In this document: piece by piece, positions 1-64,000 of the stretch | Numbering within the stretch: the stretch's first letter is position 1 | Layout of the letters: every line of letters starts with the position of its first letter | Source: Maribacter sp. ACAM166 | GTDB lineage: Bacteria > Bacteroidota > Bacteroidia > Flavobacteriales > Flavobacteriaceae | Assembly: GCF_005771495.1 (NCBI RefSeq) | Contig: NZ_VAUW01000004.1 | Span: 62,001-126,000 of the forward strand | Reading direction: 5' to 3' | Length of the DNA stretch: 64,000 nucleotides | Program-made: the position numbers and the translations under genes | Notes under the pieces: model-generated | Database searches by the model: none | What the model was told of the DNA's origin: nothing | What the model saw: the letters and a program-made list of their open reading frames with translations, nothing else

Positions 1-908
1 TAGACTTTTATAGTATATCCAGAAGCGGAGCTGCCCACGCTATCGAAATAGAAATCAATACGACCGAGGTGTACGCCAAAACAACCTACTTGGTTGACTA
101 GTACTTCACGACCAGTTGCATTGGTTATACTAGTAGGCTTTTCTAAGAACGTGTGGGTATGACCGCCAATAATCAAATCAGTATATTTAGTTCTTTGTGC
201 TAGTTTCAAATCATCTGGTTTTTCGGTAACCTCATAGTCATAGCCCAAATGAGAAAGGCAAATAACTAAATCACACTTTTCTTCTTGCTTTAGCTTATGT
301 TCCATATCGGTCGCCAATTCAAATGGGTCAAGATATTCGGTTTCTTTATAGAGTTGTCTGGTAACTAAACCGTCTAGTTTTATCCCTAATCCATATACAC
401 CAATTTTAATACCGTCTTGCTCATAAATTTTATAAGGTTGGGTAAAACCATTCAAATCCGTATTTGAAAAGTCATAATTAGAAGTAATAAAGTTGAATTT
501 AGCATGTGGCATTTGCGCTAAGAGGCCGTTAATTCCATTATCAAAATCATGGTTACCAATGGTGGTAGCATCATAATTGAGCATACTCATTAATTTGAAT
601 TCCAGTTCACCGCCGTAGAAGTTAAAATATGGGGTGCCTTGAAAAATATCGCCAGCATCAAAGAGTAGGGTATGGGGGTTTTCTTTTCGTATACTAGCTA
701 CCAAACCTGCCCTTCTTGCTAGGCCTCCCAATCCTGGGAAATCTGCATGATCATTAGGGAATGTATCTATATGGCTATGCACATCATTGGTGTGTAAAAT
801 GGTAATATGTTTTTTGGAAGATTGCGTACAGGAATTCAGTGCAAGACCGCCAAGGGATAAAAAGCTAGCAGATGCAGTGGTATTTCTTATAAATTTTCTT
901 CGTTCCAT
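1..908 (-). CDS. Metallophosphatase / 5'-nucleotidase N-terminal half (3' end at window edge)
   Basis: Catalytic half of a 5'-nucleotidase/UshA-type calcineurin-like phosphoesterase, expected to hydrolyse nucleotides or related phosphoesters outside the cytoplasm. Translating the minus strand from the ATG at 908 gives 302 residues with no stop, so only the last residue(s) or just the stop codon lie off the edge. The metal-binding motifs are all present: HTNDVHSH (D42, H44), FDAGDIFQG (D84), GNHDFD (N119, H120), a later SHLGYD and GGHTH. The N-terminus is ERRKFIR followed by a short hydrophobic stretch and LALNSC, which looks like a Tat signal ending in a lipobox (Cys27). The domain that normally follows in one chain is encoded by the gene at 910, whose stop lies one base from this start. 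Two separate genes for the halves is a common Bacteroidota arrangement. Confidence 0.9.
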   Translation of the reverse strand, partial: MERRKFIRNTTASASFLSLGGLALNSCTQSSKKHITILHTNDVHSHIDTFPNDHADFPGLGGLARRAGLVASIRKENPHTLLFDAGDIFQGTPYFNFYGGELEFKLMSMLNYDATTIGNHDFDNGINGLLAQMPHAKFNFITSNYDFSNTDLNGFTQPYKIYEQDGIKIGVYGLGIKLDGLVTRQLYKETEYLDPFELATDMEHKLKQEEKCDLVICLSHLGYDYEVTEKPDDLKLAQRTKYTDLIIGGHTHTFLEKPTSITNATGREVLVNQVGCFGVHLGRIDFYFDSVGSSASGYTIKV

Positions 909-909
909 A

Positions 910-1695
910 TTACTGTAGTTGATAGTATCTTAAGTCCACTGTAGGTGCTATGGTATCTTTTTTGGAAAAATAGTCAATCATAGCATTGCGTATTTTATAG
1001 TCCGTTTCGGTTTTGGAAAGGGCTTCCTTAAAAAAATTCATATTATCTCCGCCAGTGACTAAATAATCTGAAGTAGCTACAAAATAATTACGGTTCACAT
1101 CTAAAGGCTTTCCAGCAATTGTAAAGGTATTTAGCGTGTTATCCTTATTTAAAATCAATTGAATACCAGCAACAGGATGTGCCTGTTTCGACTTAATGAG
1201 GTAATCGACCATTTTTAAAAGTGTTTCACCTCTTAGTTCGACCACCACCACATCGTTTTCAAAGGGCATTACTTCATAAGCTGTTCTTGCTGTTACATTT
1301 CCTTTTGAGATAACAGAACGTATACCACCGTGGTTCAATAATACAAAATCTATATGGTGACCGGTGCGTTTGTTGAAAATAGGGTCGGTCTCAGTTAATA
1401 CGATATCTGCCATTAAGTTACCTGCAGTGGTATTGAATTTACCATCGCTTTTGGTGATGGTACTAGTTGCATAAGCCAGTGTACTATCTAGAATTTGTTC
1501 AACCCGATCGTGGTAGGGATTTATGAAGTTCTGAATTGAATCTATCGAGCTATAACTACTGTCTATAGGTATTTGTTTACCGGTTAGCTCTGTGAGATGC
1601 TCTTTCTGATTTTTACAAGACGCCAAAACAGATAAAGCAAAAAATATAACAAAATGTTTTATTTTTAAAATACTAAAGTGTTTTAACTTCGCCAT
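910..1695 (-). CDS. 5'-nucleotidase C-terminal domain lipoprotein
   Basis: Encodes the substrate-binding 5'-nucleotidase C-terminal domain as a stand-alone 261-residue protein. Family features are LNHGGIRS around residue 120, MPFEND, and YFVATSDYLVTGGDN near the end. The N-terminus is hydrophobic and ends in a lipobox (VLASC, cleavage before Cys), so it is probably a lipoprotein in the same compartment as its partner. It is the first gene of a two-gene minus-strand operon; one base separates its stop from the start of the metallophosphatase half at 908. Inference: the two products assemble into a working 5'-nucleotidase. It is divergent from the DUF6913-dapA operon across 45 bp that contain a perfect 9-bp inverted repeat. 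Confidence 0.9.
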   Translation of the reverse strand: MAKLKHFSILKIKHFVIFFALSVLASCKNQKEHLTELTGKQIPIDSSYSSIDSIQNFINPYHDRVEQILDSTLAYATSTITKSDGKFNTTAGNLMADIVLTETDPIFNKRTGHHIDFVLLNHGGIRSVISKGNVTARTAYEVMPFENDVVVVELRGETLLKMVDYLIKSKQAHPVAGIQLILNKDNTLNTFTIAGKPLDVNRNYFVATSDYLVTGGDNMNFFKEALSKTETDYKIRNAMIDYFSKKDTIAPTVDLRYYQLQ

Positions 1696-1713
1696 AGAGT
1701 TGCAGGGATATTA

Positions 1714-1735
1714 TTTACATTTGTGTAAATGTAAA
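1714..1735. promoter_or_regulatory. 9-bp perfect inverted repeat in divergent promoter region
   Basis: TTTACATTT, a 4-base spacer GTGT, then AAATGTAAA: perfect 9-bp arms within the 45-bp gap between two divergent operons. A TAnnTTTG match (TACATTTG, 1716-1723, plus strand) lies inside it, so a bound protein would cover the -7 element. There is no T-run, so it is unlikely to be a terminator. Its role as an operator is inference. Confidence 0.45.
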
Positions 1736-1740
1736 AATAC

Positions 1741-2274
1741 ATGTTTTTAAAAGGAATTAAGGACAAGTTTAAACAGAAATCTGGCCGTAAATTATTAAAA
1801 AAATTATTAGCCAAACCTGTGCCTGTACTGCGTGAGAATAAGGGTGTACGTTCATTAGGCTGTATTGTAGATTTGGATAAATTTGAAAAATCTGAGTTGT
1901 TTTATCAATTTCAAGAAGAGTTTTCATTACGCCCAAATGCAGTGAAAATTATTGGGTATAAACGTTTTTATGACAAGAACTCGCCCTACGCTACACCTGT
2001 TTTTTCAGACAAGGATTTAGGATGGAACGGTAAAATAGAAAATAGTTATGCCCTTGAATTTTTGGGTAGGGAATATGACCTTTTAGTGAATTATTATGAT
2101 GAAGATAGCTTATTGTTGAATTTAATGACAGTAAAAACAAAAGCGCGTTTAAAAGTAGGTTTTAAAGAAGTAGGTCCATTATATAACGATTTGATTTTTG
2201 ACACGCCCCTAAAAGAGTTTCAGGCCTTTAAAAAAGAACTGAAAAAGTATTTGGGCATTTTTAAGGAAATTTAA
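1741..2274 (+). CDS. DUF6913 family protein
   Basis: 177-residue cytoplasmic protein with a very basic N-terminus (residues 1-30, rich in Lys), no signal peptide and no membrane segment. It resembles the DUF6913 proteins found immediately upstream of dapA in Flavobacteriaceae; that assignment is from recall of the family and its context. No catalytic motif is visible and the function is unknown. The dapA start is 2 bases after its stop, so the two are translationally close and surely co-transcribed. Its own ATG lies only 5 bases after the inverted repeat at 1714-1735, implying a very short leader if the -7 match there is real. Confidence 0.7.
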   Translation: MFLKGIKDKFKQKSGRKLLKKLLAKPVPVLRENKGVRSLGCIVDLDKFEKSELFYQFQEEFSLRPNAVKIIGYKRFYDKNSPYATPVFSDKDLGWNGKIENSYALEFLGREYDLLVNYYDEDSLLLNLMTVKTKARLKVGFKEVGPLYNDLIFDTPLKEFQAFKKELKKYLGIFKEI

Positions 2275-2276
2275 CT

Positions 2277-3167
2277 ATGAAAGAATTACAAGGAGTAGGA
2301 GTTGCATTAATTACACCGTTTAAGGAAGATGGTTCAGTAGATGTTCTTGCTCTTAAAAAAGTAGTAGCATATAATATCGAAGGCAATATTGATTATTTAG
2401 TAGTGCTGGGCACTACAGCAGAGTCAGTAACCCTTAGCAAGACAGAAAAACAATTGGTTATGGATACCGTAGTAGAGGCCAATACGGGCATTTTACCTTT
2501 GGTTATCGGCGTAGGTGGTAACAATACCATGGGCTTGGTTGAGGAATTGAAAAGCTTAGACTTATCTGCCTATTGCGCAATCCTATCTGTTTCTCCGTAT
2601 TATAATAGGCCTACGCAAGAAGGTATTTATGAGCATTTTAAGGCACTTTCAAAAGCATCACCCTTACCAATAATACTATATAACGTACCGGGTCGTACAG
2701 GAAGTAATATGTTGCCCGATACTGTAGTACGCTTGGCTAAAAATTTTACAAATATCGTCGCTGTAAAGGAAGCTTGTGGCAACATGACGCAGGTGTTGGA
2801 ACTAATTGCCAAAAGACCTGAAGGATTCTTTGTGCTGTCTGGTGACGATATCACCGCATTACCGACTATTGTTGCAGGTGGTGATGGTGTGATTTCAGTA
2901 ATCGGACAAGGATTGCCTACAGAATTCTCAAAAATGGTACATGAAGGTTTGAATGGAAATGTTGATGAAGCCTATATCCATCATAACAGAATGCAAGATG
3001 GAATGCATCTTATTTTTGAAGAAGGAAACCCAGCGGGTATTAAAATTATTTTTGAATACTTGGACATATCCAAGCCATATGTACGCTTGCCCTTAATGCG
3101 TGCCAGTGATGCATTAAAACACAGAATAATTTCCTTTATGGAATCGGTGGTTCGTATACCTGCATAG
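2277..3167 (+). CDS. dapA: 4-hydroxy-tetrahydrodipicolinate synthase
   Basis: Condenses pyruvate with aspartate-4-semialdehyde, the first committed step of the diaminopimelate/lysine pathway, in the cytoplasm. The 296-residue TIM barrel has the usual length. Visible active-site features are GTTAES (T46, T47), the tyrosine in ILYNVPGRT (Y135) and the Schiff-base lysine in VAVKEA (K164); GGDGVIS follows further on. It is translationally close to the DUF6913 gene (2-base gap). Nothing unusual is seen in the coding sequence. Confidence 0.97.
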   Translation: MKELQGVGVALITPFKEDGSVDVLALKKVVAYNIEGNIDYLVVLGTTAESVTLSKTEKQLVMDTVVEANTGILPLVIGVGGNNTMGLVEELKSLDLSAYCAILSVSPYYNRPTQEGIYEHFKALSKASPLPIILYNVPGRTGSNMLPDTVVRLAKNFTNIVAVKEACGNMTQVLELIAKRPEGFFVLSGDDITALPTIVAGGDGVISVIGQGLPTEFSKMVHEGLNGNVDEAYIHHNRMQDGMHLIFEEGNPAGIKIIFEYLDISKPYVRLPLMRASDALKHRIISFMESVVRIPA

Positions 3168-3261
3168 TTTTCGTTAAATCTATTATAAAAGGGACTTTTT
3201 TGCCGCATAAAGCCTGTATTTTTATTGGTTTAAAATGTTTTTTAAATCCATTGATAATCAC

Positions 3262-3269
3262 TAATTTTG
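3262..3269 (+). promoter_or_regulatory. -7 promoter element for bamD operon
   Basis: TAATTTTG matches the Bacteroidota -7 consensus TAnnTTTG. No TTG is found at the expected -33 distance (the best there is TTT). Transcription starting a few bases downstream would place the ATG at 3274 at the RNA 5' end, which favours the in-frame ATG at 3286 as the bamD start. Confidence 0.5.
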
Positions 3270-3285
3270 CAGAATGTTTTTTAAA

Positions 3286-4107
3286 ATGAGGAGAGTTTTC
3301 CCAATACTATTAATTGCCATTGCGTTACAATCGTGTAGCGAGTACCAAAAAGTGCTCAAGAACGATGATGTAAAAGCGAAGTATGAGTTGGCAGAAAAAT
3401 TTTATAAAGAAGGTGATTACAAAAGGGCCAACCGATTGTATGAGCAGATTGCACCAAAATATGTGGGTAAACCGCAAGGTGAGCGGGTGATGTTCTTTCT
3501 TTCTAATAGTTATTTTAAACGCGGAGATTATAATATGGCGGGCTATCAGTTTGAGCGTTTTATCAAATCCTATCCTAAAAGTGATAAGGTCGTTGAGTCA
3601 TCATTTTTAGGTGCGAAAAGCTATTATAAATTATCTCCAGAATATTCTTTAGATCAGACAGATACTGATAAAGCATTGTTGAAGCTTCAAAATTTTATTA
3701 ATGCATATTCTGAATCTGAATATTTTGCAGAAGCTAATAAAATGGCAAAGGAGCTTACCACCAAAAAAGAACGTAAGTCCTATGAAATAGTCCAACAGTA
3801 TAATAAAATAGGGGAATTTAATTATGACATGCTGAAATCTGCGGTTACGGCAAGTGATAATTTTGTTTCGGATAATCCAGGTTCTATCTACAGGGAAGAT
3901 GCATTGTTTATAAAAATGGATGCATTGACTCATATGGCTATGAATAGTTTTGAGAGTTTAAAAGAAGAGCGGTTGAAAGATGCCAAAGCAGCGTATACCG
4001 TTCTTAAGAAAAGATATCCGGAATCTAAATTTGATATAAAAGCTACCAATCTTTTGGAAAAAATAGATAGGGAATTACAACGGTTGCAAGCTGTTGAATC
4101 AAAATAA
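3286..4107 (+). CDS. bamD: Outer membrane protein assembly factor BamD
   Basis: Periplasmic-facing lipoprotein of the BAM complex, which folds beta-barrel proteins into the outer membrane. From the ATG at 3286 it is 273 residues with a short signal peptide ending in LQSC (Cys17). TPR-like helical repeats follow, including FYKEGDYKRANRLYEQI and YFKRGDYNMAGYQFERF, as in the BamD/YfiO family. An alternative ATG at 3274 adds four residues but would sit next to the predicted transcription start. It is the first gene of a probable operon with rpoZ, coaBC, the PorD-like gene and perhaps recN. Confidence 0.92.
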   Translation: MRRVFPILLIAIALQSCSEYQKVLKNDDVKAKYELAEKFYKEGDYKRANRLYEQIAPKYVGKPQGERVMFFLSNSYFKRGDYNMAGYQFERFIKSYPKSDKVVESSFLGAKSYYKLSPEYSLDQTDTDKALLKLQNFINAYSESEYFAEANKMAKELTTKKERKSYEIVQQYNKIGEFNYDMLKSAVTASDNFVSDNPGSIYREDALFIKMDALTHMAMNSFESLKEERLKDAKAAYTVLKKRYPESKFDIKATNLLEKIDRELQRLQAVESK

Positions 4108-4119
4108 TTAACTTATATT

Positions 4120-4452
4120 ATGAATATGAACGATTTAAAAAACTCTAAGGCAGCAGTATCTACGGTAACTATTAACCGTAACGAGTTCGACAAGCCTACC
4201 GAGAATATTTATGAAGCTATTTCAATTACTGCAAAACGTGCTGTTCAGATTAATTCTGAAATAAAAAAAGAGCTCTTAGAGAAGTTGGAAGAATTTGCTA
4301 CCTATAGTGATAGCCTTGAAGAGGTTTTCGAAAACAAAGAGCAAATTGAAGTTTCAAAGTTCTATGAAAAATTACCTAAGCCTCATGCTATGGCAGTAGA
4401 GGAGTGGTTGATGGACAAAATATACCACAGAAATACCGAAAAAGACGCATAA
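4120..4452 (+). CDS. rpoZ: DNA-directed RNA polymerase subunit omega
   Basis: 110-residue small RNA polymerase subunit of the Rpb6/omega family, aiding assembly and stability of the core enzyme. The segment NIYEAISITAKRAVQI (about residues 29-44) matches the conserved omega region; the C-terminal part is a charged helix typical of the Bacteroidota form. It lies 12 bases after bamD and 5 bases before the chosen coaBC start, in the conserved flavobacterial order bamD-rpoZ-coaBC. Confidence 0.88.
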   Translation: MNMNDLKNSKAAVSTVTINRNEFDKPTENIYEAISITAKRAVQINSEIKKELLEKLEEFATYSDSLEEVFENKEQIEVSKFYEKLPKPHAMAVEEWLMDKIYHRNTEKDA

Positions 4453-4457
4453 GGAAT

Positions 4458-5663
4458 ATGTTGAACGGCAAAAACGTCCTTTTAGGGGTAACCGGAGGCA
4501 TTGCTGCTTATAAAACAACATTCTTAGTTCGTTTATTCATAAAAGCTGGCGCTAACGTTAAGGTTATACTTACCGATAGTGCCAGTTCTTTTGTTTCTCC
4601 ACTTACCTTGGCGACATTGTCCAAGAACCCTGTAATATCCAATTTTGTAAAATCTGAGGAGAATACCATAGCGTGGAATAATCATGTGGAATTTGGTCTG
4701 TGGGCAGATCTTATACTAATTGCCCCAGCAACAGCAAATACAATGTCTAAAATGGCATCAGGTACATGTGATAATCTTTTATTGGCAACGTACTTATCTG
4801 CCAAATGTCCTGTTTTTGTAGCACCTGCAATGGATTTGGATATGTATAAGCATCCGAGCACTAAAAGTTCTTTGGATGCATTAGCTTCTTTTGGAAATAA
4901 TATTATACCTGCAACAAGTGGGGAACTTGCTAGCGGACTTCACGGTGAAGGAAGAATGGCGGAACCTGAGGATATAATTGAGTTTATAAAAAAACAACTG
5001 GTATCAGGTTTGTCCTTGTCAGGCAAAAAGGTGTTAATTACTGCAGGGCCTACGTATGAAGCTATAGATCCAGTACGGTTTATAGGAAATCATTCTTCAG
5101 GATTAATGGGTTTTGAGCTCGCTAGAACAGCAGCCAATTTAGGTGCAGAAGTGTATTTGGTTACTGGTCCTACACATTTGATAATTGCACATAATAATGT
5201 ACATGTAATCAATGTTGTTTCTGCTGATGATATGTATCATAGTACCCAAATGTACTTTGAGAATGCTGATATTGTTATTTGTGCCGCAGCAGTGGCCGAT
5301 TATAGGCCAAAATCTGTTGCCGAACAGAAAATTAAAAAATCTGATGAGAACCTCACGTTAGAACTTGTTAAGAACAGAGATATTCTAATGACTTTAGGGG
5401 AACATAAGAAAAATCAATATCTAGTTGGTTTTGCCTTGGAGACCGAAAATGAGGTTCAAAATGCCATAGGTAAGCTAAAGCGTAAAAATTTAGATGCCAT
5501 AGTGCTAAATTCTATGCAAGACAAAGGTGCTGGATTTGGTGGTACTACCAATAAAATTTCTTTTATAGATACCAATTCTACCATAACTGCGTTTGAACTT
5601 AAGACCAAGGCAGAAGTTGCCGTGGACATCTTTAATGAAATTATCAAAAGACGGTATGCCTAA
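4458..5663 (+). CDS. coaBC: Bifunctional phosphopantothenoylcysteine decarboxylase / phosphopantothenate-cysteine ligase
   Basis: Makes 4'-phosphopantetheine from phosphopantothenate and cysteine in coenzyme A synthesis. The start at 4458 is chosen because it is preceded by AAGGAA and opens with MLNGKNVLLGVTGGIAAYK, the family N-terminus; the longer frame overlaps rpoZ. The CoaC flavoprotein domain covers about residues 1-180 (GGIAAYK, APATANT, PAMDLDMY), and the CoaB ligase domain follows, with ITAGPTYEAIDPVRFIGN and AAVADYRP. Length 401 residues is normal. It overlaps the next gene by 8 bases. coaE, the last CoA step, is also in this window at 11265. Confidence 0.95.
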   Translation: MLNGKNVLLGVTGGIAAYKTTFLVRLFIKAGANVKVILTDSASSFVSPLTLATLSKNPVISNFVKSEENTIAWNNHVEFGLWADLILIAPATANTMSKMASGTCDNLLLATYLSAKCPVFVAPAMDLDMYKHPSTKSSLDALASFGNNIIPATSGELASGLHGEGRMAEPEDIIEFIKKQLVSGLSLSGKKVLITAGPTYEAIDPVRFIGNHSSGLMGFELARTAANLGAEVYLVTGPTHLIIAHNNVHVINVVSADDMYHSTQMYFENADIVICAAAVADYRPKSVAEQKIKKSDENLTLELVKNRDILMTLGEHKKNQYLVGFALETENEVQNAIGKLKRKNLDAIVLNSMQDKGAGFGGTTNKISFIDTNSTITAFELKTKAEVAVDIFNEIIKRRYA

Positions 5664-6549
5664 GTTTGTTTTTTTACTATTTTTCTGCTTCATAAGTTTT
5701 ACGTCCATGGCGCAGGAATTGACCTGTACCGTTACTGTAAATTCCGACCAGTTATCGCAAGGAGACCTTCAGGTATTTAAAACGTTAGAACGTTCGTTAA
5801 CTGATTTTATAAATAAGTCTAAATGGACCAACAGGGTCTATAAGGAGAATGAACGCATAAATGCACAAATGTTCATTACCATAACAGAATATGAATCTAA
5901 TCGGTTTAAGGGTACTATTCAGATACAGTCCTCAAGACCTGTTTATAATACCTCGTATTCTACACCAGTATTTAATTATAAAGACAATCAACTCAATTTT
6001 CAGTACATCGAATTTCAGCCGTTAATTTTTAATGATAACCAATTCGAATCTAATTTAGTAAGTGTACTTTCATACTATGCCTATATTATTTTAGGCCTTG
6101 ATGCCGATACGTTCTCTTTAGAAGGCGGCACTGAATTTTACCGAAAGGCTCAAAATATCGTAACCTTAGCACAGGGTAGTAATTCTTCTGGATGGAGCCA
6201 ATCTGCAGATTCCAACCGTAGTCGATTCGAATTAGTAGACAACCTGTTATCAAATACATACAGGGAGTATCGTATAGCCATGTACAATTACCATAGAAAG
6301 GGTTTAGATATTATGCCAGATAATAATAGTACTGGCAAACAGGTCATTGCAGGAACCATGAATCTTTTTCAGACCATGATTAACAGGAGGCCGAATGCCT
6401 TTTTGATTTCTACGTTCTTTGATGCAAAGTCAGAAGAAATTCTGAATATATTTTCAGACGGTCCAAAAGTTGATATCGTAAAATTGAAAGAAACCCTTAA
6501 TAAAATTGCACCATTGTACGCTAGTACATGGAACGATATTAAATATTGA
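5656..6549 (+). CDS. DUF4835 family protein (Type IX secretion PorD-like)
   Basis: 297-residue exported protein. The chosen ATG at 5656 overlaps the end of coaBC and gives a clean signal peptide (about residues 1-19, ending SMAQ). An in-frame ATG at 5635 would add seven residues. The mature protein has the DUF4835 pattern, a beta-rich start followed by a region with EGGTEFYRKAQNI and MINRRPNAFL. DUF4835 proteins are named PorD-like in Type IX secretion work; I rely on recall for that link. Its position between coaBC and recN is the usual one in Flavobacteriaceae. A structural or assembly role in the cell envelope is inferred. Confidence 0.8.
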   Translation: MPKFVFLLFFCFISFTSMAQELTCTVTVNSDQLSQGDLQVFKTLERSLTDFINKSKWTNRVYKENERINAQMFITITEYESNRFKGTIQIQSSRPVYNTSYSTPVFNYKDNQLNFQYIEFQPLIFNDNQFESNLVSVLSYYAYIILGLDADTFSLEGGTEFYRKAQNIVTLAQGSNSSGWSQSADSNRSRFELVDNLLSNTYREYRIAMYNYHRKGLDIMPDNNSTGKQVIAGTMNLFQTMINRRPNAFLISTFFDAKSEEILNIFSDGPKVDIVKLKETLNKIAPLYASTWNDIKY

Positions 6550-6570
6550 ACCTTTTTTCAACACGTAATA

Positions 6571-6591
6571 TAGATTACCTTTGTTAATCTA
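6571..6591 (+). promoter_or_regulatory. recN -7 element overlapped by a 7-bp inverted repeat
   Basis: TACCTTTG at 6576-6583 fits the Bacteroidota -7 consensus. It is framed by TAGATTA (6571-6577) and TAATCTA (6585-6591), perfect 7-bp arms around a 7-base spacer. A protein bound here would block transcription of recN, which starts 13 bases downstream. Operator function is inference. Confidence 0.45.
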
Positions 6592-6603
6592 AAATTCTGA
6601 AAC

Positions 6604-8271
6604 GTGCTTTCAACCCTCTCCATTACAAATTATGCATTAATCGATAGTCTAGTAGTAGGCTTCGATAAAGGTTTTACAGTGATTACAGGTGAAACTGGTG
6701 CAGGTAAATCTATTTTGCTTGGCGGTCTATCATTAGTGTTGGGTAAACGGGCAGATTTATCCTCATTGAGAGTAAAGAATGAAAAATGCATTATTGAGGG
6801 GCTATTTAAAATTGACACCTACGGACTTCAGCAGTTTTTTGAAGAAAATGACCTAGATTATGATATTAACACGGTCATTAGACGAGAGATATTGCCCAGT
6901 GGTAAATCTAGAGCCTTTATCAATGATACCCCCGTTACCTTAGATGTACTGTCTAGATTGGGAGAAAATCTTATCGATATTCATTCGCAGCATCAGACGA
7001 TACAGCTTACTGAAAATGATTTTCAATTAAAATTGGTAGATGCATTAGCTGAAAATCAGAAGAGATTAGCGGTTTATGTGAAAGGATTAAAAACCTATCG
7101 CAAGGCACAAAAAGAATTGGAAGGTCTAATTGAAGTGCAAACTACCGCAAATAAGGAACAAGATTATAATTCTTTTCTGTTGACAGAACTTGAGAAAGCA
7201 CCTTTAAAAGAGGGGATTGTTGAAGCGTTGGAAGAAGAGTATGAGCAGCTCAATAATGTAGAACTGATAATGGAACAGTTATCAAAAGGAGACCAATTGT
7301 TTAATGATGAGCAAATTGGTGTTTTGCCTTTGGTAACCGAAATGCGACAATCCTTATCGAAATTAGTCGAATTTGGATCTAATTATAAAGAGTTATACCA
7401 ACGGGTTCAATCAGTTCTAATAGAATTAGACGATGTCAATTCAGAATTACAACGTTTACAAGAAGGAGTAGAAGTAAACCCTGATGCCTTAAAAGAGGTA
7501 AACGGAAAGTTACAGTTGTTATACAACTTGTTGAAAAAGCATAACGTAAATGAAGTCTCAGAATTGATTTCTATCAAGAATGAACTTTCGAATAAATTAT
7601 TTGAAACAGCACATTTAGACGAGAAAATAGCTTTGAAAACGAGAGAACTGCAGGATATGGAATCTATTTTAGAGGAACAATCTGTAGTGTTACGAGAAAA
7701 GCGAAATACGGTCATACCAGAGTTACAATCGAAACTAAAATCAGATTTGACCCAATTGGGAATGCCTAATGCCTCTTTTGAAATCAGCTTAAGCCCAACT
7801 GATACCTTCACCATAACTGGAATGGACGAACTTTTATTTTTATTTACTGCGAATAGAGGAGGTAGTTATGGTGAATTAAAAAAGGTGGCTTCCGGTGGAG
7901 AATTATCTAGAATCATGCTGGTTATAAAGGCGATTCTTGCCAAATATGAAAAATTACCTACCATTATGTTCGATGAAATCGATACTGGAGTGTCCGGTGA
8001 AATTTCAAATAGAATGGCAGATATTATGAAAGACATGAGCGCTGACTTGCAAGTCTTTTCAATAACTCATTTACCACAGGTCGCATCCAAAGGAAACCAT
8101 CACTTTAAAGTATTCAAAACAGAAGGAGCTGAGCGTACGATGACTAATATGAAAAAACTAACCAATGATGAGCGTGTAGTTGAACTGGCGCATATGTTGG
8201 ATGGTAAGGACTTGTCCGATTCCGCATTGGCTCATGCAAAACAACTTTTGAATCCCTCATTAAAAGTTTGA
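6604..8271 (+). CDS. recN: DNA repair protein RecN
   Basis: SMC-like ATPase acting in double-strand break repair. Length 555 residues is normal. The Walker A motif GETGAGKS is near residue 30, the central part is a long charged coiled coil (about 160-380), and the C-terminus carries the ABC signature VASGGELSR followed by IMFDEIDTGVSG (Walker B). The start codon is GTG at 6604; the resulting MLSTLSITNYALIDS matches the family N-terminus, so no upstream start is needed. It has its own -7 element in the 54-base gap after the PorD-like gene, so it can be transcribed separately. Confidence 0.96.
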   Translation: MLSTLSITNYALIDSLVVGFDKGFTVITGETGAGKSILLGGLSLVLGKRADLSSLRVKNEKCIIEGLFKIDTYGLQQFFEENDLDYDINTVIRREILPSGKSRAFINDTPVTLDVLSRLGENLIDIHSQHQTIQLTENDFQLKLVDALAENQKRLAVYVKGLKTYRKAQKELEGLIEVQTTANKEQDYNSFLLTELEKAPLKEGIVEALEEEYEQLNNVELIMEQLSKGDQLFNDEQIGVLPLVTEMRQSLSKLVEFGSNYKELYQRVQSVLIELDDVNSELQRLQEGVEVNPDALKEVNGKLQLLYNLLKKHNVNEVSELISIKNELSNKLFETAHLDEKIALKTRELQDMESILEEQSVVLREKRNTVIPELQSKLKSDLTQLGMPNASFEISLSPTDTFTITGMDELLFLFTANRGGSYGELKKVASGGELSRIMLVIKAILAKYEKLPTIMFDEIDTGVSGEISNRMADIMKDMSADLQVFSITHLPQVASKGNHHFKVFKTEGAERTMTNMKKLTNDERVVELAHMLDGKDLSDSALAHAKQLLNPSLKV

Positions 8272-8395
8272 TTGTTGGAGGCTTATTTCGAAATTGTAAA
8301 ATTATTTTCTGAATGCATACTTCGTAAACTTGCCCTGAGGTTTTTGAATTAGGGTTTTTACTATGCGCTACAATTCGGTTTTAACATATTTTAGA

Positions 8396-8403
8396 TATCT
8401 TTG
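8396..8403 (+). promoter_or_regulatory. -7 promoter element for fabI
   Basis: TATCTTTG matches TAnnTTTG and lies 30 bases upstream of the fabI ATG. The -33 region has TTC rather than TTG at the expected spacing, so the match is partial. Confidence 0.45.
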
Positions 8404-8433
8404 AATTATAACTAAACAATAGAATCAACTATC

Positions 8434-9240
8434 ATGGGATATAACTTATTAAAAGGAAAAAGGGGAATTATTTTTGGAGCACTAGACGAAAACTCTATTG
8501 CATGGAAAACAGCACAAACTGTACATGATGAAGGTGGTACTTTTGTTTTGTCGAACGCCCCTATTGCCATGAGAATGGGTCAAATTGATCAGTTAGCTGA
8601 GAAAACTGGTTCTCAAATAATTCCTGCAGATGCAACAAGTGTTGAAGATTTGGATAATTTAGTTGAGAAAGCAGTTGAAATTTTAGGAGGTAAAATAGAT
8701 TTTGTATTGCATTCTATAGGGATGTCAGTTAATGTTCGTAAAGGACGTGCTTACACTGATGAAAAATACGATTTCACGGCAAAGGGATGGGATGTTTCTG
8801 CACTTTCATTTCATAAAGTTATGCAATCATTATATAAGGCTGATGCCATGAACGAGTGGGGTAGTATTGTTGCTTTAACCTATATGGCTGCACAACGTAC
8901 CTTCCCTGATTATAATGACATGGCTGATAACAAGGCATACCTAGAATCTGTTGCCCGTAGCTTTGGATATTTCTTCGGAAAAGAGAAAAAAGTTAGAGTA
9001 AATACCATTTCACAATCTCCAACAGCGACTACTGCCGGGCAAGGTGTAAAAGGTTTTGATGGTTTTATTAGTTATGCAGAAAAAATGTCTCCATTAGGTA
9101 ATGCTACAGCTCAAGATTGTGCTGAATATACGGTGACATTGTTCTCAGACTATACAAAAAAGGTAACCATGCAGAATTTGTTTCATGATGGTGGTTTCTC
9201 CACTACAGGTGTCAGCCAAGAAGTCATAGAGAAATTTTAA
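8434..9240 (+). CDS. fabI: Enoyl-[acyl-carrier-protein] reductase (NADH)
   Basis: Reduces trans-2-enoyl-ACP in the last step of each fatty acid elongation cycle. 268 residues, SDR fold. The nucleotide-binding start is FGALDENSIAW (residues 14-24), and the FabI-type catalytic pair Tyr-x6-Lys is Y160 and K167 in PDYNDMADNK. SQSPTATTAGQGVKGF is the substrate-loop region. This class is the usual target of triclosan-type inhibitors. It is transcribed from its own promoter; the glycosyltransferase starts 55 bases downstream. Confidence 0.96.
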   Translation: MGYNLLKGKRGIIFGALDENSIAWKTAQTVHDEGGTFVLSNAPIAMRMGQIDQLAEKTGSQIIPADATSVEDLDNLVEKAVEILGGKIDFVLHSIGMSVNVRKGRAYTDEKYDFTAKGWDVSALSFHKVMQSLYKADAMNEWGSIVALTYMAAQRTFPDYNDMADNKAYLESVARSFGYFFGKEKKVRVNTISQSPTATTAGQGVKGFDGFISYAEKMSPLGNATAQDCAEYTVTLFSDYTKKVTMQNLFHDGGFSTTGVSQEVIEKF

Positions 9241-9295
9241 TTCGGTTTTTAATCTTTCATTTTTTTTGGAACCTATTCATTAGAGGAAAGTAATA

Positions 9296-10303
9296 ATGAC
9301 ATTATCGTTTTCTTTTATAGTTCCTGTGTACAATAGACCTAACGAAATTAGGGAGTTGTTAGACAGTCTATCCTTACAAACCTTTAATCAGGTTTTTGAG
9401 GTTGTTGTCGTTGAAGATGGTTCGACGATTTCGTCGGAAGATATCATAAGGGACTATGTAGATACGCTATCTATTTCATATTATAAGAAGCCTAATTCTG
9501 GGCCTGGAGATTCCCGTAATTACGGTATGAAGAGGGCTAAGGGTAATTATTTTATTGTTCTGGATTCTGACTGTATTATTCCGCCAGAATATCTGAAAAT
9601 TGTATATAAAAGTTTAAAAGAAGATTTTGTGCACTGTTATGGAGGTCCGGATGCAGCGCACAATTCTTTTTCTGTTGTTCAAAAGGCGATTAATTATGCA
9701 ATGACCTCTTTTTTAACCACGGGCGGAATTCGTGGTGGAAAAAAAGCGGTGGGTAAATTTCAGCCCAGAAGTTTTAATATGGGGATTTCTAAGCAAGCCT
9801 TTGAAAATGTCAGAGGATACGGAAATATCCATCCAGGGGAAGATCCAGACTTAACCATACGTATTTGGAACAAAGGATATAAGACCAAGTTAATCTCTGA
9901 GGCCTTTGTGTTTCATAAAAGGCGCATAGATTGGAATAAATTTTATATTCAAGTGAATAAGTTTGGGATGGTAAGGCCTATTTTAAACCAATGGCATCCT
10001 GAAACAAGCAAGCTAACATACTGGTTCCCCACACTTTTTTGTTTAGGATTGTTGGTGTCAGTGTTAATGGGAGTTATTGGTGTTTTGATACCATTGCTTT
10101 GTTATATACTTTATTTTTTTATTTTATTTTTGGATGCCCTTGGTAAAACTAAGAATTTGAGAGTCGCCATTTTGGCCTTATTCGCAACAGGAGTACAATT
10201 CATAGGCTACGGTTATGGTTTTTTAAAATCCACGATTTGTATTAAATTGAGTAAAAAGAAACCTGAAGCGCTATTTCCTAAATTATTTTTTAAAACAAAT
10301 TAA
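9296..10303 (+). CDS. Family 2 glycosyltransferase with C-terminal membrane segments
   Basis: 335-residue inverting glycosyltransferase with a GT-A fold. The N-terminus FIVPVYNRPNE is the nucleotide-sugar binding start, LDSDCIIP (about residue 82) is the metal-binding DxD-like site, and GEDPDLTIR carries the conserved acidic catalytic region. Two to three hydrophobic segments from about residue 235 to 310 anchor it in the inner membrane. Donor and acceptor cannot be told from the sequence. Its stop overlaps the start of the YbbR-like gene (TAATG), and coaE follows with another overlap. Confidence 0.88.
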   Translation: MTLSFSFIVPVYNRPNEIRELLDSLSLQTFNQVFEVVVVEDGSTISSEDIIRDYVDTLSISYYKKPNSGPGDSRNYGMKRAKGNYFIVLDSDCIIPPEYLKIVYKSLKEDFVHCYGGPDAAHNSFSVVQKAINYAMTSFLTTGGIRGGKKAVGKFQPRSFNMGISKQAFENVRGYGNIHPGEDPDLTIRIWNKGYKTKLISEAFVFHKRRIDWNKFYIQVNKFGMVRPILNQWHPETSKLTYWFPTLFCLGLLVSVLMGVIGVLIPLLCYILYFFILFLDALGKTKNLRVAILALFATGVQFIGYGYGFLKSTICIKLSKKKPEALFPKLFFKTN

Positions 10304-11268
10304 TGAAGCCGCTCATAGAATGGATACAAACGGGATTAAAAAAAAGGAAGGTAAAAGTCTTCCTTATATTCTTGTTGTGCGCGTCGCTTGCATGGTTTAT
10401 TAATAAATTATCTCAAAGCTATACAAGTAACACTACATTTCATGTTACCTATATAAATATACCACCCAAATATTTATTGGCAAATACCCCCAAGAAGGAA
10501 TTACAGGTTAGGTTAACGGCCGCAGGGTTTCAGTTTTTAGGATATCATCTAAAGCCTAAACAGATGACGCTAGACGTCAGTAAGATGATGCACAAAGATT
10601 CAAATTACTATTTAACCTCAGACCAGATAAGAATACAACTAGAAGCCCAAATAAACAATTACAGTACGTTAACAGATTTTGATAGTGACATTATTTATTT
10701 CGATTTTACATCGTTAAAATCAAAAAAAGTACCTGTGAAGGCGGTGGTTGATTTTACCTATGCTTCTAATCATATTTTGGAAGGAAAGATAGGCATAGAG
10801 CCAGATTCTATTCAATTAACTGGACCTAAAAGTCAAATTGATACGATTCATGTAATTGAAACTGAACTATTTAAACAAGGTGATTTAAATGATTCGTTTT
10901 CTAACCAGGTATCATTAAAGTTACCACTAGAATTGAATGGAACTAAATTCTCTGATTATTCTGTAACTATTAGTGGCACTGTGGTAAAGTTTTCAGAACA
11001 GGTAATCGAAGTGCCTATAACCGTTATTAACTTACCCAAAGATGTGAAGGTTCGTACGTTTCCAGAAATCGTACAAGTACGCTGTCAGGGCACTTTAAGT
11101 AACTTAAAAGAGCTAAAAGTTGGAGATTTTACTGTTGTAGCCGACTATTCAAAGGTTTCTCAAGAAACAGATAATAGGTTATCTATAACCTTAGAACGTT
11201 ATCCAAGAACGCTGAATAATGCGTTAATTACTACAAATGAAATCGAATTTATACTAAGGCGCGAATGA
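10303..11268 (+). CDS. YbbR-like domain protein (CdaR-like)
   Basis: 321-residue protein with one N-terminal membrane segment (about residues 19-35) and a large extracytoplasmic part built of YbbR-like beta repeats. YbbR/CdaR proteins regulate the diadenylate cyclase CdaA in Firmicutes; whether that holds here is unknown and no cyclase gene is in the window. The conserved neighbour in Flavobacteriaceae is coaE, which overlaps its end by 4 bases (ATGA). Confidence 0.75.
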   Translation: MKPLIEWIQTGLKKRKVKVFLIFLLCASLAWFINKLSQSYTSNTTFHVTYINIPPKYLLANTPKKELQVRLTAAGFQFLGYHLKPKQMTLDVSKMMHKDSNYYLTSDQIRIQLEAQINNYSTLTDFDSDIIYFDFTSLKSKKVPVKAVVDFTYASNHILEGKIGIEPDSIQLTGPKSQIDTIHVIETELFKQGDLNDSFSNQVSLKLPLELNGTKFSDYSVTISGTVVKFSEQVIEVPITVINLPKDVKVRTFPEIVQVRCQGTLSNLKELKVGDFTVVADYSKVSQETDNRLSITLERYPRTLNNALITTNEIEFILRRE

Positions 11269-11849
11269 TTGTTGTTGGTTTGACAGGAGGAATAGGTAGT
11301 GGAAAATCTACTGTTGGAACCATGTTTCAAAACCTTGGCGTACCCGTATATAATTCAGATGAACGTGCGAAGTGCTTAATGAATACCTCCAAAAAAATAA
11401 GAAAAGAGCTGATTAGTCTGTTTGGTGAAAAGGCCTATTTGGAAGAGGAATTAAATAGAGCCTATATCGCTAAAAAGGTATTTAAAGATGCAGATTTGTT
11501 GGCAGAATTGAATCGTATAGTTCATCCTCAAGTTAGAAAGGACTTTTTGAAATGGGCAAAAAAACAAAAGACACCTTATGTAATTCAAGAAACTGCTTTG
11601 TTATTTGAGAATAAGGCAAAAGAATTATATGATAGAGTAATTCTGGTTACAGCCTCCAAAGAACTACGAATAGAACGGGTTCTGAGGCGTAGTGAAAGTA
11701 CTAGAGAACAAATTGTGGCCCGAATGAACAATCAATTAGATGATGCTACTAAAATAAAATTAGCAGATTACATCATTGAAAATATTGACCTAGAAAGAAC
11801 TAGCTTAAAAGTTCTAAACATACATGGGCGCATCCTTACTGATTGTTAG
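11265..11849 (+). CDS. coaE: Dephospho-CoA kinase
   Basis: Phosphorylates dephospho-CoA to coenzyme A, the final biosynthetic step. 194 residues. The P-loop GLTGGIGSGKST is at the N-terminus, followed by VYNSDERAK (substrate-binding Asp), HPQVRKDF and QETALLFE, all typical. It overlaps the YbbR-like gene by 4 bases, so expression is coupled. The next gene begins 83 bases downstream. Confidence 0.96.
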   Translation: MIVVGLTGGIGSGKSTVGTMFQNLGVPVYNSDERAKCLMNTSKKIRKELISLFGEKAYLEEELNRAYIAKKVFKDADLLAELNRIVHPQVRKDFLKWAKKQKTPYVIQETALLFENKAKELYDRVILVTASKELRIERVLRRSESTREQIVARMNNQLDDATKIKLADYIIENIDLERTSLKVLNIHGRILTDC

Positions 11850-11932
11850 TAGTTTGGCGATTTTAACATTTCTGTTAAGGTTAGGTTAAACGTACTATTG
11901 TGTACCTGTTAAATCTTTAATTTTAACAACTA

Positions 11933-13513
11933 ATGAACAAAAAGTTATTTGTGCTCTTAGTAGTTTTAATGAGCCTTTCGCTTATTGGTCTGATTTTCGT
12001 TCAAAGTTTCTGGATTAAAAAATCCATAGATAGCACAGAAGAGCAATTTTCTAGTAGTGTTTCTGAAGCATTGAACAGTATCACCAATAAGATTTCAGAG
12101 AGAGAAACCAAAAACTATTTCGATAGGTATTTAAATGCAGTAGATAGTATAGGTGAACTTAAGGGAACACAACTAACCAATTTTTTCTTTATTGATAGGG
12201 ATGTAAATTCTAATGAAATTTTACTGTATGAACACGGTATTTTAGAAGAGGATTATGGTATCTCGTCTACGTTCTTTGACAGCGGTGATGGTGCAGATAC
12301 CACCATTATTAAAAATTATACCAGTCAACGTAAGACCTCAATTTTTAAGGAGGATGTTGATTTAGAAGGTAATCGGTTCCGACTAAATCCTATTCAGCGT
12401 ATTGAAAAGATAGGTGGCTTAAATAAAATGGAAAAGGCTGCTATGGAGGAAATGTTTATGGTTCATGCTAAACGTGTGCCCATTCACAAAAGGGTTTCCA
12501 AGCAAGAAATTGAATTGTTATTGCAACGTGAACTGGAAAATAGGGGTATAGATATTGCATTGGAATATGGTGTCTATAGCAACGGTTTACCAACAAAAGT
12601 TAAATCACCTAAATTCAAATATGCTGAGACCAATATTTACAAAACTCCTATGTTTGTTGATTTTGAAGGAGTTTCAAATTTTGATTTGTTAATCTCTTTT
12701 CCTAAGAAGAAACGATTTTTGGTCCAATCAATATTAGGTTTGGCAATGCTTTCATTGCTTTTTACCATAATAATCGTGGTAGCATATGCAGGGGCAATTT
12801 ATCAGTTAATTCGTCAAAAGCAGATATCTGAGATAAAAACAGATTTCATTAATAATATGACGCATGAGTTTAAGACACCGATAGCAACGATAAACTTGGC
12901 AGTAGAAGCAATTAGAAATCCGAAGATTATTGGAGACCAAGAGAAAGTTTTGCGGTATTTACAGATGATTCGTGATGAGAATAAAAGAATGCATGCTCAA
13001 GTAGAAAATGTATTACGCATTTCTAAGTTAGAGAAAAATCAGTTGGATATAAGTAAAGATAGGGTAGATACTCATGAGATTATTGAAGATGCTATTACCC
13101 ATGTACAATTAATCGTTGATGATAGAGGTGGTTATATCCACACGCATTTAGATGCGAAGCGTTCAGAAATATTGGCGAATGAAATGCATTTTACCAATGT
13201 AATCGTCAACATGCTTGATAATGCTATTAAATATTCTGAAGAGGCGCCAAAAATAGATGTCTTTACGGAATGCGCAAAGAATTACATTATTATAAAGGTT
13301 CAGGATCAAGGAGCTGGTATGAGTAAAGCCGTAGTTAAGAAAGTTTTTGAAAAGTTTTATAGAGAGCACACAGGTGATATTCATAACGTAAAAGGGCATG
13401 GTTTAGGTCTATCATACGTCAAAAAAATTGTTGAAGATCATCAAGGCGAAGTTTATGCCGATAGTGAAAAAGGAAAAGGAAGTACATTTTACATCAAACT
13501 GCCGTTAATATAA
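11933..13513 (+). CDS. Sensor histidine kinase (RprX-like)
   Basis: 526-residue membrane kinase: membrane segments at about residues 5-24 and 264-289 enclose a 240-residue periplasmic sensor domain. The HisKA box is NNMTHEFKTPIATI with phosphoacceptor H311. The ATPase domain has NMLDNAIKYS (N box), DQGAGM (G1) and GHGLGLSYVKKI (G2). No HAMP domain is evident. Five bases downstream lies its cognate regulator. The pair resembles RprX/RprY of Bacteroides and Porphyromonas, based on the strong likeness of the regulator; the stimulus is unknown. Confidence 0.9.
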   Translation: MNKKLFVLLVVLMSLSLIGLIFVQSFWIKKSIDSTEEQFSSSVSEALNSITNKISERETKNYFDRYLNAVDSIGELKGTQLTNFFFIDRDVNSNEILLYEHGILEEDYGISSTFFDSGDGADTTIIKNYTSQRKTSIFKEDVDLEGNRFRLNPIQRIEKIGGLNKMEKAAMEEMFMVHAKRVPIHKRVSKQEIELLLQRELENRGIDIALEYGVYSNGLPTKVKSPKFKYAETNIYKTPMFVDFEGVSNFDLLISFPKKKRFLVQSILGLAMLSLLFTIIIVVAYAGAIYQLIRQKQISEIKTDFINNMTHEFKTPIATINLAVEAIRNPKIIGDQEKVLRYLQMIRDENKRMHAQVENVLRISKLEKNQLDISKDRVDTHEIIEDAITHVQLIVDDRGGYIHTHLDAKRSEILANEMHFTNVIVNMLDNAIKYSEEAPKIDVFTECAKNYIIIKVQDQGAGMSKAVVKKVFEKFYREHTGDIHNVKGHGLGLSYVKKIVEDHQGEVYADSEKGKGSTFYIKLPLI

Positions 13514-13518
13514 ATATT

Positions 13519-14232
13519 ATGGAAACAATAAATAAGAAAATACTTTTAGTTGAAGACGATCCAAATTTTGGGATTGTATTGAAGGATTATTTGTCAATGA
13601 ATGATTTTGATGTCACATTGGCGAAGAATGGGATGGAAGGTTTTGAGAAGTTCAAAAAGGATAATTTCGATATCTGTATTTTGGATGTGATGATGCCTTA
13701 TAAGGATGGTTTTACCTTAGCAAAGGAGATTCGTGAAAAGAACGAGAATGTTCCTATTGTTTTCCTAACGGCGAAAACAATGAAAGAAGATGTGCTGAAA
13801 GGATATAAAGCTGGTGCAGATGATTATCTAAACAAGCCTTTCGATTCTGAAGTATTATTAGTGAAGTTGAAAGCTATTCTACAACGAAAAGCTTCCAATG
13901 GATTAGCAGATAGCAAGAAATTTGAATTTACCATTGGGGGGTTCCATTTGAATTCTAAATTGAGGTTTCTTAAATATAAGGATACTGAATCTATCAAGTT
14001 ATCACCTAAAGAGAACGAATTACTGCGTCTATTGGCGTTACATGAAAATGATTTGATGCCACGTGAATTAGCATTGACCAAAATTTGGAGAGATGATAAT
14101 TACTTTACTTCACGTAGTATGGATGTGTATATAGCTAAATTACGTAAGTATCTTAAAGTTGATGATACAGTTGAAATATTGAATATTCACGGAGAAGGTT
14201 TCCGTTTGGTTATTAAGACTGAAGGCGAATAA
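13519..14232 (+). CDS. OmpR-family response regulator (RprY-like)
   Basis: 237-residue regulator: receiver domain (about 1-125) with acidic pocket VEDDP, phosphoacceptor D56 in ILDVMMP and switch lysine in NKPF, then a winged-helix DNA-binding domain (about 135-235) with KENELLRLLA and SRSMDVYIAKLRKYL. The receiver, with DVMMPYKDGFTLAKEIR and VFLTAKTMKEDVL, is very close to RprY. It is co-transcribed with the kinase upstream and followed by a strong terminator. Confidence 0.92.
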   Translation: METINKKILLVEDDPNFGIVLKDYLSMNDFDVTLAKNGMEGFEKFKKDNFDICILDVMMPYKDGFTLAKEIREKNENVPIVFLTAKTMKEDVLKGYKAGADDYLNKPFDSEVLLVKLKAILQRKASNGLADSKKFEFTIGGFHLNSKLRFLKYKDTESIKLSPKENELLRLLALHENDLMPRELALTKIWRDDNYFTSRSMDVYIAKLRKYLKVDDTVEILNIHGEGFRLVIKTEGE

Positions 14233-14253
14233 GTTTTTAATAAATTTTATAGT

Positions 14254-14281
14254 AAAAGCATCCTTTAAAGGATGCTTTTTT
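14254..14281. terminator. Bidirectional intrinsic terminator
   Basis: Perfect palindrome with arms AAAAGCATCCTTT and AAAGGATGCTTTT, flanked by T-runs on both strands. It separates the RprY-like regulator (plus) from the gluconokinase gene (minus), whose stop codon is at its right edge, so it can serve both transcripts. Confidence 0.88.
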
Positions 14282-14774
14282 AGTTTTGGAGTTGCTCTAT
14301 AATCTCATCTATTATCTCTGAAGGTGTTTGGTCTATTGAAACAGTAAGTGCATTCTTAGGCACCTCGAGGGAGTTAAATTGAGATTGTAATAGCCCTTTA
14401 GGCATGAAATGATTTTTACGCTTATTCAAACGAGCACTGATTAGTTCAAAACTTCCTTTTAAATTAATAATTCTATGTTGACCATTTAATTGATTGCCTA
14501 GAACAGTTCTATACCTTTCTTTTAAAGCAGAACAAACGATAATGGCACCTGTTGATTTGTTTTCAATAGCAAGCTCGTTAAGGCGCTCAAGCCAACCTTG
14601 TCGATCATCATCATTTAAGGGTTTGCCCTCACTCATTTTAATAACGTTGGCTTCAGGATGAAAACTGTCACCATCAAAGAATGGAACATTCAACTTTTCA
14701 GACAAGAGTTTGCCAATAGTAGATTTTCCGCAACCAGAAACACCCATAACAAACAAAAGCTGTGTTTTAATCAT
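14280..14774 (-). CDS. gntK: Gluconokinase
   Basis: Phosphorylates gluconate to 6-phosphogluconate. 164 residues, P-loop kinase of the GntK family: GVSGCGKST (residues 11-19), FFDGDSFHPEANV (substrate site), CSALKERYR and the lid region SARLNKRKNHFMP. Its start overlaps the end of miaA by 8 bases, so it is the last gene of the minus-strand run. No gluconate transporter is adjacent. Confidence 0.93.
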   Translation of the reverse strand: MIKTQLLFVMGVSGCGKSTIGKLLSEKLNVPFFDGDSFHPEANVIKMSEGKPLNDDDRQGWLERLNELAIENKSTGAIIVCSALKERYRTVLGNQLNGQHRIINLKGSFELISARLNKRKNHFMPKGLLQSQFNSLEVPKNALTVSIDQTPSEIIDEIIEQLQN

Positions 14775-15687
14775 GAGTTAGTTTTGGTAGTTCTTTATTA
14801 ATTTCGAGCAAAAGCGTTTCTTCTTCGTAATCATAGTCGAACCAAATAGTATTTTTATTTCTAAGAAACCAAGTAAGTTGTCTTTTAGCAAATCTTCTGG
14901 TGTTTTTCTTAATTTCTGAAAGTGCGAAGTCTAGAGTCCATTCGCCATCAAAATAAGTGAAAAGCTCTTTATAACCCACCGTTTGTAAAGCATTATAACT
15001 TCTGAAAGTTAAAAGGTTTTTAGCTTCCTCTATCAGGCCTGTTTCCATCATTAAATCTACCCTTTCGTTTATTCGATTATAAATTAAGGGTCTTTCAGCC
15101 TTAAGCCCTACGGTGATTACCTTGAATTCTCGTATTGCTTTTGGTTTGTCAATAAATGAGGAATAAGGTTTTCCGCTACCCATACATACCTCTAGTGCTC
15201 TAATTACACGTTGTGGGTTTTGAATATCTACTTTGCTATAGTAAGCCGGGTCTAATTCTTTTAATTTATACTGGAGAGACCGTAAACCACGTTCTTTTAA
15301 ATCCAAATTCAATCCATCTCTAATTTTAGGAGCAATTGTTGGAAAAGTATTTAATCCGTCTGTAATGGCGTTTACATATAATCCGCTACCACCTACCATA
15401 ATGACTATATCATTTGATTTAAATAGTAATGATAGTTTTTGAATGGCCTCACGTTCAAAATCCCCTACGGTATATTGTTCTGTGATGCTCTTGTGTTGTA
15501 TAAAGTGATGGGTTGCCTGGTTTAATTCATCAGTATTTGGTACCGCTGTACCAATACTCATTTCCTTAAAAAATTGCCTAGAATCAGCAGAAATAATTTC
15601 TGTCTTATAGTGCTGAGCCAATAAAATAGCGAGTTTGGTCTTGCCAATGGCAGTTGGACCTGTTACGGAAATTAAAGTTTTATTCAT
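14767..15687 (-). CDS. miaA: tRNA dimethylallyltransferase
   Basis: Adds an isopentenyl group to A37 of tRNAs reading UNN codons. 306 residues with P-loop GPTAIGKTKLA, then SADSRQFFKEM, GGSGLYVNA and the conserved NPQRVIRALEV. It overlaps both neighbours by 8 bases, so translation of the three genes is probably coupled. Confidence 0.95.
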   Translation of the reverse strand: MNKTLISVTGPTAIGKTKLAILLAQHYKTEIISADSRQFFKEMSIGTAVPNTDELNQATHHFIQHKSITEQYTVGDFEREAIQKLSLLFKSNDIVIMVGGSGLYVNAITDGLNTFPTIAPKIRDGLNLDLKERGLRSLQYKLKELDPAYYSKVDIQNPQRVIRALEVCMGSGKPYSSFIDKPKAIREFKVITVGLKAERPLIYNRINERVDLMMETGLIEEAKNLLTFRSYNALQTVGYKELFTYFDGEWTLDFALSEIKKNTRRFAKRQLTWFLRNKNTIWFDYDYEEETLLLEINKELPKLTHD

Positions 15688-16537
15688 TTAATATTGATCC
15701 ACAATTATAACAATGTGTAGCATCATCTCGATGCCCTTCCTTACTGCACGAAGGGCAAGATTGGGTATTTACATGAATGTATTTACCTGTACTCACATTG
15801 CCTGATTTATCTTTGTTTTGTTTGCCAAATTCCGACGTTACAATTCCCGTTGGTACGGCAATAATCCCATACCCTAAGAGCATAATTAATGTCGCAATGA
15901 ATTGTCCCTGTGGTGTAATAGGGGCAATATCTCCGTAGCCTACCGTGGTTAGAGTTACTATAGTCCAGTATACACTTGTCGGTATACTGGTAAACCCAGC
16001 TTCATCACCTTCTACATAATACATTAAGGTGCCCAACATAACAGAAACGATTAATACTGCAAAAAGGAATACAATTATTTTTGCTCTACTCGCTTTCAGT
16101 GCACTTTTCAATTGAGAGGCTTCCCCTAAAAATCGAACTAATTTTAAAATACGAAAAATCCTTAGAAGCCTAAATGCACGTACTGCCAGTAAAATTTGAG
16201 TACCGGCAAAAATATAGGAAATATATAACGGTATGGTCGACAAGAAATCGATGATACCATAAAAACTAAAAATGTATTTAGTGGGTTTTTTAAGGCAGAT
16301 TAACCGAGCAATATATTCAACAGTAAAGAAGATGGTTACGACCCATTCGAGAGCCAGTAATAATCTATGGTATTCAATATCAATACTCTTTACACTTTCT
16401 AGCATAATAAGGATTATGCTGAAAATAATTATGGCAAAAAGGATGATATCGAACAATTTTCCCATTGGGGTATCCGCTTCATAAATGATTTCATGAAGTT
16501 TATTTTTCCAAGGTGATAATTTGTCTTCCTCTTTCAA
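15680..16537 (-). CDS. Voltage-gated potassium channel with C-terminal zinc ribbon
   Basis: 285-residue ion transporter. Hydrophobic S1-S3 segments are followed by an S4 voltage sensor with basic residues every third position (R120, R123, R126, R129, K132, R135). The pore has the selectivity filter TVGYGD (198-203) between S5 and S6. The cytoplasmic tail ends in a Cys4 motif, C261-x2-C264 and C276-x2-C279, which looks like a zinc ribbon. This tail could mediate tetramer contacts or redox or metal sensing; that is inference. It starts 4 bases after the stop of the exonuclease gene and overlaps miaA. Confidence 0.9.
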   Translation of the reverse strand: MKEEDKLSPWKNKLHEIIYEADTPMGKLFDIILFAIIIFSIILIMLESVKSIDIEYHRLLLALEWVVTIFFTVEYIARLICLKKPTKYIFSFYGIIDFLSTIPLYISYIFAGTQILLAVRAFRLLRIFRILKLVRFLGEASQLKSALKASRAKIIVFLFAVLIVSVMLGTLMYYVEGDEAGFTSIPTSVYWTIVTLTTVGYGDIAPITPQGQFIATLIMLLGYGIIAVPTGIVTSEFGKQNKDKSGNVSTGKYIHVNTQSCPSCSKEGHRDDATHCYNCGSILNE

Positions 16538-16541
16538 CTTA

Positions 16542-17906
16542 TTAATTTAATTCTACTGTTTTAAGGACTCTTTTTTTTCTCAAATAAGATTCTATAAGAA
16601 AATTAGCGTCTCTTGTTCCGTTCATTGGGGTAATTAAAGTTTCCAAGATATGAATATTATTTATTTGATAGTTAAGGTCACAAAAACCAAAACCAACTAA
16701 GGAACCATTTTTAATTAAAATAGCACTCTGTTCACCAATCTCACGTCCTTTATCCAATAATACTACATTTTTACTGTTTAAGTTGTATTTGGTAGTCGCG
16801 GCAAGAACACGATTGTTATAGGTCTCATGCGATTCTTTCTTAATACATGCACCTTTACAGGTACCTTCATCAAAGGCAGAACAATTCGTGCGGGCTTCAC
16901 TAATACCGTTTACCTTTTCACAAAGTTCGAACTCCTTTGTGATTTTATAGAGATGATTTTTTGCACTAAAAATTCCATTAAATAATCCTAACGGTTCTTT
17001 ACACTCGCGATATGTTTTAATCTCTAATGAATAATAACCATTATCATTTTTAGTTTTACATAATGCGTGCGAATACATTCTTTTTTTAGGGATACTATTA
17101 TATTTAGGTCTAAGCTTTAATAGTTCTTCGTGTTCTTTAAGAATGGCAATAAGTTCATTTCCTGTTTCTTCGAAAGTTACCTTTTTAGTGTCTTTGGCTA
17201 ACTTTCTAGACTTATCGCCACTTTTAGTAAATAGTTGATTTACTTTTTTCTTTATGTCAGTGCTTTTGCTGACATATATAATATCAGCATCTTTACCATG
17301 CATATAAAAGACACCTGTTTTGTTGGGTAGTTCTCGTACAATGTCTAATTGTTTTTCTGAGAGCTCACCTTGACTTTCTTTACGAATGGTTTCTTTAACA
17401 ATTATTTTTTCGGAATCTTTAACCAGTAATAGTTTAAATAATTTTATTGTTGCTAGTGCATCACCATTTGCTCGATGTCGGTCAGTTACAGGTATACCTA
17501 GTGATCTTACTAGTTTTCCTAAACTATATGATTCAGCGTCTGGTAATAATAATTTGGATAGGTCTACTGTGCACAATGTTTTTCGTTCAAAATTATAACC
17601 CAATCGTCTAAATTCTGTTCGCAATATTCTATAATCGAATTGTGCATTATGGGCTACCAATACGGTATCTTCCGTAATCTCAATAATTCTTTTAGCAACC
17701 TCATAAAATTTAGGAGCTGTCTGCAACATTTTATTGTTAATTCCGGTAAGTTTCACAACAAAAGGTTGAATATCCTTTTCAGGATTTATCAAACTAATGA
17801 ATTTGTCAACCACTTTTTGGCCGTCAAACTTGTGAATAGCGATTTCGGTAATACCTTCTTCATTAAATTTTCCGCCTGTAGTTTCAATATCTAAAATCGC
17901 GTACAT
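16542..17906 (-). CDS. DEDDh exonuclease fused to a degenerate GIY-YIG domain
   Basis: 454 residues. The N-terminal part (1-165) is a DnaQ-like 3'-5' exonuclease with all DEDDh residues: D6 and E8 (LDIETTGG), D91 (HNAQFDYR), H144 and D149 (HRANGDA). A UvrC/Cho-like GIY-YIG domain follows (about 190-285), but its signature is altered: GVF instead of GVY, YVS instead of YVG (211-213), and Lys221 where UvrC has the catalytic Arg. The C-terminal 170 residues carry four cysteines (CSAFDEGTCKGAC and nearby). Related exonuclease/GIY-YIG fusions are known in bacteria; a role in DNA repair is inferred. Confidence 0.87.
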   Translation of the reverse strand: MYAILDIETTGGKFNEEGITEIAIHKFDGQKVVDKFISLINPEKDIQPFVVKLTGINNKMLQTAPKFYEVAKRIIEITEDTVLVAHNAQFDYRILRTEFRRLGYNFERKTLCTVDLSKLLLPDAESYSLGKLVRSLGIPVTDRHRANGDALATIKLFKLLLVKDSEKIIVKETIRKESQGELSEKQLDIVRELPNKTGVFYMHGKDADIIYVSKSTDIKKKVNQLFTKSGDKSRKLAKDTKKVTFEETGNELIAILKEHEELLKLRPKYNSIPKKRMYSHALCKTKNDNGYYSLEIKTYRECKEPLGLFNGIFSAKNHLYKITKEFELCEKVNGISEARTNCSAFDEGTCKGACIKKESHETYNNRVLAATTKYNLNSKNVVLLDKGREIGEQSAILIKNGSLVGFGFCDLNYQINNIHILETLITPMNGTRDANFLIESYLRKKRVLKTVELN

Positions 17907-17947
17907 CTAGTAAAATCTGATTATTTAAGTGCAGTGTATATTTGGTG

Positions 17948-18601
17948 TTAATTTCTTGATCCAAAGATACTACTTCCAATACGCACCATAGTACTGCCTT
18001 CTTCTATAGCAATCGTATAATCTCCACTCATACCCATAGAGAGTATGGAAAAATCTTTATACTTATTTTTTAATTTATCAAACAAGGATTTAAGACTTTT
18101 AAACTCTCGACGAACTTGATTCATATCATCGGTAAATGTAGCCATGCCCATTAAACCTTTAATTTTTACATGCGTATAGCCCTTAAATTGCTCATTCTCG
18201 ACTAAGTCTACTAATTCCTTTTCATCAAAGCCAAATTTGGTGTCTTCTTCTGCAATATGAACCTGTAAAAGGCAGGAAATAGTTCGATCACATTTTTCAG
18301 CCTGTTTATTGATCTCCTTCAATAATCTCGGACTATCAACACCATGTACTAAAGAGACATATTCTGCCATGTATTTTACTTTATTTCGTTGTAGGTGACC
18401 AATCATATGCCATTCGATATCCTTCGGCATTTTCTCCCATTTCTCCGTCATTTCTTGAACCCTATTTTCTCCAAAAATACGTTGGCCTTCATCATAGGCT
18501 TGTTGAAGGTCTGAAATTGGTTTTGTTTTTGAGACAGCAACTAAGGTGACCGTTTTTGGTAGGGTATCTAAAATGGACGTAAGATCTTCCTTTATGGACA
18601 T
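17948..18601 (-). CDS. YggS family PLP-binding protein
   Basis: 217-residue single-domain alanine-racemase-like barrel that binds pyridoxal phosphate and supports vitamin B6 homeostasis. The PLP lysine is in VAVSKTKP (K25), with FGENRVQE and WHMIGHLQRNK next, and LSMGMSGDY plus VRIGSSIFG forming the phosphate site. Its spacing (24 bases from the dehydrogenase gene, 41 to the exonuclease gene) suggests it belongs to the same minus-strand transcript. Confidence 0.93.
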   Translation of the reverse strand: MSIKEDLTSILDTLPKTVTLVAVSKTKPISDLQQAYDEGQRIFGENRVQEMTEKWEKMPKDIEWHMIGHLQRNKVKYMAEYVSLVHGVDSPRLLKEINKQAEKCDRTISCLLQVHIAEEDTKFGFDEKELVDLVENEQFKGYTHVKIKGLMGMATFTDDMNQVRREFKSLKSLFDKLKNKYKDFSILSMGMSGDYTIAIEEGSTMVRIGSSIFGSRN

Positions 18602-18625
18602 ATTATGTATTGTTTTAGAATAATA

Positions 18626-19516
18626 TTAATTTTCAAATTGTTGAGATACTTTTTCGGCTTTTCTCGTATTGGTATAGTCATAGAATCCTTCTCCAGATTT
18701 TACGCCACTTTTACCTGCCATAACCATATTTACCAATAGGGGAGAGGGCGCGTATTTCGGATTTTTAAATCCGTCATGCATCACATTCATTATAGAAAGG
18801 CAAACATCCAAGCCAATAAAATCTGCTAACTGCAGTGGTCCCATGGGGTGCGCCATCCCCAGTTTCATAACCGTATCTATTTCTTGAACACCAGCAACAC
18901 CGTGGTGTAATGTTTCTATTGCCTCATTGATCATGGGCATTAATACTCTATTGGCTACAAAACCAGGGTAATCGTTAACTTCGGTAGGCGTTTTTCCTAA
19001 TTTTTTAGAAAGTTCCATTATTGCCTTTGTTGTCGTATCAGAAGTACTATAACCGCGAATGATTTCAACCAAGGTCATAATCGGAACAGGATTCATAAAA
19101 TGCATTCCAATAACCATATCAGGCCTATTCGTAACTGCAGCAATTTGTGTAATTGAGATGGAGGATGTATTTGTCGCCAAAATTGTTTTAGCATCACAAA
19201 CAGCGTCTAATTCCTTAAAAATACGCATCTTGATATCTAAATTTTCAGTTGCAGCTTCAATAGCAAGGTCAGTGCCGAGAATACCTTTCTTAAGTTCTGT
19301 AAACTGACTAATATTTGAAAGCGTTTTCTCTTTATCAGCATTAGCTATTTTTTCTTTTGCCAGCATACGGTCCAAATTTCTAAAAATTGTAGCAACACCT
19401 TTATCTAAAGCTTCTTGAGATACATCGATTAAATGTACTTGAAATCCATTTTGGGCAAATACATGGGCAATACCGTTGCCCATTGTGCCTGCACCTATTA
19501 CAGCGATTTTTTTCAT
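18626..19516 (-). CDS. 3-hydroxybutyryl-CoA dehydrogenase
   Basis: 296-residue NAD-dependent 3-hydroxyacyl-CoA dehydrogenase. The Rossmann motif is IGAGTMGNGIA (residues 5-15); TNTSSISIT, GMHFMNPVP (catalytic His) and the C-terminal domain with GFVANRVLMPMINEA and HPMGPLQLADFIGLD are all family signatures. Likely substrates are short acyl-CoAs in beta-oxidation or butyrate-type metabolism. The ATG overlaps the stop of the upstream oxidoreductase gene by 4 bases. Confidence 0.93.
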   Translation of the reverse strand: MKKIAVIGAGTMGNGIAHVFAQNGFQVHLIDVSQEALDKGVATIFRNLDRMLAKEKIANADKEKTLSNISQFTELKKGILGTDLAIEAATENLDIKMRIFKELDAVCDAKTILATNTSSISITQIAAVTNRPDMVIGMHFMNPVPIMTLVEIIRGYSTSDTTTKAIMELSKKLGKTPTEVNDYPGFVANRVLMPMINEAIETLHHGVAGVQEIDTVMKLGMAHPMGPLQLADFIGLDVCLSIMNVMHDGFKNPKYAPSPLLVNMVMAGKSGVKSGEGFYDYTNTRKAEKVSQQFEN

Positions 19517-20487
19517 AAGGTGGTAGTATTAAATGATGCGATAATTTGTAAAGCCACCTCAAGGGCCTGAGTGCCTTGTTTTAAGCTTACCACTGGTATT
19601 GTGTCATTGTTAATTGCATCTGCAAAAGATTCGAGCTCGTCTAGAATGGCATTATTTGTTTCTATAGACGGATTTTCAAAATAAATCTGCTTTTTGATTC
19701 CTTCCGCATTCTGTAAAATCATATCAAATTCTCCAGCCTCTTTAGGGGCTTCCTTCATTTTGACTACTTCCGCTTTTTTCTCTAAAAAATCGACCGATAT
19801 GTAGGCATCTTTTTGAAAGAAACGAGATTTTCTCATGTTTTTCATGGAAATTCTACTGGCAGTTAAATTTGCAACACATCCATTTACAAATTCAATTCTA
19901 GCATTCGCAATATCTGGAGATTGGCTAATTACAGATACGCCACTGGCATTTATCTGTTTAACCTCAGAGTTAACCACACTTAATATGGCATCGATATCAT
20001 GAATCATTAAATCGAGAACCACAGGTACATCTGTACCTCTAGGATTAAATTCAGCCAAGCGATGGCTTTCAATGAACATGGGTTGCTTTATAGCGTTCTT
20101 CACTGCGGTAAAAGCAGGATTAAAACGTTCTACATGACCAACTTGACCTTTTACACCATACTTATTTTCTAAGGCCAGTAAAGATTTTGCCTCTTCTAAC
20201 GTGTGGGTAATCGGCTTTTCTATAAAAACATGCTTGCCTTTTTCAATTGATTTTTTAGCACATTCATAATGTGAAAGAGTAGGAGTTACAATATCTATAA
20301 CATCTACAGCATTAATTAGGTCATCTAAGTTTTTAAAATAAGTATACCCAAATTCGGCACTGACCTTTTCTCCATTAGTACTATCCGCATCATGAAACCC
20401 TATCAGTTCATATTTTTTAGATTCGTTTAGAAGTCTAAGGTGGATTTTACCAAGATGTCCAGCTCCTAAAACACCAACTTTTAGCAT
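19513..20487 (-). CDS. Gfo/Idh/MocA family oxidoreductase
   Basis: 324 residues. The N-terminal Rossmann domain has VGVLGAGHLGKIH, and the EKPITHTLEEAK motif holds the conserved catalytic lysine; a C-terminal alpha/beta domain follows with HVERFNPAF and DLMIHDIDAIL. The start is set at the ATG at 20487; the longer frame begins with TTG at 20505 and adds a lysine-rich stub not typical of the family. The substrate is unknown, probably a sugar or inositol derivative. It is probably the first gene of the minus-strand run down to 14280. Confidence 0.88.
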   Translation of the reverse strand: MLKVGVLGAGHLGKIHLRLLNESKKYELIGFHDADSTNGEKVSAEFGYTYFKNLDDLINAVDVIDIVTPTLSHYECAKKSIEKGKHVFIEKPITHTLEEAKSLLALENKYGVKGQVGHVERFNPAFTAVKNAIKQPMFIESHRLAEFNPRGTDVPVVLDLMIHDIDAILSVVNSEVKQINASGVSVISQSPDIANARIEFVNGCVANLTASRISMKNMRKSRFFQKDAYISVDFLEKKAEVVKMKEAPKEAGEFDMILQNAEGIKKQIYFENPSIETNNAILDELESFADAINNDTIPVVSLKQGTQALEVALQIIASFNTTTL

Positions 20488-20606
20488 TTGTTTCTTTTTT
20501 ATCAAAAATACACATAGTTAGGTAGTTTTATCCTATGTGTAATTTCAATTTTTGAATTAAAGGATTAAGTTTTGAGTAGGTTCTTCCGTGGTTGAAAGAT
20601 CTTTGC

Positions 20607-20614
20607 TAACTTTG
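20607..20614 (+). promoter_or_regulatory. -7 promoter element for pcm
   Basis: TAACTTTG matches TAnnTTTG, 19 bases upstream of the predicted pcm start. No clear TTG at -33 spacing. It lies in the divergent gap with the oxidoreductase gene. Confidence 0.45.
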
Positions 20615-20633
20615 ATAGTCAAACCAATTACCA

Positions 20634-21275
20634 TTGAAAGATACCTTTAAGCACAGGGGAATGCGCAACCATTTAGCGCAACTACTAATAGATAAGGGAA
20701 TTGCAGATAAAAAGGTGCTAGACGCCGTACGTGTGATACCCAGACATTTGTTTATGGATAGTAGTTTTGAAGGACATGCCTATCAAAATAAAGCTTTCCC
20801 AATAGGTGCTGACCAAACCATTTCACACCCATATACAGTTGCTTTTCAAACAGAATTATTGCAGTTAGAGCCAAATCAAAATGTTTTGGAAATAGGTACA
20901 GGTAGTGGGTACCAGACTGCTATTCTTTTATTTATAAAGGTTAAAGTTTTTACAATTGAACGTCAATTAGAACTTTTTAAAAAAACCAATCTTTTTTTTA
21001 AGAAAATGGGCTATCGTCCAAAGAAATTCATTTTTGGAGATGGATATAAGGGGTTGCCAGAAAATGCACCTTTTGATCGTATAATAGTGACTGCTGGGGC
21101 TCCTGAAGTTCCAAAAGCATTGCTTTCACAATTGAAAGTAGGGGGTAGGTTGGTAATCCCAATAGGATTTGAAGAACAAATAATGACCTTGTACGTAAGA
21201 ACTACAGAAAAGAATTTCACAAAGACCGAATATGGTTCTTTTCGTTTTGTACCCTTACTTGAAAATAAAAATTAA
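20634..21275 (+). CDS. pcm: Protein-L-isoaspartate O-methyltransferase
   Basis: Methylates L-isoaspartyl residues in damaged proteins, initiating their repair. 213 residues: VIPRHLFMD, AYQNKAFPIGADQTISHPY and the SAM-binding LEIGTGSGYQTAIL are diagnostic. The start is TTG at 20634, giving MKDTFKHRGMRNHLA, which fits the N-terminus usual in flavobacterial Pcm; an internal ATG at 20661 is the alternative. Its stop overlaps that of smpB on the opposite strand by 4 bases. Confidence 0.92.
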   Translation: MKDTFKHRGMRNHLAQLLIDKGIADKKVLDAVRVIPRHLFMDSSFEGHAYQNKAFPIGADQTISHPYTVAFQTELLQLEPNQNVLEIGTGSGYQTAILLFIKVKVFTIERQLELFKKTNLFFKKMGYRPKKFIFGDGYKGLPENAPFDRIIVTAGAPEVPKALLSQLKVGGRLVIPIGFEEQIMTLYVRTTEKNFTKTEYGSFRFVPLLENKN

Positions 21276-21733
21276 TTATTGAAATTCTTTTTTACGCGAT
21301 CCAAGTCACGCTTATTGTCGCGATCTTTAATAGAGTCCCTTTTGTCATAAAGCTTTTTACCTTTTGCTAAAGCAATTTGCATTTTTGCAAGTCCTCTTTC
21401 GTTTATAAATAGCCTAAGAGGAACTATTGTAAAACCAGAAGTTTTGACCTCTTTACTCAATTTTTTAAGCTCTCTTCTTTGTAATAATAATTTACGTTCG
21501 GCTTTAGGTTTGTGATTAAAGTGAGATGCATGCGAATATTCATCAATTTGCATATTAATAATAAAGAGTTCATCTCTATCATTGAATTCACAGAAACTTT
21601 CTGAAATAGAGGCACGACCTTCTCTAATAGATTTAATTTCTGTACCAGCTAAAACAATACCGGTAGTGAACTTATCCATTAACTCGTATTCGAAACGAGC
21701 CTTTTTATTTTTAATATTGATATTCTTTTGCAT
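21272..21733 (-). CDS. smpB: SsrA-binding protein SmpB
   Basis: Partner of tmRNA in rescue of stalled ribosomes. From the ATG at 21733 it has 153 residues; MQKNINIKNKKARFEYEL is the usual flavobacterial beginning, so the upstream in-frame ATG at 21754 is rejected. Conserved parts are GIVLAGTEIKSIREG, DEYSHASHFNHKPKAERKLL and the basic C-terminal tail KKLYDKRDSIKDRD. A TAnnTTTG match on the minus strand (21740-21747) lies just upstream, suggesting a very short leader. The ssrA RNA gene itself is not in the window. Confidence 0.95.
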   Translation of the reverse strand: MQKNINIKNKKARFEYELMDKFTTGIVLAGTEIKSIREGRASISESFCEFNDRDELFIINMQIDEYSHASHFNHKPKAERKLLLQRRELKKLSKEVKTSGFTIVPLRLFINERGLAKMQIALAKGKKLYDKRDSIKDRDNKRDLDRVKKNFNN

Positions 21734-21827
21734 CAATAGCAAAAATAAGAACAAATGAATGAATGTCTTACACTTTTAGAACTATTTACAAATGGTAGCT
21801 GAAGGTAATTAGAATAAAAGGTGAGAA

Positions 21828-22370
21828 TTATCCTGGGCAGTTGCAGTTAAAAATCAGTTTATCAACCGTAGAAACTCCATTTACAATTTGTACAATAAAT
21901 AAAGTCCCGTTTTCACTATCATCGATATCGGAATATTTTTCTTCATCAATCAATTTATTCACAAATTCTGGAGTAGTATTGCTGTGTCCGACTACCAAAA
22001 CTTTCTTGTTTAAATTATCGGCTTTAAATTGAGAAATGTCAATGATTCTTGGGTCATAATACTGAACATCGATATTCTTCTTTACCGATGTAGGTGTTAC
22101 AGTCATAGATGTCCGATTAAAATTTGTTGAGTAGATGGCATCCAATTCAACCGCATCAAGTATTTCCGCCCAATGCATTGCCCTTCCTAGGCCTTTTTGA
22201 TTTAATTCTGGATCTGTATCGTCAGGATTAGTTCTAATTTTTTCTGCATGTCTTATCAAATAAAAAGTTGAAACTAATTTGTCATTTTGAGGTATATCTT
22301 TTGCATGCTCTTCTTTGCAAGAAAGACTAAATGTGAGCATTACGAAAAGAACAAATTTTATAGCATTCAT
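21828..22370 (-). CDS. SixA-like histidine phosphatase lipoprotein
   Basis: 180 residues. A short hydrophobic N-terminus ends in SLSC, so it is probably a lipoprotein. The catalytic RHAEK motif (about residues 40-44) and the second histidine in VVGHSNTTPEF identify the histidine phosphatase superfamily; a SixA/phosphoglycerate-mutase-like fold is expected. The substrate is unknown, and the exported location argues against glycolysis. It stands alone on the minus strand between smpB and the PorP-like gene. Confidence 0.87.
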   Translation of the reverse strand: MNAIKFVLFVMLTFSLSCKEEHAKDIPQNDKLVSTFYLIRHAEKIRTNPDDTDPELNQKGLGRAMHWAEILDAVELDAIYSTNFNRTSMTVTPTSVKKNIDVQYYDPRIIDISQFKADNLNKKVLVVGHSNTTPEFVNKLIDEEKYSDIDDSENGTLFIVQIVNGVSTVDKLIFNCNCPG

Positions 22371-22454
22371 AAAATTAAGTTTGAAATATTAAAATAATAA
22401 CTAAAATTACTTCAAAAAAGTACTATAAATAGTCTATTTTTTGTTTTTTTGCAT

Positions 22455-24083
22455 ATGAATAAACTTTGTGGGACACTTCTCATTGTTTTTGTAGTTCTAG
22501 GCTTAAAGGCTCAGGAGGTTGTACTTCCTAGTGATTTCAGGCAACACAACCTTACTGAATATAATAGTAGTCTGTTAAACCCAGCCTATAGTTTAAATCG
22601 TAATAACCCATCTTCTGTTGCAATGTGGGCTAGATGGCAATGGCAAACGTATGATGGGGACCCAACTTCTTTGTTTTTAAATTATACGACAAGGTTAAAT
22701 AACGTTTCTGCGGCTGGAGTTGGTTTTTTTCAAAACAATACTGGTATTTTTTTAAATACAGGTGCAGCCTTGAACTATGCTTATAATATTGAATTAAGTG
22801 AAAATGTTTTCTTGGGTGTTGGCCTTAATCTTTTTGGTTATCAACAAAAACTAGCTGATCAACGCTTTTTTATTCCTAATCCTATTCAAACTTCGATTAA
22901 TAATAATTTTATTGTTCAATTGGCAACAGGGATTAATTTGAATATAGACAGGTTAAATATAGGTTTAGTATCTGAAAATTTACTGGATTATAATTTTAGT
23001 ACTAATGAGCGCAATTCAGGCCCGGGTGAGCGTATGTTTTTAGCACTGACTAGTTATGATTTTCCAATTACTATCTTGAAAACTGATAAAAATTCTATTT
23101 TGAGGCCATCTATTTATTATAAATCTATTCCTGGATTTGATTCCCAATTCGGAATACAATCTTTACTTACCACAAATAAATATTGGGTACAGGGAGGATA
23201 TAATAGCTTTTATGGATTTTCTGGAGGAATAGGAGGGCGATTCTTTAAGCGCTTTTCTGTAGGTGCTTTAATTGAAGTAGGTACAAGTTCAGACTTAAAA
23301 GGTCAGAATCCGTCCTTTGAATTGGTTACATCTTATAAGCTAGGAAAATTGGAGTCTGCTGAAGAAAAGTTGAAAGAGGAATTAATTGCCGAACAGGAAG
23401 AAAAAGAAGACTTGGTTAAGGAAGAATTATCAAATGTAGAAAAATTAGCATTAAAAAGAGAAGCTAAGAAACAAGTACGTTTAAATCAGATAGCGATTCA
23501 AAGACAGAAAGATTCTGTACAAGAGTCAACAAGGCTTGCGGAGTTTGCAGTGAAGGAATCTAAAAGGGACTTAAGTAGAAAGAGAGATTCTATTGCCAAT
23601 GCAAAAGCCGAACAAGCACTGGCAGCTTCTAAAGCAATAGAAACGCAAAGAAAGCAAGATTCGATAGCTTCTGTTATTAAGAAAGAAGCCGAGGCAGTTG
23701 CCTTAAATCAAAAACATAGACAAGATTCTATTGCCCTAAGTGAAGCTGCACTGGTCGAAGCTGAAAAATTAGCGGCTCGTAATGAAGTGGTAAAACCTAA
23801 GGCTGGAGAAAAATATGAGGAAGTGGATAAACAAGGTTCATTATCACCGGGCTACTATTTAATTGCGAACGTTTTTGGAACCAAAAAATACTTTGATGTC
23901 TTTATGGCAGAAACGAAGAAAAAAGGATTAAATCCAAAATCATTCTATCGGTCCTTGAACAAATACAATTATGTATATCTTGCTAAATACAATACAATTA
24001 ATGAGGCAAGAGAAGCTAGAGATTCTAAACTCGATGGTACATACAGTAAAAAGACGTGGATATTTAGAGTTACCGGAGAATAA
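22455..24083 (+). CDS. PorP/SprF family Type IX secretion membrane protein with SPOR-like C-terminus
   Basis: 542 residues. A signal peptide (about 1-19, ending LKAQ) is followed by an outer-membrane beta-barrel domain of the PorP/SprF family to about residue 300, with QHNLTEYNSSLLNPAYS near the start. Residues 310-450 are a highly charged coiled-coil stretch rich in Ala, Lys and Glu with repeated RKQDSIA-like units. The last 75 residues (PGYYLIANVFGTKKYFDVF onward) resemble a SPOR peptidoglycan-binding fold. PorP/SprF proteins help anchor or export Type IX substrates; the extra parts suggest it tethers the barrel to the cell wall. The ATG at 22455 is preferred over a TTG six bases earlier. 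No large gliding or adhesin gene is adjacent. Confidence 0.85.
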   Translation: MNKLCGTLLIVFVVLGLKAQEVVLPSDFRQHNLTEYNSSLLNPAYSLNRNNPSSVAMWARWQWQTYDGDPTSLFLNYTTRLNNVSAAGVGFFQNNTGIFLNTGAALNYAYNIELSENVFLGVGLNLFGYQQKLADQRFFIPNPIQTSINNNFIVQLATGINLNIDRLNIGLVSENLLDYNFSTNERNSGPGERMFLALTSYDFPITILKTDKNSILRPSIYYKSIPGFDSQFGIQSLLTTNKYWVQGGYNSFYGFSGGIGGRFFKRFSVGALIEVGTSSDLKGQNPSFELVTSYKLGKLESAEEKLKEELIAEQEEKEDLVKEELSNVEKLALKREAKKQVRLNQIAIQRQKDSVQESTRLAEFAVKESKRDLSRKRDSIANAKAEQALAASKAIETQRKQDSIASVIKKEAEAVALNQKHRQDSIALSEAALVEAEKLAARNEVVKPKAGEKYEEVDKQGSLSPGYYLIANVFGTKKYFDVFMAETKKKGLNPKSFYRSLNKYNYVYLAKYNTINEAREARDSKLDGTYSKKTWIFRVTGE

Positions 24084-24153
24084 TCTAATGGCACAACATT
24101 TATATGCCAATGGATAATTTACTTTTATGTTTGTTGAATAGGTAGTTAAAAAA

Positions 24154-24747
24154 TTACCTAAGTTCTTTTTTGATGAGAACTTCTAGATAAGTAACGGTAT
24201 TTACTAAATATTTTCGGTCTTTGGTTAAGGTAGCCATGGCAATGGAACCCTGTATTATTGTAAATAATTGCTTAGCAAATTGTAATGGAGTAACGGGGAT
24301 TTTGAACTCACCGCTATTTACGCCACTTTCTAAGACCAAGGCAATTTTACCCTCAATGTCAGTTATTGTTTCTTTTGTGGCTGCGGCCAATAAGCGGTTA
24401 TTATGTTGCGCATCAATACCGACATTTAATATCGGACAACCTCCCATTGACATTGTGAATACATCGTATTTCTTATAAAAATCAATTAGATTATCAATTT
24501 TTTCCATCGCCTTACCTTCAATGGCTAAATGTTCATCTATAGCAACTAAAAGAAGATTACGGTTATATTCAAATGCAGACAACGCAAGTGCTTCTTTATT
24601 TTCAAAATTACCATATAGTGCACCTTTTGTAAGGTTGGTGGCATCGGTTAAATCACTCATGCTGGTGCCAACGTATCCATGCTTGTTGAAAACAGGAGCA
24701 ACAGTCTCAATAATATACGCAGTTGTTCTTTCGGCTTTAGTTGACAT
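24154..24747 (-). CDS. TetR family transcriptional regulator
   Basis: 197 residues from the ATG at 24747 (MSTKAERTTAYI); the longer frame adds an unlikely 14-residue aromatic lead. The N-terminal helix-turn-helix reads VGTSMSDLTDATNLTKGALYGNFENKE in its conserved order, and a C-terminal ligand-binding domain of the TetR_C type follows. The ligand and targets are unknown. It is a single gene just downstream of the clpB terminator and convergent with the PorP-like gene. Confidence 0.9.
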   Translation of the reverse strand: MSTKAERTTAYIIETVAPVFNKHGYVGTSMSDLTDATNLTKGALYGNFENKEALALSAFEYNRNLLLVAIDEHLAIEGKAMEKIDNLIDFYKKYDVFTMSMGGCPILNVGIDAQHNNRLLAAATKETITDIEGKIALVLESGVNSGEFKIPVTPLQFAKQLFTIIQGSIAMATLTKDRKYLVNTVTYLEVLIKKELR

Positions 24748-24805
24748 GTCAGACTGTTTTATGCTAATATAAAAAAAACTATACTGCATGGTATATATTG
24801 TTGAT

Positions 24806-24841
24806 AAAAAAAGCGTCCTTATTAATTTTAAGGACGCTTTT
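24806..24841 (-). terminator. Intrinsic terminator after clpB
   Basis: Perfect 13-bp arms AAAAGCGTCCTTA and TAAGGACGCTTTT around a 7-base loop. Read on the minus strand, the stem is followed by a run of at least seven T. It lies 16 bases past the clpB stop codon and upstream of the TetR gene. Confidence 0.88.
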
Positions 24842-24857
24842 CTGCAGTTTGAAAAGA

Positions 24858-27458
24858 TTAAACCTTGAGGCCTTCTTGATTTCTAAAAACTAAACCCTTA
24901 TCAAAGGCATCTAGCAAAACAACACTATCAGATTTTATCTCACCGCTTAACAAAGCTTTAGACATATTGTTTAATACTTCTTTTTGTATAGTTCGTTTTA
25001 CAGGTCTTGCACCAAATTGCGGATCATACCCTTTTTCGGCCAAGTAATCAATAGCTTCTTCGGTTGCATCTAGGGTAATCTGTTGTTTATCCAACATTTT
25101 CTTTAAATACTCTAATTGAAGTCTTACGATTTCCTTTATATTGTTTTTTGTTAAAGGAGTGAACATCACAATATCATCAATTCTATTGATAAATTCTGGG
25201 CGAACGGTATTCTTCAATAGGCCTAGAACTTCTACCCTTGCAGTTTCAGTTGCACTATGAATATCAGTTGAATTTTCAAACGTATCTTGGATAATCTGGC
25301 TACCCATGTTACTGGTCATAATAATGATTGTATTTTTGAAATCGGCTACCCTTCCTTTATTATCTGTTAATCGACCTTCGTCCAAAACCTGTAACAAAAT
25401 ATTGAATGTATCTGGATGGGCCTTTTCAATTTCATCTAACAGCACTACTGAATAGGGTCGTCTTCTTACAGCTTCTGTTAATTGACCACCTTCATCATAG
25501 CCAACATATCCTGGAGGTGCACCAACCAATCTACTAACCGAATGCCGCTCTTGGTATTCGCTCATATCTATTCGTGTCATAGCATTTTCGTCGTCGAATA
25601 GATAAGCAGCCAATGTTTTTGCCAATTCTGTCTTACCGACCCCGGTAGTACCTAAAAACAGGAAGGAACCAATTGGTTTCTTTTCATCCTGTAAACCAGC
25701 TCTGCTTCTGCGAATAGCATCGGAAACTGCTTCAATGGCTTCTTCTTGACCAACCACACGCTTGTGCAGTACTTCCTCTAATTTCAATAATTTTTCACGT
25801 TCGCTTTGTAGCATTTTTGTTACTGGAATACCAGTCCATTTTGCTACCACTTCTGCAATATCGTCCCTTGTAACTTCCTCTTTTATTAAGGTTCCTGAAT
25901 GCTGTTGTTCGCTTAAATCATCCTGTAATTTTGTTAATTTTTCCTGCGCTTCCTTAATTTTTCCATACCTGATTTCTGCAACCTTGCCGTAGTCACCATT
26001 ACGCTCTGCGCGTTCCGCTTCAGTCTTGAAATTTTCAATATCTAATTTAGTTTTTTGAATATTGTCAACGACCGTTTTTTCACTTTCCCACTGGGCATAA
26101 ATTTCATTGCGTTCCTCTTTTACATTGGCGAGGTCTAAATTTAAGATTTTGAGTTTTTGCTTATCATCTTCTCTTTTTATCGCTTCAATCTCTATTTCCA
26201 ATTGCATGATCTTACGGTCAAGAACATCTAATTCTTCGGGTTTTGAATTGATTTCCATTCTAAGTTTAGAGGCAGCTTCATCCATTAGGTCAATAGCCTT
26301 ATCTGGTAAAAACCTATTGGTTATATACCGTTGTGATAATTCTACAGCTGCGATGACCGCCTCATCTTTGATACGCACCTTGTGATGCGCTTCATATTTT
26401 TCTTTAATGCCTCTAAGAATTGATATGGCACTTTCTGTATCTGGTTGGTCTACCACGACCTTTTGGAATCTTCTTTCCAATGCTTTATCCTTCTCAAAAT
26501 ACTTCTGATATTCATCTAGGGTGGTAGCACCTATTGCTCTAAGCTCACCTCTGGCCAATGCAGGTTTAAGAATATTAGCGGCATCCATGGCGCCTTGGCC
26601 ACCACCCGCACCAACTAGTGTGTGTATCTCGTCAATAAATAGGATGATATTTCCATCGGCACTTACGACCTCTTTAATGACTGATTTTAATCGTTCTTCA
26701 AATTCACCCTTGTACTTAGCACCGGCAATCAATGCGCCCATGTCCAAAGAGTAGATAACCTTATCTTTAAGATTTTCTGGGATATCGCCTTGAATAATTC
26801 TGTGAGCAAGACCTTCGACAATAGCAGTTTTACCTACACCGGGTTCACCTACCAAAATTGGATTGTTTTTAGTTCTTCTAGATAATATTTGAAGTATTCT
26901 TCTTATTTCTTCATCTCTTCCTATTACGGGGTCTAACTTACCGCTATCAGCAAGTTCATTGAGATTTTTGGCATATTTCTGTAAAGAATTATAGGTTTCT
27001 TCAGCACTTTGGGAAGTAACCTTCTCTCCTTTTCGTAACTCGTCTATAGCTGCTTTAAGCTGTTTTTCTGTAACCCCTTGGTCTTTTAATATTTGGGCAA
27101 TTTTGCTTTTAGATTTTAATACGGCCAAGAACAAATGCTCTAAGGAGACAAACTCATCGTCCATATTTTTGGCAATTATGCTTGCTTCGTTAAGGGTTTT
27201 GGCAGCCTCTCTTGAAAACTGCAAATCACCTCCCTGCACTTTTGGAAAGCTTTGTAATTCTTTATCCAAAATTTGCTGCACCAGGTTAAAATTCACCCCA
27301 AGTTTTTTAAGCAAAAAAGGCATGACATTTTCTTCAACCTCGGTAAGTGCTTTAAAAATATGTTCATTCTCTATTTGCTGATGACCCATATTTTGACCAA
27401 TCTGCTGGGCCTGTTGAATGGCCTCCTGAGATTTTATAGTGAAATTATTTATATTCAT
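24858..27458 (-). CDS. clpB: ATP-dependent chaperone ClpB
   Basis: Hexameric disaggregase that works with DnaK to rescue aggregated proteins. 866 residues from the ATG at 27458 ([13 protein letters not shown]), the usual ClpB beginning; the upstream in-frame ATG at 27518 adds 20 non-family residues. It has the Clp N-domain (1-145), AAA1 with Walker A GEPGVGKT (204-211) and Walker [10 protein letters not shown], the coiled-coil middle domain typical of ClpB rather than ClpA or ClpC, and AAA2 with GTTGVGKTE. All appear intact. A 6-bp inverted repeat lies 53-73 bases upstream of the start; whether it is a heat-shock control site is unknown. Confidence 0.97.
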
Positions 27459-27510
27459 TTTCGTTGTTTTTAGATTAATATGATACTTTTGAAAAATGTT
27501 ATTCAACAAT

Positions 27511-27531
27511 CTTACCAAATGGTTAGGTAAG
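27511..27531. promoter_or_regulatory. Inverted repeat upstream of clpB
   Basis: CTTACC, a 9-base spacer, then GGTAAG, with a second ACCA/TGGT pair nested inside. It is in the gap between divergent clpB (minus) and ytxJ (plus). A regulatory role is a guess from its position. Confidence 0.25.
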
Positions 27532-27612
27532 ACAAAATGGCTTGAAAATACGCAATTAAACAGACAAAAAGTCAGGTTGTGTTATTGTTTTATTTGATAA
27601 AGAAAATTTTAT

Positions 27613-28008
27613 ATGGGATTATTTAGTGGATTATTTGGAGGGACTAAAGAAGATGGAAAAAGGGATGTTTCTGAAATTCCTTGGATCTCATTGAGTTCAA
27701 TAGAACAATTGGAAGAAATTAAGGAAGAATCTGGCAAAAGACCGCAGGTTATTTTTAAACATTCAACTACATGTGGTATTAGTAGAATGGCTTTAAATAT
27801 GTTTAAAAGTGGTTATGGTCTAGAAGAAGGACAAATGAATTTTTACTTTTTAGATCTCCGTGCCCATAGAGATGTTTCAAATGCGGTAGCTTCTGAATTT
27901 GGTATTCAACATCAATCCCCCCAACTTTTAATACTCAAGAATGGATTAGTGGTTATGCAGGAGTCTCATGGAGCAATTGCAGATATAAAATTGGAACAAT
28001 ATATATAA
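27613..28008 (+). CDS. ytxJ: Bacillithiol system redox-active protein YtxJ
   Basis: 131-residue thioredoxin-fold protein (DUF2847 family) with a single-cysteine active site, HSTTCGIS (Cys54), instead of CxxC. YtxJ-type proteins are proposed monothiol bacilliredoxins acting on bacillithiol-protein mixed disulfides, and occur in bacillithiol-making Bacteroidota. C-terminal SPQLLILKNG includes the cis-proline region of the fold. It is a single gene, divergent from clpB and closed by a strong terminator. Confidence 0.9.
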   Translation: MGLFSGLFGGTKEDGKRDVSEIPWISLSSIEQLEEIKEESGKRPQVIFKHSTTCGISRMALNMFKSGYGLEEGQMNFYFLDLRAHRDVSNAVASEFGIQHQSPQLLILKNGLVVMQESHGAIADIKLEQYI

Positions 28009-28037
28009 AAAAAGCCCCGTAGTTACGGGGCTTTTTG
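28009..28037. terminator. Bidirectional intrinsic terminator
   Basis: GC-rich stem GCCCCGTA / TACGGGGC with a 2-base loop, flanked by A5 and T5 runs. It separates ytxJ (plus) from the convergent lipoprotein gene ending at 28038 (minus) and can serve both. Confidence 0.9.
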
Positions 28038-29222
28038 TTAATTGAAACTTTGTTTACTAAGAATATTCTTGAGGTTATTTTTTAAATCTTCACCGGCATC
28101 ATATACCATTTGCTCATTGCTTGGGAAAGGAACCCTAGCTAGTTGTAATAACGAGATCAAGTCATTATCCAAAGCTCTCTTATCTCCGTCGTAGTTTGCA
28201 TACCTATGCTCAAAAACAAACTGACTGGATAATGGGTACTGATTTATTTTTTGTTTCTTTCTTAAATCCATAAAGTTTACTACTCCTGTAACTTGTGCAC
28301 TTTTGAATTGAGTAAACTGATAAAAATCACATCGTACCGTCTTGAATTTATCTACTTTAATACTATTACCCAAACTATCAGATACTACATTTCCATTTCG
28401 GTCTTCAACAAAGGAGTAGCCGTCCTTTATTTGTCTTTCCTTACTTATTTGTTTTTCATTAATTTGTTCTGGAGAAATATTGATATTCTGAAAGGACACT
28501 TCCATTTGATAGTCGTATATCTGATTTTGAATTCTATTGGTATGGTATTCAGTCCAATGGGTGTTTAGTCCGTATGTATTTAAATTCAATAGTTCATCTT
28601 CCAACCTTTTAGGAATCACCTTATCAGTGTTATTGGTCATTTCTACTATGACATAATCCAAACCTTTTTGATAGGCTTCCTCTTTTTTGGTTACAACATT
28701 TTTATAGTTGGGGTTTAATTCTTCTAAATAATTAAGGTCACTATAGGCGGTTCTGTAGTCAGATTTATAATTAGCAGTTTCCAGTAAGGTCGTAGCTTTA
28801 TTGTAAAGAAATTCAGAAAATTTCAATTTTGCCGAAATTAAATGGTCGTTATAATTCTTAAAGTTGAATTGGGCCTTTCTATTTTGATCCTGTATATATA
28901 AAGGCAACAAGGGGCGAATACGTTCCTGTATTGTTTTTAAGTTACTATACGTATTGTATATTTCTTCAAAATTAGCAGTATTGCCATCTTTTTTCAGAAA
29001 TTTAATATGCTGAAGTTCTCTTTCTGTATTCTTTCTATACCCTTCTTCAAGAAGAACAATATACGTTTGATTACTTTTTTTAGTTTTATTTTCTGCAATA
29101 TTTAGAACTGCCTTGTTTATTGCGCCCATGTAATTACCAGAATTCAGCGCTTCCTGTGTTTTTTTGACACCACTACAAGATAGTAGGAGACCAATAAAAC
29201 TGAATAGTAGAAATTTTTTCAT
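28038..29222 (-). CDS. Hypothetical lipoprotein with TPR-like helices
   Basis: 394 residues; the family is not recognised with certainty. The N-terminus is a lipoprotein signal (LLLSCSG, Cys at about 16). Residues 20-210 are helical with TPR-like spacing (TQEALNSGNYMGAINKA, YRTAYSDLNYLEELNPNY), and the C-terminal 180 residues look beta-rich, with a VEDRNGNVVSDSLGN segment. An envelope-associated role is inferred from the signal only. Confidence 0.75.
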   Translation of the reverse strand: MKKFLLFSFIGLLLSCSGVKKTQEALNSGNYMGAINKAVLNIAENKTKKSNQTYIVLLEEGYRKNTERELQHIKFLKKDGNTANFEEIYNTYSNLKTIQERIRPLLPLYIQDQNRKAQFNFKNYNDHLISAKLKFSEFLYNKATTLLETANYKSDYRTAYSDLNYLEELNPNYKNVVTKKEEAYQKGLDYVIVEMTNNTDKVIPKRLEDELLNLNTYGLNTHWTEYHTNRIQNQIYDYQMEVSFQNINISPEQINEKQISKERQIKDGYSFVEDRNGNVVSDSLGNSIKVDKFKTVRCDFYQFTQFKSAQVTGVVNFMDLRKKQKINQYPLSSQFVFEHRYANYDGDKRALDNDLISLLQLARVPFPSNEQMVYDAGEDLKNNLKNILSKQSFN

Positions 29223-29437
29223 GACTAATTATTTTAGATGTTACTATAGCTATTTCAACAGCCGTGCCATAAAAGGCTTTTAACATAACGGTTGGGGATA
29301 AAGAATAGTATATTTTCAATACGTAGTATTCTATATATTAATTTTCAGCATAACCTATAATGCATAGTTATCAACTTCTATTTGATAAATAAGTCAAGTG
29401 TTTCTTCTTTTTTTAATCCGATTAGATCGGCTATTTG

Positions 29438-29445
29438 TATTTTTG
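29438..29445 (+). promoter_or_regulatory. -7 promoter element for glyA
   Basis: TATTTTTG matches TAnnTTTG, 26 bases upstream of the glyA ATG at 29472. This supports 29472 over the in-frame upstream ATG at 29382, which lies before the promoter. The preceding 200 bases (29223-29430) show no other feature. Confidence 0.5.
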
Positions 29446-29471
29446 TATCTTATTTTAAAAGATATAGAAAC

Positions 29472-30746
29472 ATGCAACGTGACACTACGATTTTTAATCT
29501 AATTGAAGAAGAGAAACAACGTCAGATTAATGGTTTAGAACTAATAGCCTCTGAAAATTTCACAAGTCCACAAGTGATGGAAGCACAGGGGTCGGTTCTG
29601 ACTAATAAATATGCTGAAGGGTATCCAGGTAAGCGATATTATGGTGGTTGTGAAGTGGTAGATAAAGTGGAGCAGTTGGCAATTGATAGAGCAAAAGAGC
29701 TTTTTGGTGCCGCTTATGCCAATGTTCAACCGCACTCAGGGTCGCAGGCAAATGCTGCTGTTTATCATGCATGTTTAAAGCCTGGTGATAAGATTTTAGG
29801 ATTTGATTTATCTCATGGTGGTCACTTGACTCACGGGTCTCCGGTTAATTTTTCTGGGAGATTGTATAACCCGGTATTTTATGGAGTCGACCAGGCAACT
29901 GGTATGTTAGATTATGATAAAATTCAAGAAATAGCAACAAAAGAACAACCTAAGTTGATTATTGCTGGTGCATCTGCATATTCTAGAGATATGGATTTTG
30001 AACGTTTTCGTAAAATTGCAGATAGTGTAAATGCTATTTTGCTAGCTGATATTTCGCACCCGGCAGGATTAATAGCAAAAGGGTTTTTAAATAATCCGAT
30101 ACCACATTGTCATATTGTATCTACGACCACACATAAAACATTAAGAGGCCCTAGGGGAGGACTAATATTGATGGGTGCCGATTTTGAAAATCCATTTGGC
30201 ATTACCTTGAAAAACGGAAATTTGAGAAAGATGTCTGCATTATTAGACCTTGCTGTTTTTCCAGGTAACCAAGGAGGTCCTTTAGAGCATGTTATAGCAG
30301 GTAAAGCAATAGCATTTGGCGAAGCATTAACCGACGAGTACGGTTCTTATATTCTGCAGGTAAAGAAAAATGCTGATGCGATGGCAAAAGCTTTTGTTAA
30401 AAGAGGTTACGATATTATTTCTGGTGGGACCGACAATCACATGATGCTAATTGATTTAAGAAATAAAGATATTTCTGGTAAAGATGCAGAGAAGGCCTTG
30501 GTAGCAGCTGATATTACGGCGAATAAGAATATGGTACCTTTTGATGATAAATCACCTTTTGTAACTTCTGGTATTCGTTTTGGAACGGCAGCTATTACAA
30601 CCAGAGGCTTAATTGAAACTGATATGGAAATTGTGGTTGATTTAATTGATCAAGTAATCATTAATCCAGAAAATCAGACTCTAGTGAAAGAGGTTAAGGC
30701 AAAAGTGAATAAGATGATGAATACACGGCCTATTTTTAATGCTTAG
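29472..30746 (+). CDS. glyA: Serine hydroxymethyltransferase
   Basis: Interconverts serine and glycine while charging tetrahydrofolate with a one-carbon unit. 424 residues from the ATG at 29472 (MQRDTTIF). Conserved parts are [51 protein letters not shown] and [14 protein letters not shown] with PLP lysine K222. Length is normal for the bacterial enzyme. Confidence 0.97.
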
Positions 30747-30763
30747 GTATTATATAAATAGAC

Positions 30764-31399
30764 TTAGTCGGTAAGAAATTCTAAATTACCACTTACGTAG
30801 GTATTTCTATTTACATCATAAATTGAAGCTTCGTCATCTTTGTCTAGGTATATGCCCCAATATTCAGAATAAGACTTTGGGGCTATGTAAATTTGGTCGT
30901 ACTCTATGTCTAAGTTATCTTCAAATATAGGTACGAATATCTCATAAGGTTTTTGTGTAAGCCCCCGAGTTAAAAACACAAAGTTACATGCTATTTGTTT
31001 TAAGATGTTATTGAATTGGGTTGGGATACTTTTATTGTAAATGCGTTTAATTACGATGCTGGTATCATGTAATGAGATGGTAAGTTCTTCAATATCAATC
31101 GAATATTTGTTTTTTAAATTAATAATTTCTAGACAATGTTGTAGTGGTGACTCATTATAGCCATTGTTACCCCATCTACCAGTATAAAAATGGTTGAATA
31201 ATTCCATCAAATCGGAATTACAATGAATTTCTAAAACTAAATTGAAGGAATCTAAGGTATAGCCCTTACTTTTTAGTGTTAAAGTAGAAAAATAATGGTA
31301 TTCAAGAGCGTTGAGAAATTCGTCAATACCAATTATCTCTTTAGTATATTCCAAGTTTAGTGACGAATTTTTGATGAAATTATCAAAATCGAAAGACAT
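30764..31399 (-). CDS. Hypothetical protein
   Basis: 211 residues, not recognised. No signal peptide, membrane segment or known motif is visible; it is acidic, with mixed helix and strand and several aromatic residues near LFNHFYTGRWGNNGYNESP. It is 158 bases downstream of the LuxR-type regulator on the same strand, so it could be part of that transcript or independent. It converges with glyA. Confidence 0.65.
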   Translation of the reverse strand: MSFDFDNFIKNSSLNLEYTKEIIGIDEFLNALEYHYFSTLTLKSKGYTLDSFNLVLEIHCNSDLMELFNHFYTGRWGNNGYNESPLQHCLEIINLKNKYSIDIEELTISLHDTSIVIKRIYNKSIPTQFNNILKQIACNFVFLTRGLTQKPYEIFVPIFEDNLDIEYDQIYIAPKSYSEYWGIYLDKDDEASIYDVNRNTYVSGNLEFLTD

Positions 31400-31557
31400 A
31401 TAGGCGTATGTTAGAAGTATTCTCTTCTATAAATATACCTTTATCACCTTGTTTTTAAACTTAGGAAGACCATATAATTATGGAGGACATTAGTATAAAA
31501 TAACACAATATCCTATAACATGTTGATAGTCAATAAATTATGCGTGGTAAGTTAATT

Positions 31558-32226
31558 TTAAAGAAATCCTCGGTTTTTGGCCTCATTTATTAGGGCAAGG
31601 TCATTCCCGTTCTTAATTTCAAATAAAGCTTTTAATTGTCTTTTTCTTCCTTCAACAGTAGTGTTTGCTGATCCAATTAATGGCGCAATATCTCTAGTGT
31701 GAATACCTTGAGAAAGATGATATAGAATTTTTTGGTCCTGTTCATCAATAACTATATCGCTAGACATTCTACGTCGAATCGCAGCTAAGGCAATAGCGGT
31801 ATAATAGGCTGAATTATTCATTATGGTTTCTACCATAGCCTTGAGAGACATTTCATCTATCTCTGATTTTACCATATAACCATCAGGATTCACGGTCTTG
31901 AAAATATTATTAATTCTATAATTATCACTATATGATGACATGAAGACTATTTTAGAATTAGGAACTTCTTGTCGAGCAATAATACCTAAATCGATACCTG
32001 TTCTCTGGTCTTTGGATTCGGGAGAGAATAATTGGATATCCAATAAAATGATATCGTAAGGAATGGAGCGCTTGGAAAATTCTATCTTATTTTTTCCTGA
32101 ATCAAAACTTTTTGCTATTTCAACTTTTACATTAAAATCTGTAAAATCAGAATCCTCAAGAATATACTTATATCCTAAAGTGGTCATTTCATGATCATCT
32201 ACCGCTAAGATTCGTACTGTGTCCAT
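31558..32226 (-). CDS. LuxR/NarL-type response regulator
   Basis: 222 residues. The receiver domain has AVDDHE and phosphoacceptor D63 in ILLDIQLF, so it should accept phosphate. The C-terminal helix-turn-helix (about 158-215) reads DQKILYHLSQGIHTRDIAP and TTVEGRKRQLKALF, a divergent LuxR/GerE pattern (normally TVexHrxxI). It lies 28 bases downstream of the TPR sensor kinase gene on the same strand, so the two are a natural pair. Targets are unknown. Confidence 0.9.
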   Translation of the reverse strand: MDTVRILAVDDHEMTTLGYKYILEDSDFTDFNVKVEIAKSFDSGKNKIEFSKRSIPYDIILLDIQLFSPESKDQRTGIDLGIIARQEVPNSKIVFMSSYSDNYRINNIFKTVNPDGYMVKSEIDEMSLKAMVETIMNNSAYYTAIALAAIRRRMSSDIVIDEQDQKILYHLSQGIHTRDIAPLIGSANTTVEGRKRQLKALFEIKNGNDLALINEAKNRGFL

Positions 32227-32253
32227 TTAAATTTTTAAAATCATTGTAATTTA

Positions 32254-34350
32254 CTAAACGTTTTTATAGTAGGAATTATTATCCGTAGAATTATTGGATT
32301 TTTTTATAATTGGAATTTTTAGTGTAATTGTAGTCCCTTGTCCTTCAATAGAATCAATATTGCACGTGCCTTTTAGTTTGTTTACCCTTGATGTAATATT
32401 TCTGATACCAATACCCTTTTTTCCTTTATTATCATTAAAACCAATGCCATTATCGTTCATAATAACGTCAAACTGTTCATCTGTTCTATGAAAAGTGATA
32501 TCAAAAATAGTACAGTTGGCATGTTTAATGGCATTTTGAAAAGATTCTTGTATAATTCTATACGTATTTATCTTTATATCGCCCGCTAAAGAATCCCAAC
32601 TTTCGTCCTCATTAAAATTGAAAATAGTATGGATATTGGCATTTTTATTTGCACTTAATAAAAGGGATTCAATGGAATCGGTAAAATTATTGATTTTTTG
32701 ATATGCTGAATGACTCAACTCATGTGAAATGGAACGTATTTCTTTTTCAATTTCTTGAAGAGAACCGAGCGCTTTTGCTTTCTCTTGTATAGCTTCTTCG
32801 GTAGCACGTTTATTTAACCCAGTCAAAACCATACGTGCTCCCAATATCTTGCCCAAAATTCCATCATGAAGTTCTTCTGATATTCGCTTTTGCTCCATTC
32901 GTTTTACTTCATCAACCTTTTGTTTTTGCATCAACATTAAATTGAATATTTCTTGATTATTGGCCTGTTGTTGTTGGTCAAAACGAAGTTTTTGATTTTT
33001 AGCACGTTGATTGATTATGGTGTAGATAAATAGACCCAACAAGAATAAACCTGTGGCAATACCGGTCCATATAGTTTTCTGTTTAGAAAGCGATTCTTTT
33101 TCGCTTTCTAACTCCACATTTTCGGCAATAAATTCGTCCGTTTCAAAACGGATACGGGCAAATTTGTTTTGCTGTTTACGTTCTTCTTTTTGAAGACTGT
33201 CATCAAGTTTGATGTATTTTTTAAAGTAATTAGAGGCATCATTCTTTTTTAATTCAGATAAAAACCCCCAAACCTCTAATAGTCTTTCATTATTCTCGCT
33301 TTCAATGGATAAATCTTCTGCTTTTTGAATAAAAGAAATTGCCATCAATGTATCATTGGCATATGCTTTGTACTTTGCATAATTAAAATAAGATGATGCT
33401 AAACTGGCAATTTGGTTTTCTTTATCCTTTATTTCAATTGCTTTAATGAAAAGATTATTAACATCTAATGTGTCTTTTAGGTATAATTTACTAGAGGCTA
33501 AATTGCTTAGCGCTAAAGCATAAAGCACTGGGTTTTTTTCAATTAAATTATCGATATTTAAGACTTTATCGTAATTATCTATGGCTTTTTCATACAAATT
33601 ATTTTGTTGGTAAACAACGCCTATATTATTAACAATTTTGGCCTCTTTAATGTAATTGTAGGGTTCTTCTTGTTTTAAATAATAGAGGGCTTCGTTATAA
33701 TAGGATAATGATTTTTCAACTTCTCCCAATATACCTGAAGCAATGCCTAAATTATTATAACTTTCTGATAGGTAACGATTATCATTTAATAGCTTAAAAT
33801 TTTCAATAGCCCTAGTCGTAGTGGCTTGACTACCAACATTGTCTTTAATACTTATTTGAATTCTCGCCATTTGCAAAAACATTCTACCTGAAAGTTGTTT
33901 TTCCTCAATAGTTTCAAATACTTTTTGTGCTTCTGAATACGAATAATAGACACTATCTTTTACTGAATATTTTTCAAAAAATAAGGCTAAATCCCAGTAA
34001 GCAAACCCTATAGGTAATGAATCGTTACGTTTTTGATTTAAAGAAATAGCTTGTTTATTAATTTCACGAAATAATGTACTGTCTGTGGTGAAATTTAGAT
34101 TTTCAGAAAGGACAGAAAAATAGTTAGCTTGTAGGGAGTCGGAGGATGTGTTTAATGCAAATTGATGAGCCTTCTTTAAAAGCGTTAAATTTTGTTGCTC
34201 AGTAGATTCCGGATTTTTACTTTCTTCTATCCAGAAACTAATACTATCGGTTTCTATTGCTTTTAGAGGTGCTTCTTGGGTAAGTTCGGTCTCTGAACAG
34301 CTACTGAGTAATTTTAATAGAATTAGTAAAACTAAATATCTTTTAATCAA
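32254..34350 (-). CDS. TPR-containing sensor histidine kinase (HisKA_3)
   Basis: 698 residues. A lipoprotein-like signal (LLSSC, Cys18) precedes a long TPR array (about 60-390; for example YNNLGIASGILGEVEKSLSYY and NNIGVVYQQNNLYEKAIDNY). A coiled coil leads to one membrane segment (428-447). The cytoplasmic HisKA_3 domain has the NarL-class box KRISEELHDGILG with H495, then an ATPase domain with IKINTYRIIQESFQNAIKH and DNGIGF. The external TPRs are expected to bind a peptide or protein signal. The cognate regulator is the next gene. It follows the small exported peptide gene, separated by a terminator. Confidence 0.9.
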   Translation of the reverse strand: MIKRYLVLLILLKLLSSCSETELTQEAPLKAIETDSISFWIEESKNPESTEQQNLTLLKKAHQFALNTSSDSLQANYFSVLSENLNFTTDSTLFREINKQAISLNQKRNDSLPIGFAYWDLALFFEKYSVKDSVYYSYSEAQKVFETIEEKQLSGRMFLQMARIQISIKDNVGSQATTTRAIENFKLLNDNRYLSESYNNLGIASGILGEVEKSLSYYNEALYYLKQEEPYNYIKEAKIVNNIGVVYQQNNLYEKAIDNYDKVLNIDNLIEKNPVLYALALSNLASSKLYLKDTLDVNNLFIKAIEIKDKENQIASLASSYFNYAKYKAYANDTLMAISFIQKAEDLSIESENNERLLEVWGFLSELKKNDASNYFKKYIKLDDSLQKEERKQQNKFARIRFETDEFIAENVELESEKESLSKQKTIWTGIATGLFLLGLFIYTIINQRAKNQKLRFDQQQQANNQEIFNLMLMQKQKVDEVKRMEQKRISEELHDGILGKILGARMVLTGLNKRATEEAIQEKAKALGSLQEIEKEIRSISHELSHSAYQKINNFTDSIESLLLSANKNANIHTIFNFNEDESWDSLAGDIKINTYRIIQESFQNAIKHANCTIFDITFHRTDEQFDVIMNDNGIGFNDNKGKKGIGIRNITSRVNKLKGTCNIDSIEGQGTTITLKIPIIKKSNNSTDNNSYYKNV

Positions 34351-34384
34351 ATTTATTTTTTAGAACTTCATAAATCCAAGATAT

Positions 34385-34420
34385 AAAAAAGCCCTTAACA
34401 TTTATGTTAAAGGCTTTTTT
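34385..34420 (-). terminator. Intrinsic terminator after the small peptide gene
   Basis: Stem AAAAAAGCC / GGCTTTTTT with a continued inner stem TTAACAT / ATGTTAA across single mismatches. It lies between the 57-residue peptide gene (stop at 34440) and the sensor kinase gene, suggesting the peptide can be made as its own short, abundant transcript. Confidence 0.8.
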
Positions 34421-34439
34421 TATACCGTATTATTTTGTT

Positions 34440-34613
34440 CTAGCTAAGTTGTTTTGGGTTTCTTGGGTCTTTATTTGTAGCACAATCATCACAAGCTAAT
34501 GCTTTAGATATATCATTCATGAAATTGAATTCATTGGCAGTGTTTTCTAAAACGTACGTTGCCATTCCTAATGCCATTACTGTTACTGCTAAAATACTTG
34601 TTACTTTTTTCAT
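34440..34613 (-). CDS. Small exported peptide with CDDC motif
   Basis: 57-residue gene found by reading the minus strand; no family is recognised. It starts with ATG AAA AAA, has a hydrophobic signal-like segment (about residues 5-20, TSILAVTVMALGMATYV), an acidic linker and a C-terminal part with ALACDDCATNKDPRNP (C41, C44). The size, export signal and paired cysteines resemble a signalling or modified peptide precursor. It is flanked by a LytTR-type regulator upstream and a peptide-competent TPR sensor kinase downstream, and has its own terminator. Function as a signal is inference; it could also be a small envelope protein. Confidence 0.7.
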   Translation of the reverse strand: MKKVTSILAVTVMALGMATYVLENTANEFNFMNDISKALACDDCATNKDPRNPKQLS

Positions 34614-34709
34614 TTTAAGTGTGTTTTAGGGGTTTTTGGTTTATTCTATTACCAAATTATCACCCTTTTGCGAGTAGTTGATGTTAATTTGTTAATCTTA
34701 AGTGAATGA

Positions 34710-34740
34710 CCTAGTTCTGCTAGTAAACAGCCTAGTTTTG
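34710..34740 (-). promoter_or_regulatory. Paired direct repeats, candidate LytTR operator
   Basis: CCTAGTTCTG (34710-34719) and CCTAGTTTTG (34731-34740) match at 9 of 10 positions and start 21 bp apart, two helical turns. LytTR proteins typically bind two 9-bp direct repeats with a GTT core and a 12-13 bp gap. The pair sits about 100 bases upstream of the peptide start and just downstream of the LytTR gene itself. A weak -7-like element lies at 34653-34660 (minus). Binding is inference. Confidence 0.4.
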
Positions 34741-34817
34741 AGAGAATTCTCTAATTTAGGGTAGAAAGGGTATTTTTTGAGAGAATTCTCTAATTTAGGG
34801 TAGAAAGGGTATTTTTT
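34740..34817. repeat. Perfect 39-bp tandem duplication
   Basis: Copies 34740-34778 and 34779-34817 are identical, and GAGAG of a third copy follows. Each contains the 12-bp palindrome AGAGAATTCTCT (34741-34752 and 34780-34791). The second copy includes the last codons and the stop of the LytTR gene; the first is intergenic. Losing or gaining a copy would leave the LytTR C-terminus unchanged. Confidence 0.95.
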
Positions 34818-35521
34818 GAGAGTATGGTCTTAAGGTTATCCATATTCTCTCGGTAAGTTTTTGAAAAAGGTAATTGTTCGTTTACCCTTTTTAAAGCACA
34901 AACTGATTTTCCGAAATTAATTCTAGATACGTAATCTGTGTTAACGATATAACTTTGATGTATACGCATGAAATTTTCAGGTAGTGTATTTTCAAACGTT
35001 TTAAGGGTCTTGTATGCATTGGTAATCGTACCATCTTTCATAATAAACTCGGTAGTATTATTATCTGCTTTCAAGTAAAGAATATCATTTGTGTTCAGGT
35101 ATTGAAAATCGTTGTACGACTTTATACATAATGTAGCCGGTGCTTTTTCTTTTGGCATTCTTTTTTTAAGCTTTAACAATGACTTACGAATGTCGAATTC
35201 ATTATAGGGTTGTAACCAATAATCGGAAAAGCCGTTTTTGATTGCGTCGTAGGCATAATCTTTTGTAGACGCCAAACCAATTAATATAGGAAGTTGGGTA
35301 ACATATTGATGAATCTCCGTCACCATTAGAAAAATTGAAGAATAATCAGTATTGAGATTAATGAAAACGATATCTGGAGAATATTTTATAATATCATTTA
35401 ACCCATCAGAAGGGTTTTTCGTAGTATTTATACATTCAAAGTCGCCATATTCATCCAAAAATGCATGCAATTGCAAATTTGAAACAGCATCTGAATCTAT
35501 TATGGTGTATGAGTAATCCAA
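34790..35521 (-). CDS. LytTR-family regulator with degenerate receiver domain
   Basis: 243 residues. The C-terminal LytTR DNA-binding domain (about 132-235) is clear: LYLKADNNTTEFIMKDG, TLPENFMRIHQSYIVNTDYV. The N-terminal receiver fold is present but lacks key residues: the phosphoacceptor position in DIVFINLN is N55, the switch lysine is Q104 (YWLQPY), and the Ser/Thr position near 83-84 is not conserved; only the acidic pair (D9, D11) remains. It should therefore work without phosphorylation. No LytS-type kinase is adjacent. Its 3' end lies inside a 39-bp duplication. Confidence 0.88.
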   Translation of the reverse strand: MDYSYTIIDSDAVSNLQLHAFLDEYGDFECINTTKNPSDGLNDIIKYSPDIVFINLNTDYSSIFLMVTEIHQYVTQLPILIGLASTKDYAYDAIKNGFSDYWLQPYNEFDIRKSLLKLKKRMPKEKAPATLCIKSYNDFQYLNTNDILYLKADNNTTEFIMKDGTITNAYKTLKTFENTLPENFMRIHQSYIVNTDYVSRINFGKSVCALKRVNEQLPFSKTYRENMDNLKTILSKNTLSTLN

Positions 35522-35669
35522 AAAAATATAATGTCTAACACGAAATTAACCATAGGCTAAATAATTACAGCAAAGGATGTCTTTATAAAAACGGAGGACT
35601 TTCTGTTAAAATGTTTTTTTATAGAAGGTATAAGAGAAAAACCTTTCCATTGAAAATTCTATAATAGAA

Positions 35670-37208
35670 TTATTCTCTTTCTTTTGCTTGGAAAGCACCT
35701 AAATCAGGAGCTGATGATCTTTGTGTACCAATGATATCAAAAGGCACTGAGTTTGCGGTATTTAAATCACCTTTACCAATTACTTCAGATGCTAAACCAA
35801 TTTTAAAATTATTTTCCGAAGAATGAAAGTAATCAACCGAGCCGTTTATGATAACATCAAAATAGAATTCTGAATTAACAAAGTTATACAAGTCATTTAA
35901 TTCAGTAGAAGGTTGGCTTAGAGAAAATTTAATGAAGCTATTTTTAAAATTGAAATTAAAGATGTTTTCCCCATTGGGAATTAAAGATACTTCAGATAGA
36001 TTGTTACCATCGATAATACAATTTTTGAAATCTGCTTGTATCAAATCAAAACCCGTTCCTAGGTTATTTGATGCGCTATTTTTAATTTCTAAGGCAGCAT
36101 TTGTTCTGAACCCTTTGTTCCAATAATTGGCAATTGTGCAATGTGTAAAAGAATAACTACCGCCATTTTCACAAAGTAGGGCAGAGGATCCAGCACCACC
36201 TAATATTAAGTTTTCGGCAACTATTTTGGCATTATTTGACCATATATTATGTCTACTGTTATTATATATCTGACTATTTTTAATGGTTAAGGTTTTAGCA
36301 GAAAGATTAGATTCACCTTCTGCAAATAATCCGATTTCGGCATTTCTAATGGTCAGGTGGTTTAAGCTATTATTTGTACTGCCTTTACGTATCCATAAAG
36401 CTCCCCATTGTCCTGGAATTTCAGAATATTCTGGTTCAAGTCGGTCTCCTTCAAAAACCACTTCCCCTTCTAATAATTCCTCATTCTCGCTTAAAGTACC
36501 ATTAACGGTAATTACAGCGCCATTTTCGACTATTATCCCTGAATTTTTATGGAAATATACCCTTGCACCTGCATCAATTATTAATTCCTTTTCCTCTGGT
36601 ACGATACCATATCCATAGATAACATATGCTTTGTTGTTCGTGAAATTTAATTCTTCATCTTTGAATTTGAATCCTGTTACTTCTATTTGGTTTCCGGCAT
36701 CATCTGTATATAGGGCCACTGTTTCTGGTTCACGACCAGTTTCATCCATCGGAAAAAGAAAAATTGCATCTCTAGCCAACGTTATCAATTCTACTGACTG
36801 TTGGTGTGGTTCGTTGTCAAATAGAATGACGTCGGTATATAATAGTTCGTTGGATTCATCAGTAATAGCTATGGTTGTTTCAATTAAGATAAATAAACTA
36901 TCCTGGGCATAAATAGTTATACGAGTAAATTTTTTACCAGCAACCCCATCTACATTCAACCTATAAAAACTTTCAGATCCATTTTTAAGAGATATGCTAG
37001 GGATGATTACATCATCCCTAGTGTTGTTGTAGACTTTTAAAATAAATGTACTACTACCGATTTCGGCGAAAACCGTATCTAAGAAGACTGTATCCTTGGA
37101 AAAAGATAGATTACCTGCACTGGGTGCATAATCAAAATCCTTTCTACATGAGGCACTCCATATTAGAGCAAATAATAATGAGAAAGTTATAAGGATTCTA
37201 ATACGCAC
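35670..37208 (-). CDS. Parallel beta-helix lipoprotein
   Basis: 512 residues. The signal ends in WSASC (Cys21), giving a lipoprotein. Residues 25-130 form a beta-sandwich-like region (SKDTVFLDTVFAEIGSS, KVYNNTRDDV), and the rest is a right-handed beta-helix with repeated short strands such as LTIRNAEIGLFAEGES and TIKNSQIYNNSRHN. Such folds often occur in polysaccharide-active or surface proteins; no catalytic residues can be assigned. It is a single minus-strand gene. Confidence 0.8.
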   Translation of the reverse strand: MRIRILITFSLLFALIWSASCRKDFDYAPSAGNLSFSKDTVFLDTVFAEIGSSTFILKVYNNTRDDVIIPSISLKNGSESFYRLNVDGVAGKKFTRITIYAQDSLFILIETTIAITDESNELLYTDVILFDNEPHQQSVELITLARDAIFLFPMDETGREPETVALYTDDAGNQIEVTGFKFKDEELNFTNNKAYVIYGYGIVPEEKELIIDAGARVYFHKNSGIIVENGAVITVNGTLSENEELLEGEVVFEGDRLEPEYSEIPGQWGALWIRKGSTNNSLNHLTIRNAEIGLFAEGESNLSAKTLTIKNSQIYNNSRHNIWSNNAKIVAENLILGGAGSSALLCENGGSYSFTHCTIANYWNKGFRTNAALEIKNSASNNLGTGFDLIQADFKNCIIDGNNLSEVSLIPNGENIFNFNFKNSFIKFSLSQPSTELNDLYNFVNSEFYFDVIINGSVDYFHSSENNFKIGLASEVIGKGDLNTANSVPFDIIGTQRSSAPDLGAFQAKERE

Positions 37209-37234
37209 GCTTAGAAAGTTTTTGAATAAATTAT

Positions 37235-37624
37235 TTAAAGAAAAATGTCTTTAATCTCGTCAGGAATTCGAACAGGTCTATAGGTTTTACTGTTTAGGAG
37301 ACACCATTCGGTACTTGAGCGAACTAATATTTTTTTTGTTTTTCTATTTCTCATTTCAACTACCCTAGTTGATTTAGCGCCGGAGCTAGACGCTATAAAA
37401 GTGGTCATGGTTATGGGGTCATTTAATACAGCAGCAGTCTTATATTCGATATGATGACTAAGTACCACCCATATGGTCTCTTCTTGCATTTGTTCTGTGG
37501 CCTTTGCTTGCCAATGCTCTTTTGATATATCTTGAATCCACTGCACATAGCGCACATTATTCACATGGTTTAGGTCATCTAAATCATCTACAGAAACAAT
37601 AAGGTCTTTTTTGAATATTGCCAT
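37235..37624 (-). CDS. Acyl-CoA thioesterase, hotdog fold
   Basis: 129 residues from the ATG at 37624; the longer frame overlaps the upstream gene and is rejected. DLDDLNHVNNVRYVQWIQD carries the 4HBT-type hotdog signature with the catalytic Asp region, and WVVLSHHIEYKTAAVLND continues the fold. It probably hydrolyses acyl-CoA thioesters in the cytoplasm. One base separates its start from the stop of the glutaminyl cyclase gene, so they are co-transcribed. Confidence 0.88.
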   Translation of the reverse strand: MAIFKKDLIVSVDDLDDLNHVNNVRYVQWIQDISKEHWQAKATEQMQEETIWVVLSHHIEYKTAAVLNDPITMTTFIASSSGAKSTRVVEMRNRKTKKILVRSSTEWCLLNSKTYRPVRIPDEIKDIFL

Positions 37625-37625
37625 C

Positions 37626-38681
37626 TTATTTCTTCTGAATTTTAACTTCAAACATTTTATCCCAAAATTTACCCGTAACAAAGAAAGTTTCACGGTCTGG
37701 ATGATAGGCAATACCGTTTAAAACATTATTCGCCTTATCCCAATTTTCAATTTCAGTAATTTTGTCACTTAAACCACTAAAATTTATAACCCCTTCAATT
37801 GCGCCAGTTTTGCCGTCAATAATCATTACACTAGGTTTTTGATATACATTGGCATATATTTTTCCCTTTACAAATTCAAGTTCATTTGCAGAATTAACTA
37901 TTGAAGAATTGGTAACGGTTTCTATATAACCTTCTTCCGTCATCGTATCAGGGTTTAAAAACCATATTTTTTCAGTTCCATCGCTCTTAAACAATTTCTT
38001 ACCATCATTAGTAAGTCCCCAACCTTCACGACTTTTGCCATAATGAAAGTTGTCTAATTTTCTAAATGTTTTTAGGTCATAAATAAAGCCTAATCCACTT
38101 TGCCACGTAAGTTGATAAATTTTGTCATTTAGAATAGTTATACCTTCCCCGAAATAACTTTTATCCAAATCTATCTGTTCGTAAATCTTACCAGATTTGT
38201 AATCTAATTTTCTTAGAAAAGATTCGCCTTTTTTACCTGTACTTTCATATAAAGTGTCGTTGTGAAATTCTAAACCTTGTGTATAAGCTCTTGTATCGTG
38301 TGGATACTCATTAATGATGGTATACGTATATATTTCGGGAGCTTTTGCGGAAAAAACCTTGATATTCTTATTGATTTCAATCGTTTCACCATCAAACATT
38401 ATTTTTGCCGTCAAGACCTTATGACCAAGCGTTGGAAGATTAATTGTCAGTTTGTTGTTGTTTAATGGAATTTCGATACCATCAATACTATACACTATGC
38501 GTTCAATACTCTTCTCTTTTTTGTTGTTTATACTGATACCAATTTCATCATTTTGACGTACCTGTTTCGCATTTTCAGCTAAATTAATTTCAAATAAAGA
38601 GGATGCTTTTTGATTACCGCTTCCACAGGCCATGAAAAGGCTGGGAATAAGAATTATACAAATAATTTTAACTAGACTCAT
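37626..38681 (-). CDS. Glutaminyl-peptide cyclotransferase (beta-propeller type)
   Basis: 351 residues. A lipoprotein signal (LFMACG, Cys19) precedes a beta-sandwich-like region to about 105, then the plant-type glutaminyl cyclase propeller: PHDTRAYTQGLEFHNDTLYE, GEGITILNDKIYQLTW and GLTNDGKKLFKSDGTEKIW. It cyclises N-terminal glutamine to pyroglutamate on exported proteins. That fits Bacteroidota, where many exported proteins start with Gln after signal cleavage. Confidence 0.88.
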   Translation of the reverse strand: MSLVKIICIILIPSLFMACGSGNQKASSLFEINLAENAKQVRQNDEIGISINNKKEKSIERIVYSIDGIEIPLNNNKLTINLPTLGHKVLTAKIMFDGETIEINKNIKVFSAKAPEIYTYTIINEYPHDTRAYTQGLEFHNDTLYESTGKKGESFLRKLDYKSGKIYEQIDLDKSYFGEGITILNDKIYQLTWQSGLGFIYDLKTFRKLDNFHYGKSREGWGLTNDGKKLFKSDGTEKIWFLNPDTMTEEGYIETVTNSSIVNSANELEFVKGKIYANVYQKPSVMIIDGKTGAIEGVINFSGLSDKITEIENWDKANNVLNGIAYHPDRETFFVTGKFWDKMFEVKIQKK

Positions 38682-38781
38682 TAATAAAAAAATTATTTAG
38701 GATTATGTAGTGCTTACAAGCAAGATTGACTCTTTGCTTAAGAGGAGCAATTTAATTCATAAAATTTAGAAACTAAAAGGA

Positions 38782-38811
38782 TTGTGAAAGATTTAAAAGA
38801 TTGTATATTTG
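38782..38811 (+). promoter_or_regulatory. Consensus Bacteroidota promoter for SRP RNA
   Basis: TTG (38782-38784), 19 bases, then TATATTTG (38804-38811): an exact fit to TTG-N17-23-TAnnTTTG. Transcription would begin around 38816, where the SRP RNA helix begins. Confidence 0.8.
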
Positions 38812-38813
38812 CA

Positions 38814-38917
38814 GCTGGCAAGTCCTACACGACCAGCTCCTGTAGAATCCCCCAGGGTGGGAACACAGCAAGGGTATATAGTCGTAGCGGTGCGATGTAG
38901 GTAGCTTGCCTTTTTTT
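38814..38917 (+). ncRNA. ffs: Signal recognition particle RNA (small 4.5S type)
   Basis: The region has the conserved SRP Alu-less hairpin: GGCAAG at 38817-38822 pairs with CTTGCC at 38905-38910, CCTACA pairs with TGTAGG further in, and the apical domain reads CCCAGGGTGGGAACACAGCA, the asymmetric-loop and GNAA-type tetraloop section bound by Ffh. A T7 run follows at 38911, serving as terminator. The RNA works with Ffh to target membrane proteins. Ends are estimated to within a few bases. Confidence 0.9.
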
Positions 38918-39005
38918 GTGCCTTATATTCAAATAATCTTAAAAAAGGTAACACATTCAAAACTAGTTTTATGTACAGTTTTAGCACCACTTATTTTTCT
39001 GAAAT

Positions 39006-39815
39006 ATGAAATCAAAGGTAATTCTAATTACAGGTGGGTCTTCCGGAATTGGAAAAGCAATAGGCTTACATTTAAAAGAAAAGGGATATACGATTTACGG
39101 TACTACCCGAGATAAAAAAAAATATCCTTCATTTTCTGAGTTTCCACTTTTAGAAATGGACGTTAGAAATATCGAAACGATAAAGAAGGCAGTTGCAGTA
39201 GTGCTAGAAAGAGAATCGAGAATAGATGTTTTGGTGAATAATGCAGGCATTGGCATAACCGGACCAATGGAAGAAACTCCTCAAGAAGAGATTATAAAGG
39301 CTTTTGCTACTAATTTTAACGGACCGTTGAGTGTAATTAATGAAGTACTTCCGGCAATGCGTAACCAGAAAAATGGGCTTATTGTAAATATTACTTCCAT
39401 AGCAGGATATATGGGACTGCCCTACAGAGGAATATACTCTGCAAGCAAGGCTGCACTTGAGCTGGTAACCGAAAGTTATAGATTAGAAACTAAATCTTTT
39501 GGTATAAAGTTTACAACATTAGCTCCAGGAGATTTTGCTACAAATATCGCTTCAGGCAGGTATCACACTCCGGTATATGAGAATTCTCCTTATAGGAGTA
39601 TGTATAAGACTACTTTAGAGGCTATTGATGCTGATGTGGATAGTGGAGGCGATCCAATTGAAGTTGGTAAGAAAATTGCCAAGATTATTGAAACTAAAAA
39701 TCCTAAGCCTCATTACATGGTGGGATCTTTTATCCAAAAATTTTCTCTCACTCTCAAAAGTATTTTACCTGGACTTTGGTTTGAGAAACTATTAGAAAAA
39801 CACAACGGAAATTAA
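39006..39815 (+). CDS. Short-chain dehydrogenase/reductase
   Basis: 269 residues, classical SDR. The cofactor motif is GGSSGIGKAIG (about residues 10-20), then NNAGIGITG, the catalytic Ser in NITSIAGYMG and the Tyr-Lys pair in YSASKAALE. ATGAAATCAAAGG is the natural start. The substrate is unknown. The C-terminus lacks a membrane anchor. It lies alone downstream of the SRP RNA. Confidence 0.9.
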   Translation: MKSKVILITGGSSGIGKAIGLHLKEKGYTIYGTTRDKKKYPSFSEFPLLEMDVRNIETIKKAVAVVLERESRIDVLVNNAGIGITGPMEETPQEEIIKAFATNFNGPLSVINEVLPAMRNQKNGLIVNITSIAGYMGLPYRGIYSASKAALELVTESYRLETKSFGIKFTTLAPGDFATNIASGRYHTPVYENSPYRSMYKTTLEAIDADVDSGGDPIEVGKKIAKIIETKNPKPHYMVGSFIQKFSLTLKSILPGLWFEKLLEKHNGN

Positions 39816-39850
39816 AATCTACTTTCGTTGAAGAAGAGTACTTTAAATTA

Positions 39851-41233
39851 CTAATTGTAATAGATATTAGAAAAACCATCGACAATTATAGCATTATCAG
39901 TAATTATCGCTTTATTCATGGGGTATAGAACTAATGTCTCAGTAAGTTCTTTGAAATTTTCTGTATGGTATTGTAATTTTGGGTCCACATCGAGGTTTTT
40001 TAAAATTACTTTCCAATCATTATAATCGGTTTTAATATTAATTCCAACAAGTTCGTGATCTGGTCTTTTGTCTTTTAATACTTCTATTCTTTTGAAAATT
40101 TCTTGATATTGCTTTTTATTCGTTCCCGACCAGAAATAGAAAAGTACTTTTTTATCTTTCCCTATTTCGGTTAAAGTTTTAATTTCCTTATCAAAGGATA
40201 TAACACTTAAATTAGGAATTACTTTAGAAGGTTGGAGGTTGAGTATGCCTTGGTAAAGATTTTTAATTTCTTCGATATGCATATTGTTTTTAGAGACATT
40301 CTTGAACTCTTTTAAGAATATTTCAGTGTTTTCAGGTTCATCTTTCTTTTTTAGAAGATAATCAAATGCCACATTTCTAAATAGATTGTCTCTTAATTCT
40401 TTTTCAACTACCAAACTATCGATTAAATGAAGTTTGTGCTTATTAAAATGCAATTGCTTGCCTGTTCCTGAATTTCCATTCGGACAACCTTTAGCACAAG
40501 CCATGTAAGATAAATTTCCGAAATGAGCCTTCATGAAGTCATAATACGGCCTTAGGTATGTTAAATTAGGATTATTATAGTTTATGTTGTCACGATATGC
40601 ATAAAAATTTTTAGGTAAATCATGCATAATTTCTTCCGAAGTCTTTCGCTTATGTTGAAAAGGATAGATTTCTTTATACCTATTGTAAGAGTACTCAATA
40701 TTACTCATTAATAACTCATACCCACCTTGTGACATAGCAGATTCTGTCTTTAGTTCATTAAGACGGTCTAATTTTTCATTTTTGAGGGATGCAATTTTTT
40801 TAAGAAAATCTTCAGGCTCTAATTCGTAATATTGAGAATACATCGCCCCATCTTCCTCTTCTGCAGATAGAAATAATTCTAATTGAAAATTATTTAATTC
40901 CTCATTACTGCCCGAAAAAACTAATGATTCATCGAAGTATATCGTGTTAAGACGAACCATAAGGCTATCGCCTTTCTCCAAGTAAACATATTGATATTCG
41001 GGTGAAAGATTAAAATGGTATAACCCATTTTCAATAGCCGGTAAGTTGAATTTGAACCGGTTTTTATAGTCAAGTTGGGCTGAATCTATTTTTTTACCAC
41101 CCTTGAACAATACAACTTGGTTGCTGGTAGGGTTCACAATTTCACCTGCGAAAAGAATTCTGTCCGAATCTTTTTTGGATGAGGAACAACCTACTAACAA
41201 AACAATAACTATAAAAAGTAGAATTCTATTCAT
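39851..41233 (-). CDS. Thioredoxin-like lipoprotein (DUF4369-like N-terminus)
   Basis: 460 residues from the ATG at 41233, which gives a clean lipoprotein signal (LLVGC, Cys16); an upstream ATG at 41260 is less likely. The N-terminal 100 residues look like DUF4369 (FAGEIVNPTSNQVVLFKGGKKIDSAQL in pattern), a helical middle follows, and the last 110 residues have a thioredoxin-like fold (KKVLFYFWSG, ELVGINI). The usual CxxC is absent (GTNKKQ at that position), although CAKGC occurs upstream. A redox role is doubtful. Confidence 0.75.
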   Translation of the reverse strand: MNRILLFIVIVLLVGCSSSKKDSDRILFAGEIVNPTSNQVVLFKGGKKIDSAQLDYKNRFKFNLPAIENGLYHFNLSPEYQYVYLEKGDSLMVRLNTIYFDESLVFSGSNEELNNFQLELFLSAEEEDGAMYSQYYELEPEDFLKKIASLKNEKLDRLNELKTESAMSQGGYELLMSNIEYSYNRYKEIYPFQHKRKTSEEIMHDLPKNFYAYRDNINYNNPNLTYLRPYYDFMKAHFGNLSYMACAKGCPNGNSGTGKQLHFNKHKLHLIDSLVVEKELRDNLFRNVAFDYLLKKKDEPENTEIFLKEFKNVSKNNMHIEEIKNLYQGILNLQPSKVIPNLSVISFDKEIKTLTEIGKDKKVLFYFWSGTNKKQYQEIFKRIEVLKDKRPDHELVGINIKTDYNDWKVILKNLDVDPKLQYHTENFKELTETLVLYPMNKAIITDNAIIVDGFSNIYYN

Positions 41234-41379
41234 ATAGTACAGGGAACTGATACATCTCAAAAATAAGGAACCTAGGTTTTGGTTGTTGTTAACGGCTCGT
41301 TAAATGTTAAGGATGTCAATCTTATCCCCTGTTAATTGAAATTGATGGTTAACTAGTTAGTATGAGCCTATAATTTCAG

Positions 41380-41387
41380 TATTTTTG
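41380..41387 (+). promoter_or_regulatory. -7 promoter element for the ABC-F gene
   Basis: TATTTTTG matches TAnnTTTG, 25 bases before the ATG. TTAG at 41357 stands at the -33 distance (20 bases), a partial match to TTG. Confidence 0.5.
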
Positions 41388-41400
41388 CACGGATTTTTAA

Positions 41401-43041
<1,641 letters not shown>

Positions 43042-43067
43042 CGTAGATTAATCCAAATCGATGTCTT

Positions 43068-44192
43068 ATGAAAACCTACAACCTTGTGGCCTGCATTATT
43101 ATGGCCTTCAGTTTCGCTGCGTGCGATAAATCTACAGAGGAAAGTTCTGAAGAACTTTCAATGGCCTTAAATGCAAATTACACTGTATTTTTAAAAAGTA
43201 ACAACCAACTAACTGCAACCATCCTAGGTTCTGCCAAAGCAGGTTTAGTTGTTCAAAATGCGGCAACCAATTTTAAGGATATCCCCTTAAGCTCCTTTAA
43301 ATTTCGCACAGTAAAAGAGGTTAGTTACTATTATACCAGTAACTGTAGGGCTACTGTTCAAATCTATAATGCTGTTAGTGATACTTCAACAATGTTAAGT
43401 GTTTTTGAAGATATTGATTCTTGCTCTATAGAGGTGACAGCAATTGCGCATACCAAAGATGAACTATTTGTTTCTTATGAACAAGCGATAGAGGGAAAGG
43501 ATAAGCAATATATAGTGCGGTCTATTTCATTGTCTTCTGATGGTTCTACATTTATAGATATTGTTTTAGATAAAAAACCAGTTGATTTAATGCCATCTTC
43601 AAATAGGTTGTTTGTGATGACTTCAAATGAATATGTTACCGATGAATTTCATCTATCTATCATTGATTTAAAGACCAAAGAAAACCTGATGGAGTTAGAT
43701 TTAGGTAATGATGCAACCAAGTTGTTGAAAAATATCTCAGACCAAATAATTATTAGCTATCCAGAATTGCATACAACGTTAAACCCAATTACTCTAGATA
43801 AAAAATATACGATGTATGGAGAAGGTACAGCCCCAGGATTTTTATCTACGATTGATTCGTTTATGGATGGTGCCGGAAGAATCTATTTTCAAAAGACAAT
43901 ACCATCGGCTATCATAGCAACGGTACCCGCTATATATGATTTTGACAAAAATAGTACCGTCGTATATCTTTTTGAAAATTTCTTAAGTGAATCTGAATTG
44001 AATGTCAAATATAGTATAGCTGCAACAACTTCAATCAGCTATGACGAGGAAAACGGTTATGTGCTTATTGGTTATCAAAAGAAAGGTCAAGTAGGTAATG
44101 GTGGTATTTTAAGAATTAGTCCGACACCCGATTTTAAGATAATTGACAATATCGATTTAGAAGGTGTTCCGCAAAGCATATTTGTAAATTGA
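43068..44192 (+). CDS. Hypothetical lipoprotein
   Basis: 374 residues. The signal ends in SFAACD (Cys19), so it is a likely lipoprotein. The rest is beta-rich with propeller-like repeats (YYYTSNCRATVQIYNAV, VMTSNEYVTDEFHLSIIDL, YVLIGYQKKGQVGNGGI), but no family is recognised. It follows the ABC-F gene by 26 bases and may be co-transcribed; that is probably not functional coupling. Confidence 0.7.
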   Translation: MKTYNLVACIIMAFSFAACDKSTEESSEELSMALNANYTVFLKSNNQLTATILGSAKAGLVVQNAATNFKDIPLSSFKFRTVKEVSYYYTSNCRATVQIYNAVSDTSTMLSVFEDIDSCSIEVTAIAHTKDELFVSYEQAIEGKDKQYIVRSISLSSDGSTFIDIVLDKKPVDLMPSSNRLFVMTSNEYVTDEFHLSIIDLKTKENLMELDLGNDATKLLKNISDQIIISYPELHTTLNPITLDKKYTMYGEGTAPGFLSTIDSFMDGAGRIYFQKTIPSAIIATVPAIYDFDKNSTVVYLFENFLSESELNVKYSIAATTSISYDEENGYVLIGYQKKGQVGNGGILRISPTPDFKIIDNIDLEGVPQSIFVN

Positions 44193-44207
44193 AAACGCAG
44201 TATCCAC

Positions 44208-44927
44208 TTAACTATTAAAATATTTACTATTCCAAATAGCGGGGCTGAAGTTTTTGCCGAGAGCAAAACCATAAAATATAACTACTGCTGCTATGCATTT
44301 GAACATAAAAAAATTGATAATCCAAAATTCTACATTTGAACTTGATTTGGAAAAAAGTCCTTCAGGCACTAGTAGTGTGACCAAGAAACTTAGTAGTAGC
44401 ACTAAAATAGATAAGTTCACCATGCCTTTAAATGGCCACATTAGCATTTTTCGTAAAGGATGTAAATCACTCCCCCATTGATGTATTAAATAATGGTAGC
44501 CGTTGCCTATGGGGGCAAATAACAATGGGTCATCCCTATCTTCTAGTTTAAAAAGCTTAGAGGGCGCGATTATTTTAAACCCCTTAATTTCTAAACCGTG
44601 TTCTTGCTCTAGCGCTTTAATTTTTGATAACGCCTCAACAGGTAATTCTCCTTTAAAATACTTAGAGTCTAAAAAACGAAGGCGATAGTCTATACAGATA
44701 TTTTTAATCTCTTCAATATGATATATTCGTGAACTTTCCAAAAAATCGATTTTGAAACGATTCTGGATTATTCCATCATTAGTGGCTACGTTTTTCTCTA
44801 TTCGGCCTAATTCAGAATCTAAATTTGAGAATATAGCATATACCTCTTTAAGTCTATTTTCTTCTGATGTTGAGCGTTTTAATTTAGCTTTATGTAGCTT
44901 ATTTTCAATATTCGTTTTAGGTAGCAT
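44208..44927 (-). CDS. Hypothetical membrane protein
   Basis: 239 residues, not recognised. The N-terminal 155 residues are soluble and charged, followed by two membrane segments (about 172-190 and 205-225: MVNLSILVLLLSFLVTLLV and IINFFMFKCIAAVVIFYGF). The soluble part probably faces the cytoplasm. It converges with the lipoprotein gene at 44192 (15 bases apart). Confidence 0.65.
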   Translation of the reverse strand: MLPKTNIENKLHKAKLKRSTSEENRLKEVYAIFSNLDSELGRIEKNVATNDGIIQNRFKIDFLESSRIYHIEEIKNICIDYRLRFLDSKYFKGELPVEALSKIKALEQEHGLEIKGFKIIAPSKLFKLEDRDDPLLFAPIGNGYHYLIHQWGSDLHPLRKMLMWPFKGMVNLSILVLLLSFLVTLLVPEGLFSKSSSNVEFWIINFFMFKCIAAVVIFYGFALGKNFSPAIWNSKYFNS

Positions 44928-45134
44928 CTTGTCCTTATTATTAACAATACACTCAAATTTAGCTAATTATTGAATCTAGCGTAAATATGTTTATCACAAT
45001 CAAAAGTTAAATAAATGTTAAATTATATTAATAGCTGGTTTGTCTTCTGAAACTATGAGTTGAAATTGTATCTTGACGTTGAAATTGTGTAGTTTATCGA
45101 TTTTAAGAATATTTACCCTAACCGAACTCAAACT

Positions 45135-45710
45135 ATGAAAAAGTGGACATACCTAGTGTCCTTGTGCACCTTATTGATAGGCTACCAGACTAAGGCACAA
45201 GATAAGGTTGCTGAATTACCAGTGGAACAAATTCTGCCGTATTTCACAAAATCTAAGAAGTCTATTATAGAGCGTACGGCTTCTTTTGAAAGTTACTCGA
45301 CCTTATTAAGCGTATTAAAAGCAACCAATTTAGACCAAGTGTTAGGATATAATGGAGAGTTTACCATTTTCGCTCCATCAAATCTAGCGTTCGAGAAATT
45401 ATCAAAAATCACAACAGATAAACTTTTAGACCCAAAGAATAAAAAGGTTCTAAAGACCATTCTGTCTCATCATATTATAGCCGGTAAATTATCGGCATCT
45501 TCTATTTTAAGAGCCATGTGTCGTGGCAATGGTTCGGCAAATTTCACGACTATACAAGGTGAAAAGATTATAGCTACCATGAAAGGCATAGAAATAATAC
45601 TGACCGACAAATCTGGAAATCAAGCTATTATTGTCAGAGCAGATTCAAATCAATCTAACGGTGTCATCCACGAAATAGACACTGTATTTCTACCAATAAA
45701 TATATTCTAA
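45135..45710 (+). CDS. Fasciclin (FAS1) domain protein
   Basis: 191 residues with a signal peptide (about 1-21, ending TKAQ) and one FAS1 domain: FESYSTLLSVLKATNLDQVL, GEFTIFAPSNLAFEKL, KTILSHHIIAGKL and the final HEIDTVFLP. FAS1 proteins act in cell adhesion or as extracellular proteins. Its stop abuts that of pheT on the other strand with no gap. Confidence 0.9.
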   Translation: MKKWTYLVSLCTLLIGYQTKAQDKVAELPVEQILPYFTKSKKSIIERTASFESYSTLLSVLKATNLDQVLGYNGEFTIFAPSNLAFEKLSKITTDKLLDPKNKKVLKTILSHHIIAGKLSASSILRAMCRGNGSANFTTIQGEKIIATMKGIEIILTDKSGNQAIIVRADSNQSNGVIHEIDTVFLPINIF

Positions 45711-48140
45711 TTACCGAAGTGCTGCTCCAAGTTTTTGTTCAAACGTTGCTTGTAGCTTAGACATAATCTTTTCTATTTGCTTCTCTGTCAGAGTGCTTTT
45801 ATCATCCTGTAGTGTAAAGCTTACGGCGTATGATTTTTTGCCTTCGGGTATTTTTTTTCCTTCGTATACATCAAAGAGAGTTATATCCTTTAAATACTTA
45901 CGTTCAGCTTCATACGATAAATCGAAAAGTTCTTCGTAGGTAGATTTTTGGTCCAGTAGTAGAGCGAAATCTCTCTTTACCTCTGGATATTTAGAAATAT
46001 CCTTAAATAAAATTGGAGTTCTTTTTAGTTGTTTCAAAATTAAATCCCAATTGAAATCCGCATATAAAATATCTTGTTTAATATCAAAATGCTTGAGAAT
46101 AGATTTTTTTATCAGTCCGAAAGAAACTAAATTATTTTCATTATAAACTAAGGATAAACCTTCTGAAAATATAGTTGACTTGGTTGGTTCACTGTTCAGA
46201 TTACCTAGGCCTAGTCGTAATAATGTCGTCTCAACGATTGATTTCAATTCAAAGAAATTCGTAGATAAAGCTTTTTCTGTCCAGCTATCTTGAATAGAAT
46301 CACCAGATATAAGAATACTTAAATATTTATTTTCTATTCTCTCACCTGCTTTAGATAGATATGTTTTGCCGAATTCAAATAATTTAAGGTTGGACTTTCT
46401 TCTATTTATATTATAGCTAGCTGTTTCTAATGCAGAAAATAGTGAGGCTCTTCTTAACACAGATAAATCACCACTTAACGGATTAATTATTTCAATCGAT
46501 TTATGTTCGCTTTCCTCATTATCTAAAAGAGCGGTATAATTAGGATTGGTTAGGCTATTGGTGAGAATTTCATAGTACCCTTTTGAAGCTAAGATATTTC
46601 CAATAGTGGTTTGTATAGTGTGATCTTCGGTAGGTGTTGTTGTCGCTATCGATGCGTTCAGTTTTTCACTAAAATCAATATTGTTATACCCATAAACGCG
46701 TAAAATTTCTTCTATTACATCTACTTGCCGTTGTACGTCTACTCGATAAGAAGGCACTTCAAGTCCCATACCTGATTCAGTTACATTTTTAACTTTTATA
46801 TCAAGTGAAGCCAATATAGATTTGATAGTATCTTGGGGTATCTCTTGGCCAATTAATTTATTTATTTTTTCAAAAGCTAAGAAAACTTCAAAATTAGAGA
46901 CTTTGTTGGGGTACAGGTCTATTACTTCAGATGTTATTTCACCACCTGCTATTTCTTTTATTAGCAAAGCAGCTCGTTTAAGACTGTACTCTATATTTTC
47001 AATGTCAATACCACGTTCAAATCTAAAGGAGGCATCGGTATTCAGCCCATGTCTTTTAGCTGATTTACGTATGGCTATTGGATTGAAATAAGCGCATTCT
47101 AAAAATATCGAAGTAGTCTCTTCTGTTACTCCTGATCCAAGACCACCAAAAATGCCTGCCAAACACAAAGGTTTTTCCGTATCGCAAATCATTAGATCAT
47201 CTTCATGTAATGTTCTTTCAACACCGTCAAGAGTAATAAACTTGGTCCCTTTTGCCACTGTTTGGACTACAATTTTATTCCCTTTTATTTTAGCCGCATC
47301 AAAGGCATGTAGAGGCTGCCCTAATTCATGTAATACATAATTAGTAGCATCTACTATATTATTTTTAGGTGTGATACCAATTGATTTAAGTCTGTTTTGA
47401 AGCCAAGTAGGGGAGGGCTGTACTATTAAATCACTTAATGTCACCCCACAATATCTTGGTGCCAAAGACGTATTTTTAACATCAACATCAATTTTTAATG
47501 AACGATCATTGATGTTAAAATGACTGGTAGATGGAGTTATAAGTTCTTTTGAGATTTCTATTTGCTTTAAGCCTGCTTTAAAATCTCGAGCAACCCCAAA
47601 ATGACTCATGGCATCTGCACGGTTAGGGGTAAGGCCTATTTCAAAAATCTCGTCCTCTTCAATTTCAAAGATTTCTGCACACGGCGTTCCCGCTTCTAAA
47701 TCTTCATCCAATACCATAATTCCATCATGGCTGACTCCAAGACCTAATTCGTCTTCTGCGCAAATCATACCATGACTTTCCTCACCACGTATTTTTCCTT
47801 TCTTTATTGTCCAACCTTCCCCATCTGCAGTATAAAGGGTGGTTCCTATTGTAGCAACGGGAACTTTCTGACCCTTAGCTACATTGCGTGCACCACAAAC
47901 AATTTGAAGTGGTTTTTCCAGACCCACATCAACCATTGTGACGTTCAACTTATCTGCATTTGTGTGTTTCTCACAACTTAATACATGCCCAACAACGACA
48001 CCTTTCAATCCGCCTTTTACAGATTCAAATTTTTCGACACCTTCTACCTCTAACCCTAAATCAGTTAAAAGTTCAGCTGTTTTTTGGGATTCCCAATCTA
48101 TTTGTATGAACTGTTTTAACCAGTTATATGATATTTTCAT
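45711..48140 (-). CDS. pheT: Phenylalanine--tRNA ligase beta subunit
   Basis: 809 residues. The order is an N-terminal core, a tRNA-binding (EMAP-like) insert (about 40-150), B3/B4 editing domain, B5 domain (DVIEEILRVYGYNNI), catalytic-like core and the C-terminal anticodon-binding FDX-ACB domain (residues 715-809). With PheS it charges tRNA-Phe; pheS is not in the window. It has a good promoter on the minus strand 20 bases upstream of the ATG. Confidence 0.97.
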   Translation of the reverse strand: MKISYNWLKQFIQIDWESQKTAELLTDLGLEVEGVEKFESVKGGLKGVVVGHVLSCEKHTNADKLNVTMVDVGLEKPLQIVCGARNVAKGQKVPVATIGTTLYTADGEGWTIKKGKIRGEESHGMICAEDELGLGVSHDGIMVLDEDLEAGTPCAEIFEIEEDEIFEIGLTPNRADAMSHFGVARDFKAGLKQIEISKELITPSTSHFNINDRSLKIDVDVKNTSLAPRYCGVTLSDLIVQPSPTWLQNRLKSIGITPKNNIVDATNYVLHELGQPLHAFDAAKIKGNKIVVQTVAKGTKFITLDGVERTLHEDDLMICDTEKPLCLAGIFGGLGSGVTEETTSIFLECAYFNPIAIRKSAKRHGLNTDASFRFERGIDIENIEYSLKRAALLIKEIAGGEITSEVIDLYPNKVSNFEVFLAFEKINKLIGQEIPQDTIKSILASLDIKVKNVTESGMGLEVPSYRVDVQRQVDVIEEILRVYGYNNIDFSEKLNASIATTTPTEDHTIQTTIGNILASKGYYEILTNSLTNPNYTALLDNEESEHKSIEIINPLSGDLSVLRRASLFSALETASYNINRRKSNLKLFEFGKTYLSKAGERIENKYLSILISGDSIQDSWTEKALSTNFFELKSIVETTLLRLGLGNLNSEPTKSTIFSEGLSLVYNENNLVSFGLIKKSILKHFDIKQDILYADFNWDLILKQLKRTPILFKDISKYPEVKRDFALLLDQKSTYEELFDLSYEAERKYLKDITLFDVYEGKKIPEGKKSYAVSFTLQDDKSTLTEKQIEKIMSKLQATFEQKLGAALR

Positions 48141-48159
48141 TCAAATCATTTATAGGGGG

Positions 48160-48190
48160 CAAAGATAAAACAATGCCGGTACACATTCAA
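48160..48190 (-). promoter_or_regulatory. Bacteroidota promoter for pheT
   Basis: On the minus strand TTG (48190-48188), a 20-base spacer, then TATCTTTG (48167-48160): a full match to the consensus. The ATG is at 48140. Confidence 0.7.
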
Positions 48191-48260
48191 TAAGCTATTA
48201 AGTGTTTCTTTTAATTTTTAATTCTGCCATTTAAATCGTTATTTTGTTCGTTAAACCTAA

Positions 48261-49493
48261 ATGAATATGAGATTATGTAGTGGTATACTTGCCATTTTTA
48301 TGCTTTTGGTTTCTTGCAATGAGAAAGGGCAAGAGCACAATCTAGCGGAAGGTATTTGGAGGGTAGAACTTAAGGTGATGGATAGTCAAGTTCTGCCTTT
48401 TAATCTTAACGTCAGCAAGAATGTAGCAGGAAAATATACGATGCAAATCATTAATGCAGCAGAAACTATTGAAGTAGATGAAATTGAAATTATTGGTGAT
48501 TCAATTGTTATACAAACCCCGGTTTTTGAAGGGTATTTAGTAGGAAAATTTTCTGAGAGAGAAATTACAGGCCAGTTTGTCAAAGAGAGTTTAGACAGAA
48601 TTGTTCCTTTTAAGGCGGTATATGGTGTTGAAGAAAGATTTACCACTAATAATCCAAGCGCAAAAAACATATCGGGATTATGGGAAGCCTATTTTAGTCC
48701 CGATACGGATGATGCATATATTGGAAAGGGAATTTTTCTTCAGGATGATAATCAAGTGACTGGCACATTTAGAACTACGACAGGCGACTATCGATATCTG
48801 GAAGGAGTTATGGATGGTGATTCGCTCAAATTATCAGCATTCGATGGTGCTCATGCATTTTTGTTTACAGCAAAAGTTACCGATTCAAGTATGAATGGCG
48901 TCTTTTATTCGGGTAATCACTTTAAAGAACCATTTACTGCCTCAAGAAATGATGGGTTTGAATTGCCTAATCCAGACTCATTGACATATATCAACGAAGG
49001 GTATGAGAAATTGGCCTTTGCATTTCCTGATACCGATGGTAATTTAATTTCTCTAGAGGATGAAGTATTTAGAAATAAGGTGGTGATAGTGCAGTTAATG
49101 GGAACTTGGTGCCCTAATTGTTTAGATGAAACCAAATTTTTGGTTGACTATTTGAAAGAAAACGATAACAAGGATCTTAAAGTGATAGGATTAGCTTTTG
49201 AATCTGCTAAAACGAAAGAAAAGTCAATCAAAGGTATGGAGCGTCTAAAGGAAAGAATAGGAATTTCATATCCAATGTTATTAGCACAATTCGGAACATA
49301 TGATAAATCGGAAGCACAGAAAAAATTACCCATGTTAAACCATGTTCTTTCCTACCCAACGACGATCTTTATGGATAAAAAAGGAGAAGTACGAAAAATT
49401 CATACGGGATTTAATGGTCCGGCAACTGGAAATAAATTCATTGAATTTAAAAGAGATTTCGACCAGTTGGTAACTGAACTAATTAATGAATAA
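48261..49493 (+). CDS. TlpA-like thioredoxin-fold lipoprotein
   Basis: 410 residues. The lipoprotein signal ends in LLVSC (Cys19). A long beta-rich N-terminal region (about 25-235) contains two repeats of a lipocalin-like pattern (GIWRVELKV, GLWEAYFSP). The C-terminal TlpA/AhpC-like domain has the active-site CxxC in GTWCPNCLDE (C284, C287) and YPTTIFMDKKG (cis-Pro). It is probably a periplasmic or outer-membrane thiol reductase or oxidase. An ATG six bases downstream (48267) is an alternative start. Confidence 0.88.
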   Translation: MNMRLCSGILAIFMLLVSCNEKGQEHNLAEGIWRVELKVMDSQVLPFNLNVSKNVAGKYTMQIINAAETIEVDEIEIIGDSIVIQTPVFEGYLVGKFSEREITGQFVKESLDRIVPFKAVYGVEERFTTNNPSAKNISGLWEAYFSPDTDDAYIGKGIFLQDDNQVTGTFRTTTGDYRYLEGVMDGDSLKLSAFDGAHAFLFTAKVTDSSMNGVFYSGNHFKEPFTASRNDGFELPNPDSLTYINEGYEKLAFAFPDTDGNLISLEDEVFRNKVVIVQLMGTWCPNCLDETKFLVDYLKENDNKDLKVIGLAFESAKTKEKSIKGMERLKERIGISYPMLLAQFGTYDKSEAQKKLPMLNHVLSYPTTIFMDKKGEVRKIHTGFNGPATGNKFIEFKRDFDQLVTELINE

Positions 49494-49501
49494 TTTAATT
49501 G

Positions 49502-50620
49502 TTAGATAATAGTTGATTTTCCCAATCCGATATTTTCATCATTCATAGTAAAAGTACCATCTAGTTCCAAGATGTTATCTGCGATAAAATCACCCACATA
49601 ATTCGTTCCATATTTAGAACTTCCTAAAATATCTGGAGTTACAATTTTTTTCGAGAATGATTTTAATACTGCTGCAACAACAGCATCAGATTCTTCATTC
49701 ATTTTAAAATGTTGCAACAACATGGCCATACTTAGAATAGATGCTACAGGATTAGCTATATTTTTTCCTTCTGCATCTGGATAGGAACCGTGAATAGGTT
49801 CAAACATAGCATGTTCAAGACCAACAGAAGCAGATGGAAGTAGCCCTATAGAACCTGCAATAACACTGCCTTGATCAGAAAGAATATCACCGAACATAAT
49901 ATCGGTTAAAATCACATCGAATTGTGATGGATTCAAAATCATTTGCACAGCTGCATTATCTATAAATAGACAGTCTAGTGTCACATCTGGATAGCTTTCG
50001 GAAATAGAACGTACTACGCGCCTCCAAAGGCGAGAGGTTACCATAACATTAGCTTTATCGACTAAGGTCACTTTCTTTTTTCTAGACCTAGCAGATTTGA
50101 AGGCAAGGTGTGCGATTCTACTTATTTCCCCTTCGGTATACGTACAAGTATCTGTTGCAGAATTTTGTTCTTCATTAATAGATTTATTACCATAATAAAT
50201 ACCACCGGAAAGTTCTCTAAATATTACTAAGTCTGTATTTTGAACACTTTTTTTAGGTAATGGTGATTGCTTCACAAATGAAGGAAAAACCTTTACAGGT
50301 CTAATATTCGCAAAAAGACCTAGTTCTTTACGTAATTTAAGTAATCCCTGTTCTGGCCAAACTTTAGCCTTGGGATTGTCATCATATTCTGGCAACCCTA
50401 ATGCTCCAAATAATGTGGCATCAGCGTTTTTACACATTTGTAAAGTTTCCTTAGGAAGTGGGTTCCCGGTTTTCTTTATGGCAGACGCCCCAATTAAGCC
50501 TTTTTTGAACGTAAAACTATGGCCAAAAGTTTCCTCTACAGAGCGAAGACACTTTATAGATTGTGCGACTACTTCTGGTCCGATTCCGTCTCCTTCTAAA
50601 ATAGCGATGTTTAAATGCAT
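49502..50620 (-). CDS. leuB: 3-isopropylmalate dehydrogenase
   Basis: Oxidises and decarboxylates 3-isopropylmalate in leucine synthesis. 372 residues with AILEGDGIGPEV, the substrate-binding arginines in LKLRKELGLFANIRPVK, and NILTDIMFGDILSDQ-type metal-binding motif (ILTDIMFGDILSDQGS). It is 2 bases from the leuA stop and shares its transcript. leuC and leuD are not in the window. Confidence 0.95.
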   Translation of the reverse strand: MHLNIAILEGDGIGPEVVAQSIKCLRSVEETFGHSFTFKKGLIGASAIKKTGNPLPKETLQMCKNADATLFGALGLPEYDDNPKAKVWPEQGLLKLRKELGLFANIRPVKVFPSFVKQSPLPKKSVQNTDLVIFRELSGGIYYGNKSINEEQNSATDTCTYTEGEISRIAHLAFKSARSRKKKVTLVDKANVMVTSRLWRRVVRSISESYPDVTLDCLFIDNAAVQMILNPSQFDVILTDIMFGDILSDQGSVIAGSIGLLPSASVGLEHAMFEPIHGSYPDAEGKNIANPVASILSMAMLLQHFKMNEESDAVVAAVLKSFSKKIVTPDILGSSKYGTNYVGDFIADNILELDGTFTMNDENIGLGKSTII

Positions 50621-50622
50621 AA

Positions 50623-51795
50623 TTAGCTAATACGTTGTAAGTCTATTTTGGCAGTCTCAACAATTTGATGAATATCTTCATCCTTCACTTCTTTTTTGGT
50701 ATCCGCAAATACTAAAAATGCTTCGTATACCATATCTAATTGAATTTTGGTTAGTTCGTAACCTACAATTTTGGCTCTGTATGCTAAGGCAGCTCTACCG
50801 CTACGCGCTGTTAATACAATTGATGATTCGGTAACTCCGACATCGGCAGGATCCATAATTTCGTATGTTTCCCTATTCTTAATAACACCATCTTGATGTA
50901 TGCCAGAACTATGCGCAAATGCATTTGCACCTACAATAGCTTTGTTAGGCTGCACCATCATGCCCATTTTACGCGATACCATTTGACTCGTGTCAAAAAG
51001 TAATTTACTATTAATGGTCGTATCCAAATTAAGGTCTGGGTGTTGACGCATAATCATTACCACTTCTTCTAATGAAGTATTTCCGGCGCGTTCACCTATA
51101 CCATTAATGGTACATTCAATTTGTCTGGCTCCATTTAATACACCGGCAATTGAATTGGCTGTTGCCAACCCTAAGTCGTTATGACAATGACATGAAAGTA
51201 TGGCTTTATCAATTCCTTTTACATTTTCAAGTAAATATTTTATTTTAGCACCATATTCGTCCGGCAAGCAATATCCTGTTGTATCAGGTATATTTAAAAC
51301 TGTTGCGCCTGCTTTAACTACTTCCTCACATACGCGTGCTAAAAATTCATTATCCGTTCGTCCGGCATCCTCAGCATAAAATTCTACATCTTCTACAAAA
51401 GTCTTCGCATAACTTACTGCAGCTACTGCTCGTTCAATTATTGCATCACGATTAGAATTGAATTTATATTTTATATGAGAGTCAGATGTACCTATACCTG
51501 TATGAATTCTAGGCATTTTAGCATATTTTAATGCTTCAGCTGCAACTTCAATGTCTTTTCGAACAGCACGTGTCAGTCCACAAACTGTAGCGTTTTTAAC
51601 GAGTTTTGCTATGGCTTCGACAGATTTAAAATCACCAGGACTAGAAACCGGAAAGCCGGCCTCGATAATATTAACACCTAATAAATCTAGGCGCTCAGCG
51701 ATTACCAATTTTTGTTCCATGTCTAACTTGCAGCCAGGAACTTGTTCTCCATCTCTTAATGTTGTGTCAAATATTTGTACGATATCTTTACTCAT
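50623..51795 (-). CDS. leuA: 2-isopropylmalate synthase, short form
   Basis: Condenses acetyl-CoA with 2-oxoisovalerate, the first step of leucine synthesis. 390 residues: the catalytic TIM barrel with [12 protein letters not shown] (10-21), metal-binding H203 and H205 in SCHCHNDLG, and the linker, but without the C-terminal regulatory domain that makes other LeuA about 510-520 residues. It may therefore lack leucine feedback by that route. A homocitrate-synthase-like activity is an alternative, but the neighbouring leuB argues for leucine. Confidence 0.9.
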
Positions 51796-51940
51796 TATAT
51801 TTACGTAATTTTACTAGTCAAACGAATATATAACCTAATACACAAAACACACAAATTTTGTCACGTTGTTTACAATGTTAAGACAGATTTTTAGGTATAT
51901 AAAACACTGAATTACAATTATTTAAACTCTTTTTTTTACG

Positions 51941-53485
51941 ATGACAAATGCACATAAAGATGGTTTGTTCGTTTTAGTTAAATCTCTTTCAAAATCTGAG
52001 AAGCGACAGTTTAAACTCTATGTAGGCAGATTAGGGGTGAATACCGATGCTAAGTTTTTGGCGCTTTTCAATTTATTGGATAAAATTAAGCAATATCATG
52101 AGAAAATAATACTAGAAAGCGGTATTGTTAAAAAAGCGCAACTCTCCAACTTAAAAGCACATCTCTACAAACAGATTTTAGTAAGCTTACGGTTGAACCC
52201 CGTTAACCAAAATATTAGGGTACAAATAAGGGAGCAACTAGATTTTGCAACCATACTTTATCAAAAAGGCCTTTACAAGCAAAGTCTAAAGATTCTTGAT
52301 AAGGTGAAAACCATTGCCATAGAAAATGAGGAGAAGAATATTGCTTATGAGATAGTCGAGCTTGAGAAAATTATAGAAACACAATATATTACCCGAAGTA
52401 TTCCAGATCGTGCAAATGAACTTGCTGTGCAGGCAAAAGAACTTTCTGGTCAGAATGTAATGACCAGTAAACTTTCGAATCTATCGTTACAATTATATGG
52501 TATGATGTTGAAAGTTGGTTATGTAAGGAGTGATGAAGACTATCAAAAAGTAAAAACGTACTTCAACGACCACTTGCCATTATATAATATAGAAGACTTA
52601 GGTTTTCGTGAAAAACTTTGGTTATATAAGGCATACCTCTGGTATAGTTTTCTTACTCAAGATTTCTTATCCTGTTATAAATATTCCAGTAAGTGGGTAG
52701 ATTTATTCTATGAACATAAGGATATGATTTACCTTAATCCGGTATTTTTTTTAAAGGGAAATCATTATCTATTAGAATCCTTATTCTATGTTCAATATAG
52801 CTCTCAATTTAAAGAAGTGCTTGAGCGACTAGAGAGGACAATAAAGGAAAAGGAATTTCCAGATAATGACAATATTAATTCATTGGTATTTATTTATATA
52901 AACGCCAATAAATTAAATCTACATTTCTTGGAAGGTACCTTCGAAAAGGGATTGTATCTGGTGAAAATTGTAGAGTATGGTATTAATAAACATCGAGATA
53001 GAATTGATATTCACCATGTAATGGTGCTGTACTATAAAATCGCCTGTCTATATTTTGGTGTAGGAGATAACAAAACATGTATTCACTATCTTAAAAAGAT
53101 TATTGAGAACAAGAACCTGAAAATGCGTGAAGATTTAATGTGTTTTGCCAGAGTATTAAGTCTTGTAGCGCATTATGAAGCAGGAATGGACTATCATTTA
53201 GAAATACAACTAAAAAGCACGTATAAATTTCTTTTAAAGATGAATGATATGCATGCCGTTCAAAAAGAGATGATTAAGTTTTTGAGAAGTCTAGGAGGTA
53301 TTTATCCAAACCAATTAAAGGCTGAATTTCAAAAATTGTATACCGAACTTAAGAAATACGAGGACCATCCCTACGAGAAAAGGGCATTCTTATATCTAGA
53401 TATCCTTTCTTGGTTAGAGAGCCATTTACAGAATAAGCCTGTTTCTCAGATTATGAGGGAGAAAGCAATGGCGCATATTCGCTAG
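51941..53485 (+). CDS. Helical solenoid protein of unknown function
   Basis: 514 residues, cytoplasmic, no signal. It is almost entirely helical with TPR-like units (FATILYQKGLYKQSLKILD, YKIACLYFGVGDNKTCIHYLKK). The start MTNAHKDGLFVLVKSLSKSEKR resembles a small helix-turn-helix-like lead. The family is not recognised. It is divergent from leuA (145-base gap). Confidence 0.7.
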   Translation: MTNAHKDGLFVLVKSLSKSEKRQFKLYVGRLGVNTDAKFLALFNLLDKIKQYHEKIILESGIVKKAQLSNLKAHLYKQILVSLRLNPVNQNIRVQIREQLDFATILYQKGLYKQSLKILDKVKTIAIENEEKNIAYEIVELEKIIETQYITRSIPDRANELAVQAKELSGQNVMTSKLSNLSLQLYGMMLKVGYVRSDEDYQKVKTYFNDHLPLYNIEDLGFREKLWLYKAYLWYSFLTQDFLSCYKYSSKWVDLFYEHKDMIYLNPVFFLKGNHYLLESLFYVQYSSQFKEVLERLERTIKEKEFPDNDNINSLVFIYINANKLNLHFLEGTFEKGLYLVKIVEYGINKHRDRIDIHHVMVLYYKIACLYFGVGDNKTCIHYLKKIIENKNLKMREDLMCFARVLSLVAHYEAGMDYHLEIQLKSTYKFLLKMNDMHAVQKEMIKFLRSLGGIYPNQLKAEFQKLYTELKKYEDHPYEKRAFLYLDILSWLESHLQNKPVSQIMREKAMAHIR

Positions 53486-53499
53486 GGATAGTTTTCAAT

Positions 53500-54381
53500 A
53501 TGAATAAATTACATATTCAGCATTTATTAGAAATCAATTTGGCCATGTTTTTCATTGCCACATCGGGTGCTTTGGGTAGGTATGTACAATTACCGGTTAC
53601 GGTAACGATTGGTACTAGGGCAATTTTGGCCTTTTTCGTGTTAGTTTTATTTTGTTGGTGGAAGAATATCTCATTTACACCTAAACGAAAAGATGTATCA
53701 GTAATCGTATTGAGCGGACTCTTAATGTGTGTTCATTGGGTAGCCTATTTCTATGCATTAAAGCTTTCTAGTGTAGCTATAGGTATGTTGTCGTTGTTTA
53801 CGTATCCCGTAATTACAGCTTTTTTAGAACCAATCATGTTGGGTACAAAATTTCAGCGTATTCATTTGCTATTGGCTTCTTTAGTACTTGCCGGTATGTA
53901 TTTTTTGAGTCCGAATTTAGACTTGGAAAATTCACATACAATTGCAATTGCATTCGGACTTCTTTCTGCGTTAGCCTATGCGATTAGAAATATTTTACTA
54001 AAACAAAAGGTTTCCAGTTACAATGGTTCTATGCTCATGGTATATCAAACAGGAATAGTCGGTCTTCTACTTTTTCCATTCCTTTTCATCACTTCATTTG
54101 ATTTGATAGTAGGTCAATGGCAGGCATTGGTGGCATTGGCAGTTTTAACAACCGCCATTGGTCACACCTTGTTTTTAATGACGTTTAAGCATTTTAATAT
54201 AACTACGGTAAGCATACTCAGTAGTATTCAACCTGTCTATGGTATATTAATTGGAGCTTTTTTTCTTTCGGAAATACCAAAAGGAACGACCATCTTTGGC
54301 GGTATTCTCATTTTAAGTTCGGTAGTAATAGAAAGTATTCGAGCTAAAGGGATGAGCGATACTCCTAATGTTATTCGGTAG
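53500..54381 (+). CDS. DMT/EamA family transporter
   Basis: 293 residues, ten membrane segments in two EamA repeats, typical of drug/metabolite exporters. NLAMFFIATSGALGRY begins TM1, and LSSIQPVYGILIGAFFLSE is the conserved C-terminal half. The substrate is unknown. It is 14 bases after the solenoid gene and its 3' end overlaps the convergent DUF4252 gene by 11 bases. Confidence 0.9.
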   Translation: MNKLHIQHLLEINLAMFFIATSGALGRYVQLPVTVTIGTRAILAFFVLVLFCWWKNISFTPKRKDVSVIVLSGLLMCVHWVAYFYALKLSSVAIGMLSLFTYPVITAFLEPIMLGTKFQRIHLLLASLVLAGMYFLSPNLDLENSHTIAIAFGLLSALAYAIRNILLKQKVSSYNGSMLMVYQTGIVGLLLFPFLFITSFDLIVGQWQALVALAVLTTAIGHTLFLMTFKHFNITTVSILSSIQPVYGILIGAFFLSEIPKGTTIFGGILILSSVVIESIRAKGMSDTPNVIR

Positions 54382-54901
54382 CTTTTACGCCTAGAGAATT
54401 AGTACCAAATTGGTTGATTATATTTTCCCCGAATTTAGTAAACTGTTCATTTTTGACCATTTCACGAACTTTTACAGGATCAAAATCACCTTTGAAATAT
54501 AAAAAAGAGCCTGACTGACTATTGTTATTGTAGATTAGAATTTCTTTGACTGAATTTCTTTTTTCACGAATAGAAACAACATTTCGTCTTAAATTATCAT
54601 TTTTTCTAAATACCTCGATGAATGAATTACCAGTTATTCTGTTCATTTGTGAATTAAGAAATTGTGATCTGCTGGGTGTATTGCTTGGAAATTGCATATA
54701 CCGTAAATCTTTGGTGTTGCCGACTAAGGCTTTCATTTCTGGAGAAATCTCACTCACCATGGCCAACATGAACTGCGGTACCCGTATTGCCGTTACTTGA
54801 TTGTCATTTTTATGGGTGTTATAAAATGTGTCCATAGAATTATAACCACTGCACGCAAAAAGTATTAGCAATAGGCTTAGAACAACAAGTTTTCTGATCA
54901 T
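54371..54901 (-). CDS. DUF4252 lipoprotein
   Basis: 176 residues. The lipoprotein signal ends in LFACSG (Cys17). The rest matches the DUF4252 pattern: ring of helices with FYNTHKNDNQVTAIRVP at the start and GSFLYFKGDFDPVKVREMV near the end. DUF4252 function is unknown. The gene is isolated on the minus strand. Confidence 0.8.
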   Translation of the reverse strand: MIRKLVVLSLLLILFACSGYNSMDTFYNTHKNDNQVTAIRVPQFMLAMVSEISPEMKALVGNTKDLRYMQFPSNTPSRSQFLNSQMNRITGNSFIEVFRKNDNLRRNVVSIREKRNSVKEILIYNNNSQSGSFLYFKGDFDPVKVREMVKNEQFTKFGENIINQFGTNSLGVKATE

Positions 54902-54937
54902 GGTATATGGGCTTTAAGGTATATAAAAATAGTAAAT

Positions 54938-55636
54938 TTAAACACATGCATTCCAAATAGAATCGTTGGGTACTGGAGCAACTATTTCTAAAACATCTTT
55001 TTTGACCGGGTGTGTGAGCCTAAGTTTACGTGCATGCAAGTGTATACTGCCATCATCATTACTTCTATTGAAACCATACTTTAAATCACCCTTAATAGGA
55101 GAGCCAATTGCAGTAAGTTGTGATCTTATCTGATGATGCCTACCTGTCTCCAAATCTATTTCCAACAAGTGGTAATTATCTAGACTTTTTATTAATCGAT
55201 AACTTAAAACAGCCTTCTTGCTATCGTCTACTTCTTTGATATGGGCGTATGATTTATTTTGTTTGGTATTTCTTTTTAACCAGTGCACTAACTTTTTTTC
55301 AGGGTCACTTGGTCTATTTTTTACAATCGCCCAATAGGTTTTCTTTGCATTTTTCTCCGCAAACATTTTATTAAGTCTTGGTAAAGCCTTGGAGGTCTTT
55401 GCAAAAACTACGATACCAGAAGTAGGTCGGTCTAAACGATGAACAACACCTAAATACACATTTCCTGGTTTGTTATATTTCTTCTTTAAAAAAGCCTTGA
55501 CGGTTTCGCTTAGGGGCTTATCACCGGTTTTATCTCCTTGTACTATATCTCCAGGCCGTTTATTGATGACAATCAAATGATTATCCTCAAATAATACTTG
55601 CAGATTTTCGACGGTAGAATGTTGTTTTTTTGACAA
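54938..55636 (-). CDS. RluA family pseudouridine synthase
   Basis: 232 residues: the catalytic domain only, with no S4 domain. The active-site motif is HRLDRPTSG (D69), followed by VVFAKTSKAL and LETGRHHQIRSQL. It converts a uridine in rRNA or tRNA; the exact target cannot be assigned. Confidence 0.92.
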   Translation of the reverse strand: MSKKQHSTVENLQVLFEDNHLIVINKRPGDIVQGDKTGDKPLSETVKAFLKKKYNKPGNVYLGVVHRLDRPTSGIVVFAKTSKALPRLNKMFAEKNAKKTYWAIVKNRPSDPEKKLVHWLKRNTKQNKSYAHIKEVDDSKKAVLSYRLIKSLDNYHLLEIDLETGRHHQIRSQLTAIGSPIKGDLKYGFNRSNDDGSIHLHARKLRLTHPVKKDVLEIVAPVPNDSIWNACV

Positions 55637-55675
55637 TTAAAGAGATTTATATAGATTTTCGGACTTTTAGAAAGT

Positions 55676-56038
55676 TTAGCTAGCTACTTTTAGAGTGGAT
55701 CTAAATTTTGATGTCATTTTTAAAATTGAATTTAATTTTTCCAAAGTTGTTTCTAAGCCTATTGAAGTCATGAAATTTAAATCATTTGCTATCAGTAATT
55801 GAGTTTCAATTTCATACATCGAACCAATTGTAATTTCTAAAAATCTACTAAAATCCTTATTCGATTTTCGAGAAGAGCCTTCAGCTATATTTGATGGGAT
55901 AGAAACGGAGGCTCTTCTAAGTTGGTTCGTAATTCCAAATTTTTCATTTTTTGGAAATTTATAGGCTAATAAATATATATCAGCACAAAAAGTTCTGCTT
56001 AATTTCCAAACATCCAATTCTTTAAATCTATGAGACAC
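55676..56038 (-). CDS. Four-helix-bundle protein (S23/Avd-like)
   Basis: 120 residues, start codon GTG at 56038. The S23-like pattern is clear: FKELDVWKLSRTFCADIY, FGITNQLRRASVSIPSNIAEG and FSRFLEITIGSMYEIETQL. Relatives include the 23S rRNA intervening-sequence protein and the Avd protein of diversity-generating retroelements; no retroelement is seen here. An array of an 8-bp tandem repeat lies 25 bases upstream of its start. Confidence 0.88.
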   Translation of the reverse strand: MSHRFKELDVWKLSRTFCADIYLLAYKFPKNEKFGITNQLRRASVSIPSNIAEGSSRKSNKDFSRFLEITIGSMYEIETQLLIANDLNFMTSIGLETTLEKLNSILKMTSKFRSTLKVAS

Positions 56039-56062
56039 AATAGTTTATTTTAAGCTATATTA

Positions 56063-56163
56063 TCCAACAGTCCAACAGTCCAACAGTCCAACAGTCCAAC
56101 AGTCCAACAGTCCAACAGTCCAACAGTCCAACAGTCCAACAGTCCAACAGTCCAACAGTCCAA
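56063..56163. repeat. Octamer tandem repeat array (about 12.6 copies)
   Basis: Twelve perfect copies of TCCAACAG (56063-56158) plus a partial TCCAA. The array lies between panB (stop at 56189) and the four-helix-bundle gene (start at 56038), in that gene's upstream region. There are no spacers, so it is not CRISPR. Copy number should be prone to slippage. Confidence 0.97.
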
Positions 56164-56188
56164 TAAATCCATCAAACATCTTGATTAA

Positions 56189-57007
56189 CTAGTACTGCTC
56201 ATCATCATTAGGGAAATCCATACGCTTTACATCACCAACATAATTAGAAATGGCTTTTCCCATTTCTTCATATAGGTTCATGTACCTACGTAAAAAACGA
56301 GGGTGGAATTCATGTGTCATTCCTAACAAATCATGAACCACCAATACTTGCCCATCAGCATATTTTCCGCCACCAATACCAATGGTAGGGATGGTTAAGC
56401 TTTCAGAAACCATTTTAGTTAATTTTGCCGGTATTTTTTCCAATACTATTCCAAAACAACCTAGTTTTTCTAATAGTTTTGCATCTTCCATTAGTTGCTC
56501 TGCCTCTTCCTCTTCTTTTGCACGTACGGTATAGGTACCGAATTTATAAATGGATTGCGGTGTCAAACCTAAATGACCCATAACAGGTATGCCGGCTGCC
56601 AATATGCGTTTTACAGATTCTTTTATTTCTGCTCCACCTTCTAATTTAACAGCGTGGGCGCCGCTTTCCTTCATGATACGGATTGCAGAACGTAATGCTT
56701 CTTTAGGATCACTTTGATAGCTACCAAAAGGTAAATCAACAACAACTAAAGCTCTTTCTACAGCTCTAATAACAGAAGATGCGTGGTAAATCATTTGATC
56801 TAATGTAATTGGTAATGTGGTCTCATGACCTGCCATTACATTACTAGCAGAATCACCTACTAAAATAACATCGACTTTTGCGGCATCAACTATTTTGGCC
56901 ATCGAATAATCATACGAAGTAAGCATTGAGATTTTCTCTCCATTCTTCTTCATTTCCACTAATGATTTTACCGTAACCCTTTTATATTCTTTTTTTGCTG
57001 TGGACAT
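56189..57007 (-). CDS. panB: 3-methyl-2-oxobutanoate hydroxymethyltransferase
   Basis: Makes ketopantoate from 2-oxoisovalerate in pantothenate synthesis, the precursor of the CoA made by coaBC and coaE in this window. 272 residues: [49 protein letters not shown] and [14 protein letters not shown] are diagnostic. Confidence 0.96.
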
Positions 57008-57136
57008 AGTTTCTTTTTGGTTTAACCGCCATAAAAGTAAGGAGTTTTAATGACAATCTAGCTGAAACGCCAAGAACGCTTTTGCTCAGGAAATCAATAT
57101 AATACTATTTTTAGTTTCAATTAAAAAACTGCAGCT

Positions 57137-57509
57137 ATGAAACAAATTGGTTATTTTCTACTCGTCTTACTTATGTGCTTATAACTGCTCAAAATACTTG
57201 ATAAACAAGGGTTATAAAAGCAATTATTTATTTTTAGATGCTTTTCATACACAAAATTCGATAGCAATAAAAATTTCAGAATCTTCCAATAAGGTATTAC
57301 AGATTATAGGTTCAGATACAGCTGTGAAAATTATTTTATGAACTAATAAATGTGATGATTTAATACACTCAGCTAGCAGTATACCTGATTTCATTAATTT
57401 TCAAGAATGTTTGATGGACTATAGTATTCAAGTGAATGGTGCTATGGAAAATGCTTGGTTTGGCTCAATCATAAACTCCACCATTGCGGTATCATATATT
57501 TTCAATTAA
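57137..57509 (+). pseudogene. Broken small lipoprotein gene
   Basis: ATG at 57137 opens a hydrophobic lead (MKQIGYFLLVLLMC) that runs into TAA after 15 codons. One frame over, the sequence continues as a coherent protein from about 57180 (YNCSKYLINKGYKSNYLF), stops at an in-frame TGA (57339-57341) and then reads on without interruption to TAA at 57507. The pieces fit a former lipoprotein of about 120 residues with a frameshift and a nonsense mutation. The family is not recognised. No other feature is seen in 57008-57571. Confidence 0.6.
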
Positions 57510-57571
57510 TAAAGGAAATTAAAATTAGTTATCTGATATAGACCCGTATAGAAACGGGTTGGCACCCTTCA

Positions 57572-58639
57572 TTAATAGGCACTTCTAATACTATTTAATA
57601 AATTATTCCAACTTTTAGATTTTGTTGCATTCTCAGTTGGAAAATCTGCGGGTATTTCTTGCGTAACAGAACCTGTTGCGGCCCATTCTGCGCCACGCTG
57701 TAAGGTGGTTATAAACCCGATACATTCCATCGAATAATCAAAATGGCCAAGTGTTGAATGAAAAACCCTTCCTTTACCATAGTTGATAGCCATAAGTTGA
57801 GCAACATTTTGTCCGAGGCCTTTTACAGAAGAATCCCAAGGTGGCGCATTCTTCTCAACATCTGCAAACGCAGTTGCAAGAATAGTAACGTTTTCAAATG
57901 GTCCCCGCATGCGTTCATAAAGCTCATCTTGTGTATGCAACCATTTTTGAGGAAGACCTTTCATGATAGGGTGTTCTGGTGCTCTTGTTGTTAATTGAAA
58001 TTGATATTCAGGCCCGTGAGAACCGCAAGCACCTTCACTTGCGTCTTTTACTAATTCGCCTGCATCGTTATAGTAAACATAAGGTCCAGTTTTTTCATCA
58101 CGACCGCCCCAAGCACCTAGACCTATCATTTTATTGAATTCATCCCATTCTCCCCAAGCATTATTCGCTGCATGAATCACTACGAATCCACCACCATTAT
58201 TCATGTAGTTTTCAAATGCTTCTCTAGTTTTCTCTGGCCATAGAGGAGATTCTGCTCCTAAATTTGAAATAATCACATCATATTTAGTAAAGTCAAAGGA
58301 AAAATCTGATGTTTTTATAGGGCTATCCGATATCTTATATTCTTTATCTTTTAGAGGGTACTTCTCAATAAACATTTTATAAGCTTCAGGCCTTGTTTGG
58401 TTATATTTAATACCCAACCAGACCGAATCCATTCGTTCTACGTCAACAGTGAAAAGGTCGGTTTGTTCCAAATAGTCCTTCATCATCATGCTGGTCTTTG
58501 GCCATATATAGTGATTGTTTTGACCATCAATAATTAATGCTTTTAGTTTAGCTGATGGTTGTTCGACCACTTCCCTTTTTCTCTCTCCGCAAGATATTAG
58601 TAGCAAAGAAAATAATGTTAATGCCATTACGTTTTTCAT
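57572..58639 (-). CDS. ThuA domain lipoprotein
   Basis: 355 residues. The signal ends in LLISCG (Cys17). The ThuA fold, a glutamine-amidotransferase-like domain, covers most of the protein: LIIDGQNNHYIWPKT, YDVIISNLG, NGGGFVVIHAANNAW and GRVFHSTLGHFD. ThuA proteins act in trehalose or other sugar metabolism, with unclear biochemistry. The gene stands alone among the decaying region. Confidence 0.88.
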   Translation of the reverse strand: MKNVMALTLFSLLLISCGERKREVVEQPSAKLKALIIDGQNNHYIWPKTSMMMKDYLEQTDLFTVDVERMDSVWLGIKYNQTRPEAYKMFIEKYPLKDKEYKISDSPIKTSDFSFDFTKYDVIISNLGAESPLWPEKTREAFENYMNNGGGFVVIHAANNAWGEWDEFNKMIGLGAWGGRDEKTGPYVYYNDAGELVKDASEGACGSHGPEYQFQLTTRAPEHPIMKGLPQKWLHTQDELYERMRGPFENVTILATAFADVEKNAPPWDSSVKGLGQNVAQLMAINYGKGRVFHSTLGHFDYSMECIGFITTLQRGAEWAATGSVTQEIPADFPTENATKSKSWNNLLNSIRSAY

Positions 58640-58815
58640 GATTCTGGTATTTATGGTTCTAGCTAAGAATTAATTCCTGACTTTAAATGTACATGAACTA
58701 ACCAAGATGACAAAAAAATGAACAGAGGATAAATTAGGTATAAATAATACCGAAATTTTGTCGATGTTTGAAACGGAATTAAATTTTGTATTCCAACGAA
58801 CTAAAAATAAATACA

Positions 58816-59346
58816 ATGAAGATATTGGGAATTGGATCTAGAATTTTACATTCAGAATATGGAAAGGGAGTGGTTACTAATGTTTCTTCAAAGCAATATT
58901 GGGTAACTTTTATGGAAAGTGGATTGAAGATTATTAATATGGATGCTGAATTCGAGGTGATTGAAGCAGTTGATGGTGAGGTAGATACTGTTAGTTATTT
59001 TGATGTAGAGAGTTCATTGGTGGCAATTCTTCAAAAATGGAGTGATGTTTCTCAACGTGTTGCTATTGCCGATAAATGTAAAGGTGGAAACCTTATTTTG
59101 GAATCAGGCGAAGCTGGTTTGAGTAATAAAGAAATTCCTATTGATACATTTTTTCATAAGATTGTAATGGTGCGCGACCGTATTCGGGTCATGGAGCAAA
59201 AAATTAATGCTAGTAAAAATTTAGATGATCAAGAAAAGATAGATTTACAGCAATATATAACACGCATTTATGGTAGTTTGACTACGTTTAATGTGTTGTT
59301 TAAAAATAAAAGTGACTATTTTATAGGCGATAAGGGAGAGAAATAG
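58816..59346 (+). CDS. Hypothetical protein with Tudor-like N-terminus
   Basis: 176 residues from the ATG at 58816; a TTG 30 bases upstream is not needed. The first 50 residues (SRILHSEYGKGVVTNVS, YWVTFMESGLKIINM) resemble the small Tudor-like barrel found at the end of UvrD-type helicases. The rest is helical (VRDRIRVMEQKINASK). No family is recognised with confidence and no signal is present. Confidence 0.65.
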   Translation: MKILGIGSRILHSEYGKGVVTNVSSKQYWVTFMESGLKIINMDAEFEVIEAVDGEVDTVSYFDVESSLVAILQKWSDVSQRVAIADKCKGGNLILESGEAGLSNKEIPIDTFFHKIVMVRDRIRVMEQKINASKNLDDQEKIDLQQYITRIYGSLTTFNVLFKNKSDYFIGDKGEK

Positions 59347-59475
59347 GTTTTTTCTGCCAATACAGGGATATGAGTGTAATGGCAAGTTCTTTACTAAAAT
59401 CAATAATAATTAATATAACCATTTAATGGTTGTATTAATTATTTGTAACATGTGAATTTTTTAATTACTCCACGG

Positions 59476-59970
59476 TTAATTATCCTTATGCAACTCCAAT
59501 ACCTTATTTAAGTTTGTTGAATCATTAATTTCATAAAAAAAGACTAAATGCCATTTTTGAGTTCGCTTCGCTTGTTTATTAGTTATAATATCCCAACTAG
59601 GGTATACTCTAAATGCCCTTTTTCCTTCTTTATGTTCTGTAGAGATTATTCTTTTAGTAATCAGTATTGATTTTGGAAAAACAAACTGTCCTAGCGCATT
59701 TTTAGTTCTCACATTTACGACGTAAAAGTCAATAGGGTCGGTTTCATTAAAAGGCTCAATAGGTCCGTTTTTATAACGTTTCCAGAAGGTTACGAACTGT
59801 CCTGTTTTCTTTGGTGTTATTTTAGCATTTCTACTTCGTATATAATGGCCGTTCAATACAAATTTACAGGCATCATACGCTGTGCTTTCCTGTTCAGTTT
59901 TGAAATCAGATATTTCAAGAGCACAGTTGTTGTATATTTTATTTTTAATTTGATGTAGAGTAGTATCCAT
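59476..59970 (-). CDS. MepB family protein
   Basis: 164 residues. The pattern RSRNAKITPKKTGQFVTFWKR with FVFPKSILI and GKRAFRVYPSWD matches MepB, first seen next to a multidrug transporter in Staphylococcus; its function is unknown. The full length is present and it looks intact, although the next gene upstream is broken. It lies about 105 bases downstream of the ligase pseudogene. Confidence 0.85.
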   Translation of the reverse strand: MDTTLHQIKNKIYNNCALEISDFKTEQESTAYDACKFVLNGHYIRSRNAKITPKKTGQFVTFWKRYKNGPIEPFNETDPIDFYVVNVRTKNALGQFVFPKSILITKRIISTEHKEGKRAFRVYPSWDIITNKQAKRTQKWHLVFFYEINDSTNLNKVLELHKDN

Positions 59971-60074
59971 TTAAATTATGCTGCGCAATTTGTTTTGATA
60001 TACAGTTTTATCAGTAGTACATACAATCTTCTGAAGGGTATTATACTTAATTTTTGAGCTATCTTTTCTATAAT

Positions 60075-60956
60075 TCATAGGATTTTTTCGAGTGCTAGTT
60101 TTTCTTTTAGTGGATTGTTCTTCATTTCATGATAAACGCCTAACCAAATGGTAGGCACACCATTTGCCTTCGTTACCTTTTCTTCTTTTAAAATGTTAAT
60201 AATAGCTTTTGGCTGCAAGTTAGAGGAGGGGAGTACCATATTGGATCCGGACAAGAGACATACATATGGAAACCCCCAAGGCATGACATGAAATTGGGGT
60301 ACAATCAATAAAATGGTATCGGTATTACTGAAATCCCCAGCATTTGGAGAAATAAGCGTTGACGCATGCATATATGTTGACCTATGGGAATATAAGACTC
60401 CCTTTGGCAGGCCTTTTGTTCCGCTTGTATAACACATTCCGCTAGCATCATTTTCATTTATAGTGGGCCATTCAAAATCTTCATAATGCAACGTATTGGG
60501 AAAGGTAGTTTTAAAGTCTTTGGAAGCATTTATGAGTATGTAACATTTAACAGTTTCGAGCTGATTTGCAATTTTTTCTAAAATAGGAACCAACGTAGCG
60601 TCAACGAAAATGACTTTATCTTTAGAATTATTGATGATAAACTCTATTTGTTGGCTCGACAGTCTTATATTGATGGTATGTCAAATTGCACCAATACCTG
60701 CTATACCGAAGTATAATTCTACATGGGGCCCATGATTCCAAGCAAAAGTGCCAACCATGTCACCTTTTGTGATTCCTAATTTTTGAGTTAATGCATTGTC
60801 TAACTTTTTACAGCGTTTGTACATATCGCCAAAACTATACTCATGTTGCGATCCGTCTGGTAAATGGTTGATTATCTACTTATGATTATAGATACAATTT
60901 CCGTACTCAAGAATAGTGTTTGTTGTAAGCGGATAATCCATTATTAAGCCTTCCAT
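60075..60956 (-). pseudogene. Truncated AMP-dependent acyl-CoA synthetase
   Basis: Reading from the ATG at 60956 gives an acyl-CoA ligase N-terminus interrupted by TAG at codon 27 (60876-60878) and TGA at codon 92 (60681-60683), then continuous to TGA at 60075. Family motifs remain: MVGTFAWNHGPHVELYFGI, HTINIRLS and the AMP-binding loop MCYTSGTKGLPKGVLYSHR. The frame ends after 293 codons, although the family has about 540 residues, and no continuation is found before MepB. There is no frameshift. The enzyme is certainly inactive. Confidence 0.9.
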
Positions 60957-61018
60957 ACCTATTAAGTTTAGATGATTATATGCGATATTTTCTATAGAGC
61001 GTAGTGTATTTAATCAGT

Positions 61019-61105
61019 TTAATCCTCCGCCTTGGGTAACTCGAAATTATTTATAAAATTCATAGCTCGTGAGTTTACCTCGAAGTTTTTGATTTTACGG
61101 GGCAT
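61019..61105 (-). other. 28-codon open reading frame, possible gene fragment
   Basis: ATG at 61105 to TAA at 61019 encodes 28 residues, beginning MPRKIKNFEVNS and ending FELPKAED. It reads like protein rather than random sequence, but there is no match to a known family and no evident ribosome binding site. It may be the start of a lost gene. Confidence 0.25.
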
Positions 61106-61175
61106 TTAATGGCACGAAGACTAAGCTTACTATTAAATGAATATTTATGGTTTGCTTGTGAAACTTAACACCTGC

Positions 61176-61189
61176 CCACCAACTGGTGG
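61176..61189. promoter_or_regulatory. Palindrome CCACCA-AC-TGGTGG
   Basis: Perfect 6-bp arms with a 2-base spacer in otherwise AT-rich DNA, about 220 bases upstream of the ligase pseudogene and 70 upstream of the 28-codon frame. The form is that of a repressor operator (TetR-like). The function is a guess. Confidence 0.3.
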
Positions 61190-61290
61190 TAAAAATATAC
61201 TACATTTTAATTTAGTAGAAAGTATACTTCTTAACCTGTTTTGTATTTTAAAATAGTTATAAAAAAATATCAATTCGAATGCATTATTCT

Positions 61291-61599
61291 TCAACTTTTT
61301 TCATTGAAAATTTGATGTACTTCGATAATAATCGATAGACCTTTTGACAACTGTTCAGGGTCTAAAGCGCTTCATGATACCTGCTTATCCGACAACTATT
61401 CTTTATTCATATTTTCCAGTCTAGTTCCTTGTTCATGGTGTTGTCCTATTCTACAATATCCTTTTTTAAGTAAAAGGACTCCTGGTTGCCCTTGAGAATC
61501 GTAATCTTTCTAACCACTTATTCTACCAACCATTTTGTTTTTTTAGAGTTGTTGTTGCAGCTCCAAATCTTCTTATTTAGTTGGCTTTTCTTGTTTCAT
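61291..61599 (-). pseudogene. Decayed 103-codon gene with five in-frame stops
   Basis: From an ATG at 61599 a single frame runs 103 codons to TGA at 61291 with stops at codons 9, 19, 30, 68 and 76 and no frameshift. Between the stops the reading is protein-like: KDYDSQGQPGVLLLKKGYC (31-49), RIGQHHEQGTRLENMNKE (50-67) and SALDPEQLSKGLSIIIEVHQ (77-96). The family is not recognised. It lies upstream of the ligase pseudogene on the same strand. Confidence 0.5.
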
Positions 61600-62530
61600 A
61601 GATAGCTGGTGTTGGATAAGGTTAGTTGCGGATTTCAAAGCACTCAACTTTCGATTTATCACTTGGCTTTGTGAAAACTAAACCGTTGAGTTTAAAAAAA
61701 GGAAGTAGAATAGCGCTATGTTTGGGGAATTGTTTTGTAGTTCCAACAAAAGTCTAACATCAATCGTAAAGATGCTTAAAAGTTATAACCACATGTGAGA
61801 TATTTTAGCGGCATTATAAAGTAAAGAACAAGCTTTAATGTGGGAATTTTGTAATCACCTTTAGTAAGCTTGGCGTTAAGAACACGAATTCAAAATATGC
61901 ACGTAATTAAGGATTGGAAAAGGAATATGCTGTTATACACAAGATTTAGCAATTGTCAATATTTTGATTGAGATACTCTAACTGCTTTTAGCTGGGCAGT
62001 CTATTTTCTCGATTACTTCTCCATGATTTTGGTTACCATGGTATTTGATAATTATATTTATTCTATTTTCAGCATTTTTATAACAATTACTTTTCTTAAA
62101 CAACAGTATGCGCTAAGCACACATACCATTTTGCTCATTTTTAATCTAAATAGAGCAAAATTGCAAATAGGTATGGTTATCTATGTATTCAATTTGGTAA
62201 TTGTTGTTGAAAAAGTATTATTTGTGATGAATCATTTTTAACGTGTAACAAGTTAAACGCTGTTTGGAAATATCTATGAAAGTATGTGAGATGGTATTAA
62301 AACACGAATGTAAACTTCACCTTATTTCTCATTTCATTCTAAGAGATTCTTCCATCCAAAGAGTTGCTACCACTCTTTGAATTCATAACTTTAAAGATTA
62401 AAATATTTTTGAGAGTTAATAAACACTTTTAATAGAGCACGTTACGGAATCTTTAGTTAAACATGACTTTGCGGTTTTAACAATAACTAAATGTTAATTT
62501 GAGTAAAATAGAACTTTTTAAAATATATCT
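61600..62530. other. Gene-free AT-rich stretch
   Basis: I see no intact gene, RNA, terminator or insertion-sequence end here. A 72-codon frame at 62023-62241 is hydrophobic and low in complexity and is not supported. Short protein-like scraps on the minus strand (around 61640-61740, for example FFKLNGLVFTKPSDKSK) suggest further decayed coding sequence, but none can be named. Confidence 0.5.
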
Positions 62531-63442
62531 ATGTTTAAGAAACTAGTTGGAATAGAGCCATTGGAATTAATCTCTTCGGCTAATAAAAAGTTGGAATCTT
62601 TTACGGAAACACTCATCTTGCATCAGGATCAACCCTCTGGTGTAGCAGAAATTGTGAAACGTATTGGCGATGCAGATGGCGTGTTATTAAGTCATCGAAG
62701 TAGTTTGGGACGTGAAGTTTTAGAACAGTGCCCAACTATAAAATATATAGGTATGTGCTGCTCACTATACGCACCAGAAAGTGCTAACGTAGATATTCTT
62801 TATGCCAATTCTAAAGGTATTACCGTAAAAGGCGTGCGCGATTATGGTGATGAAGGCGTTGTAGAATATGTAATAAGCGAGTTGGTACGTTGCTTACATG
62901 GTATAGGTAAAAGGTCTGACGGCACTCCTAGACAATCTTGGAGTGGTATTCCTCGTGAAATAACAGGACTTAAGGCAGGTATTGTAGGTCTTGGGAAGTC
63001 TGGTGGTATGGTGGCCGATGCACTACGTTTTTTTGGAGCGGAAATAAGCTATTTTGCACGTAGTGAAAAAGAAGATGCTAAAGCAAAAGGGTATCGCTTT
63101 TTACCCCTAAAGCAATTACTTTCGGAAAACGAGGTAGTAATTACCTGTTTAAATAAAAATACTGTGCTTTTACACGATGCTGAATTTAAACACCTGGGCA
63201 ATCGAAAAATTTTATTCAATACAGGGTTATCTCCATCTTGGGATACCGAACCTTTTGAAAAATGGCTTAATGGCGATAATGTCTTGTATTGCGATACACT
63301 TGGAGCTTTGGGTGATGAACGATTTTTAAAAAATCCCAATGTTACTTGTCTGCAAGTTTCTACAGGTAGAACTCAGCAAGCTTTCAGGCGTTTAAGTGAA
63401 AAAGTATTAGCAAATTTAACCGCTTACACTAAAATGCTATAG
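62531..63442 (+). CDS. 2-hydroxyacid dehydrogenase-like protein with altered active site
   Basis: 303 residues with the fold of NAD-dependent D-2-hydroxyacid dehydrogenases. The cofactor motif GIVGLGKSG (150-158) and following GAEISYFAR are good. The catalytic residues are not: where the family has NTARG the sequence reads NTGLSPSW (230-237), and where it has TPHIG it reads CLQVSTGRT (273-281), so the catalytic Arg and His are missing. It may bind NAD(H) for another reaction. It overlaps the convergent aspartate-dehydrogenase-like gene by 14 bases. Confidence 0.8.
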   Translation: MFKKLVGIEPLELISSANKKLESFTETLILHQDQPSGVAEIVKRIGDADGVLLSHRSSLGREVLEQCPTIKYIGMCCSLYAPESANVDILYANSKGITVKGVRDYGDEGVVEYVISELVRCLHGIGKRSDGTPRQSWSGIPREITGLKAGIVGLGKSGGMVADALRFFGAEISYFARSEKEDAKAKGYRFLPLKQLLSENEVVITCLNKNTVLLHDAEFKHLGNRKILFNTGLSPSWDTEPFEKWLNGDNVLYCDTLGALGDERFLKNPNVTCLQVSTGRTQQAFRRLSEKVLANLTAYTKML

Positions 63443-64000
63443 GCGAAACAATATTTCGCATTGTATTTACGACGCTCCAACCTGCAATTTGTGCAGTTTT
63501 ACTATAGACATCAATAACCGCATGAATTTGCTCACTTTTTATTTCTATACGGTGATCATCTCCCACAAAACCAGGTATTGAGTTCATGGAAACCTGTAAG
63601 TTTTCAGGACCTACGGAAGCCAATGCAGCAGCAACTGCCACATTTACACGTGTTGGAAAAAGCGCAATGGCTTCCTTAGCGTTCCCTTGAAAGACTTCCC
63701 GTTTTTCGGTTTGTAGACTGTCATCGTAGACTTCTGTATTTTTTAAAGAATTTGGTCCTTTTTTAGTTGTAAACAAAACCTTACTATCTTCCATTAAAGA
63801 TGTAGTTCGCAATACATCTAAACCGCCAATAGCACCTGATGCTATATGTACACGTGTATTATTTTCCAAAGCAGTTTGTTTAACAGTTTCATAAAAATCG
63901 GCATCAGCAAGTGCGCCAATTGATAAAGTTATGATGGAAGCCCCATTTTTTAAAACAGGTAAAGCCAATTCCCTAAAAGCCGTTGGAGAAGCAGTTTCTA
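63429..64000 (-). CDS. Aspartate dehydrogenase-like protein (NadX/DUF108), 5' end off the window
   Basis: At least 190 residues visible; the start lies beyond the right edge. The frame enters as ETASPTAFRELALPVL and then LSIGALAD, matching the aspartate dehydrogenase/DUF108 family (EAAS... SVGALAD). Later parts are HIASGAIGGLDVL (the catalytic His region), FPTRVNVAVAAALASVGPENL and GWSVVNTMRNIVSP. NadX-type enzymes make iminoaspartate for NAD synthesis or deaminate aspartate. The TTG seen at 63968 is internal, not a start. Confidence 0.85.
   Translation of the reverse strand, partial: ETASPTAFRELALPVLKNGASIITLSIGALADADFYETVKQTALENNTRVHIASGAIGGLDVLRTTSLMEDSKVLFTTKKGPNSLKNTEVYDDSLQTEKREVFQGNAKEAIALFPTRVNVAVAAALASVGPENLQVSMNSIPGFVGDDHRIEIKSEQIHAVIDVYSKTAQIAGWSVVNTMRNIVSPIAF

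Follow-up and report, generated by a model that had tools for sequence, protein, structure and literature searches.

The window, a 64,000-nucleotide stretch of the Maribacter sp. ACAM166 genome, carries on its minus strand genes for a LytTR regulator with a pseudo-receiver, a 57 aa peptide predicted to be exported and followed by its own terminator, a TPR/HisKA_3 sensor kinase, and a LuxR-type regulator (Table 1). All four were found in the place and order given by an earlier sequence-only reading. The kinase was detected in 120 of 199 sampled Flavobacteriaceae genomes and in 119 of 198 sampled genera. Three LytTR matches in other families had neither a kinase match nor a regulator match, and no peptide was identified at these three loci. 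An ORF named at one of them (L295) was rejected, as it is a 141 aa protein. The LytTR-anchored set comprised 181 stretches, one lacking a usable LytTR end at a contig end, and 36 of the other 180 were removed as duplicates.

Table 1. Features of the cassette, numbered by position in the window.
Feature	Position	Strand	Remarks
LytTR regulator, degenerate (pseudo-)receiver	34790..35521	-	Pfam LytTR; TTG start
39-bp tandem duplication spanning LytTR end and site 1	34736..34822	-	extra site 1 at 34786-34776
Direct-repeat sites, 21-bp register, candidate LytTR operator	34695..34747	-	34747-34737, 34726-34716 and a weaker third, 34705-34695; conserved in relatives
57-aa exported peptide precursor (predicted)	34440..34613	-	leader ~1-24, middle 25-39, core 40-57 (ACDDCATNKDPRNPKQLS)
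Intrinsic terminator 3' of peptide	34384..34421	-	hairpin -15 kcal/mol, T-run
Sensor kinase, TPR + HisKA_3 + HATPase_c	32254..34350	-	TTG start
LuxR/NarL-type response regulator, receiver residues intact	31558..32226	-	type from NCBIfam relatives

Kinase and regulators

The kinase matches Pfam TPR_12 (E = 6e-14), HATPase_c (3e-9) and HisKA_3 (7.5e-5; 23.6 bits against a cut-off of 24). Its predicted layout is a signal- or lipobox-like N-terminus, TPRs at approximately residues 35-366, one transmembrane segment near 430-450, and then HisKA_3 and HATPase_c. A hydrophobic N-terminus with a lipobox-like Cys is found in 104 of 139 kinases, and a hydrophobic, transmembrane-like segment follows the TPR domain. 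In structure comparisons the modelled TPR domain resembles TPRs that bind peptides. Complexes of LGN match best, and two Rap structures, Rap-CSF (4gyo, rank 40) and phi3T Rap with pheromone (8rsv, rank 46), are also among the matches. The product of the last gene matches Response_reg (5e-6; 27 bits against a cut-off of 30.2) and is assigned to the LuxR/NarL type by NCBIfam relatives only. The His and Asp residues for the proposed phosphotransfer are present, and Asp63 and Lys120 are kept in 134 of 134 regulators.

The LytTR domain is clearly predicted (E = 8e-18; 64.9 bits against a curated cut-off of 22.6) and the receiver match is weak. The phosphosite position is occupied by Asn in 126 of 144 LytTR proteins, as expected for the pseudo-receiver first proposed, and by His in 8, Asp in 5, Ser in 3 and Arg in 2. 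The phosphoacceptor Asp of phosphorylation-dependent LytTR response regulators is found in 5/144 only, and LytTR itself is probably unphosphorylated.

Direct repeats in a 21-bp register lie upstream of the peptide gene. Within the window the strict pair of sites is unique, and a looser form is present at three positions (34747, 34726 and 42208). At 125 LytTR loci the period is exactly 21 in 110 motif pairs and 21 or 22 in 114, against a shuffled mean of 1.1 and maximum of 5, with the motif derived from the same sequences in which the period was counted. Excerpts of PMC4847170 give LytTR sites as 9-11-nt repeats with an 11-13-nt spacer, and the candidate operator, with at least two direct repeats so spaced at the candidate target promoter, fits this spacing. 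The distance between LytTR and peptide genes is 176 nt here compared with a median of 140, because of the 39-bp tandem duplication. LytTR regulatory systems (LRS) likewise combine a LytTR regulator with direct repeats of ~21-bp period, but couple it to an inhibitory membrane protein and regulate the operon that encodes them (PMC6193735, in part), whereas the sites here precede the peptide gene.

The small peptide and its partner gene

Applied blind, a filter recovers the peptide from 138 of 139 LytTR-kinase gaps, compared with 7/139 reverse strands and 7/1390 shuffles. The dN/dS is 0.32 (110 pairs from 22 Maribacter-type sequences, with synonymous sites near saturation) and 0.41 for the core, with no positive selection. 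A terminator of its own had been proposed for the peptide gene, and folding predicts a 13-bp hairpin ahead of the T-run; a consensus terminator scan does not list it. A hairpin of -8 kcal/mol or lower followed by a T-run is located 3' of the peptide at 116 of 125 loci, compared with 5/125 shuffled once. A reading in which the ORF encodes no functional peptide, and has been conserved by accident or serves the kinase gene as a cis-acting leader, would fit its position directly 5' of the kinase and the TTG start of the window kinase, but is very improbable given the purifying selection, the conserved leader and protein-level tandem repeats, and the terminator separating the ORF from the kinase.

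Peptide homologues were sought by whole-genome searches. ORFs of ~193 aa at a distance of ~10.5 kb, which had matched residues 1-37 of the peptide, were dropped; the one in the window (45135-45710) resembles an ordinary exported protein. The window peptide has no Pfam family at E≤0.1, and neither it nor any of 12 members scanned reached the cut-off of a curated family, the best NCBIfam match scoring 27.8 bits against 50. BSAP5b and lipoprotein identities were rejected, as the sub-threshold matches are confined to the leader, or to leader and middle. The short PG1828 family lipoprotein model (NCBIfam NF050142, 59 positions) matches 7 of 12 peptides below threshold, the best match (residues 1-37 of 48) being one of these. 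The window peptide is unmatched and the core is uncovered in the matches examined, and this likeness is kept as a lead.

Where a LytTR protein at least 50% identical occurs with the kinase, the peptide is present at 124/124 loci, which bears out the co-occurrence anticipated by the sequence-only reading. None of the outcomes that the reading had set against itself (peptide absent, unconserved or neutrally evolving beside these orthologues) was found. The peptide also precedes the kinase at 36/36 further loci, nine of these peptides (L287-L294, L319) having failed the lipobox filter and been recovered by reading, and at all 19 fetched Flavobacteriaceae kinase orthologues in a phylum sample whose genomes partly overlap the other sets. 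Six of the 19 have no LytTR and retain the peptide. In another 40 kinase loci the peptide was found at 39, and at 36 of the 37 where LytTR is missing upstream (L394 and L417 have <600 nt of upstream sequence). Of these, 39 were taken in list order from G236 on, skipping loci already examined and leaving out G215, G073 and G127, which are near contig starts; the fortieth, the G117 array, was chosen for being an array and is the only one without a peptide. The tandem array of these kinases at L426 has none. In six triads LytTR is absent in up to 6 kb upstream. Kinship among the loci inflates all of these conservation counts.

Conversely, the peptide is absent from the three complete LytTR loci without a kinase; two more are cut by contig ends (L215 with the peptide, L237 without). 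L178, where the sole candidate looks broken, and L175, where the named ORF is inside the regulator, were set by hand to 'no peptide'. Weaker TPR kinases outside the family had no convincing peptide at 11 fetched loci, the 28-43-aa ORFs that the filter named at three (L345, L350, L352) being judged absent by eye. The peptide thus stays beside the kinase at loci without LytTR and is absent from LytTR loci lacking the kinase, which shows that it goes with the kinase.

Leader, core and TPR variation

The leader is conserved and the C-terminal core hypervariable, with 135 distinct last-12-residue ends among 139 peptides. By a strict criterion 23 of the 139 precursors carry tandem cores, in up to ~14 copies, with units 75-100% identical within one precursor. 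This state changes 13 times on one tree, where the multi-core label was partly assigned by hand. CDDC, by which the sequence-only reading named the peptide, does not define it, as the CxxC core is missing at 69 of 116 tree loci and often replaced by a TDGD-like sequence. Independent pairs were too few for a comparison of the CxxC core with the lipobox or with multiple cores. A lipobox-like Cys is present in 90 of 139 peptides and at 70 of 116 tree loci; the window peptide has none.

The peptide could be a sentinel of the cell's own machinery, cognate to a kinase that reads its export, lipidation or surface transport, with no signal passing between cells. Such a role would fit a leader better conserved than the rest of the peptide, the frequent lipobox-like Cys and the lack of a recognised exporter gene. 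However, it leaves hypervariable and homogenised tandem cores unexplained, and the module persists in genera without the lipobox, the window's own among them (7 changes on the tree). We consider a sentinel improbable.

Core and TPR domain are both variable. In 28 pairs with LytTR at least 95% identical, the core and TPR domain are 72% and 74% identical, whereas the leader reaches 93% and the kinase core 92%. Globally, core distances showed no significant association with TPR distances in a partial Mantel test (r = 0.051, p = 0.073). Within clades of close relatives, tested after that result, core-TPR distances correlate beyond other proteins in three (r = 0.23, p = 0.026, 18 taxa; r = 0.40, p = 0.001, 21 taxa; r = 0.60, p = 0.008, 8 taxa). 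Core distance follows the kinase catalytic part more strongly than the TPR domain in two of the three, so the covariation signal extends over the whole kinase and is not specific to the groove. In the smallest clade (8 taxa) the LytTR parts reach significance as well.

Predicted function and relation to known systems

On sequence grounds, the best reading, with a probability of about 0.58, is a Flavobacteriaceae peptide-kinase-regulator triad in which the peptide, or just its core, acts as the cognate extracytoplasmic signal of the kinase. The small gene would encode a Sec-exported, often lipidated precursor, the core of which (~12-19 residues, sometimes in many tandem copies) would be the ligand of the TPR domain, contacting it outside the inner membrane. 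Binding would alter the activity of the kinase and, with it, how far the LuxR-type regulator is phosphorylated, and might convey a message between cells or a report on the cell's own envelope. Among the four cassette genes and two flanking genes, none was recognised as encoding a dedicated exporter, modification enzyme or processing protease; general proteases could process the peptide. The original interpretation, a peptide made under LytTR control and sensed by the kinase, thus stands in part. Sensing by the kinase is favoured by the linkage pattern. Control by LytTR, which would bind the period-21 repeats and set peptide expression, is plausible at loci that have LytTR, but the module can do without it, as peptide-kinase pairs persist with no LytTR upstream. 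LytTR is best read as an optional regulator of the peptide promoter.

Alternatively, the peptide may be an output controlled by the kinase and regulator, either an antimicrobial or a surface effector, with a hypervariable core directed at other organisms. Hypervariable and tandem cores equally fit toxins or surface-displayed peptides, and LytTR regulators control bacteriocins (PMC6193735, in part). However, no immunity, transporter or processing genes were recognised in the cassette, no bacteriocin family reached a curated cut-off, the peptide tracks the kinase and not LytTR, and lipidation fits a cell-attached peptide, making an output unlikely.

The triad, as the signal and receptor proposed above, shares with known peptide-pheromone systems a gene for a predicted exported peptide, judged from its leader, linked to a kinase. 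In systems such as agr, the peptide gene adjoins a sensor kinase and regulator, a LytTR regulator is often involved, and peptide variants are divergent. Streptococcal Sil/Blp systems are described similarly in the literature matches listed. Unlike agr, Sil and Blp, no AgrB-like enzyme or ABC exporter was recognised here, the leader is of Sec or lipoprotein type, the sensor is a TPR protein, and LytTR is the pseudo-receiver, with a LuxR-type protein as the phospho-regulator. RRNPP/Rap-Phr systems also recognise short secreted peptides through a TPR fold, and Rap-peptide structures are among the matches of the model. RRNPP/Rap receptors are cytosolic, whereas here the TPR domain is on the predicted exported part of the kinase. 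FimS-FimR of Porphyromonas gingivalis has a periplasmic TPR sensor kinase with a signal reported as unknown, and the available part of PMC11053733 describes no peptide partner. The NCBIfam FimS model matches the window kinase at 213-456, but at 31.8 bits it falls short of the cut-off of 600. No description of the cassette or of a Flavobacteriaceae peptide signal was present among the literature matches listed (open-licence full texts), and the cassette looks like an undescribed peptide signal with its receptor.

Nearly all kinase loci tested have a gene for a candidate ligand next to them, while FimS is a TPR sensor kinase without a known signal in the part of PMC11053733 available. Family-wide communication, in which secreted or surface lipopeptide precursors release species-specific cores read by an exported TPR-histidine kinase, is conceivable at somewhat less than even odds. 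If so, each Flavobacteriaceae species would have its own signalling type, in some with multi-copy precursors comparable to yeast alpha-factor. The natural core variants offer ready-made tests of specificity.

Organization and distribution of the cassette

The four-gene arrangement proposed in the sequence-only reading, a LytTR regulator, a small exported peptide, a TPR sensor kinase and a LuxR-type regulator, was found on the minus strand with the boundaries and domains assigned there. The peptide has the sequence MKKVTSILAVTVMALGMATYVLENTANEFNFMNDISKALACDDCATNKDPRNPKQLS, and the gene's own terminator was also recovered, as a 13-bp hairpin followed by a T-run at its 3′ side. The genome is 4.9 Mb; the named genomes close to it belong to Maribacter, and its family is taken to be Flavobacteriaceae. 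Twenty larger regions share a syntenic block that runs from GlyA by way of the 211-aa gene, the regulator, the kinase and the peptide to LytTR, with the contigs of 2 of the 20 ending before some genes beyond LytTR and the peptide of one (genome G036) identified by reading the gap. The uncharacterised 211-aa protein, which follows the regulator in all 20, matched no Pfam or NCBIfam family at cut-off.

Features of the cassette in the window and of two other loci
Feature	Source	Positions	Strand
Uncharacterised 211-aa protein	window	30764-31399	
LuxR-type regulator	window	31558-32226	minus
TPR kinase	window	32254-34350	minus
Peptide (57 aa)	window	34440-34613	minus
39-bp tandem duplication	window	34736-34822	
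LytTR regulator	window	34790-35521	minus
L127, two tandem LytTR paralogues before a precursor of six CDDC units	G090 contig C1	3236945-3238785	
L426, array of five or more paralogous TPR kinases in tandem	G117	2290-10799	

A peptide search matched 40 of 60 relatives' genomes at E≤1. Within the genus, a match at E≤1.1e-8 was present in 32 of 35 genomes, and the other three likewise have no LytTR match at E≤1e-20. Of 397 genomes searched across the family, 111 carry a LytTR relative (E≤1e-40), as do 75 of 237 genera; the best 80 of 350 kept from a named-genome scan include Maribacter, Zobellia, Pseudozobellia, Pricia, Euzebyella, Kriegella, Ulvibacterium, Eudoraea, Muriicola and others. The pooled LytTR loci number 180, 144 of them non-redundant. 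The expected co-occurrence held, with a peptide at 138 of 139 LytTR loci that have a downstream kinase. Where LytTR is at least 50% identical and a kinase is present, the peptide was found in 124/124 loci, starting 127–158 nt past the LytTR stop in 118. Forty extra regions contributed 36 with a kinase, all with a peptide (27 by filter, 9 by reading). Among the matches listed from the open-licence literature, the scope of the search, the cassette is not described.

The gap between LytTR and the peptide contains conserved operator-like sites with a period of 21; 110 motif pairs lie at exactly 21 and 114 at 21 or 22, versus a shuffle mean of 1.1, for a motif derived from the sequences on which it was scored and shuffles that ignore relatedness. 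A TAxxTT[TA][AG] box, which resembles the Bacteroidetes -7 box, follows the period-21 sites at 93 of 125 loci (shuffle mean 27), and the window's own gap has no strict match to it. Published LytTR sites, as described in an excerpt of PMC4847170, are 9–11-nt repeats with 11–13-nt spacers. The tandem duplication in the window covers the stop codon of LytTR together with the first operator-like site, creating an extra copy of that site. Among 139 peptide loci, a repeat of at least 20 bases at that spot was found besides the window only in L267 (period 21), and the other Maribacter loci of the set have no period-39 repeat there.

Association of the peptide with the kinase

At three complete loci LytTR is followed directly by the regulator, and both kinase and peptide are missing. 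In a kinase-anchored sample of the phylum, all 19 fetched loci above 560 bits came from the window's family and carry the peptide before the kinase. Six of these have no LytTR upstream; in larger stretches around them peptide, kinase and regulator are present and LytTR is still absent. No convincing peptide was seen at the 11 weaker out-of-family TPR kinase loci fetched from many more matches. At 40 additional kinase loci, a peptide-like ORF lies at most 650 nt before the kinase in 39, versus 5/40 on the reverse strand and 33/400 shuffles, and 37 have no LytTR upstream; the sole peptide-less locus is L426. Overall, a sample of 199 genomes from the family had the kinase (E≤1e-140) in 120. Because the peptide accompanies the kinase with or without LytTR, the unit is peptide-kinase-regulator and LytTR is a common addition, the regulator having been checked at the pooled LytTR loci, the 40 extra regions and the six LytTR-less loci.

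Other arrangements were also seen. The genome with the L426 array has another TPR kinase with a peptide (L399), L337 (genome G489) has three successive small secreted-peptide genes no more than 660 nt before one kinase, and L127 has duplicated LytTR genes.

Structure of the precursor

Precursors comprise a leader, a middle and a hypervariable C-terminal core, which in the window's peptide are residues 1 to about 24, 25–39 and 40–57. In many genera the leader is MKKVxSIxAVxVMxxGxFSC-like, and a lipobox-like Cys is present in 90 of 139 precursors; plain leaders occur in the window's genus and others. The CDDC motif emphasised in the sequence-only reading is one variant of the [TC]D[GDN][DC]...R-like core pattern of the window's broad group. 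Cores end in GGGRKQD or GGNKKVD in another large genus (g146), and in GGGVDERD and others at additional kinase loci.

Tandem cores were called in 23 of the 139 precursors at ≥85% identity and in 25 at ≥70%, where 20 shuffling rounds gave 4 calls in total, and further examples (L288, L291, L306, L340 and L425) lie outside this set. The Zobellia barbeyronii precursor has ten 14-residue units, that of Z. uliginosa one, and L153 about fourteen of 34 residues. Units within one precursor are 75–100% identical, and their best match elsewhere 35–93%. A single FastTree phylogeny of 116 loci has 9 changes of the CxxC core, 13 of the multi-core state and 7 of the lipobox. In L166 (genome G452) a 17-residue unit is repeated about 14 times, with apparent frame changes along the gene inside the repeats. 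In peptide relatives such as L249, leader and middle resemble the 59-position PG1828 lipoprotein model below threshold (27.8 bits, cut-off 50).

Covariation and a possible signalling route

Mean distances, comparable only within each kind of measure, are 0.86 for the core and 0.51 for the leader by alignment score and, as uncorrected differences, 0.61 for the TPR part, 0.45 for the kinase catalytic part, 0.39 for the regulator, and 0.37 and 0.32 for the receiver and DNA-binding parts of LytTR. In 28 pairs with LytTR at least 95% identical, core and TPR identities are 72% and 74%, and those of leader and catalytic part 93% and 92%. dN/dS is 0.30 for the leader, 0.17 for the middle and 0.41 for the core. 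Partial Mantel tests over all loci gave no significant core-TPR correlation (r=0.051, p=0.073), and values of 0.203 for core-catalytic and 0.183 for core-regulator (both p=0.001). In the three close clades tested, core-TPR is positive in each (p=0.026, 0.001 and 0.008). Significance was also reached by core-catalytic in two, its value in the clade of 8 being negative, by the TM/linker part in one and, in the clade of 8 alone, by the LytTR parts; core-regulator reached it in no clade. The covariation gives moderate support to a pairing of peptide with kinase and lends none to a specific groove.

An AlphaFold2 model of the kinase has a mean pLDDT of 84.8 (block means 87–98 over residues 41–390) and an overall pTM of 0.58. 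Among PDB structures it is most like complexed LGN TPR domains, and it also matches Rap bound to CSF (rank 40) and phi3T Rap with its pheromone (rank 46); the C-terminus matches VraS- and DesK-type cores. Of 139 kinases, 134 have the catalytic His and the other 5 have gaps, and a regular expression found a lipobox-like N-terminus in 104.

We propose that the precursor would be exported and its core displayed outside the inner membrane. Many lipobox peptides have, by eye, acidic post-Cys regions that recall the Bacteroidetes lipoprotein export signal (as excerpted from PMC5080379), so the lipidated peptides may be carried on to the cell surface. The TPR domain would bind the exposed core, altering the activity of the DesK-type kinase; the LuxR-type regulator would then be phosphorylated, and LytTR, non-phosphorylatable in most species examined, would tune the supply of peptide.
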